Shown here piece after piece: positions 1 to 64,000 of a DNA stretch of 64,000 nucleotides. The stretch covers positions 2,294,001 through 2,358,000 of the forward strand of contig NZ_CP101456.1 in the NCBI RefSeq assembly GCF_024362485.1, in the 5' to 3' direction. Below the pieces are notes generated by a model. It was not told where the DNA came from. It searched no databases and saw only the letters and a program-made list of their open reading frames with translations. The stretch comes from Natronobeatus ordinarius (GTDB taxonomy: Archaea; Halobacteriota; Halobacteria; Halobacteriales; Natrialbaceae). Each line of letters begins with the position of its first letter. Positions within the stretch are counted from its first letter, which is position 1. The position numbers and the translations under genes were made by a program.

Positions 1-1
1 C

Positions 2-349
2 GGCTGGCGGCGGGGCACCCAGGAGCTCAGCTATCACTCCGCCGACGACTTCCGGGTGGACGACGAGCCCACCGCGGACGACGTCACCCACACCGCCCAC
101 GGGGAGGACATCGAAACGGTCATCGACGACGTCGAGGCCGAACTCGCGGTCCACTACGAGAACGGCCGCGAGGAGGTGCTGTTCGCCGAGATCGACGACG
201 TGGGCGGCTCGCGTGTGATGACCTACCTCGCGTTACTCTTTCTCGCCCACCGCAGTCGACTCGAACTCGAGCAGGACGACCTCTTCGGCGACCTCTGGAT
301 CCAGCAGCCGACGCTCGAGGCCGAGCCGAGCGAAGCGATCGCGGACTGA
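2..349 (+). CDS. scpA: Segregation and condensation protein A, C-terminal part (cut by window edge)
   Basis: The frame is open from the window edge, so this is the last ~115 residues of a longer protein. The final ~70 residues read VTYLALLFLAHR-type winged-helix sequence followed by LEQDDLFGDLWI, the usual C-terminal signature of ScpA (kleisin), which bridges the SMC heads in the condensin complex. An in-frame GTG at 56 exists but is internal, because homologous-looking sequence continues upstream of it. In haloarchaea scpA commonly follows smc, which would lie just outside the window. The identification rests on this short tail only. Confidence 0.75.
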   Translation, partial: GWRRGTQELSYHSADDFRVDDEPTADDVTHTAHGEDIETVIDDVEAELAVHYENGREEVLFAEIDDVGGSRVMTYLALLFLAHRSRLELEQDDLFGDLWIQQPTLEAEPSEAIAD

Positions 350-420
350 CCGGCACTCGGGCGCGGATCGGAGCGGCCCATCGAAAGGATTACCCGTGAC
401 TCGGCCGAGCATCCGTCTGA

Positions 421-900
421 ATGGTCGACTCACGGCCCTCGAGTCTCGATTCGGACGTCCGTCGGATCGCAAACGGGGTCGGGTTCGTGGTCCTCTGGGG
501 CTGGGTTCTCCTGTCGCTCGGTCTGCTGCCGACGTGGTTCGGCTACCCGTGGCTCGGCGCGCTCCTCTCTCTCGCCGGCCTCGTCATCTGCTGGCAGGCG
601 TGGCGGGCGTCGGCGTATCCAGTGTACACGATCGGGACGCGGCGGGACGTCACGGTCGAGCCGATCGCCGAATCTGGACTCGACTGTGACGAGTGTGGCC
701 GACCGGCAGGTGGCGGCGAACGCCGACGCTACGCCGAGCGGCGCGTCCTGTTCGGGACGACGATCGCGGTTCCGGAGTGGGGGACGAACGTCTACTGTGC
801 GGATTGTGCCGACCGGCTCGAGGCCGAGCCGACCGCGGCGGCCGACCCAGAAACCGCGGCGTGGGAGCGAGAGCGGGATCGAGATCGAGACGGCCGCTGA
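421..900 (+). CDS. Membrane protein with C-terminal CxxC zinc-ribbon-like segment
   Basis: A 159-residue protein. Residues ~18-60 form two hydrophobic helices (GFVVLWGWVLLSLGLL, then WLGALLSLAGLVICW). The soluble tail holds two CxxC pairs (CDEC near residue 90, CADC near 135), spaced like a four-cysteine zinc-binding unit, followed by a charged Arg/Asp/Glu end. The function is not known to me; small two-helix zinc-ribbon membrane proteins of this type are common and uncharacterised in haloarchaea. It stands alone between scpA and a MATE exporter. Confidence 0.7.
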   Translation: MVDSRPSSLDSDVRRIANGVGFVVLWGWVLLSLGLLPTWFGYPWLGALLSLAGLVICWQAWRASAYPVYTIGTRRDVTVEPIAESGLDCDECGRPAGGGERRRYAERRVLFGTTIAVPEWGTNVYCADCADRLEAEPTAAADPETAAWERERDRDRDGR

Positions 901-1032
901 GTTCCCGTCGGATCCGACGTCGGTCGGTAACTGCTCGAGCGGGTAGTCAACAGCGTTCACGGGTATCGCTCGTGTGCCGTGATATCATCCACTACGAGCG
1001 TTCAAGTATTCGGAACGCTATTTCGAACCGTA

Positions 1033-2496
1033 ATGCCCTCCACGGAACCCTCGAGTGCGAACGATCTGACGGAGGGCGAGCTCGTCCGGCCGATGTTCCG
1101 GCTGGCGTGGCCGCTCGTGGTCATCCAGCTGTTGCAGGTCGCCTACAACGTGGGCGACACGTTCTGGCTCGGTGCGCTCTCGCCCGACGCCGTCGGTGCG
1201 TTGAGCCTCGCGTTTCCGCTGATCTTCTTTCTGATCGCGATCGGGGGCGGCTTCACCGCGGCGGGGGCGATCCTGATCGCCCAGCACACCGGCGCTGGCA
1301 GTGACGAGGGTGGCCTGATCGCCGGGCAGACGCTCTCGTTCATCACGCTCGTCGCGATCACGCTTGGAATCGTCGGCTACCTCGTGACCGACGCGATGCT
1401 CGGGCTGTTGCCCGCCGACGCCGAGACGAGTGCGCGGATTATTCCGCTGGCCGCCGACTACATGCGCATCTTCTTCCTGGGGATGCCGTTTCTGTTCGGC
1501 TTTTTCGTCTTCGTCTCGCTCATGCGGGGCTACGGCAACACCCACGCCCCGATGCGGGTGATGATCGTCAGCGTCGTACTCAACCTCGCGCTCGACCCGC
1601 TGTTGATCTTCGGCGTCGGCCCCTTCCCCCGCCTCGAGATCGAAGGGGCCGCCGTCGCGACCGTCCTCTCGCGGGCAGTGGCGACCGCGATCGGCGTCTA
1701 CGTCCTGTTCTATACGGATCTGGGCCCGGAGATCGAAGCCGGCCACCTCGTTCCCCGTCCCGCCTACGTCTGGAAGATCACGCGACTGGGCGTGCCGACC
1801 GCGCTCGAGCAGTCGATGAGCTCGCTCGCGATGGTCACGATGACGGCGATGGTCGCGACGTTCCCGCCCGCGGTGGTGGCGGCCTACGGCCTCGGAAACC
1901 GGCTGATCTCGCTGGCGTTCCTCCCGGCGATGGGGATGGGACAGGCGACGGACACGATCGTCGGACAGAATCTGGGTGCCGGAAAACCGGAGCGAGCCGA
2001 GCGAGCGACGTGGCTGGCGTCGGGAGTCGTCGCGGTGGTGATGGGCGTCGCGGGGCTGGTGGCGTTTCTCTTCCCGGAGCCGATCGTCGCCGTCTTCCTG
2101 ACCGCCGACGTCGAGGGGCGGGCGGCGACGCTCGCCTACGGCAGCACGTACCTCCAGTTCGCCGCCGTCATGTTCGTGTTCATGGGCGTCTTGCAGGTGA
2201 TCCTCGGGGCGTTCCGCGGCGCGGGGAACACGAAGACGGCGCTCGCGTTCTCGGTCCTGGCTCTCTGGGTAGGCCGGGTTCCGACGACATACGTCCTCGT
2301 GTTCGTCCTGGCCTGGGGGACGACCGGAATCTGGCTCGGCATGGTCACCGGCAACGTCGTGGGCATGATCGCCGCCGTCGCGTGGTTCACCCGCGGAACG
2401 TGGAAAGGGTCGCTCCTAGAAGAGGACGAGGCGGACGAACGTGAGGCCGAACCCGAGACCGAAATCGAGTCGGCGACAGCGACGCTCGAGGACTGA
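1033..2496 (+). CDS. MATE family multidrug/cation antiporter
   Basis: A 487-residue integral membrane protein with about twelve hydrophobic segments in two similar halves, typical of the MATE family, which exports cationic drugs or metabolites in exchange for Na+ or H+. Recognisable MATE sequence includes LVVIQLLQVAYNVGDTFWLG near the N-terminus and the second-half segment GMGQATDTIVGQNLGAGKPE. I chose ATG 1033 over the upstream in-frame GTG at 979 because the extra 18 residues are not MATE-like and the length then fits the family (450-490). The tail is acidic, as usual in halophiles. The substrate cannot be told from sequence. Confidence 0.92.
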   Translation: MPSTEPSSANDLTEGELVRPMFRLAWPLVVIQLLQVAYNVGDTFWLGALSPDAVGALSLAFPLIFFLIAIGGGFTAAGAILIAQHTGAGSDEGGLIAGQTLSFITLVAITLGIVGYLVTDAMLGLLPADAETSARIIPLAADYMRIFFLGMPFLFGFFVFVSLMRGYGNTHAPMRVMIVSVVLNLALDPLLIFGVGPFPRLEIEGAAVATVLSRAVATAIGVYVLFYTDLGPEIEAGHLVPRPAYVWKITRLGVPTALEQSMSSLAMVTMTAMVATFPPAVVAAYGLGNRLISLAFLPAMGMGQATDTIVGQNLGAGKPERAERATWLASGVVAVVMGVAGLVAFLFPEPIVAVFLTADVEGRAATLAYGSTYLQFAAVMFVFMGVLQVILGAFRGAGNTKTALAFSVLALWVGRVPTTYVLVFVLAWGTTGIWLGMVTGNVVGMIAAVAWFTRGTWKGSLLEEDEADEREAEPETEIESATATLED

Positions 2497-2722
2497 CAGC
2501 GCCCTCGTGGCTGGATACCGATACGGACCGCCGTGGCAGTTCCGGTGCAATCGCGACCCCTGGCGTTGCAGCGGTACATCGGTACAGCAATCCGCACGAG
2601 TCCCTACAGGACGAGTCGCGAGCGCTGGAATCGACGTCCAGCCGACGGTATCGACAGTCGTGATTCGAGATGGAGTGAAACCCATACGCGAGTGAAAAAG
2701 ACGGAACCCGGTGAAACGGCTC

Positions 2723-2956
2723 TCAGTGCGTCGCCGCTCGTACGCGCCGGACGTCGATCAGATCTTCGTGGAGTCCCTCCCCGTCACAGTCCTCGTTCGG
2801 ACACTCGTAGTGCCACCCGTCCTGTGTGGCGTCTCGCTCCCGGAACCGATCACCACATACCTGACAGAAAAGCTGTCCCTCCGCACACGTATCTCGGTGT
2901 AACTCGAGGGCGAGCTCGGTCTGGAACGACTGATTACAGTTTCGACAGGTGTGCAT
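2723..2956 (-). CDS. Small C2H2 / CxxC zinc-finger protein
   Basis: A 77-residue protein starting MHTCRNCNQSFQTELALELH, a classical CxxC-x12-HxxxxC finger, followed by a second zinc-binding unit (CQVCGDRF ... H-x-C-PNEDC). Such tiny two-finger proteins are common in haloarchaea and are thought to bind nucleic acid or protein; no specific role is known to me. It is monocistronic, downstream of fumC on the same strand but separated from it by 371 bases. Confidence 0.8.
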   Translation of the reverse strand: MHTCRNCNQSFQTELALELHRDTCAEGQLFCQVCGDRFRERDATQDGWHYECPNEDCDGEGLHEDLIDVRRVRAATH

Positions 2957-3327
2957 ATTACGTCTGACGATACCCTCCGTAAAAACTGCTTGGGTTCTTT
3001 TATTCCGTCGAGAACGTGGGTGATTCGGTGTCTCTGTGCCGATTTAGATCGGACGTTCCGTGAAGAAAGACGGACAAAATCTGGATAGTACTCGAATCCG
3101 AGTATCCAATCGGCTGCCAGAACGGGCTGTTACAAATTGCCGTGGCAAATTCTGGCACTCTCGCCGAGCGAGTATATGATTCCGTTCTGCCACGACCGAC
3201 GGCAGCCGAGTCTCGTGGACTCTCCTGCACAGAGTCGCGACGGGTTCGTTTCGTGTGTGTTCCAGGACGACGGGATCGCTTCACGTACGTCCCAGTGTGA
3301 CGACCCGGGAAGCTCGCTCAGTGACGC
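2957..3327. other. 371-base stretch without a gene, one imperfect hairpin
   Basis: No credible reading frame was seen. The one notable structure is an imperfect inverted repeat at about 3083-3107 (GGATA-GT-ACTCG / CGAGTATCC), lying downstream of fumC, which is read leftward. It could end fumC transcription or be an operator for the zinc-finger gene; neither is shown. Confidence 0.4.
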
Positions 3328-4737
<1,410 letters not shown>

Positions 4738-4855
4738 ACGCGAGACGTCACGTCGGGTGGGGTAAAAGCCACCGAAACGTGCCGATCTTGACCTCGTCGA
4801 CCGCTCTTGCCGACCGAGAACGAGAACGACCCAGCTGAGGTGGAGCGGCGACAGG

Positions 4856-6667
4856 TCAGACGAACTCGATCGTCCCGTCGCCTGCGTCCGGACCCGACCG
4901 CTCCTGGATCGCCACCTGTAGCTTCTCGCGGGACTCGTCGTGGACCTCCCGGGCAACCTCGAGGTTCACGTCGTAGATCGTCGGCGTCCCCCGGAAGAAC
5001 GTCTGAGAGCTCGCCGTGTCGACGACCAGCGAGGCGAGCCCGAGTCGGCGCTGAAAGATCGACCGCCGGTTGTTGATCGTCTGCACCCGGTAGTAGGGGA
5101 TCACGGTCGTCTGGCGGCGCCAGAACCCCGAGCGGATCACGAGGTGGTCCGTGCCGACGTAGTAGCCGAGGTGCACCCACCGGAGGTGAGCGGCGACCGG
5201 CACCGCGAGGAAGACGACTGTGGCGTAGTACCAGGCCTCGAGCGGCGTCGCGAGCGTGATGCCGTAGGCGACGAGCACGACGGCGCCGGCGACGAGCGAG
5301 TAGCGCACGAGGTAGCGGCGACGAGCGACCGTCGTCGGCCGGTGGAACGACGGCTTCTCGAGGTCGGTGAAGCGTTCGGCGAAGCCGTAGACGCGGCCGC
5401 GTTTGGCCAGGGGGACGGCCGACTGGCTGCCGCCGCTGCTGTCGGGGCCGTAGCCCGCCGTCTCGACCCAGAGGCCGGCGTAACCGATCAGCCGCTGGAT
5501 CGGGTTGTCGGTGACGGTCACCGACTGGACCTTCTCGACCGGGATCGAGCCGCTGTAGTTCTGGAGCAGGCCGCGCTCGTAGACGAGGTCGTCGCCGGCC
5601 CGGCCGAGCCGGAAGCCGTAGTAGCTGACGAAGGTGTAGCCCGCCCCGAGCAGGTAGGTGAAGACGACCAGGTGGACGAACGAGACCAGGCTCAGGATCA
5701 CGTAGTTCCGGGGCGTCGCGGTGGCGAGATCCGCCGGCCCGCCGACCGGCTCGGAGACGGTGAGCAGGAACTCGAGGGCCGTCTCGGCGGCGAGGAAGGC
5801 GATGAACACCACGCCGGCTGCGGCGGCGAGCCGGAACGAGGCGAGCGAGTACAGCAGCAGTTCGCGCGAGTCGAGCCGGAAGAGGAGCTTCGGCCGGTAC
5901 TCCGCCACGAAGTCGTCGACCGCCGCCTCGTCAGCCCGTTCGGCGAGCCGACCGTCGTCGGGCCCTTCGTCCCACTCGACCTCGCCGAATTCGTCGGCGG
6001 CCTCGGAGTCTACGTCGACGGCCTCGAAGTCTGTGTCCGCGCTGACGGTATCGGCCTCGGTGTCCGTGGTCTCGGCGTCTACTCCCTCGAGGTCCGCCTC
6101 GTCGATTCGGTCGGCGTCGGCGTCCTCGAGGGTGGTCTCCTCGGCGTCGACGTCGGCTGGCGCTTCGTCGGTTTCGTCTTGCGCGCCGGTGGCCGCCTGT
6201 CTGGCGTTCCGACGCCGGGCTTTCGACTCGGCCGTTCGCCGCCGAATTTCGCGCTGGAGGCGGTCGGCTTCGTCCTCGCTCACGAAGTTGAGCACCGCTT
6301 CGGTCGCGCCGCCGCCGGCGGTCTCGACGTTGACGACGGCGAGGCCGAACAGCCGGAAGACGACGCCCTGTCTGACGTCGACGTTCTGAACCCGGTGGTA
6401 CGGAATCTCCCGATCCCGGCGGGAGAAGACCCCCGAGGCCAGGTCGAACGTGTCCGCGGTGAGTTCGTACTCGAACCGGGAGTAGTAGGTGATCCCGTAG
6501 GCCGCCCCGAGGGCGAACCCGAGTGGCGCGGCGACGACTGTCCAGCCGCCGCTGACGAGGTCGAAGACAGCCGCGAGGACCGTGACGAGCACGAACGCGA
6601 GGAACGCACCCGATACCCCCCGGTTGAGCGCCATCATGACGGCAGTCAGCGGGTGGAGTCGGTTCAT
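4856..6667 (-). CDS. PH-domain membrane protein, YdbT-like, with acidic insert
   Basis: A 603-residue membrane protein with three copies of the bacterial-type PH domain (bPH2/DUF304), each following a pair of transmembrane helices: first near residues 60-150 (IPYHRVQNVDVRQ), second near 400-470 (IPVEKVQSVTVTDNP) and third near 520-600 (IPYYRVQTINNRRS). Between the first and second lies ~130 residues of almost pure Asp/Glu/Ala/Thr low complexity, absent from the bacterial YdbT relatives I know. The start ATG overlaps the stop of the upstream partner by four bases (ATGA), so the two are co-translated. YdbS/YdbT pairs occur together in bacteria, where a role in antimicrobial resistance and membrane stress has been proposed. 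Confidence 0.88.
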   Translation of the reverse strand: MNRLHPLTAVMMALNRGVSGAFLAFVLVTVLAAVFDLVSGGWTVVAAPLGFALGAAYGITYYSRFEYELTADTFDLASGVFSRRDREIPYHRVQNVDVRQGVVFRLFGLAVVNVETAGGGATEAVLNFVSEDEADRLQREIRRRTAESKARRRNARQAATGAQDETDEAPADVDAEETTLEDADADRIDEADLEGVDAETTDTEADTVSADTDFEAVDVDSEAADEFGEVEWDEGPDDGRLAERADEAAVDDFVAEYRPKLLFRLDSRELLLYSLASFRLAAAAGVVFIAFLAAETALEFLLTVSEPVGGPADLATATPRNYVILSLVSFVHLVVFTYLLGAGYTFVSYYGFRLGRAGDDLVYERGLLQNYSGSIPVEKVQSVTVTDNPIQRLIGYAGLWVETAGYGPDSSGGSQSAVPLAKRGRVYGFAERFTDLEKPSFHRPTTVARRRYLVRYSLVAGAVVLVAYGITLATPLEAWYYATVVFLAVPVAAHLRWVHLGYYVGTDHLVIRSGFWRRQTTVIPYYRVQTINNRRSIFQRRLGLASLVVDTASSQTFFRGTPTIYDVNLEVAREVHDESREKLQVAIQERSGPDAGDGTIEFV

Positions 6668-7125
6668 ACCGCGTCGCCACCCTCGCTCTCGACGGCGAGG
6701 TCTCGGAGCGTGTCCTGAAGCTTTCGCGCCCGATCGGGCGTCAGCCCCGGGATCCTGACGTCGGCGTTGCGCGAGCCCGCCGTGTAGACGACGACGCTCG
6801 AGAGCCCGAGCGCGCGCTCTATGGGTCCAAACCGGGTGTCGACGTGCTGGACGCGCACGAACGGGACGGACGTCTCGACGAACGTGATCACGCCCCGCTC
6901 GAGGTAGAGGGAGTCCTCCTGGAGTTCGAAGCGCCACTTCTGGTAGAGGCGGACGGCGTAGGTGACGCCAAGGAGCAAGACGAGCGCCCCCGCACCGAGC
7001 GGGAGGGCGATCGGCAACGAGTAGAGCTGGCCGTCGACCCCCGCGAGAACGACGCCGAGAACGATCGCGCCGAGCGCTGCCTGCGCGATCCAGAGGACCC
7101 TGATCCGTGGATTCAGCGATTCCAT
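6664..7125 (-). CDS. PH-domain membrane protein, YdbS-like
   Basis: A 153-residue protein with two N-terminal transmembrane helices (~10-55) followed by one bPH2/DUF304 domain that holds the family sequence VPFVRVQHVDTRFGPIERALGL. It is the first gene of a two-gene unit with the larger PH protein, overlapping it by four bases. The start is the ATG of MESLNPRIRVLW, with an AT-rich stretch just before it. Its biochemical role is unknown; the pair arrangement is the best clue that the two form one membrane complex. Confidence 0.88.
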   Translation of the reverse strand: MESLNPRIRVLWIAQAALGAIVLGVVLAGVDGQLYSLPIALPLGAGALVLLLGVTYAVRLYQKWRFELQEDSLYLERGVITFVETSVPFVRVQHVDTRFGPIERALGLSSVVVYTAGSRNADVRIPGLTPDRARKLQDTLRDLAVESEGGDAV

Positions 7126-7198
7126 ACCTGAATTGTATCAACAACAGACGATAAAGCCCCGGTTCTCGGTCGTTCGGTGCGTTCGGTTTCGATCCGGC

Positions 7199-7447
7199 CT
7201 AGTACTCTTCGTACTCTTCGGGGGTGTACGTCGAGAGCTCGAGGGCGTGGATGTCGGTGGTCATGTGTTCGCCCAGCGCATCGTACACCAGCTGGTGTTG
7301 GGAAACCAGCGTGAGTCCCTCGAACGCAGGCGAGACGACCGTCGCCGCGAGGTGGTCGTCGTCGTGTTTGTCTCGAGCGCGCGTGACGGTCGCCTCGGCG
7401 TCCTCGAGTTCGGCCTCGATGAGTCGCTCGACGTCTTCGGGTGTCAT
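7199..7447 (-). CDS. BolA/IbaG family protein
   Basis: An 82-residue protein of the BolA fold. The sequence LVYDALGEHMTTDIHALELSTYTP near the C-terminus matches the BolA consensus (QhxVYxALxxxM ... IHALxLxTxTP). BolA proteins work with monothiol glutaredoxins in iron-sulfur cluster handling in bacteria and eukaryotes. The start ATG at 7447 gives MTPEDVERLIEAELEDAEATV, the usual N-terminus; the open frame extends further upstream but without family resemblance. It diverges from the next gene over about 90 bases. Confidence 0.9.
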   Translation of the reverse strand: MTPEDVERLIEAELEDAEATVTRARDKHDDDHLAATVVSPAFEGLTLVSQHQLVYDALGEHMTTDIHALELSTYTPEEYEEY

Positions 7448-7507
7448 ACCGGGACCGTGGTGGGCTCGGCCCAAAAGCGCCGCGGTCCCGGACGAATCGA
7501 CCGCCGG

Positions 7508-7514
7508 GTTTAAG
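7508..7514 (+). promoter_or_regulatory. TATA-like element of a leaderless promoter
   Basis: GTTTAAG lies about 28 bases before the ATG at 7539, the expected TATA distance for a leaderless haloarchaeal transcript. No Shine-Dalgarno sequence is present before that start. Confidence 0.5.
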
Positions 7515-7538
7515 CGCTCTGCCGACGCGGTCGCCGAC

Positions 7539-8048
7539 ATGTCACTCGCAGCTGAGACGCGCCGAGCCGTCGAGGAGCACCCGTTTCTCGTCGTAGCGCT
7601 CCGGGCAGGCGTCGTCAACTACACCGCCGCCGCCCGCTTTCTCGAGGTCGACGGCGAGGTTGACGGCGAGGTCGACGCCGTCGCGACGGCGCTCCGGCGG
7701 TACGCCGAGGAGCTGCCCGACTACGAGACGGGCGCGGCCGACGCCCGCGTCTCGATGCAGAGCGGGATCGAGCCGGTCGACGAGCTCGAGGACGCCCTGC
7801 TGGTCGTCGGCGGGACGGCGTTCGGCCCCGGAGACGGGAGTCGGACGGCCATCGTCGCCACGGGGGCCGTCGACGCGTCGGCGCTCGCCGCGACGATCCA
7901 GGCGCTCGAACTCGAAGGAACCGACGTCCTCGCCGCGGGCGTCGGCACGGAGGCGATGGTCGTCGTCGTCGACCGACTCGACGGGGCGACCGCGGTCCGG
8001 GCAGTCGAGCGAGCGCTCGAGGGGGTACCACGGCTCGCTCGGGACTGA
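7539..8048 (+). CDS. Conserved haloarchaeal protein of unknown function
   Basis: A 169-residue soluble alpha/beta protein beginning MSLAAETRRAVEEHPFLVVA. The N-terminal half resembles a small helical domain (ALRAGVVNYTAAARFLEVDG); the C-terminal half is a Val/Ala-rich alternating pattern (AIVATGAVDASALAATIQAL, TEAMVVVVDRL) that looks like an ACT- or regulator-type fold. I recognise it only as a haloarchaeal conserved family; no function is known to me. It is preceded by a TATA-like element and followed by cysS on the same strand. Confidence 0.75.
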   Translation: MSLAAETRRAVEEHPFLVVALRAGVVNYTAAARFLEVDGEVDGEVDAVATALRRYAEELPDYETGAADARVSMQSGIEPVDELEDALLVVGGTAFGPGDGSRTAIVATGAVDASALAATIQALELEGTDVLAAGVGTEAMVVVVDRLDGATAVRAVERALEGVPRLARD

Positions 8049-8078
8049 CGGTCGGTCGCCTCGAGGCGTCAACAAACG

Positions 8079-8085
8079 GTTTAAT
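8079..8085 (+). promoter_or_regulatory. TATA-like element before cysS
   Basis: GTTTAAT lies 28 bases before the cysS ATG at 8111 with no ribosome binding site between, consistent with leaderless transcription. Confidence 0.5.
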
Positions 8086-8110
8086 GTTCGCCCGCGGGTA
8101 GAGGCGGGCA

Positions 8111-9595
8111 ATGACCCTGCACGTGACGAACACGTTGACGGGCGAGAAGGAGCCGTTCGAGCCACAGGACCCCGACGACGTCTTGCTCTACTACTGTGGC
8201 CTGACGGTCTCTGACCCGCCTCACCTCGGCCACGCCCGCTCGTGGGTGCACGTCGACGTGATGCACCGCTGGCTCGAACACCTCGGCTACGGCGTCCGCC
8301 ACGTCGAGAACTTCACGGACGTCAACGAGAAGATCGTCGCCCGCGTCGGCCAGGACGACCTGGGCGAGTCCGAAGCCGAAGTCGCCCGCACCTACGTCAG
8401 GGAGACGCTCGCCGCGATGCGGTCGCTCAACCTGCTCCGGGCGACGGTCTACCCGCGCGTCTCAGAGCACGTCCCCGAAATCATCGAGCTGATCGAGACG
8501 CTGGTCGAGTCGGGTTACGCCTACGAGTCGAACGGCTCGGTCTACTTCGACGTGACTCGCTTTTCGGAGTACGGCAAGCTCTCGAACCAGGACCTCGAGG
8601 AGATCGAGTCCCAGGGTGATCCCGACGAGCGATCGGAAAAGCGCCACCCGGCGGACTTCGCGCTCTGGAAGGCCGGCGGCGTCGATCCCGAGGCCGTCCG
8701 CGAGCACGCCAAAGGAGCCGTCTGGGAGCGCCCGCCAGAGGGCCAGACCTGGGACTCGCCGTGGGGTGCGGGCCGACCCGGCTGGCACATCGAGTGCTCG
8801 GCGATGAGCATGACCCACCTCGGGGAAACCTTAGACGTCCACGTCGGCGGCCGGGACCTCGTCTTCCCCCACCACGAGAACGAGATCGCCCAGTCTGAGG
8901 CCGCCACCGGCCAGCCGTTTGCGACGTACTGGCTGCACTGTGAGCTGTTCCAGATGGACGAGGAGAAGATGTCCTCGAGTCTGGGCAACTTCGTCACCGT
9001 CGCCGACGCGGTCGAGGGGTGGGGCGCCAACGTCCTCCGAACGTTCCTCACCGCCGGTTCCTACAACAGCCAGCAGCTCTACTCTGACGAGACGATCGCC
9101 GAGGCGAAAGAGCGGTGGGAACGACTCGAGCGCGCCCACGAACGCGCGACCGCGGCTATCGACTCCCCCGACGCGGGGACGAAGGTCGAAGCCGCCGCGC
9201 TCAGAGAAACCGTCGAGACGGCTCGTGAGTCGTTCACCGACGCGATGAACGACGACTTCAACACCCGCGAGGCCCAGTCCGCGCTGCTCGAGGTCGCCGC
9301 CGCGGTCAACCGCCACGTCGACGCCGAGGAGTACGACTACCGCGGCCTCCGGCGGGCGGTCGAGACGCTCGAGGAACTCGGCTGGGTGCTCGGCCTCGCT
9401 TTCGACGGCGATTCGACCGGGCAGGCCGACCTCGCCGGCGACGTCGTCGACCTCGTCCTCGAGATCCGCGAGGACGAGCGGACGGCGGGCAACTACGAGC
9501 GAGCCGACGCGTTGCGCGACGAACTCGAGGCCCTCGGCGTCGAGGTGCAAGACACCGACGAGGGGCCGACCTACCGGCTCCCGTCGGACGGCTGA
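8111..9595 (+). CDS. cysS: Cysteine--tRNA ligase
   Basis: A 494-residue class I aminoacyl-tRNA synthetase that charges tRNA-Cys. The zinc-binding Cys of YYCGLTVSDPPHLGHARS (~residue 29) and the HIGH-type motif PHLGH (~37-41) are present, as are the second zinc site GWHIECSAMS with downstream HHENEIAQSE, and the KMSKS-type loop EEKMSSSLGN near residue 285. The C-terminal helical anticodon-recognition region (DDFNTREAQSALLEV, later AGNYERADALRDELEALGVEVQDT) is complete. Start and length fit the family. It stands as its own transcription unit. Confidence 0.97.
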   Translation: MTLHVTNTLTGEKEPFEPQDPDDVLLYYCGLTVSDPPHLGHARSWVHVDVMHRWLEHLGYGVRHVENFTDVNEKIVARVGQDDLGESEAEVARTYVRETLAAMRSLNLLRATVYPRVSEHVPEIIELIETLVESGYAYESNGSVYFDVTRFSEYGKLSNQDLEEIESQGDPDERSEKRHPADFALWKAGGVDPEAVREHAKGAVWERPPEGQTWDSPWGAGRPGWHIECSAMSMTHLGETLDVHVGGRDLVFPHHENEIAQSEAATGQPFATYWLHCELFQMDEEKMSSSLGNFVTVADAVEGWGANVLRTFLTAGSYNSQQLYSDETIAEAKERWERLERAHERATAAIDSPDAGTKVEAAALRETVETARESFTDAMNDDFNTREAQSALLEVAAAVNRHVDAEEYDYRGLRRAVETLEELGWVLGLAFDGDSTGQADLAGDVVDLVLEIREDERTAGNYERADALRDELEALGVEVQDTDEGPTYRLPSDG

Positions 9596-9683
9596 TCCCG
9601 CGTTCCAAGATCGGTCAGTACAGGCGAAGCGTCTGTCGTTCAGCAGACATCTATATCACGGTGAACACCTCACTTTCATCTGA

Positions 9684-10022
9684 ATGACCGCCCTCCACAC
9701 GCTTCAAAATCGAATCCGTCCGGGAATTTTATTAGTTATAGTGGCAATTGTCGGGGCTGGCACCTACTTTGAATTCGTGTATTTTGGACCGCCCACTCTC
9801 TATACAGTCGTGCTTTGGCTCATCGTCGTACCCATGTTGCTCACAGCGACAGTTTCAGGTATTCGAAACGATCCGCTCTACCAGCCGGTTATGTATGGCG
9901 TATTTATCGCAATCGGCGTCCTACAATATCTTGACGGAAATTGGTTCCTTCTCGCTGGGCTACTCATCCTTTACGGAGTTATCGGGCTGGGCTTTGAACT
10001 TCGTAATCGAAGCGACTCATGA
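9684..10022 (+). CDS. Small membrane protein, unknown
   Basis: A 112-residue protein with four hydrophobic stretches (about residues 14-30, 38-56, 67-83 and 88-104) and short charged ends. Its codon use is markedly more A/T-rich than the flanking cysS, which suggests a gene of different origin. A CTATATCA element about 30 bases before the ATG at 9684 could be its TATA box. I do not recognise the family. The frame is consistent throughout and carries hydrophobic periodicity, so I think it is expressed. Confidence 0.6.
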   Translation: MTALHTLQNRIRPGILLVIVAIVGAGTYFEFVYFGPPTLYTVVLWLIVVPMLLTATVSGIRNDPLYQPVMYGVFIAIGVLQYLDGNWFLLAGLLILYGVIGLGFELRNRSDS

Positions 10023-10420
10023 TATCCACGTCCACAGTACTGGCTTTGCAGACTAGTTCTCACGGCTAGTTCAGGACAGCTATGGCGGAATAGACGTAAT
10101 CTCTATGCTGCACTAATTCTCTGGATGTTGTACGCCGCTTGAGACACTTGATATATGGGTCGAGCGAGATGTGCCGGAGACAGGGCGCGAGTCTTGCACG
10201 GCAACTCGATTTGTTCGAAGTAGCTGAGAGCGGTCAAGACTGGGTGTACACCTACCACAACAAGTAACAACCCATACACAATCTATCAAAACCCGGTGTA
10301 AAATGGGGAAGAGTTATTCGACGGATAAAATAAATGAATAGCAACACATCCGAGATGCCTCTAATCATTTTATCACGACCGGCCAAACGTCGGATTGGGA
10401 AGTAAAGAGGTAGTACAAAG
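10023..10420. other. 398-base stretch without an intact gene
   Basis: Low-GC DNA. The only coding-like trace is a short frame ending at 10267, from about 10169, whose tail reads LDLFEVAESGQDWVYTYHNK. It looks like the C-terminal end of a lost gene; the start region is missing and I cannot name the parent. Otherwise nothing was seen. Confidence 0.35.
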
Positions 10421-10735
10421 ATGCACGAGGAATACCGGAAGATTCTCCAGAACAAGAGCACGCGTCGGTTCTTCGTTGAGTTGCTCGTAGTGATGACACT
10501 ACTCGTCGCCTTCTTGCAGTTCGTCGTCGAGCCGTTTTTGCTCTCCCGGTTTCCGTCAATTTTCCCCTCGCCCTGGTCCCCGAGTGGGCCGCCGCAGGCG
10601 TGGATGCAGGATACCCGTATCGGGTGGTTCAAATTGGTTCTCGGTGCGCTACTGCTCGGTCCGTACATGTACTACCGGATCTATCGTACCGACCTCGGTG
10701 AGGACATGCTGGCGGTCTTCGACGAGGGGCGTTGA
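10421..10735 (+). CDS. Small membrane protein, unknown
   Basis: A 104-residue protein. A charged N-terminus (MHEEYRKILQNKSTRRFF) leads into a first hydrophobic segment (~19-37), then a Pro/Ser-rich loop, and a second hydrophobic segment (~70-86, LVLGALLLGPYMYYRIY). The acidic end DLGEDMLAVFDEG is typical of haloarchaeal proteins. I do not recognise the family. The antisense reading frame over the same bases is Ser/Arg-rich and less convincing. Confidence 0.55.
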   Translation: MHEEYRKILQNKSTRRFFVELLVVMTLLVAFLQFVVEPFLLSRFPSIFPSPWSPSGPPQAWMQDTRIGWFKLVLGALLLGPYMYYRIYRTDLGEDMLAVFDEGR

Positions 10736-11011
10736 TCGTCCGAGTACATGTCGGGGTCCAGTTATGTTTCCCCGAACGCTGATGCGGCCGGTAAGCGTCT
10801 CTGTTCAGAGCGGGCGATCAGTTCTGTAGATCAGTGGAATTGATTCGCCCCGTTTGACACACAAAAGTTGTCTGGGTGTAAATGTGAACAGACCGCTCCA
10901 CCAGGCTGTATTTACACGTCCGTACTGATAACGAGCGAATCAGCAACAGGCTCGAGTCACACGAGCGAAGAGCCGACCTCGGGCCACCGATGGCGGGCGA
11001 CAGTAGTTCGG

Positions 11012-12076
11012 TCACAACCCGAGCGCCGCCACGAGCGGGATCCCGCTGGCGAGCGCCCCGAGCAGGTAGCCGCCGATCGCACCGCCGTTGAGCAGCGGGA
11101 GTCCGGCGTGGGCTCGTCCCTGTAACACCATGTACATGAGCACGAGCAGGCCGGCGATCGTGCCGACCATCGCACCGAGCGCCGGGAGGTTGAGCGCGAT
11201 CATCGGGACGTCGATCGCCGGCACGTCGACGAACGACGCCGCGCTGGCGACGAGGATCGTCGGGATCACCGCGTCGCCCAGCCCGATGAACAGCGCGTCA
11301 CGCTCGCGGTCGCCGTGTTCCTTCGAGGGCTCGTCGAGGTCGTCGGCGTCGTGGCCACGGTCGCCGGGGGTGTGCTCGTCCTCGAGATCGCCGGCTCCCG
11401 CACTCTCTCGGTGGCTGCCGTCACCCGCACTCGAGGTGGTTCGCTCCTCGACGATTCCCTCGGTGCTCTCCGGGTCGAGGTGGGTGTACGAGAGGGTCGT
11501 GGGGACGACCAGCACGACGGGGATTCGGAGGTCCATCACGCCGCCGGCGAGGGTGAGCATGTGCTTGGTCTTGTAGACGCTGATGGCGTCGTAGACGGCG
11601 AGCGCGGCTAGCAAGAGGATCGCCGGGAAGAGTCCGAAGCTGATGCCGAATAAGCCGGCGGCACCGGCACCGATCAGGACGCCGGCGAGGTCGATGACGT
11701 ACCACTCGGGGTAGACGAGCAGCCCCGCGCCGACGGCGAGGGAGGCGACGACGGCGAGGAGGTTCACGCCGGCGTAGCTGACCACCGGCGGGATCACCTC
11801 GCCGAAGACGAACCAGGCGAGCATCACACTCACCCCGATGATCAGGCCGCGAATCAGCCACTGGGCGTCGTAGCGAAACGCCGCGAGCATGAAGCCCGTC
11901 GCGACGAGGATGATCAGCAGGTAGAGCAGGCTGTTGGTCGGGTCCTGGGGGTCTTCGACGGCCTGGTAGTCGGCCTCCTGGAACGGCTCGACCAGCGCGA
12001 GCGCGCCCAGCTGGACGCCGAGAAACAGACAGACCGTCAGAAAGACGGCGGCGAGAATTCGACTCCGATCGTTCAT
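11012..12076 (-). CDS. Presenilin-type intramembrane aspartyl protease PSH
   Basis: A 354-residue polytopic membrane protease of the A22 (presenilin/signal peptide peptidase) family. The two catalytic aspartates are in the expected motifs: VYDAISV (Asp163) and GLGDAVIP (Asp268). The third signature, PAL, appears only in altered form as GLPLLNGG near residues 325-332. Nine hydrophobic segments can be counted. The loop between the two catalytic helices (~205-258) is a long acidic, Ser/Gly/Asp-rich insert. The start MNDRSRILAAVFLTVCLFLG was chosen because the open frame upstream is not hydrophobic or family-like. Confidence 0.9.
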   Translation of the reverse strand: MNDRSRILAAVFLTVCLFLGVQLGALALVEPFQEADYQAVEDPQDPTNSLLYLLIILVATGFMLAAFRYDAQWLIRGLIIGVSVMLAWFVFGEVIPPVVSYAGVNLLAVVASLAVGAGLLVYPEWYVIDLAGVLIGAGAAGLFGISFGLFPAILLLAALAVYDAISVYKTKHMLTLAGGVMDLRIPVVLVVPTTLSYTHLDPESTEGIVEERTTSSAGDGSHRESAGAGDLEDEHTPGDRGHDADDLDEPSKEHGDRERDALFIGLGDAVIPTILVASAASFVDVPAIDVPMIALNLPALGAMVGTIAGLLVLMYMVLQGRAHAGLPLLNGGAIGGYLLGALASGIPLVAALGL

Positions 12077-12173
12077 GACGCCGGATTGTCGGTCGGCTCG
12101 TATCGGTGTTGCGCTCTTCGTTCGACACCGTCCGGCTCGGCCGTCCCCAGCGCACAGTGACTGGCTCGAGCGA

Positions 12174-12401
12174 TCATCGCGCGTACAGCGTTTCACCGAC
12201 CAGCGCGGGCAGGTGGACGTCGTCGTTCGGCGTCACTGCCAGATACGGTCGTTCGACGGGGCCGAAGACGTCGACGACGCGACCGACTTCGGCGAGCGAA
12301 TCGTCGAGCACCATCGTCCCGATCGACGCGGGATCGTCTCCGGCCGCCCGGAGAATCGCCAGCCCCTGGGCGACCCGGACGACCTGTCCAACTCGATACA
12401 T
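12174..12401 (-). CDS. gar1: H/ACA ribonucleoprotein subunit Gar1
   Basis: A 75-residue beta-barrel protein matching archaeal Gar1, a component of H/ACA guide RNPs that convert uridine to pseudouridine in rRNA. The core reads GTMVLDDSLAEVGRVVDVFG followed by PVERPYLAV, the usual Gar1 consensus. The ATG at 12401 overlaps the stop of the SRP19 gene (TGATG), so the two are translationally coupled. An adjacent in-frame GTG would add one residue. Confidence 0.92.
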   Translation of the reverse strand: MYRVGQVVRVAQGLAILRAAGDDPASIGTMVLDDSLAEVGRVVDVFGPVERPYLAVTPNDDVHLPALVGETLYAR

Positions 12402-12682
12402 CACTCTCGCATCGCCAGGACGTACGCGGCGACGGCCTGAACGAGATCGTTCTTCGTCGAGTCGTGGGCGCCGCGGACGACGACTCGGCCGCGTTCACGC
12501 CAGGGCTCTCTCGAGTACGCCTTGTCCCGTTCGATCGTGACGTCGTAGCCGATCTGCTGGACGGCTTTTGCGATTTCGTCGACCGTCGGCTCCTCGACTG
12601 CCAGTTCCTCCGGGACGCGTCGTCCCTCGGCCCGTGAGCAGTCCACATCGAGATAGGCGGGCCAGATGACGTTCTCGACCAT
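12401..12682 (-). CDS. srp19: Signal recognition particle 19 kDa protein
   Basis: A 93-residue RNA-binding protein of the archaeal signal recognition particle, which helps assemble SRP54 on 7S RNA. The N-terminus [20 protein letters not shown] followed by GRRVP matches the SRP19 consensus (VIYPxYLDxxxSRxEGRRVP), and the C-terminal half carries the usual lysine/arginine strand region. It is the first gene of a coupled pair with gar1, an arrangement common in archaea. An upstream extension of 13 codons in the same frame is probably untranslated. Confidence 0.95.
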
Positions 12683-12736
12683 GACTCGACCTGTGCGGTC
12701 AGGTGAGTAAACGCTTTTCAAAAGAGATGACCGCCG

Positions 12737-13867
12737 TTACCGGCCTCGAAGGAGGACGCAACCGGCGACGAGCAGCGACGCGATCGCGACCGGGACACCG
12801 AATCCGGGCACGGAGTCGTCGTCGCTCTCGATGCCGTCTTCGTCGTCACTCGCATCTCCGCTCTCCTCGTCGCTCGAGTCGTCACGTTCCTCCTGGCTCT
12901 CGTCGTCGCTCGCGTCATCTCCGGGGTCCGTCGCCTCGAGTTCGTCACTCGCCTGCTGGTAGGCCTCCGGGTGGACCGCTTCGACGATCTCCACGACGAC
13001 GGCGACGATCTGCGGTGCGGGCTGGTTGATCTGGTTGTCGTCGACGGTGACGAAATTACCCTCCTGATAGGCGGTCGTCGCCTGAACTGCCTCGGCGACT
13101 GGCGGTTCGTCGTTCCCGTCGGGGTAGATGATCCACTCGGGATCTTCGTCGACGACCGTTTCCGGGCTGATCTGCTGGTAGCCGTCGATCCCCGCTCCCT
13201 CGGCGACGTTCTCGACGCCAGCGGTCTCGAGGGCTTCGTGAATGAACGTCCCGGAACCGGCGGTCCAGCCGTCGTCGCCGGTCATCGCGTAGTAGGCAAG
13301 CGGCCGATCCACGTCCTCGAGGGCGGTCTCGACGATCTCGAGTTGGTCGTCCATCCAGTCTGCGGTCTCCTGGGCCCCGTCACACTCGCCCGTGAGTTCG
13401 CCGGTCAGGAGGACGGTCTCCCGAACGTCCTCGATCGAGTCGGCAGCGTCGAAGTGATAAACGGTGAGCCCCGCCTCACGGAGCGTCTCGACGTCCTCGT
13501 CGGCCGTGATGTTCGCTGCCAGAACGACGTCCGGCTCGAGAGCGATCACCTGTTCGTGGTTGATCGCCCACCCATCGCTGACGTCGGCATAGTTCTCGCG
13601 ATCGAGGCCGCTCGTCGCGTCGGTGTGGGGCAGTCCGACGAGGCGGTCTTCGGCACCGATCTCGAAGACGGTCTGGGCGTCACTCGCCTGGAGAGCGACG
13701 ACCGACTCGGGCGGTTCCTCGAGGACGATCTCTTCGCCTGTCGCATCGGTCACCGTCAGCGGATATTCACACTCCACTGCCTGTGTGGTTCCAGCAGCAA
13801 CCGTCGCCGGAGAGAATGCGGAGACGGCCACCAGCGTCGCAATCAGAACGATTTGTAACGTTCGCAT
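12737..13867 (-). CDS. btuF: Cobalamin-type ABC transporter substrate-binding protein with PGF-CTERM anchor
   Basis: A ~376-residue secreted binding protein. It has an N-terminal signal peptide (MRTLQIVLIATLVAVSAFSP), a BtuF/FhuD-like two-lobed domain (ESVVALQASDAQTVFEIGAE, EPDVVLAANIT, LTVYHFDAADSIEDV), an acidic Ser/Asp/Glu linker of ~50 residues, and a C-terminal PGF motif followed by a hydrophobic segment and a final Arg (VPGFGVPVAIASLLVAGC), i.e. archaeosortase-processed anchoring. It diverges from the permease and ATPase genes at 13929 and 15023, which complete the importer. The ligand is probably a corrinoid, but siderophore uptake cannot be excluded. An ATG six codons upstream (13885) is an alternative start. 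Confidence 0.9.
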   Translation of the reverse strand: MRTLQIVLIATLVAVSAFSPATVAAGTTQAVECEYPLTVTDATGEEIVLEEPPESVVALQASDAQTVFEIGAEDRLVGLPHTDATSGLDRENYADVSDGWAINHEQVIALEPDVVLAANITADEDVETLREAGLTVYHFDAADSIEDVRETVLLTGELTGECDGAQETADWMDDQLEIVETALEDVDRPLAYYAMTGDDGWTAGSGTFIHEALETAGVENVAEGAGIDGYQQISPETVVDEDPEWIIYPDGNDEPPVAEAVQATTAYQEGNFVTVDDNQINQPAPQIVAVVVEIVEAVHPEAYQQASDELEATDPGDDASDDESQEERDDSSDEESGDASDDEDGIESDDDSVPGFGVPVAIASLLVAGCVLLRGR

Positions 13868-13892
13868 CGTCCGACTCTCGGACACACTCCAA

Positions 13893-13902
13893 CAAATATT
13901 TG
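13893..13902. promoter_or_regulatory. Symmetric TATA-like element shared by divergent btuF and btuCD
   Basis: CAAATATTTG is a perfect 10-base palindrome. Its two ends are 26-27 bases from the btuF ATG (13867, minus strand) and the btuC ATG (13929, plus strand), and its centre falls midway between them. Each flank is thus at TATA distance for a leaderless transcript in each direction. Confidence 0.6.
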
Positions 13903-13928
13903 ACTAAAGCAAGCGAGGTTGTCAACGA

Positions 13929-15026
13929 ATGGAGTCGCCTGGCCGAATCGTCTCGTGGACTGGAGGGCTTACCGTCCTCCTCGTGGTCGTCGCCGTCGGG
14001 AGCGCAGCGATCGGTCCGGTCAGGATCGATCCGGTGACGGTCGCGCTCGCCGCACTCAACGCCCTCGTCGTCCCGTCGGGGGTCACCGCCGGCACGACGA
14101 CGATTCCCGTGCTCGGTTGGGGAGTTCCCGTTCCGGGCTTCGAGTACACCTCCGTCTTCGCATTCGACGTTCCCGACACTCACCAGATTATCGTGGGCGA
14201 CGTCCGACTCCCACGGATCGCGCTCGCGGCGACGGTCGGCTTCTCGCTGGCTGCCGCCGGAACCGTGATGCAGGGCTTTTTCCGCAATCCGCTCGCCGAC
14301 CCGTCGATCATCGGCGTCTCGGCCGGTGCAGCGGCCGGAGCCGTCGCCGCGATCGCCTTCCCCATGCTCGTTCCCTTCGGGAGTCTCCACCTCTCGGCGT
14401 TCGTCGGCGCGATCGCGACCGCCTTTCTGGTCTACGCCATCGCGACCGAGGGCGGCCGCACGCCGGTCGCCACGCTCTTGCTCGCCGGCGTCGCCATCCA
14501 GGCGTTTCTCGGCGCGATGATCTCCTACATGCTCGTTCACAGCGGCGACAGCTTGCGCCAGGCCGTCGTCTGGATGATGGGACACCTCAGCAACACCACC
14601 TGGAGTGACGTCGGCTTCGCACTGCCCGTCACGCTCCTGGGCGTGGCCGTCCTCGGGGCGTACACCCGCGAGTTGAACGTCCTCTTGCTCGGCGAGGAGG
14701 ACGCCCACCACCTCGGCGTCGAGGTCGAACGGACGAAGCTACTCTTGCTCGCCGTCGCCAGCGTCGTCACCGCCGCGGGGGTCGCTGTCGCGGGCGTCAT
14801 CGGCTTCGTCGGCCTCGTGGTCCCGCACATGATGCGCCTGATCGTCGGCCCCGACCACCGCATCCTGCTTCCGACCAGCGCCCTCGCCGGCGCCTCGTTC
14901 CTCGTCGCCACCGACACCGTCGCTCGCGCCGGTCCCGCCGAGGTCCCCGTCGGCATCGTCACCGCTGCACTCGGCGCACCGTTTTTCCTCTACCTGCTCA
15001 CACGCCGGGAGGTGCATTCGCTGTGA
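13929..15026 (+). CDS. btuC: Cobalamin-type ABC transporter permease
   Basis: A 365-residue FecCD/BtuC-family permease with about ten transmembrane helices. Family sequence includes [37 protein letters not shown] and, near the C-terminus, [22 protein letters not shown], the loop that contacts the ATPase. The stop overlaps the downstream ATPase start by four bases (GTGA), so the two proteins are made together. The start ATG at 13929 lies 27 bases from the shared symmetric TATA element. Confidence 0.95.
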
Positions 15027-16300
15027 TCGACGTCGACTCCATCTCGGTGTCCTACGGCGACGTCTCCGTCCTCCGGGACGTCTCCTTCGACGTCGACCGG
15101 GGCGAATTCGTCGGCCTCGTCGGCCCGAACGGGGCCGGGAAGACCACGCTCTTGCGGACCATAAGCGGCGTGCTGACGCCGGATTCGGGAACCGTCGACG
15201 TCGACGGCGTCGGCGTCGACGGACTCTCCTCGAGGGCCTCGAGCCGGCTCGTCTCGGTCGTTCCACAGGACACCCACCTCTCGTTTGCCTTCGACGTCCG
15301 GGACGTCGTCGAGATGGGCCGACACCCCCACCGTTCGCGCTTTGGCTCGCCGACGCCTGAGGACCGCGCCACCGTCGACCGCGCGCTCGAGCGAACCCGA
15401 ACGGCCGAACTGGCCGACCGTTCGATCGACGCGGTCAGCGGCGGCGAACGCCAACGCGTGCTGCTCGCACGGACGATCGCCCAGGACACCCCGGTCGTCT
15501 TGCTCGACGAACCCACGGCGAGCCTCGACGTCAACCACCAGGTCGAGACGCTCGACCTCGTCCGTGAGCTCACCGACGACGGAAAAACCGCCGTCGCCGC
15601 CATCCACGACCTGGACCTCGCCGCCCGGTACTGCGATCGCCTCGTCGTCCTGGCCGACGGCGTCGTCTGCGGGCAGGGTCCCGCCGAGGACGTCCTGTCC
15701 GCAGAAACTATTTCCCGGGCGTTCGACGCGACCGCAGCCGTGACGACCAACCCCTTTACCGGCACGCCGACGGTCACCGCGCTGTCGTCGCGCGCCAGCG
15801 ACGAGCCCGTCCCCGGCCCCGTCCACGTTCTCGGGTCGGGGGAGACGGCCGCCACCGTCGTCGCCCGACTCGAGGCTGCCGGCGTCGACGTCTCCGTCGG
15901 CCCCGTCTCGCGCGGCGACGTCGCGGCGACGGTGGCGCGACGGCTCGCGGTCGACCGGCTCACCGTCGAACCGTTCGCGCCGCTCTCACGCGACGCGCTC
16001 GCGACGCTCGAGAATCGACTTTACGCGGCCGCCTGCGTCGTGCTGGCGGACCTCGAAGTCGGCGCCGGCAATCAGCTCGTCCTCGAGGCGCTCTCGACCG
16101 TCTCACCGACGCTCGTCGTCGTCGAGACCCGGCCGTTCGCGGAACGGAATCACGCCGGCGAGCGCGCCGAACGGCTGTACGACGAGCTTCGACAGGACGC
16201 CGTCGAGGCGACGCCAGCGGGGATACTCGACGGCGTCGCTCGAGCACTCGATGACGGCAACCGACGCATACCGCGCTCGCTCGAGGCAGACGACGACTGA
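15023..16300 (+). CDS. btuD: Cobalamin-type ABC transporter ATPase with extra C-terminal domain
   Basis: A 425-residue protein. Residues ~1-245 are a standard ABC ATPase: Walker [12 protein letters not shown], signature [14 protein letters not shown], Walker [11 protein letters not shown], and the switch His in [16 protein letters not shown]. The remaining ~175 residues are an additional domain with Rossmann-like alternation ([55 protein letters not shown]) that ordinary BtuD lacks. Longer BtuD proteins are known in haloarchaea; the role of the tail is unknown to me. It starts with GTG, overlapping the permease stop. Confidence 0.93.
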
Positions 16301-16306
16301 CTCCGG

Positions 16307-17668
16307 TCAGTCCCCGGTCTCGAACGAGGCGACCACGGTCTCGGTACCGTCTTCAGTCACGCCGATCACCATGATCGTGTCTCCAGGCGCATACTCACCG
16401 TCTTCGACACTGAGCGTATAACTGGAGCCAACGACGACCTCGAAGTCGTGGATCACGGTCGTATCGGTCCGGAGATACGCGTCCGCTGCGTTGGCGGCGG
16501 ACGTCACGGTGACGGTCACTTCTTCGGCATCGGCCCTCTCATCGATGTCGACTGCTAGCTGAGCCTCAGGGGACGCCGTCGAACCCAGATCGAGCACGAA
16601 CGCGCTAACGACCGCGAGCGCCGGAAACACGCCGACGAACAGGAGCATCGACGGATCGTCGAACGGATCGTCGACGTCGACTTCCTCCGGGTCGAACGTC
16701 AGCGAGAGGGTCAGCGTTCGGCCGTCTTCGGTGATCTCGAGCCTCTCGAGTTCGTCCTCGAGCGCCGGTTCGCTCATCACCAGCGTGTCGATCGCCGACT
16801 CGATCGCTTCGCCGTCTGCGTCCTCCTCGGTCTCGTACACCAACACGGCGTCGACTGACACGGCCCCCTCGTCGGTCACGTCGCTCGCAGAGCCGACCGC
16901 GCTCAGCCCGTCGAACAGCTCCTGAGCCATCGGGTCCTGTGGCTCCTCGAGTCCGAGCGCCGCCGCGTCGAATTCGATCCCGGTCACCGACAGCTCACCC
17001 TCGAGCCGGTCGAGGAGGTAGGCACCGTCCTCGCGACCGTCGGAGTACCCCGAACTCGCCGACTCGTACTCGTCGATCATCACCGTAACCGGCTCCGTCG
17101 AGCTGGCGTCGACGCCGCCGAAGAAGCCGAACACGACGGTATCGGCGCTCATCGCCATCCCACTGAGCTCGTCCTCGTCCTCGATCACGTACACCTCGTA
17201 TCCGTCGTACTCCGTCGGCCCGATCAGTTCCTCGTCGCCCAGTTGCTCGTGTGCGAGTTCGTCGACGAGGGCGTCGACGTCGAACGTCCCGGTCATCGCG
17301 ACGCTCATCCCGACCGCCTCATCCTCAGATTCCTGCGCTCCGAAGGCCAGCCCGGTCACCCGCTCGAGCGCTTCGACGCCCGTGAAGTCGTCGAACGCGT
17401 CGTCGAATTCGGGGAGTTCGTCCTCGACACTCGCCTCGAACAGCTCCGTCGCTCGTCGCACGTCGATGCTCGTGAACATCGTGAGTTCGGGCTCGAGAAA
17501 CAGGCCGGGATCGTACAACCACGACGTGTAGTCGCGCTCCTCGTCAGCGCCTCCCGCGTCGTCGCTCTCTGCCACGGACCCGCCGTCCACACATCCCGAG
17601 AGTCCGGCGAGTGCGAGCACACTCGATCCTGCAGTGGCCCGGCGAAGAAATCGTCGTCTAGATTGCAT
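16307..17668 (-). CDS. Tat-exported lipoprotein, unknown
   Basis: A 453-residue surface protein. The N-terminus MQSRRRFLRRATAG carries twin arginines and is followed by a hydrophobic stretch and a lipobox (LAGLSGC), so it is exported folded and anchored through a lipid on Cys27 or nearby. The body is strongly acidic, with a repeated pattern resembling haloarchaeal domain proteins of unknown role (YDGYEVYVIEDEDELSG, VFGFFGGVDA). One hydrophobic segment near residue 350 (LLFVGVFPALAVVSAFVLDL) may be a transmembrane helix. It lies tail to tail with btuD. I do not recognise a function. Confidence 0.75.
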   Translation of the reverse strand: MQSRRRFLRRATAGSSVLALAGLSGCVDGGSVAESDDAGGADEERDYTSWLYDPGLFLEPELTMFTSIDVRRATELFEASVEDELPEFDDAFDDFTGVEALERVTGLAFGAQESEDEAVGMSVAMTGTFDVDALVDELAHEQLGDEELIGPTEYDGYEVYVIEDEDELSGMAMSADTVVFGFFGGVDASSTEPVTVMIDEYESASSGYSDGREDGAYLLDRLEGELSVTGIEFDAAALGLEEPQDPMAQELFDGLSAVGSASDVTDEGAVSVDAVLVYETEEDADGEAIESAIDTLVMSEPALEDELERLEITEDGRTLTLSLTFDPEEVDVDDPFDDPSMLLFVGVFPALAVVSAFVLDLGSTASPEAQLAVDIDERADAEEVTVTVTSAANAADAYLRTDTTVIHDFEVVVGSSYTLSVEDGEYAPGDTIMVIGVTEDGTETVVASFETGD

Positions 17669-18170
17669 ACACGAAATTCTTGTTTCGTAACAAAATACGT
17701 TTCGTCTCGGCTTCGGCGAGTCGGCAAGCAGTGATCCACCTCGAGATGGTGTCGGTCAGTTATTCGGCCGAACTGACGGCTGAGACCGTCCATCGTGACC
17801 CCCAATACGTCGAGCGACGAGGGGGTCGTTGACGTCGTTGAGTTGCGAACGACACGAAACGTGCACGGGATAGATACACTGCTATTAGGGTTGTACGAAA
17901 GCCTTCGCCAGTATATCAGAAATCAATGAGAAGGTCGTGCGCTGAATTGTAGCCGATCCGATGTTGAACCAATTACGCCCCTTCACCGTGAGCTCGAATT
18001 CGGTATTAACACGCTGTATTCGAACCGCTACCTATCCAGCTACGCATAATCGAAGTCCGCTACATCTTGCGCAAGCTTCTCAAAAACCAAGATAGCCGTA
18101 GCTGATCAGACATGGATACGAATACACTAATAATTAACTGTAATCCTATATTTTGTGTAGCTGAAACGCA
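17669..18170. other. 502-base stretch without a gene; left edge of the low-GC island
   Basis: No credible gene was seen. GC content falls sharply from about 17,830 onward and stays low for several kilobases, so this is where the accessory island begins. Short matches to a tRNA T-loop (GGTTCGAA on the minus strand near 18,030) do not extend into a cloverleaf. The stretch just before 18171 is strongly AT-rich and probably carries the promoter of the ribbon-helix-helix gene. Confidence 0.4.
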
Positions 18171-18760
18171 ATGGAACCGATTACACTCCGTCTCCAGCCG
18201 GACTTACTAGACGATCTGGATGATGAGGCTGACGAAGCGGGATTTAGTAGCCGGTCAGAATACATTCGCCACCTGTTGATGAATCGGCCTTCTATCTCAC
18301 AGGGAGTAACAACCGGCATCGATACGGCTACATCCGATACCGAAACTGTGGATACGCTCGTAGTTCAAGTTGAGGAGCTTACTGAACACGTGACTGGGCT
18401 TGAGGAGCGGATCACTGACCTCGAGGACGACGTCGACGATGACTCTTCACCGGCGGATCTGATAGGAAAGTATCGGAAGCACCAATACGGTCACTCAACA
18501 AGAAGATTCCTCACAAGAGTCAACAACAGCTGATGGGTCGCCTGGCAGTGGCCAGATGGATAGCACCCCTCCCGTTGAAGATTTCATGGATCCAGATAAG
18601 GAGTGCTCCTTGCACTCGGAACGTGGCTACAGGGGGGGATGGACTACAGAGTAAAGAGGCTCGACTCCTCATGCTTGATGCTGCGACGGTTCTCAATAGG
18701 GAAGAACCGCTCACTGCTAGCAAGTTGAGAGAGTTCCTTTTCGATCGTTATCCAGACTAG
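18171..18760 (+). pseudogene. Ribbon-helix-helix (CopG-like) regulator broken by two frameshifts
   Basis: The first frame (18171-18533, 120 codons) begins with a textbook ribbon-helix-helix domain: MEPITLRLQPDLLDDLDDEA then AGFSSRSEYIRHLL, followed by a coiled-coil (VEELTEHVTGLEERITDLED). It loses sense near 18465-18495. In the next frame the sequence continues plausibly (TQQEDSSQESTTADGSPGSG, VEDFMDPDKEC) until a stop at 18652. After a run of seven G (18632-18638) the third frame carries a convincing tail, EARLLMLDAATVLNREEPLT to FLFDRYPD, ending at 18760. Each switch fits one added base. As written only the 120-codon product would be made; it would still contain the DNA-binding domain. Confidence 0.6.
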
Positions 18761-18790
18761 CGATAGTGCACCAATAATGTTCAATTATAA

Positions 18791-19999
18791 TCAATCCAGC
18801 CCTGGCCCATCAGATAAGTTATGTTCGTCCAAGATGTTCTCCCAAATGATTCCACGGGCATTCCCCCAAGAGGTCGCACCTCGATGAATCCCAGCCATAT
18901 AGATGTCGCCGCTGCCAGTCTGACCATCAATATAGAAATGTGGTCCGCCTGAATCACCGTCATCCCGAGGTGCAGTTGTGGTAAAGTAATCATTTGACAC
19001 AGATACATTATTCAATTCACCTGATGAGAACCCAGTAGTTATCCCTTGCTTCATCAGTGTTGCTCCACCGTCTTCGTTATCTTGGAGCCAGTCAGTGGTT
19101 ACATAACCACTGATTGGGTTATCACGATAATTGTCTCCGGAATAACGATCTGCCATTTTGTCAGTTAGATCAGGAGAGCCAGTAATTTCTACCACGGCGG
19201 AATCCATTCGAGATCCCCAAAGGTCACTACTACTATAAGCAACTTTGTTGGTTGATCCGACTATAGTTGTGTTTTGCCCCATGTTTTTGCCTTCTTCTGC
19301 ATCGAAGCAGTGAGCCGCAGTTACATAGGCATACTCACCGAGGTCTAGGTCGTAAACTCTGTAACCGCCAGTACAACCGAAATATTCTCCATCTTCCCCT
19401 TCTGTGATGATCTTACACCCTCCGGGGATAGGGCGGTATTGATAATCATAATATTGAGACTCAATTGTTGCTTCATCCTCCTCCAACTCTTCTCCCTCCA
19501 TCTCATCAGTCTCTTGGAAACCCGCTTCTTCTTCTACAATAATGGGGACATCAAGAGTTGTACTCTTCCCACCATATTCTAATGTCGTGGATAAGGCTTC
19601 AGGGACTGAATCCTTAATAGACGGTTCACTTTCATTTACAGACATCCGATCACGGCGCTCACGGTTGATCTGAACTGAAACCACTTTGTTCCCAGATTTG
19701 GTTTTGACGACTACATCGATTCCTGTAGGATCTATATCCTTACTTGCTAAGCTCCGTTTTAGCTCCTGACCCGCTTTATAACGGCTTTGGGTATTTTCCC
19801 ATTCATCCCGGGGAATCGTGTAGTATTCATCTTCAATTTCTGCACTTTCACGGACATCTGTTCGTACAAATTTTCTTCTTGGCACCTCTTTTTCTGGATC
19901 ATCGGTTAGTTCTGCAAGTGCACTCTTGCTCAAGGAACTCACAGCAACTGAGGAGACGCCCAGTCCAGTAAGTGCCTTGATGAATCGTCGCTTTCCCAT
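18791..19999 (-). CDS. Tat-exported trypsin-like serine protease
   Basis: A ~402-residue protein. A twin-arginine signal (MGKRRFIKALTGLGVSSVAV, ending near SALA) is followed by a ~150-residue propeptide-like region, then a chymotrypsin-fold domain. The catalytic triad can be read in order: VTAAHCF (His), MDSAVVEI (Asp) and DGDSGGPHF (Ser). Similar proteases are secreted by many haloarchaea, where some mature by removing the propeptide. GC content is far below that of the core chromosome, so the gene was probably acquired. An in-frame start 12 codons upstream (20035) would put extra residues before the twin-arginine motif and is less likely. Confidence 0.88.
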   Translation of the reverse strand: MGKRRFIKALTGLGVSSVAVSSLSKSALAELTDDPEKEVPRRKFVRTDVRESAEIEDEYYTIPRDEWENTQSRYKAGQELKRSLASKDIDPTGIDVVVKTKSGNKVVSVQINRERRDRMSVNESEPSIKDSVPEALSTTLEYGGKSTTLDVPIIVEEEAGFQETDEMEGEELEEDEATIESQYYDYQYRPIPGGCKIITEGEDGEYFGCTGGYRVYDLDLGEYAYVTAAHCFDAEEGKNMGQNTTIVGSTNKVAYSSSDLWGSRMDSAVVEITGSPDLTDKMADRYSGDNYRDNPISGYVTTDWLQDNEDGGATLMKQGITTGFSSGELNNVSVSNDYFTTTAPRDDGDSGGPHFYIDGQTGSGDIYMAGIHRGATSWGNARGIIWENILDEHNLSDGPGLD

Positions 20000-20114
20000 C
20001 AAATGGTAGTCGTTATTGCGTGTCATGAATGACACAAAATAGTTAATGTTCTGATCAGTAATAAATCTATTGGTGAATCTAAATATCTATGATAATAACT
20101 ACAAGTAGTGGATT

Positions 20115-20787
20115 TTGGAATTCGAGAGTGATCTGGATCTCCGCTCTATTAAGTGCGAACGAGTCGCAGACGCGCTCGACGAGGAAACAGAGACAGCACA
20201 TAACAAGCGTCCTGATGATGAGACGGAGGCTGGGTCCTCGACGACGATATTTGTACGGATGGGGGAACTGTTGTTGGTTTTTGTGATGCTTCGCATCCAC
20301 AACCCTACGACAATTCACATCGACTGTGGTACGTCGATGATCCGACACTGGAACGACCGCTGGTGAAGCTTGACGAACCAGCGGTCGGGTGTTATACGCT
20401 CAACGGTGAAAGTGTCCTGACGTTCCCTGAAGATCAATCGAAAGAGAACATCTGTGCTCTATTGGAGGAGGTTCGCGAGCAGAATCCGTGTTCCCGGATT
20501 CTGCTCGTCTTGGACAACTTCTCGTCACACATCTGTGAACACACGCGCAAGCGCACACATCAACTCGGTATCGATCTCGTCTTTCTTCCGGTTGGCTCAC
20601 CGCATCTTAACCCAATCGAGCAGGTCTGGAAAGTGCTCAACGCAATGCCTCGCCAACCGTCGTGGCGAGCGAGAGCGCGTTCCGCACTCTCGCTCGCCGT
20701 CTCTTCAACACCCTCACCAATCGACTTGGATTTGCCAAGTCCTGGATCGACCAATTTCTCAGTCCATATTTGCAAAAGTTATCTTGA
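20115..20787 (+). pseudogene. IS630-family transposase remnant, frameshifted and 5'-truncated
   Basis: Pieces of one DDE transposase are spread over three frames. The first, from ~20115, reads SIKCERVADALDEETETAHN. From ~20258 a second frame carries DGGTVVGFCDASHPQPYDN, LWYVDDPTLERPLVKLDEPA and the catalytic-core sequence ILLVLDNFSSHICEHTRKRT plus SPHLNPIEQVWKVL. From ~20644 a third frame carries the end, SAFRTLARRLFNTLTNRLGF to QKLS and a stop at 20785-20787. The D-N-x-x-x-H and N-P-I-E segments are typical of IS630. The N-terminal DNA-binding part is missing and no terminal repeats were found, so it is inactive. Confidence 0.8.
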
Positions 20788-20887
20788 CCATGACGATCTG
20801 AATACCCACCCCCTTTTAGTTAAAATATCTTACAATGGGTCTGATATACCTGATACAACATCTGTTGATATCGATGGATGCCGCTAA
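20788..20887 (+). pseudogene. 3' tail of a lost gene, related to the neighbouring lipoprotein-like gene
   Basis: Directly after the transposase remnant the sequence encodes DHDDLNTHPLLVKIS ... IPDTTSVDIDG followed by a stop. This resembles the last ~30 residues of the protein encoded on the opposite strand at 20997-21473 (DHDDLITHSLLIRIS ... LPDSIDVRIDG). It is therefore the surviving end of a second, inverted copy of that gene, cut off by the IS630-type element. The nucleotide similarity is partial, so the two copies diverged long ago. Confidence 0.6.
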
Positions 20888-20996
20888 CGGACGCCAAGTA
20901 GCACCGAACTGCGGGATCTGTGATCGCTCGATAAGGGTGATCTGTACAATACAAAGACTCCATAGTGCATTTTGTTTTGTCAGGGCAATACGGTAA

Positions 20997-21473
20997 TCAA
21001 TACCCGTCTATACGGACATCTATTGAATCCGGCAAGCTTTTTTCATCGCTAATCCGAATGAGAAGCGAATGTGTTATGAGGTCATCATGGTCGGGAAGAA
21101 GTGGTTTATCTATAGAAATAGCAACCTGAAGGCCATTTTCAATGCGTTCAATCGAATTCAATTCAAGATCGTCTTCTGATCGCATTCCATTTTGAGCAAC
21201 AAGAATATATGATTCTTCAAAATTGGTTTCTTTGATGAAGTCAGAAACTTGACCGACATCTCTAAATTCGGTGGCTGCAGTTTCTTTATTTGTTATGATC
21301 GTGTGTGACTCTTCTCTTGACCCAAATACATCACGTGCATCGAAAACATTCCCTTCGTAGTATAGCGTATCTACAGTCATACCACTAGGGATTGACGGAG
21401 ATCGAGATCTGTTCCATGCATACCCTGCTCCAAGACCAAGGCCACCGACAGCAAGGAATTTCCGTCGGTCCAT
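20997..21473 (-). CDS. Exported or membrane-anchored protein, unknown
   Basis: A 158-residue protein beginning MDRRKFLAVGGLGLGAGYAW, a twin-arginine or anchor-type N-terminal signal with a short Gly-rich hydrophobic core. The rest is a small beta-rich domain (TLYYEGNVFDARDVFG, ESYILVAQNG, LQVAISIDKPLLPDHDDLIT). I do not recognise the family. The start nine codons in from the open frame was chosen because it places the Arg pair at the very N-terminus. A related tail survives in inverted orientation at 20788-20887, so the gene was once present as an inverted pair. GC is low, as in the rest of the island. Confidence 0.65.
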   Translation of the reverse strand: MDRRKFLAVGGLGLGAGYAWNRSRSPSIPSGMTVDTLYYEGNVFDARDVFGSREESHTIITNKETAATEFRDVGQVSDFIKETNFEESYILVAQNGMRSEDDLELNSIERIENGLQVAISIDKPLLPDHDDLITHSLLIRISDEKSLPDSIDVRIDGY

Positions 21474-21819
21474 ATTCAAATATTTGATGTGTACCACCAT
21501 ATGTCTTCGGGTGACTCAAACAGCTATTTGACCGACTTGCCATATCTACGGAACAGTTGATTCATTGAGTACGACGAGACTGACGACAATGAGCTATTCT
21601 GTCCATTGATGCCAGCAAGATGTAACCCGACGTTCAGAGAAGGCCCGGCTCGACTTTCGTCTCCCCCACCGCAACTCTCGTTTACAGTAGTTGGTAATAC
21701 GGTTTCTTTATTCAGAACCGGAGATGAACTGAAATGAGTTGTTCGGTAACTACACCTACGAATGGAATAGACAGCAACAGACCAGAAAGATTTATAATTT
21801 ATTGTTGGCAATTATTTGT
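21474..21819. other. 346-base stretch without a gene
   Basis: No credible gene was seen. The minus-strand frame across 21524-21811 is Ser/Thr-rich without domain features. The right end holds TTTATAATTT at about 21791-21800, a good TATA box for the small broken gene that begins at 21820. Confidence 0.4.
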
Positions 21820-21996
21820 ATGGAACTTACGCGTGAAAATGTCCTCAAGGTGTTTGGGCCAATATCTATACTGACAGTCCTGATATTAGTGTATCTTACA
21901 TCGCTTTCTTAGTGGTGGGTTCTGGGGATAACGATTCTCGTCGCTATAATTATCCCTCAGTCGATAATTCGGTTTCATCCCAGAATTGATGTCTGA
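21820..21996 (+). pseudogene. Small two-helix membrane protein gene with in-frame stop
   Basis: A TATA box (TTTATAATTT) lies about 25 bases before an ATG. The frame reads MELTRENVLKVFGPISILTV then LILVYLTSLS, meets TAG at 21910-21912, and continues in the same frame as WWVLGITILVAIIIPQSIIR to FHPRIDV and a stop at 21994-21996. With the stop ignored, a 58-codon protein with two transmembrane helices results, a common size and shape for haloarchaeal small membrane proteins. One base change would explain the break. Haloarchaea have no known pyrrolysine system, so read-through is unlikely. Confidence 0.5.
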
Positions 21997-22059
21997 ATTT
22001 CCTGTACTTATCGCCCATCTGAATCGCCATATCGTAGGCATGTGGATAGTTCTATGATA

Positions 22060-22069
22060 CCCAGCTACT
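22060..22069. repeat. Target-site duplication, left copy
   Basis: CCCAGCTACT, directly before the left inverted repeat of the ISH8-like element; the identical ten bases follow its right end. Confidence 0.85.
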
Positions 22070-23472
22070 CATTGGTCTTTAGCTAAGCCTCAGCAGCCGG
22101 TTGGATGGTAGTAGCGAGGTGTTCTTGCAGGATTGGTCGTTGCTTGTGGATCTTCTGAGCGTCTTCGATCAGTCGTTGTAGCAGTGGCGGCGGTGAGTAG
22201 GCGAGATACTCTCTCAGTTCGCGGAGGATGAGCTGGGCGTGCGACCGAAAGGTCGCCGCCCAGCGTTCCGGCGGAAACACGATCCCATCATCAGCGTGCT
22301 CTATGACCAGACCGAGTAAATCACGACTCACGACCAAGGATAACAACGCTGCGTACAGCAGAATCTCTACGATGTGCTTCTTCGTCGTGTCGAACTCGTC
22401 CAGTTCGTACTGCGTCTTCAGTTCACGGAACAACAGCTCTACTTCCCATCTACATCGGTAGATCGTCGCTAGATCGGCCGGGAGAAACTCTTCCCGAGAA
22501 AGGTTCGTGATGTACAGATGGTAGTCGTCGGCGTCCTCGTTGCGGACGCCGACGACGCGGAACCGTTTCGTATCACGTGACTGCGTGCCCGCGTACTCTC
22601 GTCGGTCAAACTCAACCTCGACTTCCACGTCGATGTACTTCCGGGAGAGGTCATCCACGATGTCGAAGATCTTCTCGCCTTCCAAGGGAATGGCGCGGCC
22701 GCGCCATTCCCGTAATTCCTCCGTTACAACCGGGTTCGCGCTCTTTTTCAGTCGGCTCACAAAGTAGCCGTCGTTCTCGTCGATCAACGCGAACCGCCGG
22801 TACTTGAAATAGGCGAGGTCGAAGATCGCTAGCCGTCCTTCCAGCCACGATCCTGTGTTAAACAACGTGCTGTCGTGCGTTTTCTCGTCTGTGACGTTGA
22901 AGTGTTCGACTGTCTGGTCAGTGACGTTGTGGAGCAGGTGGAGCTTCGCTCCAGCCTGCTCCTCGTGACGTGCTTTGTACGCTTCAGAGAGCAACTCGTG
23001 CAACCGCAGGACGGTTCCATCAGCAATCATCACGTCCCTAAAGCGGTCGAGCTCATCAGAGACGGTGTGAGGGACAGCGACCTCGTCGAACCCGTATTCG
23101 ACGAGGTCGCGGAGGTACTCTGCGAGCGTCGGAGTCAACCGCTGGTAGAAGCCTCCCGGTGAGAGCGACTCGTCAGCAGTGGAGTTGTAGGTGCGTCTAA
23201 AGGCCGCAAGTGTTCGGCTTTCGCCTGCGGCGAAGCCGAACGCGAACGACCAGACAAGTGGCGGGATCTGAAGCTTCCCCTCGCGCTCGACCACGCCGAC
23301 GGCATCAGCGTGGTCTTCGAGCGCTTCAGAGGGAAGGAGGTTAGTGAGATGACGTTCAATATGACGTGAGGAGGGTTCTGTGTGCATAGCTGAAGCCTCC
23401 TCATTCCTTCCGAAAAGTGCCACCGATAAGCCGCCGCTGTCATGCGGTTCTTCGCTTAGCTAAAGACGGATG
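22070..23472 (-). mobile_element. Complete ISH8-like insertion sequence (IS4 family)
   Basis: A 1,403-base element flanked by perfect 10-base direct repeats (CCCAGCTACT). Its ends are 19-base imperfect inverted repeats: CATTGGTCTTTAGCTAAGC on the left (22070-22088), and the complement of CATCCGTCTTTAGCTAAGC on the right (23454-23472). Size, repeat length and encoded transposase match ISH8, described in Halobacterium at about 1.4 kb with 10-base duplications. The intact target duplication and open transposase frame suggest a recent insertion. Confidence 0.88.
22083..23423 (-). CDS. IS4-family transposase (ISH8 type)
   Basis: A 446-residue DDE transposase filling the insertion sequence. The catalytic residues appear as D135 (MIADGTVLR), D202 (IFDLAYFKYR) and E329 within the IS4 signature Y-(2)-R-(3)-E-(6)-K (YRCRWEVELLFRELK, from Y322). 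The frame is uninterrupted and its ends lie inside the inverted repeats, so the element may still move. An internal ATG (13 codons in, MHTEPSSRHIERHLTN) is an alternative start. Codon use is more GC-rich than the surrounding island, as expected for an element that moves between haloarchaeal genomes. Confidence 0.93.
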   Translation of the reverse strand: MALFGRNEEASAMHTEPSSRHIERHLTNLLPSEALEDHADAVGVVEREGKLQIPPLVWSFAFGFAAGESRTLAAFRRTYNSTADESLSPGGFYQRLTPTLAEYLRDLVEYGFDEVAVPHTVSDELDRFRDVMIADGTVLRLHELLSEAYKARHEEQAGAKLHLLHNVTDQTVEHFNVTDEKTHDSTLFNTGSWLEGRLAIFDLAYFKYRRFALIDENDGYFVSRLKKSANPVVTEELREWRGRAIPLEGEKIFDIVDDLSRKYIDVEVEVEFDRREYAGTQSRDTKRFRVVGVRNEDADDYHLYITNLSREEFLPADLATIYRCRWEVELLFRELKTQYELDEFDTTKKHIVEILLYAALLSLVVSRDLLGLVIEHADDGIVFPPERWAATFRSHAQLILRELREYLAYSPPPLLQRLIEDAQKIHKQRPILQEHLATTIQPAAEA

Positions 23473-23482
23473 CCCAGCTACT
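23473..23482. repeat. Target-site duplication, right copy
   Basis: CCCAGCTACT, identical to the ten bases at 22060-22069 and directly after the right inverted repeat. Confidence 0.85.
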
Positions 23483-23497
23483 ATTATTAAAGTGGAT

Positions 23498-24004
23498 TCA
23501 GAATCGGTCTTCGTCAATTTGCCGGAACACTTCCTTCATTTCTTCAGGTAATTCCGATGGATGTGGTCGCTGATCTTCCCACATCATTTTTGTATACTCT
23601 TGTATTTCGTCTGGATCATCAACCCACTCGAGGAACTCCTCTTTGCGATCAGTGTATTCCCGTCTTGCATTCACCAATCGTTCGTGACTCTCTGTGAGTC
23701 CAAGATGACGCATTCGCTGTCTGATGTAATGGCCCAACGCAGTCAAGGTCCACACGCGACGGAGCGTGTCATCCCGATACGCCTGGTCCGGTACGATTAG
23801 TCCGAGGTGGACCGCTTCGTCTCTCCGATCATTGAGATAGCCACGACTCACATCCAATAGATCGTCGATCTCGTCAAACCGATACCCCTCACTATTAAGT
23901 AGCGAGATCAATTCAACCGCTCCTTTTCGGTCAAAGAAATCTGATAGCTCAGTGTAATCAATTTCATCGAAGTCTGGAGACGTATCCCGAACATCGTCTG
24001 GCAT
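23498..24004 (-). CDS. Winged-helix transcription regulator
   Basis: A 168-residue acidic protein. Residues ~20-95 form a winged helix-turn-helix: FFDRKGAVELISLLNSEGYR, FDEIDDLLDVSRGYLNDRRD, then the wing region VPDQAYRDDTLRRVWTLTAL. The C-terminal part is a charged helix pair (ERLVNARREYTDRKEEFLEW). Such regulators are frequent next to haloarchaeal mobile elements; the target is unknown. A TTATAAAT element sits about 40 bases before the start on its own strand. It is divergent from the large transposase, so both could be controlled from the shared 276-base gap. Confidence 0.75.
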   Translation of the reverse strand: MPDDVRDTSPDFDEIDYTELSDFFDRKGAVELISLLNSEGYRFDEIDDLLDVSRGYLNDRRDEAVHLGLIVPDQAYRDDTLRRVWTLTALGHYIRQRMRHLGLTESHERLVNARREYTDRKEEFLEWVDDPDEIQEYTKMMWEDQRPHPSELPEEMKEVFRQIDEDRF

Positions 24005-24280
24005 TAGGTACTACTCTGTGTTGGAAATCTATTCATCCTATACATCGATTTATAATGTACTGAAGTACAAAATGAACTAGAGTGAATGCTGTATCATCAT
24101 ATAGTCTGAATAGTGGTTCGCTAATTCCGCTTATGTGGCTCAATCCCGAACGTATTTCCAGAACCTCCAGAACCGACATCCCAATAAATCAGTTCAAATT
24201 GTATCTACAGTGTACTCCCATGATCTGTCCTCACACGCTTCGCCGACTGCTCCCAGTCAAATACAAGTGATAAATCTGCT

Positions 24281-26038
24281 ATGAGTGAAACTGATGACCG
24301 GTACCAGCTTGCTCTAACGAGACAAGTTGATGAACTCATTGAGGCGGAGAGCGACTGGATTACGCTCGCCAATGAGCTAGACGTAGATCGGTACAAACAC
24401 CAGGACACATGTCCCGAATGGACCTCTTCGACGCCATTTCGCCCCATGTTCCTCGCTTATCTGTGGGCAACTGTAGAGGATCACCCGCTTACAGGCATTC
24501 CAGGGAGACTCGAGGACCGACCGAAACTTGCACAGGCGTTTGGGTTCGACCCAGACAATCTCCCCTCTGAAAGTACATGTAAACCGGTTCGACTTGAGGG
24601 CCGATTTGAGAACCTCCAATCGGTTGTGGAATCAGCTGCGGACGATATTCAATCGATCGCGATTGAACGCGGTGCTCCTATTGGATGTGATCTTCTGAAG
24701 CAACAGCACGAGGATACCACCGATGATCCTCCGTCAAATCGAACGGTGCAACGGCTGTTGCGAAAGAAAGGACGAGATGTACTCGAAGAGCTGAAACGGA
24801 GTATCATTCCCTCACTATCGATTCCGCGTCCAGACGACGCCATCTATGACGAAGAGGAGTTGCTCGTCTTGGAGTCGGTTGCAGCAATCCAGCAATCGGC
24901 AGCAAACGATGCAGGAATAATCCATGGTGATCTGAAGAATCCAGACCCAGATCTAGATGATGCCTTCTACGAGGATGGTCCATCTGGGGAGACGCTGCTG
25001 GAATCGATGAAGAACATGTCGGTTGATCAGATTTCGACGGTGATGAACTTCGCATTACGAAAGACGTACACGCGCGTGAAGCCCCGACTCAACGAACTCG
25101 AACACGAGAACGGGTCACGGTTTGGAACCAGAGCGAAAGTCGCACTGGATATCACGTACGTCGCGTACTACGGTGATCGAGATGAGGTAGTGTGGGTCCA
25201 AGGGGCACCTGACGGCAAAGAGTACGACTGGTGTCACAAATTTGCGACTGCCGTAATCGTCGGAGACAACTCGCACTATATCGTTGGTGTCTGTCCGCTC
25301 GGTAGTACTGACTACGCTGACACCGATGCCTATGCTGGTGATGATAAGTCCTATTACGTGGGCGATGTCGCCCGGCGACTCCTTTCGATCGCCGAGAAGT
25401 ACGTGAACATTCGGATGGTGTACGCTGACCGGGAGTTTCATGCCGCAGACGTGATTTACACGCTTGAAAACAAGGATTTGAAGTACGTGATCCCGGCAGT
25501 GAAAGACCAACATCGGATCGGACCGATGTGTGATCGGTTCGATCAGTTGAAACGCGGATACAATGAAGAGAATGATACCCCATTATACGTCAAAAACGAC
25601 TTCCCCATCCACGGCCCTGTGAAGCATGATGTATCGAACACGAAAGTCTATACGAATATTGTGGTACTACCCCCTGATGAGGACGACGATGCAAATGAGG
25701 AGGGATCTCCGCAACCGTTTATCACGAATCTCGAAGTGAGCGATGAGGTCGCGTTGGATCGACGATGGGCGAGAAAGGAAATTGAGCAGTACAGTGATCG
25801 AGCCGCAATTGAGAACTCCTACTCATCGGTGAAGAAGTGTGCTGCATGGACGACGTCAACGGAGATCGAAGTCCGATGGTTCCATTTTGCATTTGGCTGT
25901 ATCATTTACAATCTGTGGCTACTGGTTGACTTTCTCGCCCAGGAGCGGATTGGGGTGATCGAAACGAGAAAGAAACCCCGTATCACCCTCTCCAGATTTC
26001 TCGAGTGGCTCAAGAAGGAGTTGATCACACTCATTTAA
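24281..26038 (+). CDS. Large DDE transposase-like protein
   Basis: A 585-residue protein with a transposase-type catalytic core. Candidate acidic triad: D290 in VALDITYVAYYG, D383 in MVYADREFHAADV, and E511 in YSDRAAIENSYSSVKKC. The final hydrophobic stretch FHFAFGCIIYNLWLLVDF is typical of the closing helices of IS4/IS5-type DDE folds. The N-terminal ~270 residues (LAYLWATVEDHPLTGIPGRL, RTVQRLLRKKGRDVLEELKR) are probably DNA-binding. I cannot assign an IS family. The frame is intact, but by eye I found no terminal inverted repeats or target duplication, so it may be a remnant or a domesticated gene. Confidence 0.75.
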   Translation: MSETDDRYQLALTRQVDELIEAESDWITLANELDVDRYKHQDTCPEWTSSTPFRPMFLAYLWATVEDHPLTGIPGRLEDRPKLAQAFGFDPDNLPSESTCKPVRLEGRFENLQSVVESAADDIQSIAIERGAPIGCDLLKQQHEDTTDDPPSNRTVQRLLRKKGRDVLEELKRSIIPSLSIPRPDDAIYDEEELLVLESVAAIQQSAANDAGIIHGDLKNPDPDLDDAFYEDGPSGETLLESMKNMSVDQISTVMNFALRKTYTRVKPRLNELEHENGSRFGTRAKVALDITYVAYYGDRDEVVWVQGAPDGKEYDWCHKFATAVIVGDNSHYIVGVCPLGSTDYADTDAYAGDDKSYYVGDVARRLLSIAEKYVNIRMVYADREFHAADVIYTLENKDLKYVIPAVKDQHRIGPMCDRFDQLKRGYNEENDTPLYVKNDFPIHGPVKHDVSNTKVYTNIVVLPPDEDDDANEEGSPQPFITNLEVSDEVALDRRWARKEIEQYSDRAAIENSYSSVKKCAAWTTSTEIEVRWFHFAFGCIIYNLWLLVDFLAQERIGVIETRKKPRITLSRFLEWLKKELITLI

Positions 26039-26292
26039 TTCGCGTTCTGGTTTGCATCTCGTGAGAGATATCTGTAGGTAGCGGCGCTGTTTTCGACCTT
26101 ATTTTGGACGTTCGGTCTGTAAATCACTTTTTTGTTGTGTTTGAGAAGTGCTTTCGACCAGTCGTAACCCATTTTCGAAGGCGATTGTCGCGTTTTCGTG
26201 AACGTTTTGACCGGCATTCGCATCGCACCGACGTCAGTTGTGTATATCATTATGGAGTTTATTCGGAGTGTGTCGAACAGAGCTCCTTTCAT
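26035..26292 (-). CDS. Possible small protein, doubtful
   Basis: An 85-codon frame starting MKGALFDTLRINSIMIYTTD, tail to tail with the large transposase, which it overlaps by four bases. It is basic rather than acidic and has no recognisable domain. Position and composition would also fit a remnant of the mobile element's downstream flank. I list it only because the frame is intact and the surrounding 409 bases (26039-26447) hold nothing better. Confidence 0.22.
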   Translation of the reverse strand: MKGALFDTLRINSIMIYTTDVGAMRMPVKTFTKTRQSPSKMGYDWSKALLKHNKKVIYRPNVQNKVENSAATYRYLSRDANQNAN

Positions 26293-26447
26293 TTCGGTGA
26301 TGAAAAGCCTCCCGAGAGACACCGACTGACCGGATTCTGCGGCCGGTAGCAGTCGACGCCTCGACTGCAGGCAGGATTGGCCAGACGCCGGCTCACCCGT
26401 TCGGCCAGGCGTATAACGCCACGATGTGGCCGATAGCGTCAGACCAC

Positions 26448-27494
26448 TCAACACAGCGAATAGACGTGTCGTTCGTACACCGTCCGAACTCGATCGCCCC
26501 AGTTGTGGGTGTAGGTGTCGATGACGTCGCTGGCGACGTCGCCGCGCAGATACTTGACGACGCCGCGATCGCCCGTCCGATCTCGCAGATGGGTCGTAAA
26601 GAAGTGCCGGAAGTAGTGAGGCGTCACGTTCTCCGCCGCCCCGCCCCCCGTCCGATACCAGCCGTGACGACGGGCGTGGCGTTCGACGACGTACCGGACG
26701 TCCGACGGCTGTAGCCGCTGTCCCCACGACCCGCCCGTATCCAGAAAGAGCGGATCGGCCGGTGACACGGCGTCCGGTCGAATCGCCAGCCACTCGAGCA
26801 GGACCTGCTCGAGTTCGTCGTCGACCGGGACGACCGTCGATCGCTTTCGCTTGTTCGACGCGGTTCGTACCTCGCCGTTGACGGTCGCGCCACGCACGGC
26901 GTCGGCGTCGACGTAGAGCGATCGCGGCCGTCCCTCGAGCTGTACCCTGGGGGGCACGTCGACGTCGAGTTCGTCAACCTCGAGGTTGAGATCCTGACGG
27001 TCGAGGTTGCAGAGTTCGCCGACGCGCATCCCCGTCTTCAGCAGCGTCACGACGACCGCCCGCTCGAGCGGGTGGGCAATTTCGGCCACGAACGTCCGCA
27101 TCTCGGCGACGGAGAGCTCCCGCCGCGTCGGGTTCGTGTCGATCGACTCGTCCATCTCCTCGAGCACGAGCGCCATGGGATTGGCGTCGAAGACGCCGAC
27201 TTTGGCCATGTAGTCGTAAAACCGGTGGACGTAGGAGGCGTAGATCGCGATCGTGCTCGGCTCGAGCGAGCCCCGGAGTGAGTGTACCCAGGCCATACAC
27301 TCGCGCTGGCCGACCTCCGCCGGGGTAGGCGAAGCCCCCATCTGTTCGCCGACGAACGCCTCGAACCGCCTGAGTACCCGTTCGTACGCCTCGATCGTCC
27401 GATCGCTTCGGCCGTGGTAGCGCTGATCCTCGAGAAAGTACGCGATCGGATCGTCGACTGCGTCCGCAGCCCCGGGATCTGGCTCAATCGCCAT
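26448..27494 (-). CDS. Tyrosine recombinase / XerC-XerD-like integrase
   Basis: A ~348-residue site-specific recombinase. The N-terminal SAM-like core-binding domain (~15-110: DRTIEAYERVLRRFEAFVGE, STIAIYASYVHRFYDYMAKV) is followed by the catalytic domain with Arg in KTGMRVGELCNLDRQDL, the H-x-x-R box TPHYFRHFFTTHL and the nucleophilic Tyr in VIDTYTHNWGDR. GC content and acidity are those of the core chromosome rather than the low-GC island beside it. It overlaps the upstream DNA-binding-type gene by 11 bases (20 if the GTG at 27503 is used). No flanking tRNA or att repeats were found, so it may be a cellular recombinase rather than an island integrase. Confidence 0.9.
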   Translation of the reverse strand: MAIEPDPGAADAVDDPIAYFLEDQRYHGRSDRTIEAYERVLRRFEAFVGEQMGASPTPAEVGQRECMAWVHSLRGSLEPSTIAIYASYVHRFYDYMAKVGVFDANPMALVLEEMDESIDTNPTRRELSVAEMRTFVAEIAHPLERAVVVTLLKTGMRVGELCNLDRQDLNLEVDELDVDVPPRVQLEGRPRSLYVDADAVRGATVNGEVRTASNKRKRSTVVPVDDELEQVLLEWLAIRPDAVSPADPLFLDTGGSWGQRLQPSDVRYVVERHARRHGWYRTGGGAAENVTPHYFRHFFTTHLRDRTGDRGVVKYLRGDVASDVIDTYTHNWGDRVRTVYERHVYSLC

Positions 27495-27879
27495 TCGGTT
27501 CACCCTCCACGAGCGTGTAGCCGCCGTGGCGTCCGCTGTATCGAATTCGATTGGCCGACTGGAGTTCCCCGAGTGTGTCGTCCAGTCGCGACTCGACGTC
27601 GTCTGTCACTGCCTCGAGGAGTTCCTCCCACGAATACGTGTCAGCGGCGAGTAACTCGAGGACCTGTGTTTCGAGGGCGTTACCCCCAGGGGTTGCGTCC
27701 GAAGAATCGGGTTCCTCGTGACCGGTTTCGAACCCCCGTCGTCCGGCTTGTACCATGGCACGAACGAACTCGCTGAGGCTCATCTCGAGCTCGTCGGCGT
27801 GATCTTTCCACGCTGCCTTCTGGTACGCCGGGACGTACGCCCTGACAGATGTGTTAGATGTGTCGCGAGACTCTCCCAT
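27484..27879 (-). CDS. Haloarchaeal protein with RHH-like N-terminus, partner of the recombinase
   Basis: A 131-residue protein. The N-terminal half resembles a ribbon-helix-helix segment (SVRAYVPAYQKAAWKDHADE, LEMSLSEFVRAMVQAGRRG); the C-terminal half resembles a small winged helix (DTYSWEELLEAVTDDVESRL, ANRIRYSGRHGGYTLVE). I recall this family (DUF5805) as commonly sitting just upstream of a recombinase in haloarchaea, overlapping it as here. A role as accessory DNA-binding factor or regulator of the recombinase is inference from the arrangement. Confidence 0.75.
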   Translation of the reverse strand: MGESRDTSNTSVRAYVPAYQKAAWKDHADELEMSLSEFVRAMVQAGRRGFETGHEEPDSSDATPGGNALETQVLELLAADTYSWEELLEAVTDDVESRLDDTLGELQSANRIRYSGRHGGYTLVEGEPNGD

Positions 27880-30353
27880 ATCGAAGCGCTCTCGCGGCCG
27901 GACCTTCAATCTATCCCTACATTCAGATTAAGATCCTAATGTTGACTGGCGTATCTGTTTTGCTGGCAGTAATGGGGATTCTAGTGGAGATTAAATATGT
28001 AGTGTGGACGTAGTTTAGGATTAAAAACAGAGAGGAATAAGTACGTCAGTCAAGATTTGGGGCTTTCGGGTAGCGACACTGTGCGTGCTCAGAGCGGGCA
28101 AACGCTACTCGAATCAGGATCACTTCGACGACAGGTTCCCCCAAGCTGATCGCACTCGCCGAATACAGCAGCCGTTCGCTCACGCGGTATAATCCACACC
28201 AATTGATACGATTGGCGAGTAACCGACGAGAGACGACACGATCACACACCAGTCAGCAACCCTCGAAGCGGCTTCCAACGTGCCACAGATTCGTTTCCCA
28301 GCAGCGTTTACCGACGATTCTTCGACAGTTGGCCGGACGCCGATCCCGGTTGGCTCCCGTCAGTCTGTTCACCGGCGATGTACCGGCGTTCGGATTGACG
28401 ACAGCTCATAGAACGTCGGGGTAAACTCTCCAGGGCTTGTCCTCGAGCACATTCACGACGGGAACGTCCCGTCGGATGCGCAGCGAGAGCCGTGTCGGTA
28501 CGACCGAGAAACAGGTTCGCGCTGCCGAACGTGTCTGATTGAGGGTCGTATTCGAGAGACTCGGCGACGCGGATTCGGCGGCCGCACGATAGAACATAGC
28601 CACGGGTACCGACGTGAGACCTTCGCAGTCGCCGGGCGACGATACGATCCGCGCTCAACCGACCGATATAGCGGAGGAGATCAGCACGCAATCGAAGTAG
28701 GTGACGCCAGATGCACTGGCGCCACTTCGGGGAGTGGGGTGAATGTCGATCAGGACGGAACCCACCGCTCTGTACGTGGGCTACGTCCGGGCCGAGGCGA
28801 GCGGCTCGCTCGGTCTCGACTCCGGCTGGATCGTTCTCCGCTAGCGAGTCGAACCAGCTGGACGACCGCCATCACGAGGGATGACGAACCCAGCGTTCCA
28901 CCATGGCGAGCTGTGATCGACGAGTCGCTCGAGTACTATTGGTATCGAGTTCCACGCTGCCCGTCGCGCAATGACTGAGTTCGTACTGGCAGTTGGGGGC
29001 CGTCTGTGACGGCCGGATCCCTGGGTGAAACGGCCTGTGACGGCCGTGGATCGCGAGCCGCCTGTGTCCATGGGAATCCATGCCCTACGGCCCTGGAGTC
29101 GCCTGTGGGCGGTCTGTCGCTCTGAGACAGTACACTTGGCTTCGGTCTTCGGACCCGGCTACCGACGTTCGTGAGGGCACCTGTGAACCGAGATACAGCC
29201 ACTGGTACTGACTCGAGGGAGGAGTCGAGGCACCCGGTATCCGGGTGTGTTCTCGGTGGACCGCACCAGTGTCCCGTGGCTCTCGACGGATCGACGTCGT
29301 CTTCGTTCGGGAGCTGCTGCTCGATCGACGGGCCGATAATCGAGACTCGAGTTGCGAAATCGAGTCGAACTCAGGTAGATTCCGAGTAGGCGCACGGGTC
29401 GGGTAATCGGCCGTCGTCGACCGAGCTCCCTCTTTCGTCCAGGATGGGCGACGAAGTGAACACCGGTGTTGCAAGTTCTGGCCGCCGGTCCGCCGAACGC
29501 AGCAGGAGAGCGTCGGTCTACGGGCCCAGCCGGCACCTCGATTGCCTGTCGACGACCTGCCGTGGCGCCCGGTTCCTGCACGGTTCGTTCGACGCGTTTC
29601 CATGCAGGCTCTGTCAGTGAGAACGTCGTTCATCGTCGACTTCGACATCCGCTCGAGGAAGTCGAAAACGGATTCGGAGACTGTCGATCGTGGCGTTCGA
29701 TATCGGTTCGAACGACCGAGCCTGTTCACTCTCCACCTCGTAAATCAAATAACGCTATATCTAATCGGCCGGGTGTGGCCCCACCAGATTCCGTGGACGA
29801 CAAGGCAGTCCTGCCGCACACGAGGTCACAGGCCGGAGAGAGCCGAATAGTCGGTCGATACGTGCTCGAGTTTGTGAGACGATAACTGGGTGTGTTGGCA
29901 CACGAAAAACAGCATTCGACGCGCCGGTCTGGCCGAGACGACGGCCACTGCAGTAGGTCACCCTCGACGGAATTTCAAATGCTCGAGAAATTCAACCACT
30001 CGAATTTCTCGAACGGGCCGTTCGAGCCAGTAGATCCAGTCACCGAGTATGGAGAACCAACCGAACTGAACGTTGCGTTTAACAATGTTTCTTTTCCCCC
30101 AACCAGTGGGGCATGACCGATCCTCGCGTCCGGTTCACCGCCGCTGCATCCGCCGCCCGGCGGGAGTACGGGCGGTACCTCCTTCAGCGGTCACGAGCGT
30201 TTCGGGAGACCTGTCCAGGGTACACCCAGACGGTGCCGTTAGCCGGGAGCGTCATTTCCTGCTGCAACGGTCCGTCGTCTGAAGACGTACGATTGCCGAC
30301 GACGCGTAACACCGACCGCACCGCCGCCGACTATCTCCTTCGCCTTCACGACG
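27880..30353. other. About 2.5 kb without a credible gene; short palindromes
   Basis: Many open frames exist here but all are Arg/Ser-rich and lack domain features, unlike the acidic proteins on either side. Structures seen: GGCCGTCTGTGACGGCC, a perfect 7-base-arm hairpin at 28998-29014; a second, CGGCCTGTGACGGCCG, at 29031-29046; and several further CCTGTG-containing segments to about 29,185. AT-rich patches at ~27,910-28,030 and 29,735-29,765 look promoter-like. The stretch may be decayed mobile DNA left beside the recombinase. I cannot identify any parent gene. Confidence 0.5.
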
Positions 30354-31067
30354 ATGCCTGAACTCGCCTCCCTCGGCCGGTTGCGCTACACGTTCGAAGA
30401 GTACGAGCAGCTGCTCACCTCACTACTCGAGGACGGCTACACGTTCACCGACTTTTCGTCGCTCGAGTCGAACGAGATCGTCCTTCGCCACGACGTCGAT
30501 CTCTCGCCGATGCGGGCGCTCGAGATGGCCCGGATCGAAGCCTCCCTCGGCGTCCAATCGACGTACTGCGTGCTCCTGACGACGCCGGTGTACAACTTAC
30601 TCGAGGTCGACCACGTGAACGCACTCAGCGAAATCGTTGCGTTAGGTCACGACGTTGCCCTTCACTTCGATACGCACCACTACTGGAGCAGTCGCCCGAA
30701 CGTGGACGAACTCAGCACTCGGGTGCGTGCCGAATGCGACGTCATCGGCCAGTTGATCGGTGACGAGGTCGACGTCGTGTCTTTCCATCGGCCGCCGTCG
30801 TGGGTGCTCGACGTCGACTTCGACGGATTCGTGAACACGTATGGGCCACAGTTTTTCAGCGAGACGACGTACGTTTCGGACTCGAGTCAGAAGTGGCGGG
30901 CCGAGTCACCGTTCCCTGACAGTCGACCCGATCACCTGCAGTTGCTCGTCCATCCGGGGCTGTGGGGGCCAAACCCACGGCGGATGGACGACATCCTCGC
31001 GGAACTCGCCGTCGAACGGTACGCGGACGTCGACGCGTACCTCGACCCGATGGAGTCGAAAGCCTGA
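30354..31067 (+). CDS. NodB-like polysaccharide deacetylase family protein
   Basis: A 237-residue protein with polysaccharide-deacetylase features: RHDVDLSPMRALEMARIEAS gives the Asp of the metal-binding motif 1, HDVALHFDTHHYW supplies the H-x-x-x-H of motif 2, and VSFHRPPSWVLD and LLVHPGLWGP resemble the later loops. The family hydrolyses N- or O-linked acyl groups of sugars using a divalent metal. The protein is shorter than full-length members but the motifs are complete. Its sugar substrate is unknown; enzymes of this type in haloarchaea often sit in surface glycan loci, but no glycan cluster surrounds this copy. Confidence 0.78.
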   Translation: MPELASLGRLRYTFEEYEQLLTSLLEDGYTFTDFSSLESNEIVLRHDVDLSPMRALEMARIEASLGVQSTYCVLLTTPVYNLLEVDHVNALSEIVALGHDVALHFDTHHYWSSRPNVDELSTRVRAECDVIGQLIGDEVDVVSFHRPPSWVLDVDFDGFVNTYGPQFFSETTYVSDSSQKWRAESPFPDSRPDHLQLLVHPGLWGPNPRRMDDILAELAVERYADVDAYLDPMESKA

Positions 31068-31068
31068 C

Positions 31069-31992
31069 TCACTCGATCGCGAGCGCCGTCTCCGCCCGCG
31101 GTGCGGTGAGCAGCGATCGAACGGCCTCGACCGTCTCGTCGTGTTCGGCCGTGTTCTCCATTAGGACGGTCTCGCTGGGGAACAGTCGATCACCGAGTAC
31201 GAGTCCGTGTTCGCGTGCGGTCGAGCCGGTCACCGTCAGGTAGACGCCCACCCCGGCGTCGGCGATGGCCGCTTCCTCCTCGAGATCCGCTGACGGATAC
31301 TGGAAGGTTACCCCGTCGAGCACCTGGGTTCCGAGGACGGCCTGGACAAGCCGTTCGTACCGCGGCGCGATACAGAGCGAGCCGGTGTACGTCTCGAGAA
31401 ACGCTCGGTCGATCGCCTCCGACGGTGGTGCGACCTCGGGAGTCGCCATCAGCGTGTGATACACCGTGTCCCCGAGCCCAGTCACGACCCGAACGTCGGT
31501 ATCGGCGGGGTCGATCCGGGCGTTGACGTCCTCGATCCGACCGAGCGGTTCGGGACGGAGCGTGACGACCTCCTCGAGAACGAGATCTGCGCTGTCGAAC
31601 CCGAGGGCGAACTCGTGGGTTCTGAGAGCGCGAAACGGCTCCTCGCGACCGACGAGCTGAATCGCGCTCCCATCCGGGACCCCGTCGACGTCGTCGAGCG
31701 GTATCGTCACGCTGTCGAACACGATGCGGCGAGGCTTCCCGTCGCGGTCGTCACGAACGAGCGTGTACTCAGGGCCCATCGGCTCCTCGACGGTGCTGTA
31801 GGCAGCGAGACGATGGTAGACGTCAGCAGTGTCGGCCTCGAGAGCTCCTTTCGTGACGGCCTTCTCGTGACGCAACGTCGAGATGACGTCGTCCGCGAGG
31901 TCGGTGACGTCGAGCCGGCGTGCCAGTCGATCGAGCACGGACTCGAGCGGGCGTCCCTTCCGTGGGACAGCTATCGGAATCGTCTCGCCCAT
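31069..31992 (-). CDS. HisG-like protein (ATP phosphoribosyltransferase paralogue)
   Basis: A 307-residue protein. The N-terminus IPIAVPRKGRPLESVLDRLA resembles the HisG opening (IAVPxKGRL), and the segment AGVGVYLTVTGSTAREHGLV resembles the HisG phosphate-binding loop (VDIxxTGxTLRENGL). The middle is strongly divergent and has no clear active-site conservation, so it may not make phosphoribosyl-ATP. Histidine genes are not nearby. I regard it as a HisG-fold paralogue of unknown function. It follows the coiled-coil gene on the same strand after 58 bases, so the two are probably co-transcribed. Confidence 0.6.
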   Translation of the reverse strand: MGETIPIAVPRKGRPLESVLDRLARRLDVTDLADDVISTLRHEKAVTKGALEADTADVYHRLAAYSTVEEPMGPEYTLVRDDRDGKPRRIVFDSVTIPLDDVDGVPDGSAIQLVGREEPFRALRTHEFALGFDSADLVLEEVVTLRPEPLGRIEDVNARIDPADTDVRVVTGLGDTVYHTLMATPEVAPPSEAIDRAFLETYTGSLCIAPRYERLVQAVLGTQVLDGVTFQYPSADLEEEAAIADAGVGVYLTVTGSTAREHGLVLGDRLFPSETVLMENTAEHDETVEAVRSLLTAPRAETALAIE

Positions 31993-32050
31993 CGGTCACC
32001 CCTCGATGGCCGACGGGTAAACGGGTTACGTTTTCGAACTCGGCGACCGT

Positions 32051-33814
32051 TCAGTTCGAGAACATCGAGCCGAGCTGGTCACGCCACGCCTGGATCTCGT
32101 CGACGTCCTCGCGGACCGCCTCGAGGTCTTCTTCGAGGTCGTCGACCGACTCTTCGAGGTCGTCGACCGACTCTTCGAGGTCGTCGACCGTCTCATCGAC
32201 GGATTCGAGATCGTCGACGGCCTCGTCGAGTTCCGAGGTGACGGACAGCAGGTCCTCGTCGACGTCGTCGAGTCGTTCGTCGGTTGCTTCGAGATCGGAC
32301 ACAACGGCGTCGACGCTCGAGTCGAGTTCGTCGACGCGTCCGTCGACGGTCTCGACGTTCGACTCGGTCGCATCGAGTCGGCCGGCCATCGACTCGAGGT
32401 CGTCCTCGAACGACGCCAGTTCGGCTTTGAACTCCTGGATGAGCTGCTCGCCAGTCCCGTTCTCGTCGAGGAACTCCTCGAGTGCGGCGGTGTACGCCGT
32501 GACTTCTTCGACGCGCGACTGGAGGTGGTCGACCTTTGCGACCTCGCTCGGCTTCGGCTCGAGATCGAGAGCCGAGCGAAGGACGTCGAGGTCGTCGTCC
32601 TCGAGCGTCCCCTCTCGGAGTTCGGTGGCGAGTCGAGCACCGACGGAGTCGAGCGTCGCGACAGGTGCTGGTTCGTCAGCCTCGACGGAGACGTCGGTCT
32701 CGGTTTGGGTGGGCTCCTCGTCAGCGTCGTCCTCGTCCGACTCCTCAGCCAGGGCGTCATCGTCGTCGACGGCTTCATCCTCTTCGTCCGTCTCTTCGAC
32801 ATCGTCGACGACCTTGTCTGCCTCGTCTTCAGCGTCTTCGTCCGTCTCTTCGACGTTCTCGTCCGTCTCTTCGACGTTCTCGTCCGTGTCCTCGACGTCG
32901 TCGACTACTTCGGCGTCTTCGGCGTCTTCGTCCTCGATGGCCTCGGCTTCGTCCTCGTCCGTTTCTTCGACCGCCTCCTCGAGTTCAGACGTTGTACTGT
33001 CGGCTGCTTCGTCGTCTTCGCCATCGCCGTCGCCTTCGTCGTCGAGGTCGAGTTCGAGGTCGCCGTCTTCGTCGTCTGCACTGTCCGCCTGGTCGACGGC
33101 TTCCGCCGCAGCCTCGAGGTCGAGTTCGATCGCCGGGCCTTCGTCGTCCTCGTCGTCGGTGTCGGGAAGTTCGTCCTCGCCAAATCCGAGCTCGATGTCC
33201 GGCACGTCGTCGTCTGTAGCGTCAGGGTCGGTCACGTCGACCTCGTCGAGATCGACGTCACCGAGGTCCAGGTCGAGCTCGAGATCGCCATCCTCGTCGT
33301 CCTCATCGTCTTCGAGTCCGGGTACGGCGTCGGAGTCGCCGGAGATCATGTCCTTGACGACCTGGTTTCGATCGTCCGAGACGATGTCGTCGATCGTCGC
33401 ATCGTCGACCGCTTCACTGTCCGACTCAGATGCGACCGACGAGACGTCTGTGCGGACGTCCTGGATCGTCGGTTCGACCAGGAACGCTGCGGCTTCGTCC
33501 TCGTCGTCGATACGGATGCCGTAGACGGTGACGAGCGATTCGTCCGGTTCGATCGTCCCGGCGAACTCGACGTGGTTGTCCTGGAAGGCCGTCCACGCGT
33601 CGCTGTGGTACTCGGGATGGAACCCGACGTTGTCCATCGGGAACGACTCCGGGATCGGTTCGACCATCCGGAACGAGACCTCGCTGTCGTGTGTCGACTC
33701 GATCTCGAACCGGATTGCTGGAACAGGAAACTCATCGGGTGTGAACGACTTCCGGATCGTCAACCCGTCAGCGCTCACTTCGATGACGTCGTCCGTACTG
33801 GCGGTGCTGCTCAT
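32051..33814 (-). CDS. Acidic coiled-coil protein with N-terminal globular domain
   Basis: A 587-residue protein in three parts. Residues ~1-120 are a globular beta-rich domain (VIEVSADGLTIRKSFTPDEF, PAIRFEIESTHDSEVSFRMV). Residues ~150-390 are a long, almost purely acidic low-complexity stretch. Residues ~400-570 form a continuous coiled coil with heptads such as VDDLEESVDDLEESVDDLEE, ending WRDQLGSMFSN. Adjacent 21-base near-repeats encode the heptads (32129-32191) and an ENVEETD pair (~32,840-32,885). The architecture suggests a filament- or scaffold-forming protein; no function is known to me. It precedes the HisG-like gene on the same strand. Confidence 0.7.
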   Translation of the reverse strand: MSSTASTDDVIEVSADGLTIRKSFTPDEFPVPAIRFEIESTHDSEVSFRMVEPIPESFPMDNVGFHPEYHSDAWTAFQDNHVEFAGTIEPDESLVTVYGIRIDDEDEAAAFLVEPTIQDVRTDVSSVASESDSEAVDDATIDDIVSDDRNQVVKDMISGDSDAVPGLEDDEDDEDGDLELDLDLGDVDLDEVDVTDPDATDDDVPDIELGFGEDELPDTDDEDDEGPAIELDLEAAAEAVDQADSADDEDGDLELDLDDEGDGDGEDDEAADSTTSELEEAVEETDEDEAEAIEDEDAEDAEVVDDVEDTDENVEETDENVEETDEDAEDEADKVVDDVEETDEEDEAVDDDDALAEESDEDDADEEPTQTETDVSVEADEPAPVATLDSVGARLATELREGTLEDDDLDVLRSALDLEPKPSEVAKVDHLQSRVEEVTAYTAALEEFLDENGTGEQLIQEFKAELASFEDDLESMAGRLDATESNVETVDGRVDELDSSVDAVVSDLEATDERLDDVDEDLLSVTSELDEAVDDLESVDETVDDLEESVDDLEESVDDLEEDLEAVREDVDEIQAWRDQLGSMFSN

Positions 33815-33915
33815 GAGACCAACGTTAAGTGAGCATTACCATAAATGGACCGGGAGTTTCAGGCGCGACGACAATCGGCCGAACTGACTGACGGAGAGCG
33901 GTCGTCTCTCGCAGG

Positions 33916-34755
33916 TCAGAGCTCGATTTGGTCGCCGATCTCGACGAGCTCGAGCCGTCGCGGATACTCGAAACTCGCCGCGTGGTGGTGCAGCGCTTTC
34001 GGATCGGCGGTCAACCCCCGCCACATGTCCCAGTGGCTCGGCAGCAGCCGCTCGAGGCCCAGCGCGGCGGCGGCCTCGACGACCTGGTTCTCGTCGTTGT
34101 ACCACCGCGTCCGTTTGGGCTCCCGGGTCTGCTTGTCGGGGATCATCCCGACGGTGCCGAAGGCGAGGACTCCCAGGTCGATGTCGTACTCGGAACCGAT
34201 GCGCTCGAACGCCTCGGACGGCTTCGTATCGCCGCCGTGAAAGAACGTCCCGGCGTCGTGCTCGACGACGTAGCTCACCGGATGGGTCGCGTCGGGGTCG
34301 TTCGCGGCCTCGACGTGGACCGTGAACTCGCCGAGCTCAAAGCGATCGCCCTCGTTGACTTCCTCAAACTGCTCGTCGTCGACGGACCACTCGTCGGTCC
34401 AGGCTTCTTCCTCGAGGGCGACCGCGAGGCTGTCGTCGGGTGCGTAGAACGTCGCGTCCGTCCGTTCGAGGATAGGTGCCTGGCTCGGCCCGTGGACGTG
34501 GTCGGTGTGTTCGTGCGTCGCGAGGATCGCGTCGGCCTCGGCGACGTCCGCGGGGTCGAACGGCACGGGGATCATCCGGACGGTTCGCGGTGGATCGCCC
34601 AGGCCGACGTAGGGATCGATGAAGATCGTCGTCCCCTCGTTCCCCTTGAGGACGAAGCCGTTACAGCCGAGATACCAGATTGCGACCCCGTCGGGGTCGG
34701 CCGATTCGATCGCACGCGGGAGCCAGTCTCCCCAGTCGCTCGTGATCGTAGGCAT
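33916..34755 (-). CDS. Metallo-beta-lactamase-fold hydrolase, UlaG-like
   Basis: A 279-residue cytosolic enzyme. The metal motif THEHTDHVHGP (H-x-H-x-D-H) is near residue 80; later ligands appear in GTFFHGGDTKPSEAFERIG and LLPSHWDMWRG. The overall pattern resembles the L-ascorbate-6-phosphate lactonase group (UlaG), so a phosphorylated lactone or ester is a reasonable substrate class, but nothing here fixes it. It starts MPTITSDWGDWLPRAIESAD and stands between the acidic coiled-coil gene and mfnA on the same strand, with gaps of over 60 bases, so it is probably monocistronic. Confidence 0.85.
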   Translation of the reverse strand: MPTITSDWGDWLPRAIESADPDGVAIWYLGCNGFVLKGNEGTTIFIDPYVGLGDPPRTVRMIPVPFDPADVAEADAILATHEHTDHVHGPSQAPILERTDATFYAPDDSLAVALEEEAWTDEWSVDDEQFEEVNEGDRFELGEFTVHVEAANDPDATHPVSYVVEHDAGTFFHGGDTKPSEAFERIGSEYDIDLGVLAFGTVGMIPDKQTREPKRTRWYNDENQVVEAAAALGLERLLPSHWDMWRGLTADPKALHHHAASFEYPRRLELVEIGDQIEL

Positions 34756-34820
34756 ACCCTCGAGTGAGCGAGGCTCACCGGTAAGTGTTGTCGTTCGAGT
34801 CGAGTCGATCGCTCAAGCTC

Positions 34821-35903
34821 CTAACCGTCGTTCGCGACCGGAGCCGCGTGAGTGGCGAGGCGGTCGAGGTCGGCGACGAACTCCTCGAGCGTCGCCCGGG
34901 TGACGTGGGGCATGCAGACGATCCGCATCTCGCCCGCGCCGGTGCGCGAGAGACGCCACCCCGCCTCGCGAAGCGCCTCGAACAGCCGGTCGGAGACCGA
35001 CGCCGCCACGATGGGGAGGTCGGGTTCGACCACGTCGAAGCCGCGGTCGGCGAGTGCGTCGGCGAGCCACTCGGCGTTCGCTCGAGCGCGGTGGTACTGG
35101 GCGTGGTAGCCGCCGGGCCAGAGTTCCTCCATCGCGGCGACGGCGCTCGCGACGCCCGCTCCCGATCGGGTGCCAGTGAGCGTCGCCTGGGAGGTCGACT
35201 CGAGGTAGGGGGTGTCGACGGCGAGTTCGTCGAGCAGTTCGGCCTCACGGACGAGTAACCCACCTGCAGGGATCGCCGCCTGCCCCATCTTGTGAGGATC
35301 GATGGTCATGGTATCGACGGGCGCGTGGGCGAAGTGCCACTCGTGGTCCGTGAAGGGAAGGACGAACCCACCCCAGGCGGCGTCGACGTGGAAGAGGGCG
35401 TCGACCGTCTGCGCGATCGTGCCGAGTTCGGGAATCGGGTCGACGCGGCCGTACTCGGTCGTCCCCGCGACACCGACGACGAGCACGGTGTCCTCGTCGA
35501 CGGCCTCGCGAACGGCCGTGACGTCGGCGCGTCGCTCGTCGCCGACGGGGACGAGGCGCAACTCCACACCGAGGACGTCCGCCGCCTTCTGGAAACTGAA
35601 GTGGCCCGACTCAGAGACGACGACGTTGGGGGTGGTCGTTTCGGACCGGTTGCGGGCGATCCGAACCGCCTGAACGTTCGCCTCCGTGCCGCCGCTCGCG
35701 ACGTAGCCCGATGCGTCCTCGAGCCCCGTGACCTCGCCGAGCAGCGAGATCGCTTCTGCCTCGAGCGCCGCGATCGTCGGGTACGTGGCGGGGTCCCCGG
35801 GGTTGGTCGCCAGAAATCGTTCGGCCGCCTCGCGCGCTGCCGGATGTGGCTCGGTGCACATCGACGACAGGACGCGGCTGAACGACTGTGGCTCGGCTCG
35901 CAT
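34821..35903 (-). CDS. mfnA: MfnA-type tyrosine/aspartate decarboxylase
   Basis: A 360-residue PLP enzyme of group II decarboxylases. The PLP lysine lies in [20 protein letters not shown], with the aspartate that contacts the cofactor nitrogen in [15 protein letters not shown]. Archaeal members decarboxylate tyrosine (methanofuran) or aspartate (beta-alanine for coenzyme A). Haloarchaea make no methanofuran, so the aspartate 1-decarboxylase role in coenzyme A synthesis is the more likely one; this follows from family knowledge. The start [20 protein letters not shown] was chosen because the open frame before it is not family-like. Confidence 0.9.
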
Positions 35904-36346
35904 AGCAGCTATCGGTGGAAACGAACGTCCGCGATTTAGCCGTTGTGTTCTCGACGCTCGAGACCAGCCAGTTTCGGGCTCATCGGGGTGCAGATCACGG
36001 GACGACCCCGAAGCGTCGAGCAGCGAGCAGTCCGAGCAACCGATTGGACCAGGGTGACACACCTCACACGAAGCTTATACTGTGGGTGGAGACGTCCGAG
36101 GTATGACGATCCCAGACGGACTCGCCCTCGTTCGACGGTAGGCCCGTGCCGCGTTCTGTGTTCCAGTGCGGCCGGACAGCCGTCGATACGGCACTCGCCC
36201 AGCCCGGCCGCACTTCCAGCTCTCTGCGCTCACACCGCGATCGATCCCGGCTTCGGTGTCGGTGACTGGACGGCTTACGACCATCGAGAGCCGATGGCGT
36301 GGCTGCTTGCGGTCGGTTCCAACGACCACCATCACCACGACAGTCC
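35904..36346. other. 443-base stretch without an intact gene; orphan promoter-like start
   Basis: At 36075-36079 TTATA lies 26-28 bases before an ATG at 36103, the usual leaderless arrangement, but the frame from that ATG closes after twelve codons (MTIPDGLALVRR, stop). This looks like the surviving start of a lost gene. The rest holds no convincing gene. Confidence 0.35.
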
Positions 36347-36634
36347 ATGCAACCCGACTACGAGCTACTGCTGCGAGACAGCCAACGAACAGCCCACCGC
36401 GACCGCCTCCGTCGCGAGCCGACGCTCCTCGAGTGGGGCTTCGCCGTCCTGGCGGCCGCCGTGATGAGCAGACTGTGGCTCGCTGACCTCGCCGTCGAAG
36501 CCGCGAGAGTCGCGGTCGACGCTGGCCTCCTGTCGGTGGTCGCCGTCGTCTTCGTGACCGCGGCGACCCTGGCACTCTTGCTGGGTTTCAGCGACCGACT
36601 CGAGTGGGCCACTCTGCGAACCACGGAGCCGTGA
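36347..36634 (+). CDS. Small membrane protein, unknown
   Basis: A 95-residue protein. A charged, Arg-rich N-terminal third (MQPDYELLLRDSQRTAHRDR) is followed by a segment of moderate hydrophobicity (WGFAVLAAAVMSRLWLA) and a clear transmembrane helix (LLSVVAVVFVTAATLALLLG). I do not recognise the family. It converges on ppsA, whose stop lies about 66 bases beyond its end. An upstream in-frame start (36299) is possible but adds Pro/Arg-rich sequence. Confidence 0.5.
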   Translation: MQPDYELLLRDSQRTAHRDRLRREPTLLEWGFAVLAAAVMSRLWLADLAVEAARVAVDAGLLSVVAVVFVTAATLALLLGFSDRLEWATLRTTEP

Positions 36635-36700
36635 ACTCTCGGCTCGAGGAGGGACGACGCCCGCAACTCGAGGTTGAACTGAGCCCGCGACTCGAGGGAG

Positions 36701-39025
36701 TCAGCGAACCGAATCGAGTAACAGTTTCTGTTCGACGCGTTTGACCTCGTGCTGGACGTCACGGACGGCGTCGATGTTTGCGGAGATCGAGCTCACGCCT
36801 TGCTTGACGAGGAACTGGGCCATCTCGGGTTTCGAGCCGGCCTGTCCGCAGATGCTGGTGTCGACGTCGTGCTCACGGCAGGTTTCGATCACGTCGCTGA
36901 TCAGCCGCAAGACGGCGGGGTGGAGTTCGTCGAACCGACCGGCGACGTGCTCGTTGTTGCGGTCGACGGCCAGCGTGTACTGGGTGAGGTCGTTCGTTCC
37001 GAAGGAGGCGAAGTCGATCCCCGCCTCGGCCATCTCCTCGACGCAGAGCGCGGAGGCGGGGGTCTCGATCATCACGCCCCAGCGACGCTTTTCGGGATCG
37101 ATGCCGGCCGCTCGCAGCTGCTTTTTCGCGCGGTAGACGTCCTCGGCGTCGTTCACGAGCGGGAACATGATCTCGACGTTGTCGTAGCCCATCTCGTACA
37201 GCTGGCTAAACGCCTCGAGTTCGTAGGCGAAGACGTCGGGTCGGTCGAGGCTGCGCCGGATACCGCGGTAGCCGAGCATCGGGTTGTGTTCGGCCGGTTC
37301 GTCCTCGCCGCCCTCGAGCTGGCGAAATTCGTCGGTGGGGGCGTCGAGGGTGCGCACGCGAACGGGTCGAGGGTAGAACTCGTCGGCGACGGCCCGGACG
37401 CCGTCGATGAGTTCACCGACGTAGGCGTCCTCGCCTTGGTCTTCGATGAACTTCGCGGGCGTCTTGCCGAGCGAGAGAATCATGTGCTCGATCCGCAGGA
37501 GGCCGACGCCGTCGGCGCCCGTCGCCGCAGCCCGCTGGGCGGCCTCGGGGATCGAGACGTTGACTTTCACTTCGGTCGCCGTCATCGGTTTCACCGGCGA
37601 CTGCGGGCGAACCTCCTCGATCGGGTCGTGGTCCACGTCGACGTCCTCGCCTTTCGTAATCGTGCCCTTGTCGCCGTCGATGGTGATCGACTGGCCGTCC
37701 TCTAAGGTGCTCGTCGCGGTCCCCGCGCCGACGACGGCGGGGACGCCGAGTTCGCGCGAGACGATAGCGGCGTGGCTGGTCATCCCGCCTTCGTCGGTGA
37801 CGATGCCGGCGGCACGTTTCATCGCCGGCACCATGTCCGGCGTCGTCATCTCGGTGACGATGATGTCGCCCTCGCCGACCTTGTCGAGTTCATCGAGTTT
37901 GTCGATGATTCGAGCAGCGCCCGTCGCCTTGCCGGGACTCGAGCCCAGGCCGTCGACGATGATCTCGCCGACGCCGCTCGCCCGCGAGGCGGCGGCCTGT
38001 GCGCCGACGTTGCCGCTCCCATCGGTGACGCCCGAACTGACGTCGACGCTTCCCGATTCGTCGGTCGTGGAAACCGCGCCACTGTCGCTGATCGTCGTGA
38101 TCGGGCGAGACTGGAGCATGTAGTCCTCGTCGCCGATCATGGCCCACTCGACGTCCTGTGGCGTACCGTAGTGCTCTTCGACGCGTTCACCGAGTTCGAC
38201 GAGCCGTTCGATCTCCGCCCGCGAGAGAACCCGTTCGGTCCGCTTTTCCTCTGGGACTTCGCGTTCGACGGTCTCGCCGGTCGCCTCGTCCTTTTCGTGC
38301 ATCACCTTCTTGTCGGCGACGGTGACGTCGATCGATCGATCGCCGCGGTCGACGACGTAGTTGTCCGGCGAGACCGCCCCGGAGACGACCGCCTCGCCGA
38401 GCCCCCAGGCGGCCTCGACGATCATCGTCGGCTCACCTGTCGAGGGGTGACTGGTAAACATGACACCCGACTTCTCGGCGTCGACCATCTGCTGGACGAC
38501 GACCGCGATGTTCACGAGCGAGTGATCGAAGCCCTGCTCCTGTCGGTAGTAGATCGCCCGCTGGGTGAACAGCGACGCCCAGCACTGGCGGACCCGATCC
38601 AGCAGGTGCTCTTCGGTGACGTTCAGATACGTATCCTGTTGGCCGGCGAAGGAGGCGTCCGGGAGGTCCTCGGCCGTTGCACTCGAGCGAACGGCGACGA
38701 ACGCCTCGCCGTCGCCGACGTCGTGGTACGCCTCGAGGATCTCCTCGCGCAGCTCCTCGGGAAACGGCGTCTCGAGGATCAGTTCCTGTGCGCGGTCGGC
38801 CGCGTCGGCGAGCGCGCCCGAGTCGTCGACGTCGACGTCCACCACCTCGAACAGTTCCTCGTCGATTCCCGATTCTTCGATGAACGACCGATACGTCCCG
38901 GCCGTGACCACGAATCCGGGCGGTACCGGCAACCCAGCCCCCGTAAGTTCGCCCAGAGAGGCACCTTTGCCGCCGACCGTCTCGAGGTCGTCGGCGCTGA
39001 TCTCGTCCAGCCAGAGTACAGCCAT
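36701..39025 (-). CDS. ppsA: Phosphoenolpyruvate synthase
   Basis: A 774-residue enzyme converting pyruvate, ATP and water to phosphoenolpyruvate, AMP and phosphate, the gluconeogenic entry step. Domain order fits the family: N-terminal ATP-grasp-like nucleotide-binding domain (VGGKGASLGELTGAGLPVPP, RSSATAEDLPDASFAGQQDT), central swivelling domain with the phosphorylated histidine (DEGGMTSHAAIVSRELGVPA), and C-terminal PEP/pyruvate barrel (GLLRIEHMIL, FGTNDLTQYTLAVDRNN, SICGQAGSKPE with its conserved Cys). A ~35-residue Ser/Gly-rich segment (near residue 330) lies between the first and second domains. It is a single-gene unit. Confidence 0.96.
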   Translation of the reverse strand: MAVLWLDEISADDLETVGGKGASLGELTGAGLPVPPGFVVTAGTYRSFIEESGIDEELFEVVDVDVDDSGALADAADRAQELILETPFPEELREEILEAYHDVGDGEAFVAVRSSATAEDLPDASFAGQQDTYLNVTEEHLLDRVRQCWASLFTQRAIYYRQEQGFDHSLVNIAVVVQQMVDAEKSGVMFTSHPSTGEPTMIVEAAWGLGEAVVSGAVSPDNYVVDRGDRSIDVTVADKKVMHEKDEATGETVEREVPEEKRTERVLSRAEIERLVELGERVEEHYGTPQDVEWAMIGDEDYMLQSRPITTISDSGAVSTTDESGSVDVSSGVTDGSGNVGAQAAASRASGVGEIIVDGLGSSPGKATGAARIIDKLDELDKVGEGDIIVTEMTTPDMVPAMKRAAGIVTDEGGMTSHAAIVSRELGVPAVVGAGTATSTLEDGQSITIDGDKGTITKGEDVDVDHDPIEEVRPQSPVKPMTATEVKVNVSIPEAAQRAAATGADGVGLLRIEHMILSLGKTPAKFIEDQGEDAYVGELIDGVRAVADEFYPRPVRVRTLDAPTDEFRQLEGGEDEPAEHNPMLGYRGIRRSLDRPDVFAYELEAFSQLYEMGYDNVEIMFPLVNDAEDVYRAKKQLRAAGIDPEKRRWGVMIETPASALCVEEMAEAGIDFASFGTNDLTQYTLAVDRNNEHVAGRFDELHPAVLRLISDVIETCREHDVDTSICGQAGSKPEMAQFLVKQGVSSISANIDAVRDVQHEVKRVEQKLLLDSVR

Positions 39026-39247
39026 CTGTGTGTGCGTGGACAGCGGAACGAATAAAGAACCTTGCGAAGGACCCAGTTGTTTCAGTATTCAGTGTCGAAT
39101 GAGTTTTTGGACGCAGCTCGAATCGCCGTCTGGACGCAATTTGCGTCGGTCGCGCATCCGTCCTTGGTCGCCGCCGAACCGACGCTCGAGGACGAGTGCC
39201 AAATCGGGACGCGAACCCAGGTGTAGCGCACGGACCGCCGACGTCGA

Positions 39248-40207
39248 TCAGACCTCGAGGATGTCGTCGTCTTCGGCTTCGGGGACGACGAGCTGTCCGT
39301 CGAGGGCGACGACGCCGCGGCCGCCGACTCGAACCTCGTCACCAGTCCGCACGCGAACGGTGCCCGGTCGGTCGACGAAGTGGCCTTGCTCGAGTTGGAG
39401 CTCATCGTGGGACGCAGGGACGTCGATCGCGCGCACTGTTTCGTCGGGGCTGTGAGCGTCGACGGTGGTGCTCCCGTCGAGCGCGCCGAACCACTCGAGG
39501 TAGGCACCGACGGCGCCGCTGGCCGTTCCCGTCACCGGGTCTTCCGGGACGCCTGCCGCGGGGACGAACGCCCGCCCGTGCAGCGTCGAGCTCGCCTCGA
39601 GCGTGTCGAACGAGAAGAGGTAGACGCCGATCGCGTCGACGTCGGCTGACAGCGCCTCGACCGCCGCCAGGTCGGGGTCTGCGTCCCCCACGTTCGAGAG
39701 GTACGCGACGGGGGTCATCAAGAAGGGAAGTCCGGTCGAGGAGACCGCAAGCGGAAGTTTCACGCCGACGGCCTCGAGCGCCGATTGATCGATACCCAGC
39801 GCGCCGGCGACGCGGCCGTACTCGAGGTCGACTTCGCGGATCGTCGGCCGCTCCTGGGTCATCCACACCGTTCCGTCGGCCTCGAGGTCGATCTCGAGGA
39901 CGCCGACGTTCGTCTCGAGGGTCGACGTGCCAGGGTCGATCCGTCCCTCGTCGGCGAGGAAGGCGAGCGAGCCGATCGTCGCGTGGCCACAGAGGTCGAC
40001 CTCGGTGGTGGGCGTGAAGTATCTGAGTCGGCGGTCGGCGACGTCGCTTTCCAGCAGAAAGGCCGTCTCGCTGAGATTCAGTTCGCGGGCGACTCGCTGC
40101 ATCTGGTCGGCCGTGAGCCCGTTGGCGTCGGGCACCACGCCGGCCGGGTTTCCGGTGAGCGGCTCCGTCGTGAACGCGTCGACCTGCAGGACGCGAATCG
40201 TCTCCAT
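39248..40207 (-). CDS. PhzF family isomerase/epimerase
   Basis: A 319-residue protein of the diaminopimelate-epimerase fold. The opening QVDAFTTEPLTGNPAGVVPD and the segment LNLSETAFLLESD, with the catalytic-type Glu, match PhzF, as do RYFTPTTEVDLCGHATIGSL and VTGTASGAVGAYL. PhzF itself isomerises a phenazine precursor; most family members, including haloarchaeal ones, have unknown substrates. The ATG at 40207 (METIRVLQVDAF) was chosen over one ten codons upstream because PhzF proteins start close to the first strand. No phenazine genes are near. Confidence 0.9.
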   Translation of the reverse strand: METIRVLQVDAFTTEPLTGNPAGVVPDANGLTADQMQRVARELNLSETAFLLESDVADRRLRYFTPTTEVDLCGHATIGSLAFLADEGRIDPGTSTLETNVGVLEIDLEADGTVWMTQERPTIREVDLEYGRVAGALGIDQSALEAVGVKLPLAVSSTGLPFLMTPVAYLSNVGDADPDLAAVEALSADVDAIGVYLFSFDTLEASSTLHGRAFVPAAGVPEDPVTGTASGAVGAYLEWFGALDGSTTVDAHSPDETVRAIDVPASHDELQLEQGHFVDRPGTVRVRTGDEVRVGGRGVVALDGQLVVPEAEDDDILEV

Positions 40208-40283
40208 ACTGTCGGCGTCGGACGGCTGGGCTATCAATCCACCGTCGGCGTGTCAGCGCACCACGCGAACGTACGGAGTTCGT

Positions 40284-40592
40284 TCACCGATTATCAGTGA
40301 CCTCGAGCAGCTCGTCGGTAGCCTCGAGCAACTCGACGAGCTGGGCAGTCGCGGCGGTGCACTCGATCGCGTCGCCGTGCCACTCGACGACGTCGTGTGC
40401 AGCCAGCTTCGGGAGGTGCCGGTGGACCAGCTCGACCTCGGCTCGCTCGAGCGTCGCCCGGTCCTCGCCGCCGTCGGCGATCACCGCCGTCAGCTCGTCG
40501 ACGGTACACGGTCCGTCGGTTGTGGTCAGTTCGCGGAGGACGTCCTGCCGGTCGGGATTGGCGAGGAGCGAAAACGCGACTGCTGTGTTCAT
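40284..40592 (-). CDS. Small winged-helix regulator
   Basis: A 102-residue haloarchaeal helix-turn-helix protein of the kind annotated DUF7344. The order is: MNTAVAFSLLANPDRQDVLR (first helices), TVDELTAVIADGG, then the recognition region with LVHRHLPKLAAHDVVEWHGD (helix and wing), and a C-terminal helix (AQLVELLEATDELLEV) likely used for dimerisation. Its target is unknown. It is divergent from the phosphoribosyltransferase gene across 163 bases and could control that promoter. Confidence 0.78.
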   Translation of the reverse strand: MNTAVAFSLLANPDRQDVLRELTTTDGPCTVDELTAVIADGGEDRATLERAEVELVHRHLPKLAAHDVVEWHGDAIECTAATAQLVELLEATDELLEVTDNR

Positions 40593-40755
40593 GTTCGTTC
40601 CTCGAGAATGGATAGGGGTGGGTAAAACTCTATTGTTATTGGTGATTGCTTTTGGGTGGTGCGTGCCGTCGTCGAGTCGGCTCGCACAGCCGCCGCTGCG
40701 AGACGGACGACTTAACCGGCCCCCATCCGTCGGTACACACCGAGGGACACACGCT

Positions 40756-41451
40756 ATGGCCGAACTACCGGAGGAGTTCAACTGCACGATCACTAACTGG
40801 GAGTACATCTACGGCCTCTGCCGGGACGTCGCCGACGAGGTCCGTCGCGACGAGTTCGAACCGGAGGTCGTCGTCGCGCTCGCCCGCGGGGGCTGGTTCG
40901 CGGGCCGGTGTCTCTGTGACTTCCTCGGGCTGGACGACCTGACGAGTCTGAAGATGGAACACTACGTCGGCACCGCCCAGAAGACCGGCGAACCCACGGT
41001 CAGGTACCCGATGCCGGAGGGGAGCGTCGAGGGCAAGGACGTGCTCGTCATCGACGACATCGCCGACACCGGCGGCTCGATCAGCCGCGCCGAGGCGTAC
41101 GTCGAACAGCGCGACGCGGGCGAGGTCCGGACGGCGACGCTCCAGCTGCTCGACACGAGCGAGTTCGAGCCCGACTACGTCGGCGAACGCTTAGCGGAGT
41201 GGGCCTGGGTCGTCTATCCCTGGAACTTCATCGAGGACATGGTCGATCTCCTCTCGGGCGTCATGGAAAAGGCCGATCAGGAGTCGTACACGGCCGACGA
41301 GCTCCGCCACTACCTCGCCGAGTACCACGACGTAAAGCGCATCGAGATGGAGATCGCCCAGCCCAATCGGCTGCCGGAGGTGCTCGCCGAAATGGAGCGC
41401 CGTGGCGTGATCGAGGGAGCCGGGCCCGGCGAGTACCGCCTGGCCGAGTGA
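40756..41451 (+). CDS. Phosphoribosyltransferase (xanthine/guanine type) with C-terminal extension
   Basis: A 231-residue cytosolic enzyme. The PRPP-binding loop is VLVIDDIADTGGSISRAEAY (two Asp, then TGGS), and the upstream segment VVVALARGGWFAGRCLCDFL matches the type I phosphoribosyltransferase fold. It probably salvages a purine base, transferring ribose-5-phosphate from PRPP. The C-terminal ~65 residues (ESYTADELRHYLAEYHDVKR, LPEVLAEMERRGVIEGAGPG) look like an added helix-turn-helix-type module. An HD-domain nucleotide hydrolase starts seven bases beyond its stop, consistent with a purine or nucleotide salvage unit. Confidence 0.88.
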   Translation: MAELPEEFNCTITNWEYIYGLCRDVADEVRRDEFEPEVVVALARGGWFAGRCLCDFLGLDDLTSLKMEHYVGTAQKTGEPTVRYPMPEGSVEGKDVLVIDDIADTGGSISRAEAYVEQRDAGEVRTATLQLLDTSEFEPDYVGERLAEWAWVVYPWNFIEDMVDLLSGVMEKADQESYTADELRHYLAEYHDVKRIEMEIAQPNRLPEVLAEMERRGVIEGAGPGEYRLAE

Positions 41452-41458
41452 TCGATCC

Positions 41459-42067
41459 GTGAGCGAGGACGAACTCGAGGCTCCGCTCCGCTGGCTCGCG
41501 CTCAAAGACGAGACGCGAACGGGCTGGCAGCTGCGGGGGATCGAGGCGCCCGAGTCGGTGGCCGCCCACACCTGGGGCGTGGCGCTTCTCACGCTCCACT
41601 ACGGCCCGCGGGCCGGCATCGACGTCGATCGGGCGATTCGAATGGCGCTCGTTCACGACCTCGCCGAAGCCGAGACCGGCGACGTCGCCACGCGGGCAGA
41701 CCCGGGCGCCGACTCGATCGACCCAGCCGAGAAGGAACGACGGGAGCGGGCAGCGATGGAGACCGTACTCGAGTCGGTCGACGACGGCGGCGAACTCCGA
41801 GCGCGCTGGGAGGAGTACGAGGCCCGCGAGACGCCCGAATCGAGGTTCGTCAAGGACATGGACCTCATCGACATGTGCCTCCAGGCGGTCCGGTACGAGC
41901 GAGCAGGCCGATACGATCCCGGCGAGTGCGATGCGTTCGAGGCGTACGACCGCCTCGACGAGTTCTTCGCGACTGCGGCGCCCCGGATTCGAACCGACGT
42001 CGGCCGGGAACTGTTCACCGAGACTCGCGAGCGGTACGAGTCGGCGAAACGCGACCGCGATCGGTGA
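41459..42067 (+). CDS. HD-domain nucleotide phosphohydrolase, YfbR-like
   Basis: A 202-residue metal-dependent phosphohydrolase. The HD motif set can be read in order: SVAAHTWGVALLTL (first His), ALVHDLAEAETGD (His-Asp and acidic residues) and FVKDMDLIDMCLQA (the later Asp). The arrangement matches the 5'-deoxynucleotidase YfbR group, which removes phosphate from deoxynucleoside monophosphates. It begins with GTG seven bases after the phosphoribosyltransferase stop, so the two form an operon, and a joint role in nucleotide salvage is a reasonable inference. Confidence 0.87.
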   Translation: MSEDELEAPLRWLALKDETRTGWQLRGIEAPESVAAHTWGVALLTLHYGPRAGIDVDRAIRMALVHDLAEAETGDVATRADPGADSIDPAEKERRERAAMETVLESVDDGGELRARWEEYEARETPESRFVKDMDLIDMCLQAVRYERAGRYDPGECDAFEAYDRLDEFFATAAPRIRTDVGRELFTETRERYESAKRDRDR

Positions 42068-42134
42068 GCGGTGAGCGAGGATCGACGAACGGCATCTCGC
42101 GTCCCTCGAGTGTGAGATCGGCAGCGGACGCGAT

Positions 42135-42389
42135 TTAGACGTCCTCCCCGTCCTCGATCGTCCAGGAGAGCGAGATGGTGATCTCCTCGTGAGGGCTCCC
42201 GAGCATTGGTGACCGCTCTTCGGCCTCGATGGCATACTCGACGACCGACGCCGGCGACAGCGTCAGCATCTTGTTTCCGACCCGCACGTCGGCGTGTCCG
42301 TCGCCTCGCAGTTCGCTGGCGAGTTCCTGCAGTAACTCGGCGGCCTCCGTTCGTGAGACGTCCTGGGTGTCACTGGTCTGTTCGGCCAT
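42135..42389 (-). CDS. amphi-Trp domain protein
   Basis: An 84-residue haloarchaeal protein. A helix (SRTEAAELLQELASELRGDG) is followed by beta strands (HADVRVGNKMLTLSPASVVE YAIEAEE) and a final strand with tryptophan (EEITISLSWTI). This is the pattern of the small amphi-Trp family, found in several contexts and of unknown function. It converges on the HD-domain gene. The start MAEQTSDTQDVSRTEAAELL is preferred; the open frame upstream is not acidic. Confidence 0.75.
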   Translation of the reverse strand: MAEQTSDTQDVSRTEAAELLQELASELRGDGHADVRVGNKMLTLSPASVVEYAIEAEERSPMLGSPHEEITISLSWTIEDGEDV

Positions 42390-42662
42390 GCTGGAATAGC
42401 CGTCAGCCGAACGCAAATACGTTGGCGCGGAAACGGCAGGCACCGACGCGATCCGTCCGACCGGAGACACCGACCCGCGCCGACATCGTTATCTGAACGT
42501 CAGGTAGCCGTCCGCTCGTGGCGAATCGAGCAGGTGCCCCGATCGTTTCAGCCCCCACACAGCCTCCCGCAAGCGTCGTTCGCCCGACACGCTTCCAACG
42601 AGTCAGTGACCGACGGGACAGACTGGACGGTTTTTTACCCCTCCGACTCCGAGTGCTCGCCA

Positions 42663-44570
42663 ATGACCGAGTACGACTACGAGGAACTCGGACTCGTCGC
42701 CGGGCTGGAGATCCACCAGCAACTCGACACGGCGACGAAGCTGTTCTGTAACTGTCCGACGACGCTTCGCGATCCCGAGGCGGCGACGCGTCGGTTCACC
42801 CGCTACCTCCACCCAACCCGGAGTGAACTCGGAGAGATCGACGAGGCCGCCCTCGAGGAGAGCAAAGTCGAACGCGAGTTTACCTACCTCGCGTACGACT
42901 CGACGTGTCTCGTCGAGGACGACGACGAGCCGCCACACGAACTCGACGCGGAAGCGCTCGAGACGACCCTCGAGGTCGCCCAGCTACTTTCGATGACGGT
43001 CGTCGATCAGGTGCAGGTGATGCGCAAGATCGTCGTCGACGGCTCGAACACCTCCGGCTTCCAGCGCTCGTCGCTGATCGCCACCGGCGGCGAGATCGAG
43101 ACGAGCGACGGTCCGGTGGGGATCGAGGATCTCATGCTCGAGGAAGAGAGCGCCCAGCGGGTCGAAGAGACCGACGACGGGGTCGTCTACAGCCTCGACC
43201 GACTCGGCATCCCGCTGGTCGAGATCGGCACCAAACCGGACATCACGTCGCCCGAGGGGGCCCGTGAAGCGGCCGAGCGAATCGGCATGCTGTTGCGCTC
43301 GACGGGGAAGGTCAAACGCGGACTCGGGACGATCCGTCAGGACGTCAACGTCTCGATCGAGGAGGGTGCACGCGTCGAGATCAAAGGCGTTCAAAGCCTC
43401 GACGACATCGACGACATCGTCCGGACCGAGGTCGGTCGACAGGCGGAACTCGTCGACATCGCGGCCGAACTCGAGACCCGCGAGGCGAGCGTGGGCGAAC
43501 CCCGAAACGTGAGCGAGGTCTTCGCCGAGACCGACAGCGGCGTCATCCGGGGCGCGCTCGATTCGGGTGGCGCCGTGATGGCCGTCCCCCTCTACGGCTT
43601 CGACGGCCTCGTCGGCCGCGAGATCGCACCCGACCGCCGGCTCGGCACCGAGTTCTCCGACCACGCCAAGCGCCACGGTGCGGGCGGCATCTTCCACACC
43701 GACGAGCTGCCGGCCTACGGCGTGACGGAGGCGGAGGTCGAGGCACTCCGGGAGCGCGTTGGGGCCGGCGAAGACGACGCCGTCGCCATCGTCGCCGCCG
43801 ACACCGAGGTCGCCGAGTCGGCCATCGAGGCCGCCGCCACCCGGGCCGAGTCGGCGCTCGAGGGCGTCCCCGAGGAGACCCGCGGCGCGAACGACGACGG
43901 CACCACCAGGTACCTGCGGCCGCTGCCCGGTGCGGCGCGGATGTACCCCGAGACGGACGTCCCGCCCGTCGAACCCGACCCGAGCGAGGTTCCGGAGCCG
44001 GAGCTCCTGACGGAAAAAGTCGAGCGTTACCAGGCCGAGTACGGGCTGGACGCCGGCCTCGCCGAGCAGGTCGCCTACGGCCAGCACATGCCGCTGTTCG
44101 AGGCCGTCGTCGGAGACGGCGTCTCCGCGAGCGACGCGAACGGAGCGTCGGCCGACGGCGTCGACCCGACGCTCGCGGCGACGACGCTCGAGTCGACGCT
44201 CACGGAACTGCGCCGCGACGACGTCCCGGTCGCAGCGCTGACCGACGATCACCTCGCCGAGAGCCTGCAGCTCGTCGACGACGGCGAGGTACCGAAGGAA
44301 GCGACCGGCGACCTGCTGACCGCGCTCGCCGAGGACCCCTCGCTCGAGGCTGCAGAGGCCGTCGAGGCGGAGGGGCTCGGTGGCGTCGCGGAAGCGGAGG
44401 TCCGCGAGGCCGTCCTCGAGGTCGTCGAACGGAACGCAGAACAGGTCGAATCGGAGGGGATGGCGGCCTTTTCGGGACTCATGGGTGAGTGTATGGGCGC
44501 CCTCCGCGGAAAGGCCGACGGCGAGGTCGTGAGCCAGGTTCTCCGCGAGGAGATCGGGAACCGAGCCTGA
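42663..44570 (+). CDS. gatE: Glutamyl-tRNA(Gln) amidotransferase subunit E
   Basis: A 635-residue subunit of the archaeal GatDE complex, which converts Glu-tRNA(Gln) to Gln-tRNA(Gln). The GatB/E core is clear: GLVAGLEIHQQLDTATKLFC, KIVVDGSNTSGFQRSSLIAT, PLVEIGTKPDI and GTIRQDVNVSI, followed by the archaeal GatE-specific AspRS-like insert (RNVSEVFAETDSGVIRGALD ...) and C-terminal helical YqeY-type domain. The family-typical zinc cysteines appear in LFCNCPTTLRD. The ATG at 42663 was chosen; 43 codons of open frame before it are not family-like. gatD is not in this window. Confidence 0.96.
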   Translation: MTEYDYEELGLVAGLEIHQQLDTATKLFCNCPTTLRDPEAATRRFTRYLHPTRSELGEIDEAALEESKVEREFTYLAYDSTCLVEDDDEPPHELDAEALETTLEVAQLLSMTVVDQVQVMRKIVVDGSNTSGFQRSSLIATGGEIETSDGPVGIEDLMLEEESAQRVEETDDGVVYSLDRLGIPLVEIGTKPDITSPEGAREAAERIGMLLRSTGKVKRGLGTIRQDVNVSIEEGARVEIKGVQSLDDIDDIVRTEVGRQAELVDIAAELETREASVGEPRNVSEVFAETDSGVIRGALDSGGAVMAVPLYGFDGLVGREIAPDRRLGTEFSDHAKRHGAGGIFHTDELPAYGVTEAEVEALRERVGAGEDDAVAIVAADTEVAESAIEAAATRAESALEGVPEETRGANDDGTTRYLRPLPGAARMYPETDVPPVEPDPSEVPEPELLTEKVERYQAEYGLDAGLAEQVAYGQHMPLFEAVVGDGVSASDANGASADGVDPTLAATTLESTLTELRRDDVPVAALTDDHLAESLQLVDDGEVPKEATGDLLTALAEDPSLEAAEAVEAEGLGGVAEAEVREAVLEVVERNAEQVESEGMAAFSGLMGECMGALRGKADGEVVSQVLREEIGNRA

Positions 44571-45053
44571 TTAGTCGTCGACTAGCTCCTCGAGTAACGT
44601 CTCGAGGCTGTAGCTCTGGAGCGCCTCCCGTTCTTCGATCGCCGAGATGACGAACGTCGAGTTCGTCCGCTCGACGCCCTCGAGATCCTCGAACTCGGTG
44701 GCCAGCCGCTCGACCATGTCGCTGCCGCTCAGTCGGGCCACGACGATGAAGTCCGTCTCGCCCATCGTGAAGTAGACGTTCGTGACGCCCTCGATCTCGA
44801 GGATCCGGTCGGCGAACGTCTCGTAGGAGCCCTGGTAGTCGGCGTGGACCTCGACGATGACGGTGACGCCGAGGCCGAGGCGCTCGAGGTCGACGTCGTA
44901 GCGATCGTTCACGATAATCTCGTCCTCGCGCAGGTTGGAGAGCCGGTAGTGGATCGTCGAGACGGGAATGCCGGTCGCCTCCGAGAGTGCCTCGGGGCTT
45001 CCCGTTCCGAGCTCGGAGATCGCTTTCAACAGTCGAACGTCGCGTTCGTCCAT
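44571..45053 (-). CDS. Lrp/AsnC family transcription regulator
   Basis: A 160-residue regulator. The N-terminal winged helix runs MDERDVRLLKAISELGTGSP through EALSEATGIPVSTIHYRLSN; the C-terminal RAM-type ligand domain follows (LGVTVIVEVHADYQGSYETF, GVTNVYFTMGETDFIVVARL). Such proteins sense amino acids or related small molecules. It diverges from the EamA transporter, with a perfect AATTCGAATT palindrome at 45144-45153 in the gap, so control of that exporter is a plausible inference. The open frame extends 31 codons beyond the chosen ATG without family resemblance. Confidence 0.92.
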   Translation of the reverse strand: MDERDVRLLKAISELGTGSPEALSEATGIPVSTIHYRLSNLREDEIIVNDRYDVDLERLGLGVTVIVEVHADYQGSYETFADRILEIEGVTNVYFTMGETDFIVVARLSGSDMVERLATEFEDLEGVERTNSTFVISAIEEREALQSYSLETLLEELVDD

Positions 45054-45143
45054 GCGTCGCTTTCGACGCACACCGACATGGGTGCTTCGAATAACCATCT
45101 CCAGGTTGGAGAATTCTACAACGATGGAACCCATTGAGAAGGC

Positions 45144-45153
45144 CAATTCGAAT
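45144..45153. promoter_or_regulatory. Palindrome, possible operator between Lrp regulator and EamA gene
   Basis: AATTCGAATT is a perfect 10-base inverted repeat in the 185-base gap between the divergent regulator and transporter. It could be bound by the regulator; no second copy was found. Confidence 0.35.
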
Positions 45154-45207
45154 TAGACACATATGTTGAATCGTACACCCGAGAAAACAGACGTGGTTAA
45201 AGAAATG

Positions 45208-45213
45208 CTTAAA
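45208..45213 (+). promoter_or_regulatory. TATA-like element before the EamA gene
   Basis: CTTAAA begins 31 bases before the ATG at 45239, matching the haloarchaeal TATA distance for a leaderless transcript. Confidence 0.5.
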
Positions 45214-45238
45214 CTTAGGTTGTTCCTTCGAACTGGCT

Positions 45239-46183
45239 ATGAAGATGTACGCGTCACTTCCAGAAAGCTATCGGACGGGAGCGCTCTTTTCGGTCCTCGC
45301 ACTCTGCTGGGGCACCTCGTTCGTCGCCATCGAGATCGGCCTCGAGTACGTTCCACCGCTGCTGTTCGCCGGCCTGCGGTACGCGCTGGCGGGTGCGATC
45401 GTCTTCGGGTACGCGTACGTCGTGACCGACCGGCTCTGGCCGAACGGACGGGACGAGTGGCTCGCCGTGGCGGTCGCAGCGGTGTTCGTCATCGCACTGT
45501 ACCACGCGTTGCTGTACGTCGGCGAACTGTACGTCCCAGGGGCGATTGCGGCGACGATCGTGAGTCTGACGCCGATTCTCACCGCTGCGTTCGCCGGTGC
45601 CGTGATTCCCGACGAACGACTGTCGACTCTCGGTGTCGTCGGGCTCCTCCTCGGTCTCGTGGGCGTCGTCGCCGTCGCCCAGCCGACGCCGGCGTCACTC
45701 GGCGGTGACCTGACGTTCGGCGTTGCACTCGTGTTCGCCTCGGCCGTGGCGTTCGCCATCGGGTCGGTCCTGCTTCGACCCCTGCAGACGGGACTCCCGC
45801 TCGAGACGCTCCAGGCGTGGGCGATGGTGCTCGGTGCCGGCGTGCTCCTCGGCTGGGCGCTCGTTCGTGGCGAATCCGTCTCGGCGATCGAGCCGACGCT
45901 GCCGGCGCTCGTCTCGTTTCTCTACCTGACGCTCGTCTCTGGAGTGTTCGCGTTCTTGCTCTACTTCGAGTTGCTCGACCGGAGCGGCCCGACGCAGGTC
46001 AACCTCGTCGGCTACGCCGAACCGGCCGTCGCGATGGTCGTAAGCGCAGCCATCCTCGGCTACGTGGTCGACTCGCTCGCGATCGTCGGACTCCTCATCA
46101 TCCTGGCCGGATTCGTCCTCGTTAAAGGCGAGACGCTCCGTAACGTCTTGCGCTCGGGACTCGAGCGCCACGTCCGGGGCTGA
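45239..46183 (+). CDS. EamA/DMT family transporter
   Basis: A 314-residue membrane protein with ten transmembrane helices in two EamA halves. Diagnostic pieces are LCWGTSFVAIEIGLEYVPPL near the N-terminus and, in the second half, LVSGVFAFLLYFELLDRSGP and VNLVGYAEPAVAMVVSAAIL. The family exports amino acids, nucleosides or other metabolites by proton exchange; the substrate is unknown. The neighbouring divergent Lrp-type regulator points to an amino-acid-related compound, by inference. A second ATG two codons in (45245) is also possible. Confidence 0.92.
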   Translation: MKMYASLPESYRTGALFSVLALCWGTSFVAIEIGLEYVPPLLFAGLRYALAGAIVFGYAYVVTDRLWPNGRDEWLAVAVAAVFVIALYHALLYVGELYVPGAIAATIVSLTPILTAAFAGAVIPDERLSTLGVVGLLLGLVGVVAVAQPTPASLGGDLTFGVALVFASAVAFAIGSVLLRPLQTGLPLETLQAWAMVLGAGVLLGWALVRGESVSAIEPTLPALVSFLYLTLVSGVFAFLLYFELLDRSGPTQVNLVGYAEPAVAMVVSAAILGYVVDSLAIVGLLIILAGFVLVKGETLRNVLRSGLERHVRG

Positions 46184-46301
46184 TCGGCAGCCGACGCGTC
46201 GCGTTCGTCGCCCCCGGCCACGACGGCCAACAGTCGTCACACAACCGTTGGTTATTGTTTATGGCCTTAACAGTCAAATATTTCAACCTTTATACGTCAC
46301 C

Positions 46302-46312
46302 GAAATATATTT
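46302..46312 (+). promoter_or_regulatory. TATA-like element before the membrane gene at 46338
   Basis: AAATATATTTT lies about 26-36 bases before the ATG at 46338; further AT-rich sequence (CTTTATA) lies upstream. Confidence 0.4.
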
Positions 46313-46337
46313 TGTTGCGACCGTTGATGATACGGAT

Positions 46338-46946
46338 ATGGTGCCCTTGCAGTTCAGCAGCTGGGTCGTCGACCCGGCACTCGACAGCTACAGCTACGTA
46401 GCGTCGCTCGGGAGTGTCGTCGAATTCTACCTGGGGCTCGACCCCACAGCACAGGCCGCAGTCAACGGCGGTGTGACGTTACTGCTCGGCGTGCTCGTTC
46501 TCGGGCTCGCGCCAGGGCACGGTCGTAAAACGGTCGAGACGGCCAGCCGAAGTCCGGTCATCTCGACGATCGTTGGCATCCCGGGCCTGCTCGCGCTCGC
46601 TTCGCTCCTCTACGCCGGTCAACTGCTCGCCGGATCGAGCATCGGCGTGATCTTCGCCGTCCCACTCATCGCGGTGGGGGCCGTCTTTCTCCCCGCGTGG
46701 ACGGCGATCGGATTCGTCGCGGTCGGCGGCTACGTCGCCAAACGCTTCGGCGTCGAGAGTCGGGCCATCTGGTTGCTCGTGGGAAGCGTTCTGGCTGGGC
46801 TCGCCACGCTCGCTGCCCCGTACGGATTCGCCATCGTCGCACTCGCCGCGATCGTCGGCGTCGGCGCCGGCGCTCGCGCGTCGATCGGTGGCCGCGGCGT
46901 GAATCCGGAGAACGAACGGGTCGTCCCACCCGCGAACAAGGTCTGA
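46338..46946 (+). CDS. Polytopic membrane protein, unknown
   Basis: A 202-residue protein with about five hydrophobic helices: GGVTLLLGVLVLGLAPGHGR, ISTIVGIPGLLALASLLYAG, IGVIFAVPLIAVGAVFLPAW, IGFVAVGGYVAKRF and LLVGSVLAGLATLAAP with the adjoining YGFAIVALAAIVGVGAGA. The tail is short and soluble. I do not recognise the family. I chose ATG 46338 because it fits the TATA element and because the extra sequence from 46248 is not hydrophobic. It is followed by another membrane gene after 101 bases on the same strand. Confidence 0.7.
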   Translation: MVPLQFSSWVVDPALDSYSYVASLGSVVEFYLGLDPTAQAAVNGGVTLLLGVLVLGLAPGHGRKTVETASRSPVISTIVGIPGLLALASLLYAGQLLAGSSIGVIFAVPLIAVGAVFLPAWTAIGFVAVGGYVAKRFGVESRAIWLLVGSVLAGLATLAAPYGFAIVALAAIVGVGAGARASIGGRGVNPENERVVPPANKV

Positions 46947-47047
46947 CAGGAGTCGGTGGCGGGACGTCGTTCCAACCGTCCCTCCGACGCAGTCGGCGAG
47001 CGGAAGACGCCGAAAAGCGTTTTCCGTTGCCGATCGAACTATCACTG

Positions 47048-47419
47048 ATGCGTCCGGTCGCACAGCGACTCGAGGCCGATTCACTCACCTGGATCCACTG
47101 GTTCGCAATTACTCTCGCCCTCGTGAGCGCAGCCGTTCACCTCGTCCTCGGTGTCGGCTTCCTCCCTCACTGGATGGGAGTTGCGTTCCTCGTCGCGACG
47201 GCCGGCTTTCTCGTCGGCATCGCGCTCGTTCTCCTCGACGTCCGCCGCCGGCTGGTCTACCTTGCCGGGATCCCGTTCACCGGCGGACAGGTGATCCTCT
47301 GGTACGTCGTGAACGAGCCGACGACCATCGCCGATCTCTCGCTCACCGAAATCGTGGACAAACTCGCACAGGGCCTGTTGATCGTCACGCTCGTCGTCCT
47401 CTACGTTCGTGACTCGTGA
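47048..47419 (+). CDS. Small four-helix membrane protein, unknown
   Basis: A 123-residue protein with four transmembrane segments (WFAITLALVSAAVHLVLGVG, GVAFLVATAGFLVGIALVLL, LVYLAGIPFTGGQVILWYVV, GLLIVTLVVLYV). Conserved uncharacterised haloarchaeal families of this shape exist (I recall DUF7475). The next gene starts 30 bases after its stop, so it is probably the first gene of the CDP-alcohol phosphotransferase transcript. Confidence 0.7.
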   Translation: MRPVAQRLEADSLTWIHWFAITLALVSAAVHLVLGVGFLPHWMGVAFLVATAGFLVGIALVLLDVRRRLVYLAGIPFTGGQVILWYVVNEPTTIADLSLTEIVDKLAQGLLIVTLVVLYVRDS

Positions 47420-47449
47420 GCAGTCACTCGAGTCGGGTGGTGGTCGAAA

Positions 47450-48217
47450 ATGACCGGAGGAGCCGACAGCCCGGGCTACTCGAGCCCGACCACCATCCGT
47501 CGCCGATCGGTCGCCGCCGTGGTGGTCGGCCTCGTCGGGTCGGTCGCGCTGGTCGCAGTCGGGTCGTACTGGTCAGCGCAGGCGACCGGTCGATTTCTCG
47601 TCGGCGTGGGGGTGATGCTGGCCGTCGAGGTGCTGATCGTTCGGCGGACGATCGAGGTCACACATCGCCGGGCGGGCCCACAGCGACTCACGCTCGCGAC
47701 GGTGGTGACGATCCATCGCGGCGTGGTACTCGCCGTACTCGCGGGCGTTCTCGCCCTCGAGAATCCGACGGGGACACTCGTCTGGGCGCCTGGCGTACTC
47801 TTCGCGCTCGCCGCCTCGCTCGACGCCGTCGACGGGGCCGTCGCCCGTGCGACCGACGCGGTGACCGAACTCGGCGATCGGCTCGACGTCGAACTGGACG
47901 CCCTGACGGTACTCGCCGGAGCGACTGCTGCCGTCGTCGCCGGCAGTGCGCCGATCGCCTTCCTCGCCGTCGGGCTCGCTCGCTACTGCTTCGTCGTCGG
48001 AACCTGGCTGCGCCGCCGTCGCGGGCTGCCGGTGGCACCGCTCCCACCGAGCCAGGGCAGACGGCTCCTCGGTGCGGCGGCGATGGTCGCCATCTGCCTC
48101 GCACTCCTTCCGGTTCCTGGCCCGCGACCCTCCTGGTACCTCACGACGGCCGTGATGGTTCCGTTCCTCCTGAACTTCGGCCGGGACTGGCTGGCCGTCA
48201 GTCGATACCCGAGCTGA
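47450..48217 (+). CDS. CDP-alcohol phosphatidyltransferase family protein
   Basis: A 255-residue integral membrane enzyme. The complete family signature D-x2-D-G-x2-A-R-x8-G-x3-D-x3-D can be read in DAVDGAVARATDAVTELGDR followed by LDVELD, near residues 125-150. Such enzymes transfer an alcohol phosphate from a CDP-activated donor, releasing CMP. Six transmembrane helices are visible. Usual archaeal products are polar lipids (serine, inositol or glycerol headgroups), but the flanking genes (MDR dehydrogenase, PTPS-like, glycosyltransferase, methyltransferase) are not those of standard lipid synthesis, so the substrate is open. Confidence 0.9.
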   Translation: MTGGADSPGYSSPTTIRRRSVAAVVVGLVGSVALVAVGSYWSAQATGRFLVGVGVMLAVEVLIVRRTIEVTHRRAGPQRLTLATVVTIHRGVVLAVLAGVLALENPTGTLVWAPGVLFALAASLDAVDGAVARATDAVTELGDRLDVELDALTVLAGATAAVVAGSAPIAFLAVGLARYCFVVGTWLRRRRGLPVAPLPPSQGRRLLGAAAMVAICLALLPVPGPRPSWYLTTAVMVPFLLNFGRDWLAVSRYPS

Positions 48218-48335
48218 TCGCCGACCCGTGCGTACAACTCAAGTGGTCGCCGGCCGAAGTTCCAGTCGACGTGAACGTTCGAACCATTCGCCGACGACGC
48301 CCCACCTCGCGGCTTGCTCGACGGGGTGGACGATC

Positions 48336-49349
48336 GTGACGGCTCGGTCCCTCTCCTTTACGGGCCCACGCACGGTCGCGATCAGCGACCGCCCCGTCCC
48401 GGAGCCCGGCCCGGACGAGGTCCGGGTTCGAACGCTGGCCTCGGCGATCAGCGCCGGCACCGAGGGGCTGATCTACCGGGGCGAGGCGCCCGACTCCCTC
48501 CCCGCCGACGAGACGATCGACGCCCTCGAGGACGACCTCTCGTTTCCGCTCAGCTACGGCTACGCCGCGGTCGGCCGCGTCGACGCCGTCGGCGCGGCGG
48601 TGAGCGAGGCGTGGCTCGAGCGACGCGTCTTCGCGTACAACCCACACGAGAGCCACTTCACCGCCCCGCCCGACGCGCTCGTCCCGGTCCCAGAGGCGAT
48701 CCCGACGCGGCAGGCGACGCTGCTCGCGAACGTGGAGACGGCGGTCACCTTCCTCCTCGACGGCCGACCGACGATCGGCGAACGCGTCGCCGTCTTCGGA
48801 CAGGGCGTCGTTGGCCTCCTGACGACGGCCCTGCTTGCGCACGCACCGGTGGAGACCCTCGTGGCGGTCGATCCGCTCGCGTCTCGTCAGTCGCTCGCCG
48901 AGGCGTTCGGTGCCGACCGGACGATCGATCCCGAACGCCGGGACGTCGGCGATCAGCTCGAGTCGACGACGGGCGACCGGGCCGACCTCACCTACGAGCT
49001 GTCGGGCAACCCCGACGCGCTCGACGACGCCATCGCGGCGACGGGGTTCGACGGCCGCGTCGTCGTCGGCTCCTGGTACGGGACGAAGCCCGTCGAACTC
49101 GACCTCGGCGGCCGGTTCCACCGCGACCGAATCGACGTCCGAAGCAGCCAGGTCAGCACCATCGCCCCCGAACACGAGGGGCGCTGGTCGCGCGAGCGAC
49201 GCCACGAGGTCGCCTGGGGATGGCTCGAGGAGCTCGCAGTCGAGTCGCTGTTCACCCACGCGTTCCCGCTCGAGCGCGCCGACGACGCCTACCGGCTGCT
49301 CGAGGAGCGACCCGGAGACGCGATCCAGGTGCTGTTGACGTACGACTGA
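48336..49349 (+). CDS. MDR-superfamily dehydrogenase without catalytic zinc ligands
   Basis: A 337-residue medium-chain dehydrogenase. The N-terminal catalytic domain opens FTGPRTVAISDRPVPEPGPD; the region that normally carries the zinc Cys reads ASAISAGTEGLIYRGEAP, and the usual GHExxG segment is replaced by LSYGYAAVGRV, so the catalytic-zinc Cys and His are missing. The cofactor domain has the nucleotide motif VAVFGQGVVGLL, then LVAVDPLASRQSLAEAFGAD. This SAGTE-type subgroup includes the bacteriochlorophyll-pathway BchC; the substrate here is unknown. I chose the GTG at 48336 because the earlier open frame is not family-like. It follows the CDP-alcohol gene on the same strand. Confidence 0.85.
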   Translation: MTARSLSFTGPRTVAISDRPVPEPGPDEVRVRTLASAISAGTEGLIYRGEAPDSLPADETIDALEDDLSFPLSYGYAAVGRVDAVGAAVSEAWLERRVFAYNPHESHFTAPPDALVPVPEAIPTRQATLLANVETAVTFLLDGRPTIGERVAVFGQGVVGLLTTALLAHAPVETLVAVDPLASRQSLAEAFGADRTIDPERRDVGDQLESTTGDRADLTYELSGNPDALDDAIAATGFDGRVVVGSWYGTKPVELDLGGRFHRDRIDVRSSQVSTIAPEHEGRWSRERRHEVAWGWLEELAVESLFTHAFPLERADDAYRLLEERPGDAIQVLLTYD

Positions 49350-49391
49350 CCGTTCGGTCGTCGAGCCAGGGCCTATCCGGCCCGGCGGTGA

Positions 49392-49760
49392 GTGAATCCC
49401 ATATCAGGACGCGAAACGACCGAGCCGTTCCCGGTCCAGCGACGCGGGACCGTCGACGCGATGCGCATGGCCGGCCGGCGAAGCGACGTCCACGGACTCG
49501 TCGAGTTCGACGTCACCGAGGTCAGCGCACGCCTCCACGACCGACGGGAAGAGACGGGCACAGCACTGTCGTTCACCGGTTTTCTCGCGTGCTGTCTGGC
49601 ACGGGCTCTCGAGGACCATCCACACGTCAACGCCTACCGCGGCTGGCGAGGCCGAATCGTCCGGTTCGACGACGTCGACGTGATAGTGATCGTCGAGACA
49701 GAGATCCATGGAAATCGGATCGGTGTCCCGCACGTCGTCAGGTCGGCGAACCGACGTTCT
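49392..49760 (+). pseudogene. Truncated 2-oxoacid dehydrogenase E2-like acyltransferase gene
   Basis: The frame gives ~123 residues that match the N-terminal half of the stand-alone E2 catalytic domain (chloramphenicol-acetyltransferase fold): VQRRGTVDAMRMAGRRSDVH GLVEFDVTEV, LSFTGFLACCLARALEDHPH VNAYRGWRG, and IVIVETEIHGNRIGVPHVVR followed by SANRRS. After SANRRS the similarity stops and the frame runs antisense through the next gene. The second half with the catalytic H-x-x-x-D-G is absent. Full-length relatives are about 230-250 residues, so roughly half the gene is lost. Confidence 0.65.
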
Positions 49761-49772
49761 TCTGCACGTCGA

Positions 49773-49955
49773 TCACTCCGCGTCCTGCTGGGCGCGAGAC
49801 AGCGCCCACCAGAGAACGACGAACATCACGACGAAGACCGTCGCTCCCTGGAGGAGCTTGGTCCGTCGCGATTTCGTCCCTTCGGTCGGCTCCTCGGCCG
49901 CTGCTCGGTCAGTTACGTCGTCGGACGGTCGCCCGGTGTCGAACAGGAAGTTCAT
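49773..49955 (-). CDS. Small single-helix membrane protein, unknown
   Basis: A 60-residue protein starting MNFLFDTGRPSDDVTDRAAA. A polar N-terminal half with lysines and arginines before the membrane (GTKSRRTKLLQG) is followed by one transmembrane helix, ATVFVVMFVVLWWALS. I do not recognise the family, but the pattern is common in haloarchaeal small proteins. CTTAAC lies about 28 bases before the start, a possible TATA box. Its stop lies 13 bases beyond the broken end of the E2-like gene. Confidence 0.55.
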   Translation of the reverse strand: MNFLFDTGRPSDDVTDRAAAEEPTEGTKSRRTKLLQGATVFVVMFVVLWWALSRAQQDAE

Positions 49956-50078
49956 GTGCAAGTACTATCATTCCGTGCGAACGGTTAAGCGTATCAGCCA
50001 ATTGCACGATCACGAGGATGGTTCTGATCGCCCCTGTCGCCGCCGGGATTTACGTTCCAGCCATCCGTATCCGGGCTC

Positions 50079-50459
50079 ATGTACGCTGTCGCCGTCTCGC
50101 GATCGTTCGTCGCCCAGCACTACCTGACGGTACCCGACCCTGGTCCCGAGGGAGAACTCCACTCCCACCACTACACGGTCGAGGCGACGTTCCGCGGCCC
50201 CGAACTCGACGAGTACGGCTACCTCGTCGACATCGACGACGTGACCGCCGCGATGGACGCGCTCGTCGAACGGTATCGCGATCGAACGCTCAACGAGTTG
50301 CCCGCCTTCGAGGGACTGAACCCGAGCGTCGAACACCTTGCCCGGATCGCCGGCGATCGACTGCTCGAGTCACTCGCGCCCGAGACGGCGACCGAGCTCC
50401 GGGTCACCGTACACGAAGACGACGTGGCTCGCGTCTCCCACGACCGGCGACTCGACTGA
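50079..50459 (+). CDS. 6-pyruvoyl-tetrahydropterin synthase-like protein, catalytic Cys missing
   Basis: A 126-residue protein of the PTPS/QueD T-fold. Zinc histidines are visible in FVAQHYL and LHSHHYTVEATF, and the pterin-anchoring Glu lies in VTVHEDDVARVSHD. In QueD and PTPS a catalytic cysteine sits between the first His and the H-x-H; here that stretch (TVPDPGPEGE) has none, so the standard reaction is unlikely. The tetrahydropterin-type active site may serve another substrate. It is followed after four bases by a family-4 glycosyltransferase, so the two are co-transcribed. Confidence 0.85.
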   Translation: MYAVAVSRSFVAQHYLTVPDPGPEGELHSHHYTVEATFRGPELDEYGYLVDIDDVTAAMDALVERYRDRTLNELPAFEGLNPSVEHLARIAGDRLLESLAPETATELRVTVHEDDVARVSHDRRLD

Positions 50460-50463
50460 CGCC

Positions 50464-51624
50464 ATGCACGTCGGACTTGTCGTCTACGGCGGACTCGATC
50501 GAACCTCGGGTGGGTTCCGATACGACCGGAAGCTCGTTTCCCACCTCGAGGAACGAGGTGACGAGGTCGAGGTGATCGCGATCCCGTGGCGGAGCTATCC
50601 GCGACACCTCGGTGACGCGTGCTCGCGGTCGATTCGCTCGCGGCTGAACCGGCCGTTCGACGTCCTGGTGCAGGACGAGCTCTGCCACCCGTCGCTGTGG
50701 CGACACAATCCTCGGCTCGACCGGCCGGGAGCGATCGTCGCGCTCGTCCACCTGTTGCGTTCGGGTGGGCCACAGACGCGACTCGGGCCGCTCTACCGGA
50801 CGATCGAGCGTCGCTATCTCGAGACCGTCGACGCCGCCGTCTGCACGAGTGCGGACACCCGCGATCGAACGCGGGAACTCGCGACGGTGCCGACGCTGGT
50901 CGCGCCGCCGGCCGGCCGGATCGAGGGAGCCGCGGTGACGCCCGAACGGGTGACAGCGCGGGCCCAGTCGGGCCCCCTCCGGGTGGCGTTCGTCGGAAAC
51001 CTGCTCCCGCGAAAGGGACTCTCGACGCTGCTGTCGGGACTGGCTCACGTCGACGGATCCGATCCAGGCGACGAAGCCGAGTGGCATCTGACCGTCGTCG
51101 GGAGTCACGACGCCGACCCGGCGACCGCCCGCAGGGCCGTCGAGCGCGCCACCGTCCTCGGAATCGCCGACCGGGTCACGTTCACCGGCGAAGTCTCCAA
51201 CCGCGAACTCGAGTCGATCCTCGAGCGCAGCCACGTCCTCGCCGTCCCCGCCCGCTACGAGGGGTTCGGGATGGTCTACCTCGAGGCGATGGAGTACGGC
51301 GTCGTCCCGATCGCCAGCGCCGTCGGCGGGGCGAGCGAGTTCGTCGCGGACGGGCGAGCCGGCTTCCTCGTCGATCCCGACGACGCTGGGCAGATTGGCG
51401 CGCTCGTCGCCGAACTCGCGACCGATCGGGACCGGCTGGCCGCCCTCGGTCACGCGGCGCTCGAGACCGCCGCTGCCCACCCGACCTGGGCAGAGACGAT
51501 GGATCGCGTTCGCTCGTTCCTCCGTGCACGCATCGATACCGGCGCTGGCGGCCGATCGGGGCCGGCGACCGGCTCGCGACTCGAGGGTGCACGCGACAGG
51601 CCGAGCGGGGGTGACTCGTCGTGA
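50464..51624 (+). CDS. Family-4 glycosyltransferase (GT-B fold)
   Basis: A 386-residue enzyme. The N-terminal domain opens MHVGLVVYGGLDRTSGGFRY, and the C-terminal donor domain holds PLRVAFVGNLLPRKGLSTLL, VTFTGEVSNRELESILERSH and the GT4 signature E-x7-E in ARYEGFGMVYLEAMEYGVVP (nucleotide-sugar binding). It transfers a sugar, from an unidentified donor, to an unknown acceptor; no membrane segment is visible. The last 35 residues are Ser/Gly/Arg-rich and may be disordered. It overlaps the methyltransferase start by four bases (GTGA). Confidence 0.93.
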   Translation: MHVGLVVYGGLDRTSGGFRYDRKLVSHLEERGDEVEVIAIPWRSYPRHLGDACSRSIRSRLNRPFDVLVQDELCHPSLWRHNPRLDRPGAIVALVHLLRSGGPQTRLGPLYRTIERRYLETVDAAVCTSADTRDRTRELATVPTLVAPPAGRIEGAAVTPERVTARAQSGPLRVAFVGNLLPRKGLSTLLSGLAHVDGSDPGDEAEWHLTVVGSHDADPATARRAVERATVLGIADRVTFTGEVSNRELESILERSHVLAVPARYEGFGMVYLEAMEYGVVPIASAVGGASEFVADGRAGFLVDPDDAGQIGALVAELATDRDRLAALGHAALETAAAHPTWAETMDRVRSFLRARIDTGAGGRSGPATGSRLEGARDRPSGGDSS

Positions 51625-52517
51625 CCGACTCGGTACAGGCCTACCTCGAGAGCAAGCGCACCGTCGACGACCGCGCGCTGAATCGGCGGGTCTGGTCGCG
51701 CTTGGCCGACGAGCTCGCCGCGTGTGCACGTGGCCAGGATCAGCCCGTCCGAATCGTCGAAGTCGGCGCCGGAATCGGGGCGATGGTCGCTCGCCTCGCG
51801 GCGTGGGATGCGCTTCCGCCATGCGTCTCCTACCGCGCGGTCGACGTCGACGCCGGGAGCATCGCGTTCGCGAAGGCGAACCTCCCGACGTGGCTCGAGT
51901 CGGCGGGTTACGCCGTCGAACGGACGGCAGACGGGCTCGTCGCGCGTCGGGACGATCGATGCCTGCTCGAGGTCACACTCGAGACGGCGGACGCCTTCTC
52001 CATCGCTGACGAGGCCGATGCCGTGATCGCTGCGGCGTTTCTCGACGTGGTCGACCTCGAGCGCGCGCTGACGACGCTTCCGGAGCTCGCCCGGGACGGT
52101 GGCGTCCTGTACGCCCCGATCACGTTCGACGGCGGAACGGCCTTTTCGCCGGTCGATCCGCTCGACGAGACGATCGAACGACTGTATCACCGCCACATGG
52201 ACGAGCTCCGGGACCAGCCGGGGAGCAGCCGGGCGGGCCGTCGGCTGATGACGCGGCTGCCGGCACACGGCCACGACGTGCTCGCCGCCGGCGGGGCCGA
52301 CTGGCTCGTCAGCCCCCACGACTCGGGCTATCCGGCCGACGAAGCGGCGTTTCTGAGACACCTGCTCGAGACGATCGACGGCGCGCTCACAGACTACTCG
52401 AGCGAGGCGCTCGAGCCGGCGGCTCGCGAGCGGTGGGTCGAGCGACGACGCCGGGAACTCGAGCGGGGCGAATTCGTCCTCGTGGCTCACCACCTCGACG
52501 TGCTCGCTCGCGTGTGA
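51621..52517 (+). CDS. SAM-dependent methyltransferase
   Basis: A 298-residue class I methyltransferase. Motif I is IVEVGAGIGAMVARLAAW, followed by the acidic residue of motif II in YRAVDVDAGSIAFAKANLP; later segments VLYAPITFDGGTAFSPVD and EFVLVAHHLDVLARV fit the fold. The acceptor is unknown. The GTG start overlaps the glycosyltransferase stop by four bases, so the two proteins are coupled. Together with the PTPS-like, MDR and CDP-alcohol genes it suggests a glycosylated, methylated metabolite or lipid. Confidence 0.9.
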   Translation: MTDSVQAYLESKRTVDDRALNRRVWSRLADELAACARGQDQPVRIVEVGAGIGAMVARLAAWDALPPCVSYRAVDVDAGSIAFAKANLPTWLESAGYAVERTADGLVARRDDRCLLEVTLETADAFSIADEADAVIAAAFLDVVDLERALTTLPELARDGGVLYAPITFDGGTAFSPVDPLDETIERLYHRHMDELRDQPGSSRAGRRLMTRLPAHGHDVLAAGGADWLVSPHDSGYPADEAAFLRHLLETIDGALTDYSSEALEPAARERWVERRRRELERGEFVLVAHHLDVLARV

Positions 52518-52572
52518 CCGGTTTGGCCCGTGTGTGGCGGGCCATTAACTCACATCGGGCCGAACCCCCGGT

Positions 52573-53349
52573 ATGGAGGCCGTCCTGCTCCCGGCCGTCC
52601 TCGCTGGCTGTCTGGCCGCCGTCCACCTCGTGGCCGACCGGATTCCGCTCGAGACGTCGCCACGCAGTCGGTGGCTGTCGGCCGCCGGCGGGGTCGCCGT
52701 CGCGTACGTGTTCGTTCACCTCCTGCCCGACGTCGGCGAGGCCGCCCGGACGGTCGTCGAGACGGTCGCCGTTCCGGTGACGCTCCTCGAGCGACACGTC
52801 TACCTGCTCGCGCTGGTCGGCTTCGTCGCTTTCTACGGCCTCGAACGGTACGCGACTGCCCCCCGGAACGGTGGGAACGTCGCGAGTCGGACTCGAGCGG
52901 CTGGCGACGGTGTGGCGAGCCGAACCGGGACCGACGAACGCGGCGACGAGCGCCTGCAGTTCCGGATCCACGTGGGCTCGTTCGCCGCCTACAACGGGCT
53001 CATCGGCTACCTCCTGGTCGACGCCGAGGGATCAACTGCTGGGCTCGTGCTCTACGCGGTCGCGATGGGCCTCCACATGCTGAGCAACGACTACGGGCTC
53101 CGTGCCCAGTACGAGCTCGCGTACCACCGAACCGGCCGCTGGCTGCTCGCGGGAGCCGTCCTCGCCGGAGCGGCGGTCGGCCTTCTGCTCGAGATTCACG
53201 AGGCCGCGGTCGCCCTGCTACTCGCGTTTCTCGCCGGGGGGATCGTGCTCAACGTGATCAAAGAAGAGCTTCCCGAGGAACGCGAGAGTCGGTTCGGAGC
53301 GTTCGCCGTCGGTGCCGGCGGCTACGCGGCGCTGTTGCTCGTCGTCTGA
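52573..53349 (+). CDS. ZIP-like membrane protein
   Basis: A 258-residue protein with seven or so transmembrane helices. The second helix VAVAYVFVHLLPDVGE has the His and acidic end seen in ZIP transporters, and the segment LYAVAMGLHMLSNDYGLR also resembles metal-binding helix regions. A charged Arg/Gly-rich loop (~98-130) sits in the middle, as in ZIP proteins. It is compatible with divalent-metal transport but lacks the full ZIP H-x3-E pattern, so the assignment is moderate. It begins 55 bases after the methyltransferase stop and is probably the last gene of the cluster. Confidence 0.6.
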   Translation: MEAVLLPAVLAGCLAAVHLVADRIPLETSPRSRWLSAAGGVAVAYVFVHLLPDVGEAARTVVETVAVPVTLLERHVYLLALVGFVAFYGLERYATAPRNGGNVASRTRAAGDGVASRTGTDERGDERLQFRIHVGSFAAYNGLIGYLLVDAEGSTAGLVLYAVAMGLHMLSNDYGLRAQYELAYHRTGRWLLAGAVLAGAAVGLLLEIHEAAVALLLAFLAGGIVLNVIKEELPEERESRFGAFAVGAGGYAALLLVV

Positions 53350-53394
53350 TTGAAACGCCGGCTGCGGGCGCCATGCACGCAGTCACTCCGGACA

Positions 53395-53647
53395 CTCGCC
53401 TCGCTTCGCTCGGCGAGACGACGAAAACTCGCTTCGCTCGTTTTCGAGCTCTGGCCTCTCGTTACTCGGCCAGAACGTCGGAACGCTCGCACAGCTCGCG
53501 TTCCGGGCACTTGCCTCGCGTTACTCGGCAAGACGACGAAAACTCGCTTCGCTCGTTTTCGAGCCCTGGCTTCGTTTCACTCAGCCAGGACGTCGGAACG
53601 CTCGCACAGCTCGCGTTCCGGGCACTTGCCTCGTTTCACTCGGCAAG
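53395..53647. repeat. Array of nine regularly spaced hairpins (115-base tandem unit)
   Basis: Nine inverted repeats of 23-25 bases start at 53395, 53422, 53451, 53480, 53510, 53537, 53566, 53595 and 53625, i.e. every 27-30 bases. They fall into four types in fixed order, so the real period is 115 bases, present 2.2 times: CTCGCC/CTTGCC stems; CGAAAACTCG...CGTTTTCG; CTGGCC or CTGGCT stems; GGAACGCTCG...GCGTTCC. The central loops are very alike (CTCGCTTCGCTCG or TCGTTTCACTCG). The last hairpin contains the stop codon of rpl11 (minus strand). There are no cas genes and no unique spacers. Confidence 0.85.
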
Positions 53648-54112
53648 TACGTCGTCGTACTCGCCGTCGTCGACTTTCGCCTTGAACTCGCGAGCGTCGA
53701 CGCCCTCGATGGTGACGCCCATCGAGGCGCAGGTGCCGACGACCTCTTTCGCGGCGTTTTTATTGTCGTACGCGAGCAGGTCGGGTTTCTTCTGCTCGGC
53801 GATCTTCTTCACCTGGTCGATCGAGAGGTCGGCGACGAAGTCCTTCTGTGGCTCGCCGCTTCCCGTCTCGAAGCCGGCTTCGTCTTTGACAAGTGCCGCC
53901 GTCGGTGGGACGCCGACTTCGATCTCGTAGGTGCCGTCGTCCTCGTAGTCGATCGTGACGGGCACTTCCGTGCCGTCGAACGCCGCAGTCTGCTCGTTAA
54001 TCTCGTTGACGACCGCCTGTACGTCGACGGGCGTCGGTCCGAGCTCGGGACCGAGCGGCGGGCCAGGGTTGGCCTGGCCACCCGGAACGAGCACTTCGAT
54101 GGTTCCAGCCAT
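53636..54112 (-). CDS. rpl11: 50S ribosomal protein L11
   Basis: A 158-residue large-subunit protein at the GTPase-associated centre. MAGTIEVLVPGGQANPGPPL followed by GPELGPTPVDVQAVVNEIN is the L11 signature, and the C-terminal rRNA-binding domain includes KKIAEQKKPDL and VGTCASMGVTIEG. The ATG at 54112 follows 20 codons of open frame that are not family-like. Its last codons and stop lie inside the terminal hairpin of the repeat array (CTTGCCTCGTTTCACTCGGCAAG), so the array directly abuts this gene's end. Confidence 0.97.
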   Translation of the reverse strand: MAGTIEVLVPGGQANPGPPLGPELGPTPVDVQAVVNEINEQTAAFDGTEVPVTIDYEDDGTYEIEVGVPPTAALVKDEAGFETGSGEPQKDFVADLSIDQVKKIAEQKKPDLLAYDNKNAAKEVVGTCASMGVTIEGVDAREFKAKVDDGEYDDVLAE

Positions 54113-54229
54113 ATCCGAACGAACCCGCGCACGAGTTTTAAGGGTTGCTTTTTCGGCTAGTCGCCGCGTCACGGACTGACGTGGACGATTCGGCGCCGGT
54201 GTTCGTCCCGCTGGCGCGAGAATCTCCCG

Positions 54230-54538
54230 TTACTCGGCGTCGACGACGTCCGCACACCACGTCGCGTACGACTCGAGGACGTGATCCTCGTCGAACCGTT
54301 CGATGCAGGGGACGTCGTGTGGGTGCAGTTCCTGGATGCGGTCGACCAGGTCGTCGTAGGCCTCGTCGGTCGTCTTCGCGAGCAAGAGTGCTTCCTCGTC
54401 GCGGTGGATCTCGCCGTCCCACCGGTAGGTCGACCTGATCGGCAGGTGGTTGACGCAGGCGACGAGGCGCTCCTCGAGCAGCGTTTCGACGAGCTCGTCG
54501 GCCGCCGGCAGCGGGACGGTGATGTAGACGGTGGGCAT
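54230..54538 (-). CDS. cutA: Divalent-cation tolerance protein CutA
   Basis: A 102-residue protein of the CutA1 family, known as a trimer implicated in copper tolerance. Family sequence is clear: MPTVYITVPLPAADELVETL, ERLVACVNHLPIRSTYRWDG, and ALLLAKTTDEAYDDLVDRIQ with HPHDVPCIERF. The start MPTVYITVP was chosen because the open frame upstream is Arg/Ala-rich. It is upstream of rpl11 on the same strand with a 117-base gap. Confidence 0.95.
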   Translation of the reverse strand: MPTVYITVPLPAADELVETLLEERLVACVNHLPIRSTYRWDGEIHRDEEALLLAKTTDEAYDDLVDRIQELHPHDVPCIERFDEDHVLESYATWCADVVDAE

Positions 54539-54715
54539 GCGAGGAGCTACGACGGAGAGGCTGGAAAAAGATGCGGTCGACGGGGCGGCCAGACGGCTCA
54601 AGGGCTGGTCGCCTCGAGCGAGCGGTTGCGATCGAGCGGGGCGGCGTGCGAACAACGGCTGTTCTGGCGCGACCGCGGTCGGTTCGCGGTTACGCCGGAC
54701 CAACCGGAATTCGTC

Positions 54716-54901
54716 TCAGTGACCGTTGAGGGGGTTGAACGTGCCGTTGATGTCCCACTCGTGGATGCAGTGGGGGTTGCCGGCCAGTCTCTCGCCATCT
54801 TCGCGTTCGATCTGCCACGCTTCGAGCTCCGCGTCCCACCGTTCTCGCCGTCCGCATCGCTCGCACTCGCGTACGGTTGGTTTCTTCAGCTGTGCGCTCA
54901 T
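54716..54901 (-). CDS. HEWD family small zinc-ribbon protein
   Basis: A 61-residue haloarchaeal protein. The order is a CxxC pair (ECERCGRRERW), the segment ELEAWQIEREDGERLAGNPH and the family motif HEWDINGTFNPLNGH. The HEWD family is restricted to haloarchaea and of unknown role. The ATG at 54901 gives MSAQLKKPTVRECERCG; the open frame upstream has no such features. AT-rich sequence before the start probably holds its promoter. Confidence 0.85.
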   Translation of the reverse strand: MSAQLKKPTVRECERCGRRERWDAELEAWQIEREDGERLAGNPHCIHEWDINGTFNPLNGH

Positions 54902-55022
54902 TACCAGGTTTGGGAACTGGATACATATAATCGTATTCCTGACCGGCAAGCACTGCCGCCCACTCACCGTGACGAGGTGGTCATCTGACCAGTTTGGTCG
55001 GACGACATTCGAGAACGCGAGA

Positions 55023-55883
55023 TTATACGACGCCTGCGAGCGGCTCGAACCAGACCGCAGCGACGAGCACGGCGAGGAAGACGTATGAGCCCCGGATGAG
55101 CAGCATCGTCGCGAGTTCGGGCTCGGCCCGGCGGGCGACGAGCGCGACGACGGCGAACGCGAGCGCGGCACCAGACGCCGACGGGGGAAATACGCCGAAC
55201 GCGACGAAGCCGACGACGACGACCAGGGCGACCCCCATCAGTCCGTAGGCGACGGCGTCCGCTCGAGCGGGGCCGACGACGACGGCGACGGTTCGCTTCT
55301 CGATCGAGCGGTCGTAGGCGTAGTCGCCGGCGTCGTCGATCACCTTGATCCCCGAGAGGAGGACGAGGAAGACGAGCGCGAAGCCGAGCGGGACGAGCGC
55401 GACCGTCCCCGTCTGGACGGCGAAGCCGCCGAGGGTGGCGAGGGCGATTCCCATCGGGTAGCCGGTCGTGGCCGTCACCGGGTTCGTATCGAGCTGTGGG
55501 GCGTGGTGGTAGGCGATCAGCCACGTCGGCAGCGTCAGGGCGAGAGCTACCCAGCCGGCGAGCAGCGAGAGGAGTACGCAGCAGCCTACAAAGAGCGTCG
55601 TCGCGCCCGCCAGGCCGACGCGACAGCCGGTCTCGGTCATCGGGTGGTCGTCGTCCTCGTCGCGGACGTAGAAGTCGACGTAGCCGTCCTTGACGTGGGC
55701 GGTGTACACCGCCGCGAACATCGCGACGACGTGGATCGACGCGAGGACGGGGTCGACGACGCCGGCGAGCAGGCCGCCGAACAGCGAGGCCGCGAGCGGC
55801 GGCAGCATGAACACGGGGTGGACCTGCGAGAGGTAGGCTCGCACGGTCGGCTCGAGTCCCGACCCCGCTCGAGCGAGCGCCAT
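55023..55883 (-). CDS. UbiA-family prenyltransferase
   Basis: A 286-residue membrane protein with eight or nine transmembrane helices. The two Asp-rich motifs of UbiA are recognisable though diverged: KDGYVDFYVRDEDDDHPMTE near residue 65, and DDAGDYAYDRSIEKRTVAVV near residue 185. The family attaches prenyl chains to aromatic or polar acceptors; in haloarchaea candidates include menaquinone, haem and lipid synthesis. The first motif is unusually acidic and lacks the standard N-x3-D. The next gene is divergent (56030), so it is probably transcribed alone. Confidence 0.9.
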   Translation of the reverse strand: MALARAGSGLEPTVRAYLSQVHPVFMLPPLAASLFGGLLAGVVDPVLASIHVVAMFAAVYTAHVKDGYVDFYVRDEDDDHPMTETGCRVGLAGATTLFVGCCVLLSLLAGWVALALTLPTWLIAYHHAPQLDTNPVTATTGYPMGIALATLGGFAVQTGTVALVPLGFALVFLVLLSGIKVIDDAGDYAYDRSIEKRTVAVVVGPARADAVAYGLMGVALVVVVGFVAFGVFPPSASGAALAFAVVALVARRAEPELATMLLIRGSYVFLAVLVAAVWFEPLAGVV

Positions 55884-56029
55884 GGCTCAGGCCACCACGG
55901 ACGGTCGGATAAGTTCGTGGGTGCCACGAGCCGCGGCGAGCGATCCCAGTCGGGTACGGCGACGGGGTGGACGGGTCAGGATCGGCCGAAGACAGTGCAT
56001 TGATGAGCGCGCCAATAACAGAGAAGAGT

Positions 56030-57745
56030 ATGACGAATCGGTACACCGGTGCGGAGCTGTTCGTCGACGCGCTGGAGGCCTACGGCGTCGAGTACGTCTT
56101 CGGCAATCCCGGAACGACCGAGCTACCTGTGATCGACGCACTCGACGGGAGTGGGCTCGAGTACGTCATGGCCCCCCACGAGGACATCGCCGTCGGGATG
56201 GCCGCCGGCTACGCGAGCACGCGGCGCTACCACGCCGACGCCGACGGCGTGGCGGGATCGAACGTCACCGCGTGCAATCCCGTCGGCGTCGTCAACCTCC
56301 ACCTGACGCCGGGGCTGGCACACGGGCTGGGGAACCTCTACGGGGCGAAGATGGCCGGCGCGCCGCTCGTGGTGACGGCGGGCAACCACAGCACGGACTT
56401 CCGCCACGAGGAGCCGATCCTCTCGGGCGATCCCGTCGCGGCCGCCGAGCCGTTCACCAAGTGGAGCGCCGAGGTGCTCGACGTCGAGACGCTGCCGGCG
56501 ATGCTGCGTCGAGCGTTCCGGGTCGCGCTCACGCCGCCGACGGGGCCGGTCTTCCTCTCGCTCCCGCTCGACGTGACGATGGCCGAAACCGACGCCGAAC
56601 CCGAACGGCTGGGCTCGATCCCGACGGCCGGACGTGGCGACGCGGCCGAACTCGAGCGCGCGGCCGACGCCCTCGTCGAGGCCGACAGCCCGGCGATGGT
56701 CGTCGGCGACGGCGTCGCCCGGGCCGGCGCCGGAGCGGTCGAAGCGGCGGTCGACCTCGCCGAGGCAGCCGGACTGCGCGTCCACGGGGAGATCCTCTCG
56801 AGTGAGGTGAGCTTCCCTGCCGACCACGACCTGTGGGTTTCACACGTTCCGCCGGACGAGGAACTCGCGTCGATGTTGATGGCGACCGACACGCTCGTGT
56901 TCGTCGGCTGCTCGACGCACACCACGGTCGTTCGCCACGAGGGAGAGCTATTCCCGCCGGACGCGACGTACGTGCACGTTAGCGACGACGCGTGGGAGCT
57001 CGGGAAGAACCAGCCTGCCGACGCGGCCGTCCTGGGCGATCCAGGCGAGGCGCTCGCCGACCTCGCTGCCCGCGTCGAAGCGCGGCTCGACGAGGACGTT
57101 CGAAACGAGCGGTTCGAACGGGTTCGGGCGACGAAAGTCGCCCTCGCCGACACGCTCGAGCAGGTCGGCGAGGGCGACCCCACCGAGGGCGAGACGCGCG
57201 CGTCGAAAGCCCGACTCGTGGAGGAACTCAACGCGGTCGCGCCGGATGCGTACGTCGTCGACGAGGGCGTGACCTCGAAGTACGCCCTGCTCACCCACTG
57301 GCCCTTCGACGCGTACGGCCTGATCTCGAACAAGGGCGGCGGCCTCGGCTACAGCCTCCCGGCGGCCGTCGGCGCGGCCATCGCCGAGGGAGACCGCGAG
57401 GAGCCGCGGAACGTGATCGGCTTCATCGGCGACGGCTCGTACCTCTACTACCCGCACACGCTCTACTCGGCGGCCCGACACGACGTCGACCTCACCGTCG
57501 TGATCTCTGACAATCGCAACTACCGCATCCTCAAAGAGAACGCGGCGAAGCTCAAAGGCGGCGACGCCGACGACTACGACCTCACCGGGCTCGACTTCGA
57601 GCCCCCAGTAAACCTCGTCGCAAACGCGACGAGCCACGGCGCCGACGCCGAACTCGTCGAGACGCCCGACGAAATCGGACCCGCCCTCGAGCGCGCGCTC
57701 GAGTCCAGCGGGCCGACGGTGCTCGACGTCCTGGTCCACGACTGA
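56030..57745 (+). CDS. Thiamine-diphosphate enzyme (acetolactate synthase / benzoylformate decarboxylase type)
   Basis: A 571-residue enzyme. The pyrimidine-binding domain opens ELFVDALEAYGVEYVFGNPG with the catalytic Glu in APHEDIAVGMAAGYA, and the pyrophosphate-binding domain holds the G-D-G...N motif FIGDGSYLYYPHTLYSAARH DVDLTVVISDNRNYRILK. Family enzymes decarboxylate 2-oxoacids, sometimes condensing the product. The FAD-binding middle domain is present but its substrate cannot be read. It is a stand-alone gene, not near ilvN. An ATG nine codons upstream (56003) is also possible. Confidence 0.9.
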   Translation: MTNRYTGAELFVDALEAYGVEYVFGNPGTTELPVIDALDGSGLEYVMAPHEDIAVGMAAGYASTRRYHADADGVAGSNVTACNPVGVVNLHLTPGLAHGLGNLYGAKMAGAPLVVTAGNHSTDFRHEEPILSGDPVAAAEPFTKWSAEVLDVETLPAMLRRAFRVALTPPTGPVFLSLPLDVTMAETDAEPERLGSIPTAGRGDAAELERAADALVEADSPAMVVGDGVARAGAGAVEAAVDLAEAAGLRVHGEILSSEVSFPADHDLWVSHVPPDEELASMLMATDTLVFVGCSTHTTVVRHEGELFPPDATYVHVSDDAWELGKNQPADAAVLGDPGEALADLAARVEARLDEDVRNERFERVRATKVALADTLEQVGEGDPTEGETRASKARLVEELNAVAPDAYVVDEGVTSKYALLTHWPFDAYGLISNKGGGLGYSLPAAVGAAIAEGDREEPRNVIGFIGDGSYLYYPHTLYSAARHDVDLTVVISDNRNYRILKENAAKLKGGDADDYDLTGLDFEPPVNLVANATSHGADAELVETPDEIGPALERALESSGPTVLDVLVHD

Positions 57746-57872
57746 TCGCCAGCTCCAGGCGACGCTCGAGACGGCCGAGGACGCCGAACGGCTCCAGAGG
57801 CCGTCCTGACCGTCGTCTGCCATATTCGCGTTGGTAATACATTAGTATCAGGAATAACTCCTGGACAGTACG

Positions 57873-58943
57873 ATGGTAACTCCCCTCTACGACTGGGACG
57901 GCGGCTCGGTCGTGATCTCCGGTCTCGGTGTCGTACTCCTCGGACTGTACGTCGGCTACGTCACGACCCAGCAGTACTACCTCGAGGGGCCGGCCTGGCT
58001 GTTTCCGCTCGGCTTTCTCTTCATCGTCGTCCTCTCGGTCGGGCTCGTTTACGGCGGCTACTGGCTCGTCGGGAGCGAACTCGAGGCCGACTTCGTCTTC
58101 CGGGTGGCGATCTGGTGTTTCACCGGCCTGATCGGCGCGCTCTCGCTGACGTTCTGGCCGATCTTCTACCAGTTGATGGTCGGCGTCACGATCGAGGATC
58201 CGCTGTTCATCCTGCTGGTGAGCGCCGGCATCGGGGCGAACGCCGGATTGCTCATCGGGATGTACGAGATGCGTTCGCGTCACCAGGTCGAGCAGATCAG
58301 GCGGGCACGTGACTCGTTCAGCTTTCTCAACAGCCTGTTGCGTCACAACGTCCGCAACGCGGTCAACGTGATCGACAGGTACGCGACGGGCATCGCCGAG
58401 GGGCGACGCGGTGTCGCCCCAGTCGACAACGCACGAAAGATCCAGACGAAAAGCGACCAGATTACGGAGCTCGTCGAGAACGCACAGGTGCTGGTCGACC
58501 GAGCGGATGGGGCGGCGACGCTCGACACCGTCGACTTCTCGCGCCTCCTCGAGCGCCAACTCGAGACCAGCAGAGAGGCCTACGACGGCGTCGAACTCGA
58601 GCATGCAATCGAACCGGACGTCGTCATCCACGGCGACGAGATCCTCTCGGTCGTCGTCGACAACCTCGTCGACAACGCCGTCGAGCACAACGATCGGATC
58701 CGACCGGAGGTGACCGTGACCCTCGAGACGCATGCGGACGTGGCCGTGCTCCGCGTTGCCGACAACGGGCCGGGCATCATGGATCGGTACAAAGAACGCG
58801 TCTTCGAGCCGGCCAGGGGAGACGATGGCGGCCTCGGACTCTACCTCGTCGACTCGCTCGTCACGGATTACGGCGGTTCGGTCTCCCTCGAGGACAACGA
58901 GCCCCGGGGAACGATCGTTACGGTCGAGTTACCGCTCGCCTGA
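57873..58943 (+). CDS. Membrane sensor histidine kinase
   Basis: A 356-residue kinase. The N-terminal ~145 residues hold five or six transmembrane helices (VVISGLGVVLLGLYVGYV, WLFPLGFLFIVVLSVGLVYG, WCFTGLIGALSLTFWPI, LFILLVSAGIGANAGLLIGM), a likely sensor domain. The dimerisation/phosphoacceptor motif is LLRHNVRNAVNVIDRYATGI (His at ~156), and the ATPase domain has VVVDNLVDNAVEHNDR (N box) and VADNGPGIMDRYKERVFEP (G1), then GLGLYLVDSLVTDYGG (G2). No response regulator is next to it, so its partner is elsewhere. This type is common in haloarchaea. Confidence 0.93.
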   Translation: MVTPLYDWDGGSVVISGLGVVLLGLYVGYVTTQQYYLEGPAWLFPLGFLFIVVLSVGLVYGGYWLVGSELEADFVFRVAIWCFTGLIGALSLTFWPIFYQLMVGVTIEDPLFILLVSAGIGANAGLLIGMYEMRSRHQVEQIRRARDSFSFLNSLLRHNVRNAVNVIDRYATGIAEGRRGVAPVDNARKIQTKSDQITELVENAQVLVDRADGAATLDTVDFSRLLERQLETSREAYDGVELEHAIEPDVVIHGDEILSVVVDNLVDNAVEHNDRIRPEVTVTLETHADVAVLRVADNGPGIMDRYKERVFEPARGDDGGLGLYLVDSLVTDYGGSVSLEDNEPRGTIVTVELPLA

Positions 58944-58957
58944 CGGCGTCGGTTCGA

Positions 58958-60379
58958 TCACTCCGGCGGCCGCTCGAGCCGTCCGCCGTCGACCGTCTCG
59001 GGAAAGAGCTTCCCCGGGTTCAGCGTGTCCGTCGGGTCGAGCGTCAGCTTGATCGCGCGCATCGTCTCGACCGCCGCCTCGCCGTGTTCGGGCTCGAGAT
59101 AGCGCTGTTTGCCCTCGCCGACGCCGTGTTCGCCCGTCGCCGTCCCGCCGAGCTCGATCGCCCGGTGGACGATCCGGCCGTAGAGCTCCTCGCCCAGTTC
59201 GACCTCCTCGGGATCGTCGCGGTCGATCAGGGCGGTGTAGTGGAGGTTGCCGTCGCCCGCGTGGCCGAAACAGGGGATGACGAGGTTGTATTCGGCTTCG
59301 AGGCCCTTCGCGTAGCGGACGATCTCCGGATAGGCGCTGATGGGGACCGTCACGTCGCCCGGGTGGATCGGCACCCGATCGGGATCGTAGCTCGTCGCCG
59401 CGTACGCGAGTTCTCGCCGGGCGCGCCAGAGCTCGTCCATCTCGCGTTCGTCGGCAGCGATCTCGAACTCGAGGACGTCGTGGCTCTCGAAGATCGTCCG
59501 ACAGAGGGCGATCTCTTCGTCGATCCCGTGGTTGGCGTGGAACTCGAGAAAGACCATCGGGGCGTCGGGAAGGTCGGTGTCGAGGTAGGCGTTGGCCATC
59601 GTCGCGCTCGTGTCGTCGAGCAGTTCGATCGTCGCCACGTCGACTTCCGTGCGGATCGTCTCGGAGATCGCCTCGGCGGCGTCGTCGAGCGTCTCGAAGA
59701 TCGCCCGCCCGCCGCGGATCTGTTCGGGTCGGCCCGACAGCTCGAGCGTCGCCTCGGTGATCACGCCGAGGGTCCCTTCGCTGCCGACGAACAGCTCTTT
59801 GAGGTTGTAGCCGCTCGAGCTCTTGGCCGCTCGCGTCCCGGCCTCGAGGACCGTCCCGTCGGCGAGGACGACTTCCAGCCGGCGTACCCAGTCGCTAACC
59901 TCGCCGTACTTGACCGTCTTCATGCCGCTGGCGTCAGTCGCGATCATCCCGCCGACCGTCGAGATGTCGCCCGACGACGGCAGCGGCGGGAAGAACAGCC
60001 CGTCCCGGGCGACGTGTTCGTCGACGGCCGCGCCGATGACGCCGGGACCGACGTCGATCTGGAAGTCGTCGGGGCGATAGTCGACGATCGAATCCATCCG
60101 GGTCAGATCGAGGCTGATCCCGCCGTGAGCGGGGACGGCGTTGCCCTCGAGTCCCGACCCGGCGGCGTACGGCGTCACGGGCACCCCGTGGTCGGTCGCG
60201 GCGGCCAGCACGGCCGAGACGTCCGCCGCCGACTCCGGGTAGACGACGGCGTCGGGGAGCACCACCCGGCCCGCCCGTTGCGCCCCCCAGTCGGCGCCGT
60301 GGCTCTCTCGCCGCCCCTCGTCGAACGATACCTGGTCGTCGTCGAGCTCGAGCCCCGAGAGGAACGAACAGTCTGACAT
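58958..60379 (-). CDS. FAD-binding oxidoreductase, GlcD / D-lactate dehydrogenase type
   Basis: A 473-residue flavoenzyme. The PCMH-type FAD-binding domain shows VVLPDAVVYPESAADVSAVL, TPYAAGSGLEGNAVPAHGGI, SSGDISTVGGMIATDASGMK and VGSEGTLGVITEATL; the C-terminal cap domain holds HPGDVTVPISAYPEIVRYAK, CFGHAGDGNLHYTALIDRDD and the final ITGEHGVG-like GTATGEHGVGEGKQRYLEPE. Relatives oxidise glycolate, D-lactate or other 2-hydroxyacids. No GlcE/GlcF subunits are adjacent, so a single-subunit D-lactate type is more likely. The ATG at 60379 was chosen because the long upstream open frame is Arg/Ser-rich. Confidence 0.92.
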   Translation of the reverse strand: MSDCSFLSGLELDDDQVSFDEGRRESHGADWGAQRAGRVVLPDAVVYPESAADVSAVLAAATDHGVPVTPYAAGSGLEGNAVPAHGGISLDLTRMDSIVDYRPDDFQIDVGPGVIGAAVDEHVARDGLFFPPLPSSGDISTVGGMIATDASGMKTVKYGEVSDWVRRLEVVLADGTVLEAGTRAAKSSSGYNLKELFVGSEGTLGVITEATLELSGRPEQIRGGRAIFETLDDAAEAISETIRTEVDVATIELLDDTSATMANAYLDTDLPDAPMVFLEFHANHGIDEEIALCRTIFESHDVLEFEIAADEREMDELWRARRELAYAATSYDPDRVPIHPGDVTVPISAYPEIVRYAKGLEAEYNLVIPCFGHAGDGNLHYTALIDRDDPEEVELGEELYGRIVHRAIELGGTATGEHGVGEGKQRYLEPEHGEAAVETMRAIKLTLDPTDTLNPGKLFPETVDGGRLERPPE

Positions 60380-60481
60380 ACAGGGCCGTAGGGGACCATG
60401 GTACCAACGTGTTCCGGGTTCGGACGGCAGGCCGGCTCCTCGAGCATAACGACCACGGCGGTCGCGCTCGTCCGTGACCAC

Positions 60482-60781
60482 ATGGCCGACGCCGACTCTG
60501 ACCCCGACCTCGACGAGCTGGGACGACGACTCCACGACCACCTCGCAGCCACTGCCGAGCTCCCGATCGACCGCACGGCGAACCGCTGGCTCGGCGAGGC
60601 CGAGGCGATCGCCGGCGACGTCGCGACGAGCGACCTCGACGAGGCGACCACGAGAACGCGCGTCGAACAGGTTCGTCACCTGCTCGCGCAAGCGGGCCGG
60701 ACGGGCCACGACGAGGCGGACGCACACCTCGAGACGGCTCGCGAGCTGTGTGAGCGGATCCTCGCGCGAACCGACGCGTGA
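60482..60781 (+). CDS. Small haloarchaeal protein, unknown
   Basis: A 99-residue, strongly acidic helical protein (MADADSDPDLDELGRRLHDH, LPIDRTANRWLGEAEAIAGD, RVEQVRHLLAQAGRTGHDEA, DAHLETARELCERILARTDA). I recognise it only as a conserved haloarchaeal family of unknown function. It lies just upstream of pgi on the same strand, with a gap of 37 bases, so co-transcription is possible, though pgi seems to have its own TATA element. Confidence 0.72.
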   Translation: MADADSDPDLDELGRRLHDHLAATAELPIDRTANRWLGEAEAIAGDVATSDLDEATTRTRVEQVRHLLAQAGRTGHDEADAHLETARELCERILARTDA

Positions 60782-60789
60782 CGGAACGG

Positions 60790-60796
60790 CTTTACC
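60790..60796 (+). promoter_or_regulatory. TATA-like element before pgi
   Basis: CTTTACC lies about 26 bases before the pgi ATG at 60819, a usual distance for a leaderless transcript. Confidence 0.4.
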
Positions 60797-60818
60797 GCCG
60801 GCGACCGCCCTCTCGCAC

Positions 60819-62114
60819 ATGGACGTCGACATCGGAAACGCGCTGGCCGAGGTCGCTTCGCCGGGCGTCTCGCGAGACGCGCTCGAGCGCCTCGACGAGC
60901 GCGTCGCGGTCGCGCACGAACGCATCGAGGCCGGACGCGCGGACGACGAACAGGGCTACGCCGCGTTGAACCTGCCCGACCGGACCGACCCCGACGAGAT
61001 CCGGGCGGCCGTCGAGCCCGTCGCGGACGCAGACGCGATCGTCACGGTCGGCATCGGCGGCAGCGCGCTCGGGGCGGCGACGATCACGGACGCGCTCGGC
61101 ACCGACGTCGACGCCGTCTACTTCGACAACGTCGACCCCGAGTGGGTGCGCGCCCGCCTCGCGTCGCTGCCGCTCGAGGAGACGGCAATCAACGTCGTCT
61201 CGAAGTCGGGGACGACGGCAGAGACGCTCGCGAACTTCCTCGTCGTCCGCGAGGCGTTCGAGGAGGCGGGCGTCGACTGGACCGATCGGACGATCGTTAC
61301 CACGGGCGAGTCCGGTCCGCTGGCCGACCTCGCAGCGCGCCACGACCTGCCGCAGCTCGCCGTCCCCGACGGCGTGCCCGGCCGCTTCTCGGCACTCTCG
61401 GCTGTCGGCATGGTCGCCGCCGCCGTCGGTGGGGGCGACCTCGAGGCGCTGCTCGAGGGCGCCCGAGCCGAGGCCGAGACGCTCTCTGGCTCGCTGTTCG
61501 AGACGCCAGCCTACGCCTACGGCGCGACGACCCACGCGCTCGCCGCCCGGGGCGCGTCGGTGAACGCGATGATGCCCTACGCCGAATCGCTCGAGACCTA
61601 CGCCGAGTGGTTCGCCCAGCTGTGGGCCGAGAGCCTGGGTAAGGACGGCCTCGGCCAGACGCCGGTTCGCGCCCTCGGCGCGACCGACCAGCACTCCCAG
61701 CTCCAGCTCTACCGGGCCGGCCCCCGGAACACGCTCGTCTCGTTCGTGGTCCCCCGCGAGCGAGCGGCCGTGACGATCCCCGAGACCGAGGTCGACGACC
61801 TCGCCTACCTCGGCGGGACGGGACTGGGCGAGTTGCTCGAGGCGGAGTTCGAGGCGACCGAGGCCAGCCTCGCCGCCGCAGGCCGGCCGAACGTCCGGAT
61901 CGAACTCGAGCGCGTCGACGCGTCAGAACTCGGCGGCTTGCTCTACGGAATGGAAGCCGCCTGCGTCCTGGCGGGCGAACTCGCTGGGGTGAACGCCTTC
62001 GACCAGCCGGCCGTCGAGTGGGCGAAGAAGGCGACCCGCGGCCTGCTCGGCGGTGGGAAGTTCGAGGAGGCCGACGCGGTCGCCGAGAAGACGACGCTGC
62101 GCGTCGAGCGCTGA
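60819..62114 (+). CDS. pgi: Glucose-6-phosphate isomerase
   Basis: A 431-residue sugar isomerase (two SIS domains) interconverting glucose-6-phosphate and fructose-6-phosphate. The phosphate-binding region is VTVGIGGSALGAATITDAL, the second is NVVSKSGTTAETLANFLVV, and LWAESLGKDGLGQTPVRALG ATDQHSQLQLYRAGPRNTLV holds the catalytic-type residues of the family; the conserved C-terminal KKATRGLLGG lysine is present. Length fits archaeal/bacterial Pgi (~430-450). Confidence 0.95.
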   Translation: MDVDIGNALAEVASPGVSRDALERLDERVAVAHERIEAGRADDEQGYAALNLPDRTDPDEIRAAVEPVADADAIVTVGIGGSALGAATITDALGTDVDAVYFDNVDPEWVRARLASLPLEETAINVVSKSGTTAETLANFLVVREAFEEAGVDWTDRTIVTTGESGPLADLAARHDLPQLAVPDGVPGRFSALSAVGMVAAAVGGGDLEALLEGARAEAETLSGSLFETPAYAYGATTHALAARGASVNAMMPYAESLETYAEWFAQLWAESLGKDGLGQTPVRALGATDQHSQLQLYRAGPRNTLVSFVVPRERAAVTIPETEVDDLAYLGGTGLGELLEAEFEATEASLAAAGRPNVRIELERVDASELGGLLYGMEAACVLAGELAGVNAFDQPAVEWAKKATRGLLGGGKFEEADAVAEKTTLRVER

Positions 62115-62222
62115 CGACTGGCTCTCATCCAGCCGTTAGGAACCGTCAGTGGGCTGTATGAGACGCCGCCCCGGCGACCGTGGTTCCGGAGCCCCTATTA
62201 TCGTTCGGCCGAACAATCACCT

Positions 62223-63338
62223 ATGAGCGAGCACGCCCGGACGAGCGACGACTCGCTCGAGGGTGACGCCGTCGTCGCCGTCGGGTTCGTCCTCGCCGCC
62301 ATTGCGGTGGCGGGAATGCTGGTTCCACTCCGCCAGGGAGTCGACGGAGCGGTCGTTCCGATCGCCGTCGCCCTCGGTGTCGTCGCCGTCGCCACGTTTC
62401 TGGGCCGACGGTACGGGTTCGTCGATCGGTCCGTCGGTGCGCCGTTCACGGCAGGCAGCCTTCTCGCACTCGTCCTTCTCGCCGGCTACGCGCTGAACCA
62501 GGGAATCACGGGATCCGTCTCGCTTCCCATCGGTTCGGTGACGATCGCGAGCGTGTTCGTCGCGTTCCTGGCCGCCGGTTGCGGCGTGGGGATCGCCATC
62601 GCCGACTACGCAGGCATCTCGAACAGCGGACTGAAACGACGGACCGCGCTGACGTTTCAGCTGACGATCGTCGGCGTTCTCGGACTGGTCGCGGCACAGA
62701 TCGCCGTCCTTCCGCTGGCGATCCCGGTATTTTTACTGGTCGACGAACCCGGAACGCTCCTGATAAGCGTCCTCGGCTACCTGAGCTTCGGGCTCGGCAT
62801 CGTCGTCGTCACCGCCGGCTTTCTCTACGTCAAGAATCTCGACCGGTCGTTCATCGACCTCCGGATGCCGACGCTTCGGGACCTGGCGTGGGGGGTCGGC
62901 GGCATCGTCGCGCTGTTCGGCGTCGCGATCGCCGTCTCGATCGTGATGACCGTCGTCGGCGTCGACGCCGCAGAGCACTCGAGCATCCAGGAAGGCCAGG
63001 AGAACCCCGAACTGTTGCTCTACTCGATTCCGTTCGCGCTGTTGATCATCGGCCCGTTCGAGGAGCTGCTCTACCGGAACGTGATCCAGAAGTCGATGTA
63101 CGGCGTCTTTTCCCGCGGCGGTGCGATCGTCGTCGCGAGCGTCGTCTTCGCGGCCGTCCACCTGCTCGCCTACGCGACCGCTGGCTTCGGCGCGATCCTC
63201 TCGAGTCTCGGACTCGTCTTCGTACTGTCGCTCCTGCTGGGGCTGATCTACGAGCGAACGGAGAATCTGTTGATCCCGGCGGCCGTCCACGGGGTGTACA
63301 ACGCTCTCATCTTCGGGATCAACTTCGCGACGGTGTGA
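62223..63338 (+). CDS. CPBP-family intramembrane glutamic endopeptidase
   Basis: A 371-residue membrane protein with ten or so transmembrane helices. The CAAX-protease-like motifs are in the C-terminal part: E-E-x3-R in IGPFEELLYRNVIQKSMYGV, the first catalytic-type His in VVFAAVHLLAYATA, and the second in AAVHGVYNALIFGI. CPBP proteins cleave or process membrane proteins and peptides; several protect bacteriocin producers. Here the substrate is unknown. It is followed by a convergent Nob1 gene 22 bases beyond its stop. Confidence 0.92.
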   Translation: MSEHARTSDDSLEGDAVVAVGFVLAAIAVAGMLVPLRQGVDGAVVPIAVALGVVAVATFLGRRYGFVDRSVGAPFTAGSLLALVLLAGYALNQGITGSVSLPIGSVTIASVFVAFLAAGCGVGIAIADYAGISNSGLKRRTALTFQLTIVGVLGLVAAQIAVLPLAIPVFLLVDEPGTLLISVLGYLSFGLGIVVVTAGFLYVKNLDRSFIDLRMPTLRDLAWGVGGIVALFGVAIAVSIVMTVVGVDAAEHSSIQEGQENPELLLYSIPFALLIIGPFEELLYRNVIQKSMYGVFSRGGAIVVASVVFAAVHLLAYATAGFGAILSSLGLVFVLSLLLGLIYERTENLLIPAAVHGVYNALIFGINFATV

Positions 63339-63359
63339 GCGACGCAGACGCCCCGTCGG

Positions 63360-63818
63360 TTACGTCGGGTTCTTCCGCTCGACGTCCGAGCCACAGATCG
63401 GACACCGCTCTTTCGACTCGTCGAACTCGCGGCCACAGCCCTGACACTGGAATCGCCAGTCGAACTGTTCCTCGATGCCCTCCCGGGCGATGAACTCGAC
63501 GTCGACGTTCAGCTTCTCGGCGACGTTCTGCATCGCGTAATCGTCCGTCACGAGGTGGCCGTCGAGTTCGAACGCCGTCGCGACCAGACGAACGTCGGTG
63601 TCAGAGAGTACCTCGAGGTCGCCCGACTCGCGGGCCGCGCGGCGGACCGTCTCGATCGTATCGCCGTTCGGGATGTGGATGTGCATCCCCGACCCCTCCA
63701 TCGCGTCGTACCGGTAGACGCTCTCTCCCTCGAGTTCCTCGCGGACGAGCGGGATCGTCGCAGTCTGTGCTGTCGTGTGATAGTCGTGAATAAAAGCCGA
63801 CGAATCGAGAACGTGCAT
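63360..63818 (-). CDS. nob1: Ribosome maturation endonuclease Nob1 (PIN domain plus zinc ribbon)
   Basis: A 152-residue protein. The N-terminal PIN domain starts MHVLDSSAFIHDYHTTAQTA with its first catalytic Asp, and has later acidic residues in VLSDTDVRLVATAFELDGHL VTDDYAMQNVAEKL. The C-terminal zinc ribbon shows two CxxC pairs (FQCQGCGREF, ERCPICGSDV). This is the archaeal Nob1 layout, the nuclease that trims the 3' end of 16S rRNA. Confidence 0.93.
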   Translation of the reverse strand: MHVLDSSAFIHDYHTTAQTATIPLVREELEGESVYRYDAMEGSGMHIHIPNGDTIETVRRAARESGDLEVLSDTDVRLVATAFELDGHLVTDDYAMQNVAEKLNVDVEFIAREGIEEQFDWRFQCQGCGREFDESKERCPICGSDVERKNPT

Positions 63819-63822
63819 ACGG

Positions 63823-64000
63823 TTAGCGTTGGACGACGATGTAATCCTTCACGGCCTGAACGCGGCTGACGGAGACGAGCCAGCGGCCCGACTCGTCCTG
63901 TTCGAAGTCGACCGACTCGGTGGCGATTCCGTCGTCTGGCTCGACGACCAGATCGTAGAGCTTCCCGGATTTGACGTCCATCGTGATGTTGTAGAGCATC
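63823..64000 (-). CDS. PRC-barrel domain protein, C-terminal part (cut by window edge)
   Basis: The visible 58 residues begin near MLYNITMDVKSGKLYDLVVE and end SVSRVQAVKDYIVVQR. The GxLxDLVV and WLVSVSRV-type strands are typical of the small PRC-barrel proteins of archaea, often linked to RNA metabolism. The start lies beyond the window. It ends four bases before nob1 begins on the same strand, so the two are probably co-transcribed. Confidence 0.75.
   Translation of the reverse strand, partial: MLYNITMDVKSGKLYDLVVEPDDGIATESVDFEQDESGRWLVSVSRVQAVKDYIVVQR

Follow-up and report, generated by a model that had tools for sequence, protein, structure and literature searches.

A nine-hairpin array with a shared GA tip at the 3′ end of rpl11 in Natronobeatus ordinarius and its relatives in other haloarchaea

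Introduction

The rpl11 gene of the haloarchaeon Natronobeatus ordinarius faces a convergent neighbor across a gap occupied by nine hairpins. Do these hairpins belong to the gene that they overlap, to its transcript, or to a wider family of elements? An initial annotation of the window (the whole 64,000-nt stretch of contig NZ_CP101456.1 analyzed here, to which positions refer unless another locus is named) considered a composite bidirectional terminator, an RNA-stability array, a protein-binding platform, and a repeat family grown by duplication of the rpl11 end. Here, we describe the anatomy of the array, its relatives in other haloarchaeal genomes, and the readings that these allow.

Results

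Nine Hairpins in a 115-nt Repeat

All nine hairpins of the initial annotation were recovered within 53394–53648 by a search for perfect hairpins that did not presuppose a GA tip (Table 1). Every loop is exactly 11 nt long, the stems measure 6–8 bp, and the linkers 3–4 nt. Across 340 kb of the chromosome, such hairpins (11-nt loop, perfect stem of at least 6 bp) have a background density of ~0.21 per 255 nt, compared with nine in the array, and the runner-up 255-nt stretch holds only three. Folding of both strands, which had been proposed as a check, gave z-scores of −4.5 to −6.6, whether the strands were treated as RNA or as DNA. The recurrence of four hairpin types with an exact 115-base period also held: two copies of the unit, A and B, align without gaps at 88% identity. 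A third copy ends already at ~53647 and contributes its first hairpin only. The previously described ~29-base spacing is real, and this pitch belongs to the whole hairpin class, being 28–33 nt elsewhere in haloarchaea.

Coding of a repeat protein by the array is excluded, as a period of 115 nt does not divide into whole codons. A CRISPR array is excluded as well: the hairpins differ from one another, the linkers are only a few nucleotides long, and identical repeats with unique spacers are absent. A covariance-model search of 52500–54500 against Rfam gave no match up to E = 1. Elsewhere in the window, two 21-nt tandem repeats (32130–32199 and 32838–32898; ~3 copies each, 95% matches) lie in codon phase and are possibly coding.

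The array reaches into rpl11 itself. The stop codon occupies 53636–53638 on the minus strand, and the 5′ arm of the last hairpin encodes the final L11 residues (CTT GCC GAG TGA AACGAGGCAAG). The initial annotation was right about this overlap but had placed the stop codon in the last stem, whereas it sits in the loop. The flanking genes do converge, as stated there; the identity of rpl11 is certain, and that of the ZIP-like gene is weak. The type 1 hairpin of each unit draws on the rpl11 end, with arms CTTGCC/GGCAAG that in the far copy read CTCGCC/GGCGAG.

Table 1. Coordinates of the hairpin array and its flanking genes
Feature	Position	Strand	Evidence or remark
ZIP-like membrane protein, convergent with rpl11	52573..53349	+	weak PF02535, 23.4 bits, below cut-off 35.1
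115-nt unit copy B, four hairpins	53387..53501	-	repeat search and TRF; 88% identical to copy A
Type 1 hairpin CTCGCC-GAGCGAAGCGA-GGCGAG	53395..53417	-	
Type 2 hairpin CGAAAAC-GAGCGAAGCGA-GTTTTCG	53422..53446	-	TTTT 53441-53444 (+), 53424-53427 (-)
Type 3 hairpin TCTGGCC-GAGTAACGAGA-GGCCAGA	53450..53474	-	
Type 4 hairpin CGGAACGC-GAGCTGTGCGA-GCGTTCCG	53479..53505	-	
115-nt unit copy A, four hairpins	53502..53616	-	repeat search and TRF
Type 1 hairpin CTTGCC-GAGTAACGCGA-GGCAAG	53510..53532	-	
Type 2 hairpin CGAAAAC-GAGCGAAGCGA-GTTTTCG	53537..53561	-	TTTT 53556-53559 (+), 53539-53542 (-)
Type 3 hairpin CCTGGCT-GAGTGAAACGA-AGCCAGG	53565..53589	-	
Type 4 hairpin CGGAACGC-GAGCTGTGCGA-GCGTTCCG	53594..53620	-	
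Partial third unit, one hairpin overlapping rpl11 end	53617..53648	-	
Type 1 hairpin ACTTGCC-GAGTGAAACGA-GGCAAGT	53624..53648	-	rpl11 stop TGA in loop
rpl11, ribosomal protein L11	53636..54112	-	PF00298, PF03946; identity certain

Loops Framed by GA

The hairpins were already known to share a loop core. The loop is indeed common to them, but it is better written on the minus strand, as GA, seven bases, and GA. On this strand, which is that of rpl11, the loops read GAGCGAAGCGA (three hairpins), GAGTGAAACGA (two), GAGCTGTGCGA (two), GAGTAACGCGA (one), and GAGTAACGAGA (one), and all nine hairpins have the layout stem-GA-core-GA-stem. The seven core bases can mostly be written as two base pairs and a triloop, so that the stem is predicted to extend beyond a tandem G·A mismatch and to end in a mini-hairpin. 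In this 5′-Y-GA-R-3′ setting, the two G·A pairs would be expected to be sheared.

In the strict sense of a GNA or GNNA loop closed by two or more G-C pairs, the mini-hairpin tip is present in three of the nine hairpins, in each as an exact GC-GAA-GC; two further ones have a GAA loop with one T-A inner pair, and four have other triloops. GNA triloops therefore occur in just 5/9 hairpins of the window, compared with 25 of the 36 GA-hairpins in the unbiased stretches. The core is nearly identical when read in either direction, and a reversed-pattern control is hence uninformative. The GCGAAGC family of mini-hairpins so defined is extraordinarily stable in DNA, GCGAAGC itself having a Tm of 78°C (PMC4686876).

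A Hairpin Class of Haloarchaea

A covariance model built from the nine window hairpins was searched against genomes. In N. ordinarius, ~16 additional sites were found at E < 0.05. The spread is order-wide: at E ≤ 0.01, matches are present in at least 130 of 146 haloarchaeal genomes, and in 116 of the 122 good ones, with up to 38 matches per genome; as only a few candidates were scored, these are minimum values. An Rfam search of 18 match loci returned tRNAs only.

Tandem mismatches in intergenic DNA were also ranked, using stretches from five genomes (1.14 Mb in total), of which the first includes the window and those of G080 and G070 were chosen near known matches (among the sample labels, G072 denotes Halobacterium sp. 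TGN-42-S1 and g28 denotes Halorussus). GA/GA is the leading class, with 25 cases, 6 of them from the window array; any other class reaches at most one case per genome.

Members of the class cluster on one strand. Of the further GA hairpins located up to 250 nt from 99 non-redundant matches, 92 share the strand of the match and 11 do not. Center-to-center spacings of GA-hairpins peak at 28–33 nt and again near 61 and 93 nt, and di-hairpin units of ~61 nt occur in tandem. A close match to the window array in format comes from Halobacterium (L135:1756–2055), in which ten consecutive modules with two alternating stem types, spaced by 32, 29, 30, 29, 32, 29, 33, 31, and 32 nt, lie between divergent genes. 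Dispersed multi-copy families with identical stems are found in several genera.

Such families, together with the tandem di-hairpin units, would also be expected of a selfish REP- or BIME-like repeat, spread by a transposase that recognizes the mismatched hairpin as bacterial REP-associated tyrosine transposases do. REP recognition features a mismatch that is kept in a variable stem, and the retained G·A resembles this. However, the presence of IS200/Y1 transposases does not track the hairpins: one genome has 10 Y1 genes and no hairpin match (G060), another no Y1 gene and 22 matches (G026), and N. ordinarius has a single Y1 gene. These numbers give no sign that the hairpins depend on a Y1 transposase. 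Nor is the 115-nt unit dispersed in its own genome. We consider a selfish repeat of this kind rather unlikely.

Viral carriage was rejected too. The 17-mer GACGAGCGAAGCGAGTC occurs in 26 viral contigs, where the stems around it are mostly 3–5 bp long and near chance. A stem of at least 5 bp flanks this 17-mer in 33 of 47 haloarchaeal cases versus 7 of 36 outside haloarchaea, by our own taxon split.

The rpl11 Locus in Relatives

We found no 115-nt unit elsewhere in the N. ordinarius genome and no 115-nt array behind rpl11 at any of 29 other loci; many of these loci have a short T tract near the rpl11 stop codon. Three loci of other genera (L070, L087, and L090) carry GA hairpins of their own behind rpl11, all in the sense orientation, and no GA hairpin was found within rpl11 itself at the relatives' loci. 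The hairpin at L090 (CGAAAATC...GATTTTCG) has a T4 stem comparable to CGAAAAC...GTTTTCG of the window. At L070, as in the window, the arm 3′ of the rpl11 stop codon repeats the coding end in inverted form.

The proposal of a repeat family grown by duplicating the rpl11 end is therefore borne out in part: the type 1 hairpins use that end and the unit is confined to this locus, but the array also contains hairpins unrelated to rpl11, and the tip is common across haloarchaea. A similar division applies to random placement in relatives, which the initial annotation had named as an observation against its readings. The 115-base unit is absent elsewhere, whereas hairpins of the class occur widely, for the most part between genes and in many cases next to tRNA 3′ ends.

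Placement beside tRNA Genes and Stop Codons

A tRNA gene lies within 500 nt of 29 of the 99 matches. The 27 tRNA-linked hairpins with a clear orientation are always on the 3′ side of the tRNA, 15 in sense and 12 in antisense, although many of these matches share ancestry and are not independent. A tRNA variable arm or intron as their source was rejected: the hairpins sit downstream of complete tRNAs. Several hairpins begin at a stop codon or within 6 nt of it and are mostly sense; some lie between divergent genes, the Halobacterium array included (gene calls are those of our codon-usage caller and approximate). There is no genome-wide excess at stop codons of perfect hairpins of any kind, and the phenomenon is thus specific to the tip class and not a feature of gene ends in general.

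Two further arrangements were seen near tRNAs. Behind many haloarchaeal tRNA genes of several tRNA species and genera, an inverted T-arm is followed by a GA-tip hairpin and another T-arm, to which the 3′ end of the tRNA is often added (L057, L054, L048, L050, L011, L019, and L023); at L057 the pattern is repeated in tandem. At G000:C1:478789–479034 (L006 and L010), two related GA-tip palindromes stand in tandem between copies of the tRNA-Arg acceptor end, downstream of that tRNA.

Compensated Stems and a Retained Mismatch

Stem pairing is preserved through sequence change. The nine window hairpins alone have two-sided changes at 8/9 pairs. Copies A and B differ at 14 positions (6 in stems, 7 in loops, 1 in a linker), and all 6 stem differences combine into 3 compensated pairs; hairpin types 2 and 4 are unchanged. 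When the window and Halobacterium arrays are aligned, 7/7 pairs vary on both sides, 99% of cells are paired, and the covariation score is reached by 0 of 500 shuffles. The only invariant columns are the two GA, which the finder demanded of the Halobacterium rows and not of the window rows. In most comparisons beyond the window GA/GA is imposed by the finder, and the assumption-free observations are the window array and the mismatch ranking.

Perfect arms do not by themselves imply selection, since arm-to-arm copying may keep them perfect. In a purely mutational account, stable GCGAAGC mini-hairpins would lead to fold-back priming and template switching, writing palindromes that have no function. 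Arms that copy the adjacent gene end (rpl11 in the window and at L070, the T-arm behind tRNAs), loop inversions with quick gain or loss (see below), and a tip of the d(GCGAAGC) class all fit this account. Copying could also give compensation on its own, but it should then repair the G·A as well, and the mismatch is never repaired while inner pairs and stems change with compensation. This suggests selection on the tip, and we regard the mutational account as improbable.

DNA-Level or RNA-Level Tip

We sorted the perfect intergenic hairpins of the five-genome stretches by their tips, with dinucleotide shuffles giving the expected numbers. In this modest census, GNA tips were observed 29 times versus 7.7 expected (3.8-fold) and GNYA 12 versus 4.1, compared with 7 versus 4.4 for GNRA and 0 versus 3.0 for UNCG; the remaining tips were ~1.5-fold over expectation. 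The excess tracks loops that are stable in DNA rather than classic tetraloops of RNA. In Halorussus, the loop at one orthologous site stands in opposite orientations in different species on an unchanged stem, and hairpins are absent in most species of the genus; such inversion and fast turnover point to events at the level of DNA. Both strands also fold well as RNA, which counts against a DNA-level reading. Given the tip preference, the RNA-stability array of the initial annotation appears less likely.

A Possible Terminator

T4 tracts lie +91/+206 and +93/+208 nt from the two stop codons, on opposite strands and all within hairpin stems. The two type 2 stems supply the sole T4 tracts of the gap, and downstream of either stop no T5C-like tract was found, T4 only. 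T4 tracts this close (within 100 nt) accompany just 13% of convergent stops, which makes a terminator role a reasonable proposal, and the array may end both the rpl11 and the ZIP-like transcripts. T4, as opposed to T5, is a weak terminator tract, and the tracts of the two strands arise as one palindromic event. In Haloferax volcanii, T5C gave 95% termination in vivo and one hairpin near 3′ ends gave 59%; haloarchaea terminate transcription mainly at a bare T tract (PMC7237163). The class resembles these terminators in its T tracts near stops and in that a hairpin can contribute, but the GA tip is not among the motifs reported for them and only some copies of the class have T tracts (PMC7237163).

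If the hairpins act as RNA, they could form a bidirectional terminator and an exonuclease barrier in both transcripts, the tip and the tandem G·A being recognized at the level of RNA. The convergent genes with their T4 on both strands are in keeping with this, as are the sense orientation of 9/9 hairpins relative to rpl11 and of those behind rpl11 at the three other loci, the mostly sense hairpins starting at or close to stop codons, the activity of the H. volcanii hairpin, and Halorussus copies that combine T5-6 tracts on both strands with such hairpins near a stop. UNCG tips are absent and GNRA tips at background, however, the Halobacterium array sits in a divergent gap, tRNA-linked hairpins are nearly as often antisense as sense, and a bare T tract is the chief terminator of these organisms. 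An RNA-level 3′-end element is a minority reading, though the best placed of the rivals. The narrower proposal of a composite bidirectional terminator is plausible at this locus, with T4 on both strands and a T4-stem GA hairpin behind rpl11 at L090, but it does not hold in general, as a closely similar array lies between divergent genes in Halobacterium.

A dispersed element resembling a bidirectional terminator was seen in Halorussus (L242–L255 and L191–L195). It reads T5-6, CGAGGAG-GGTG-CCGCAG, a hairpin tip that varies freely, CGAGG-CACCCGACGA, and A5-6, and lies a few nucleotides from the stop codon of one of two usually convergent genes.

Discussion

We propose, with confidence evenly divided between yes and no, that the array represents a class of DNA-hairpin modules of haloarchaea that expanded locally in tandem. 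In a module, a 5–8 bp stem whose sequence is free leads into a tandem G·A (GA/GA), which is followed by two base pairs and, at the end, by a triloop, mostly GNA; a module spans ~25 nt, and all modules lie on one strand at a pitch of 28–33 nt. Wherever the DNA becomes single stranded (replication, a transcription bubble, negative supercoiling), a module could snap into a very stable mini-hairpin. The first module, of type 1, was probably built onto the rpl11 end, with the last codons serving as its 5′ arm, and slippage or template switching between hairpins may then have enlarged the array by duplicating a four-module, 115-nt block. The GA·GA tip would be kept by selection for a recognized or very stable shape. 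In its present place, the array would separate two convergent transcription units, its palindromic AAAA/TTTT stems placing T4 on both strands.

A bolder proposal, which we offer tentatively and consider clearly less probable, is that haloarchaea share a recognition element, so far undescribed and spread over the whole order, in the form of a hairpin that is read by its shape (tandem G·A and a small triloop) and not by its sequence, single behind tRNA and protein genes, in arrays at ~30 bp pitch, with a dedicated binding protein or mobilizing enzyme to be found.

Our literature search, outside which most subscription papers lay, gave no description of the GA-tip hairpin class or of the array, and the class is apparently undescribed and unnamed. 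A motif with a free stem and a fixed non-canonical tip in most haloarchaeal genomes would be a counterpart of bacterial REP elements and would link repeats in genomes with a DNA shape that has been known mostly in vitro. It is relevant to the way in which haloarchaea keep transcripts and converging genes separate, and it provides natural arrays for telling fold-back mutation from selection on structure.

The exact 25-mer GATCCTTCGCTTCGCTCAGGATGAC, a dispersed bacterial hairpin for which the same search gave no description, occurs in 24 IMG/VR contigs (L382–L405). Written as GATCCT-TCGCTTCGCTC-AGGATGAC, it has the identical 11-nt loop of the window array and a 5–6 bp stem, but the bacterial stem is fixed. 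The same loop on this stem suggests that the tip may be favored more widely. The d(GCGAAGC) DNA mini-hairpins of Hirao and colleagues (PMC4686876) share the GC-GAA-GC tip with three of the nine window hairpins, and GNA dominates in the haloarchaeal class; they are known as an in vitro structure and aptamer tool, whereas here a tandem G·A and a variable stem enclose the tip, which recurs across genomes. PATEs and SMRs of Haloquadratum walsbyi (PMC3119063) are likewise palindrome-bearing, transposase-free repeats of a haloarchaeon, but PATEs have near-terminal palindromes related to IS605 ends, none of which were seen here. REP, BIME, and REPIN elements (PMC3116915, PMC2817692) are similar in that they are short and palindromic, have stems that covary while unpaired bases are retained, and lie mostly between genes, often in regularly spaced clusters; the hairpin class, too, combines short palindromes, covarying stems, and clusters. 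BIMEs are described as alternating, whereas the haloarchaeal modules run head to tail on one strand, share the tip and not the stem, and do not track a Y1 transposase. By analogy, the class would work most like REP elements, from which it differs in its orientation rule and in the part that is conserved.
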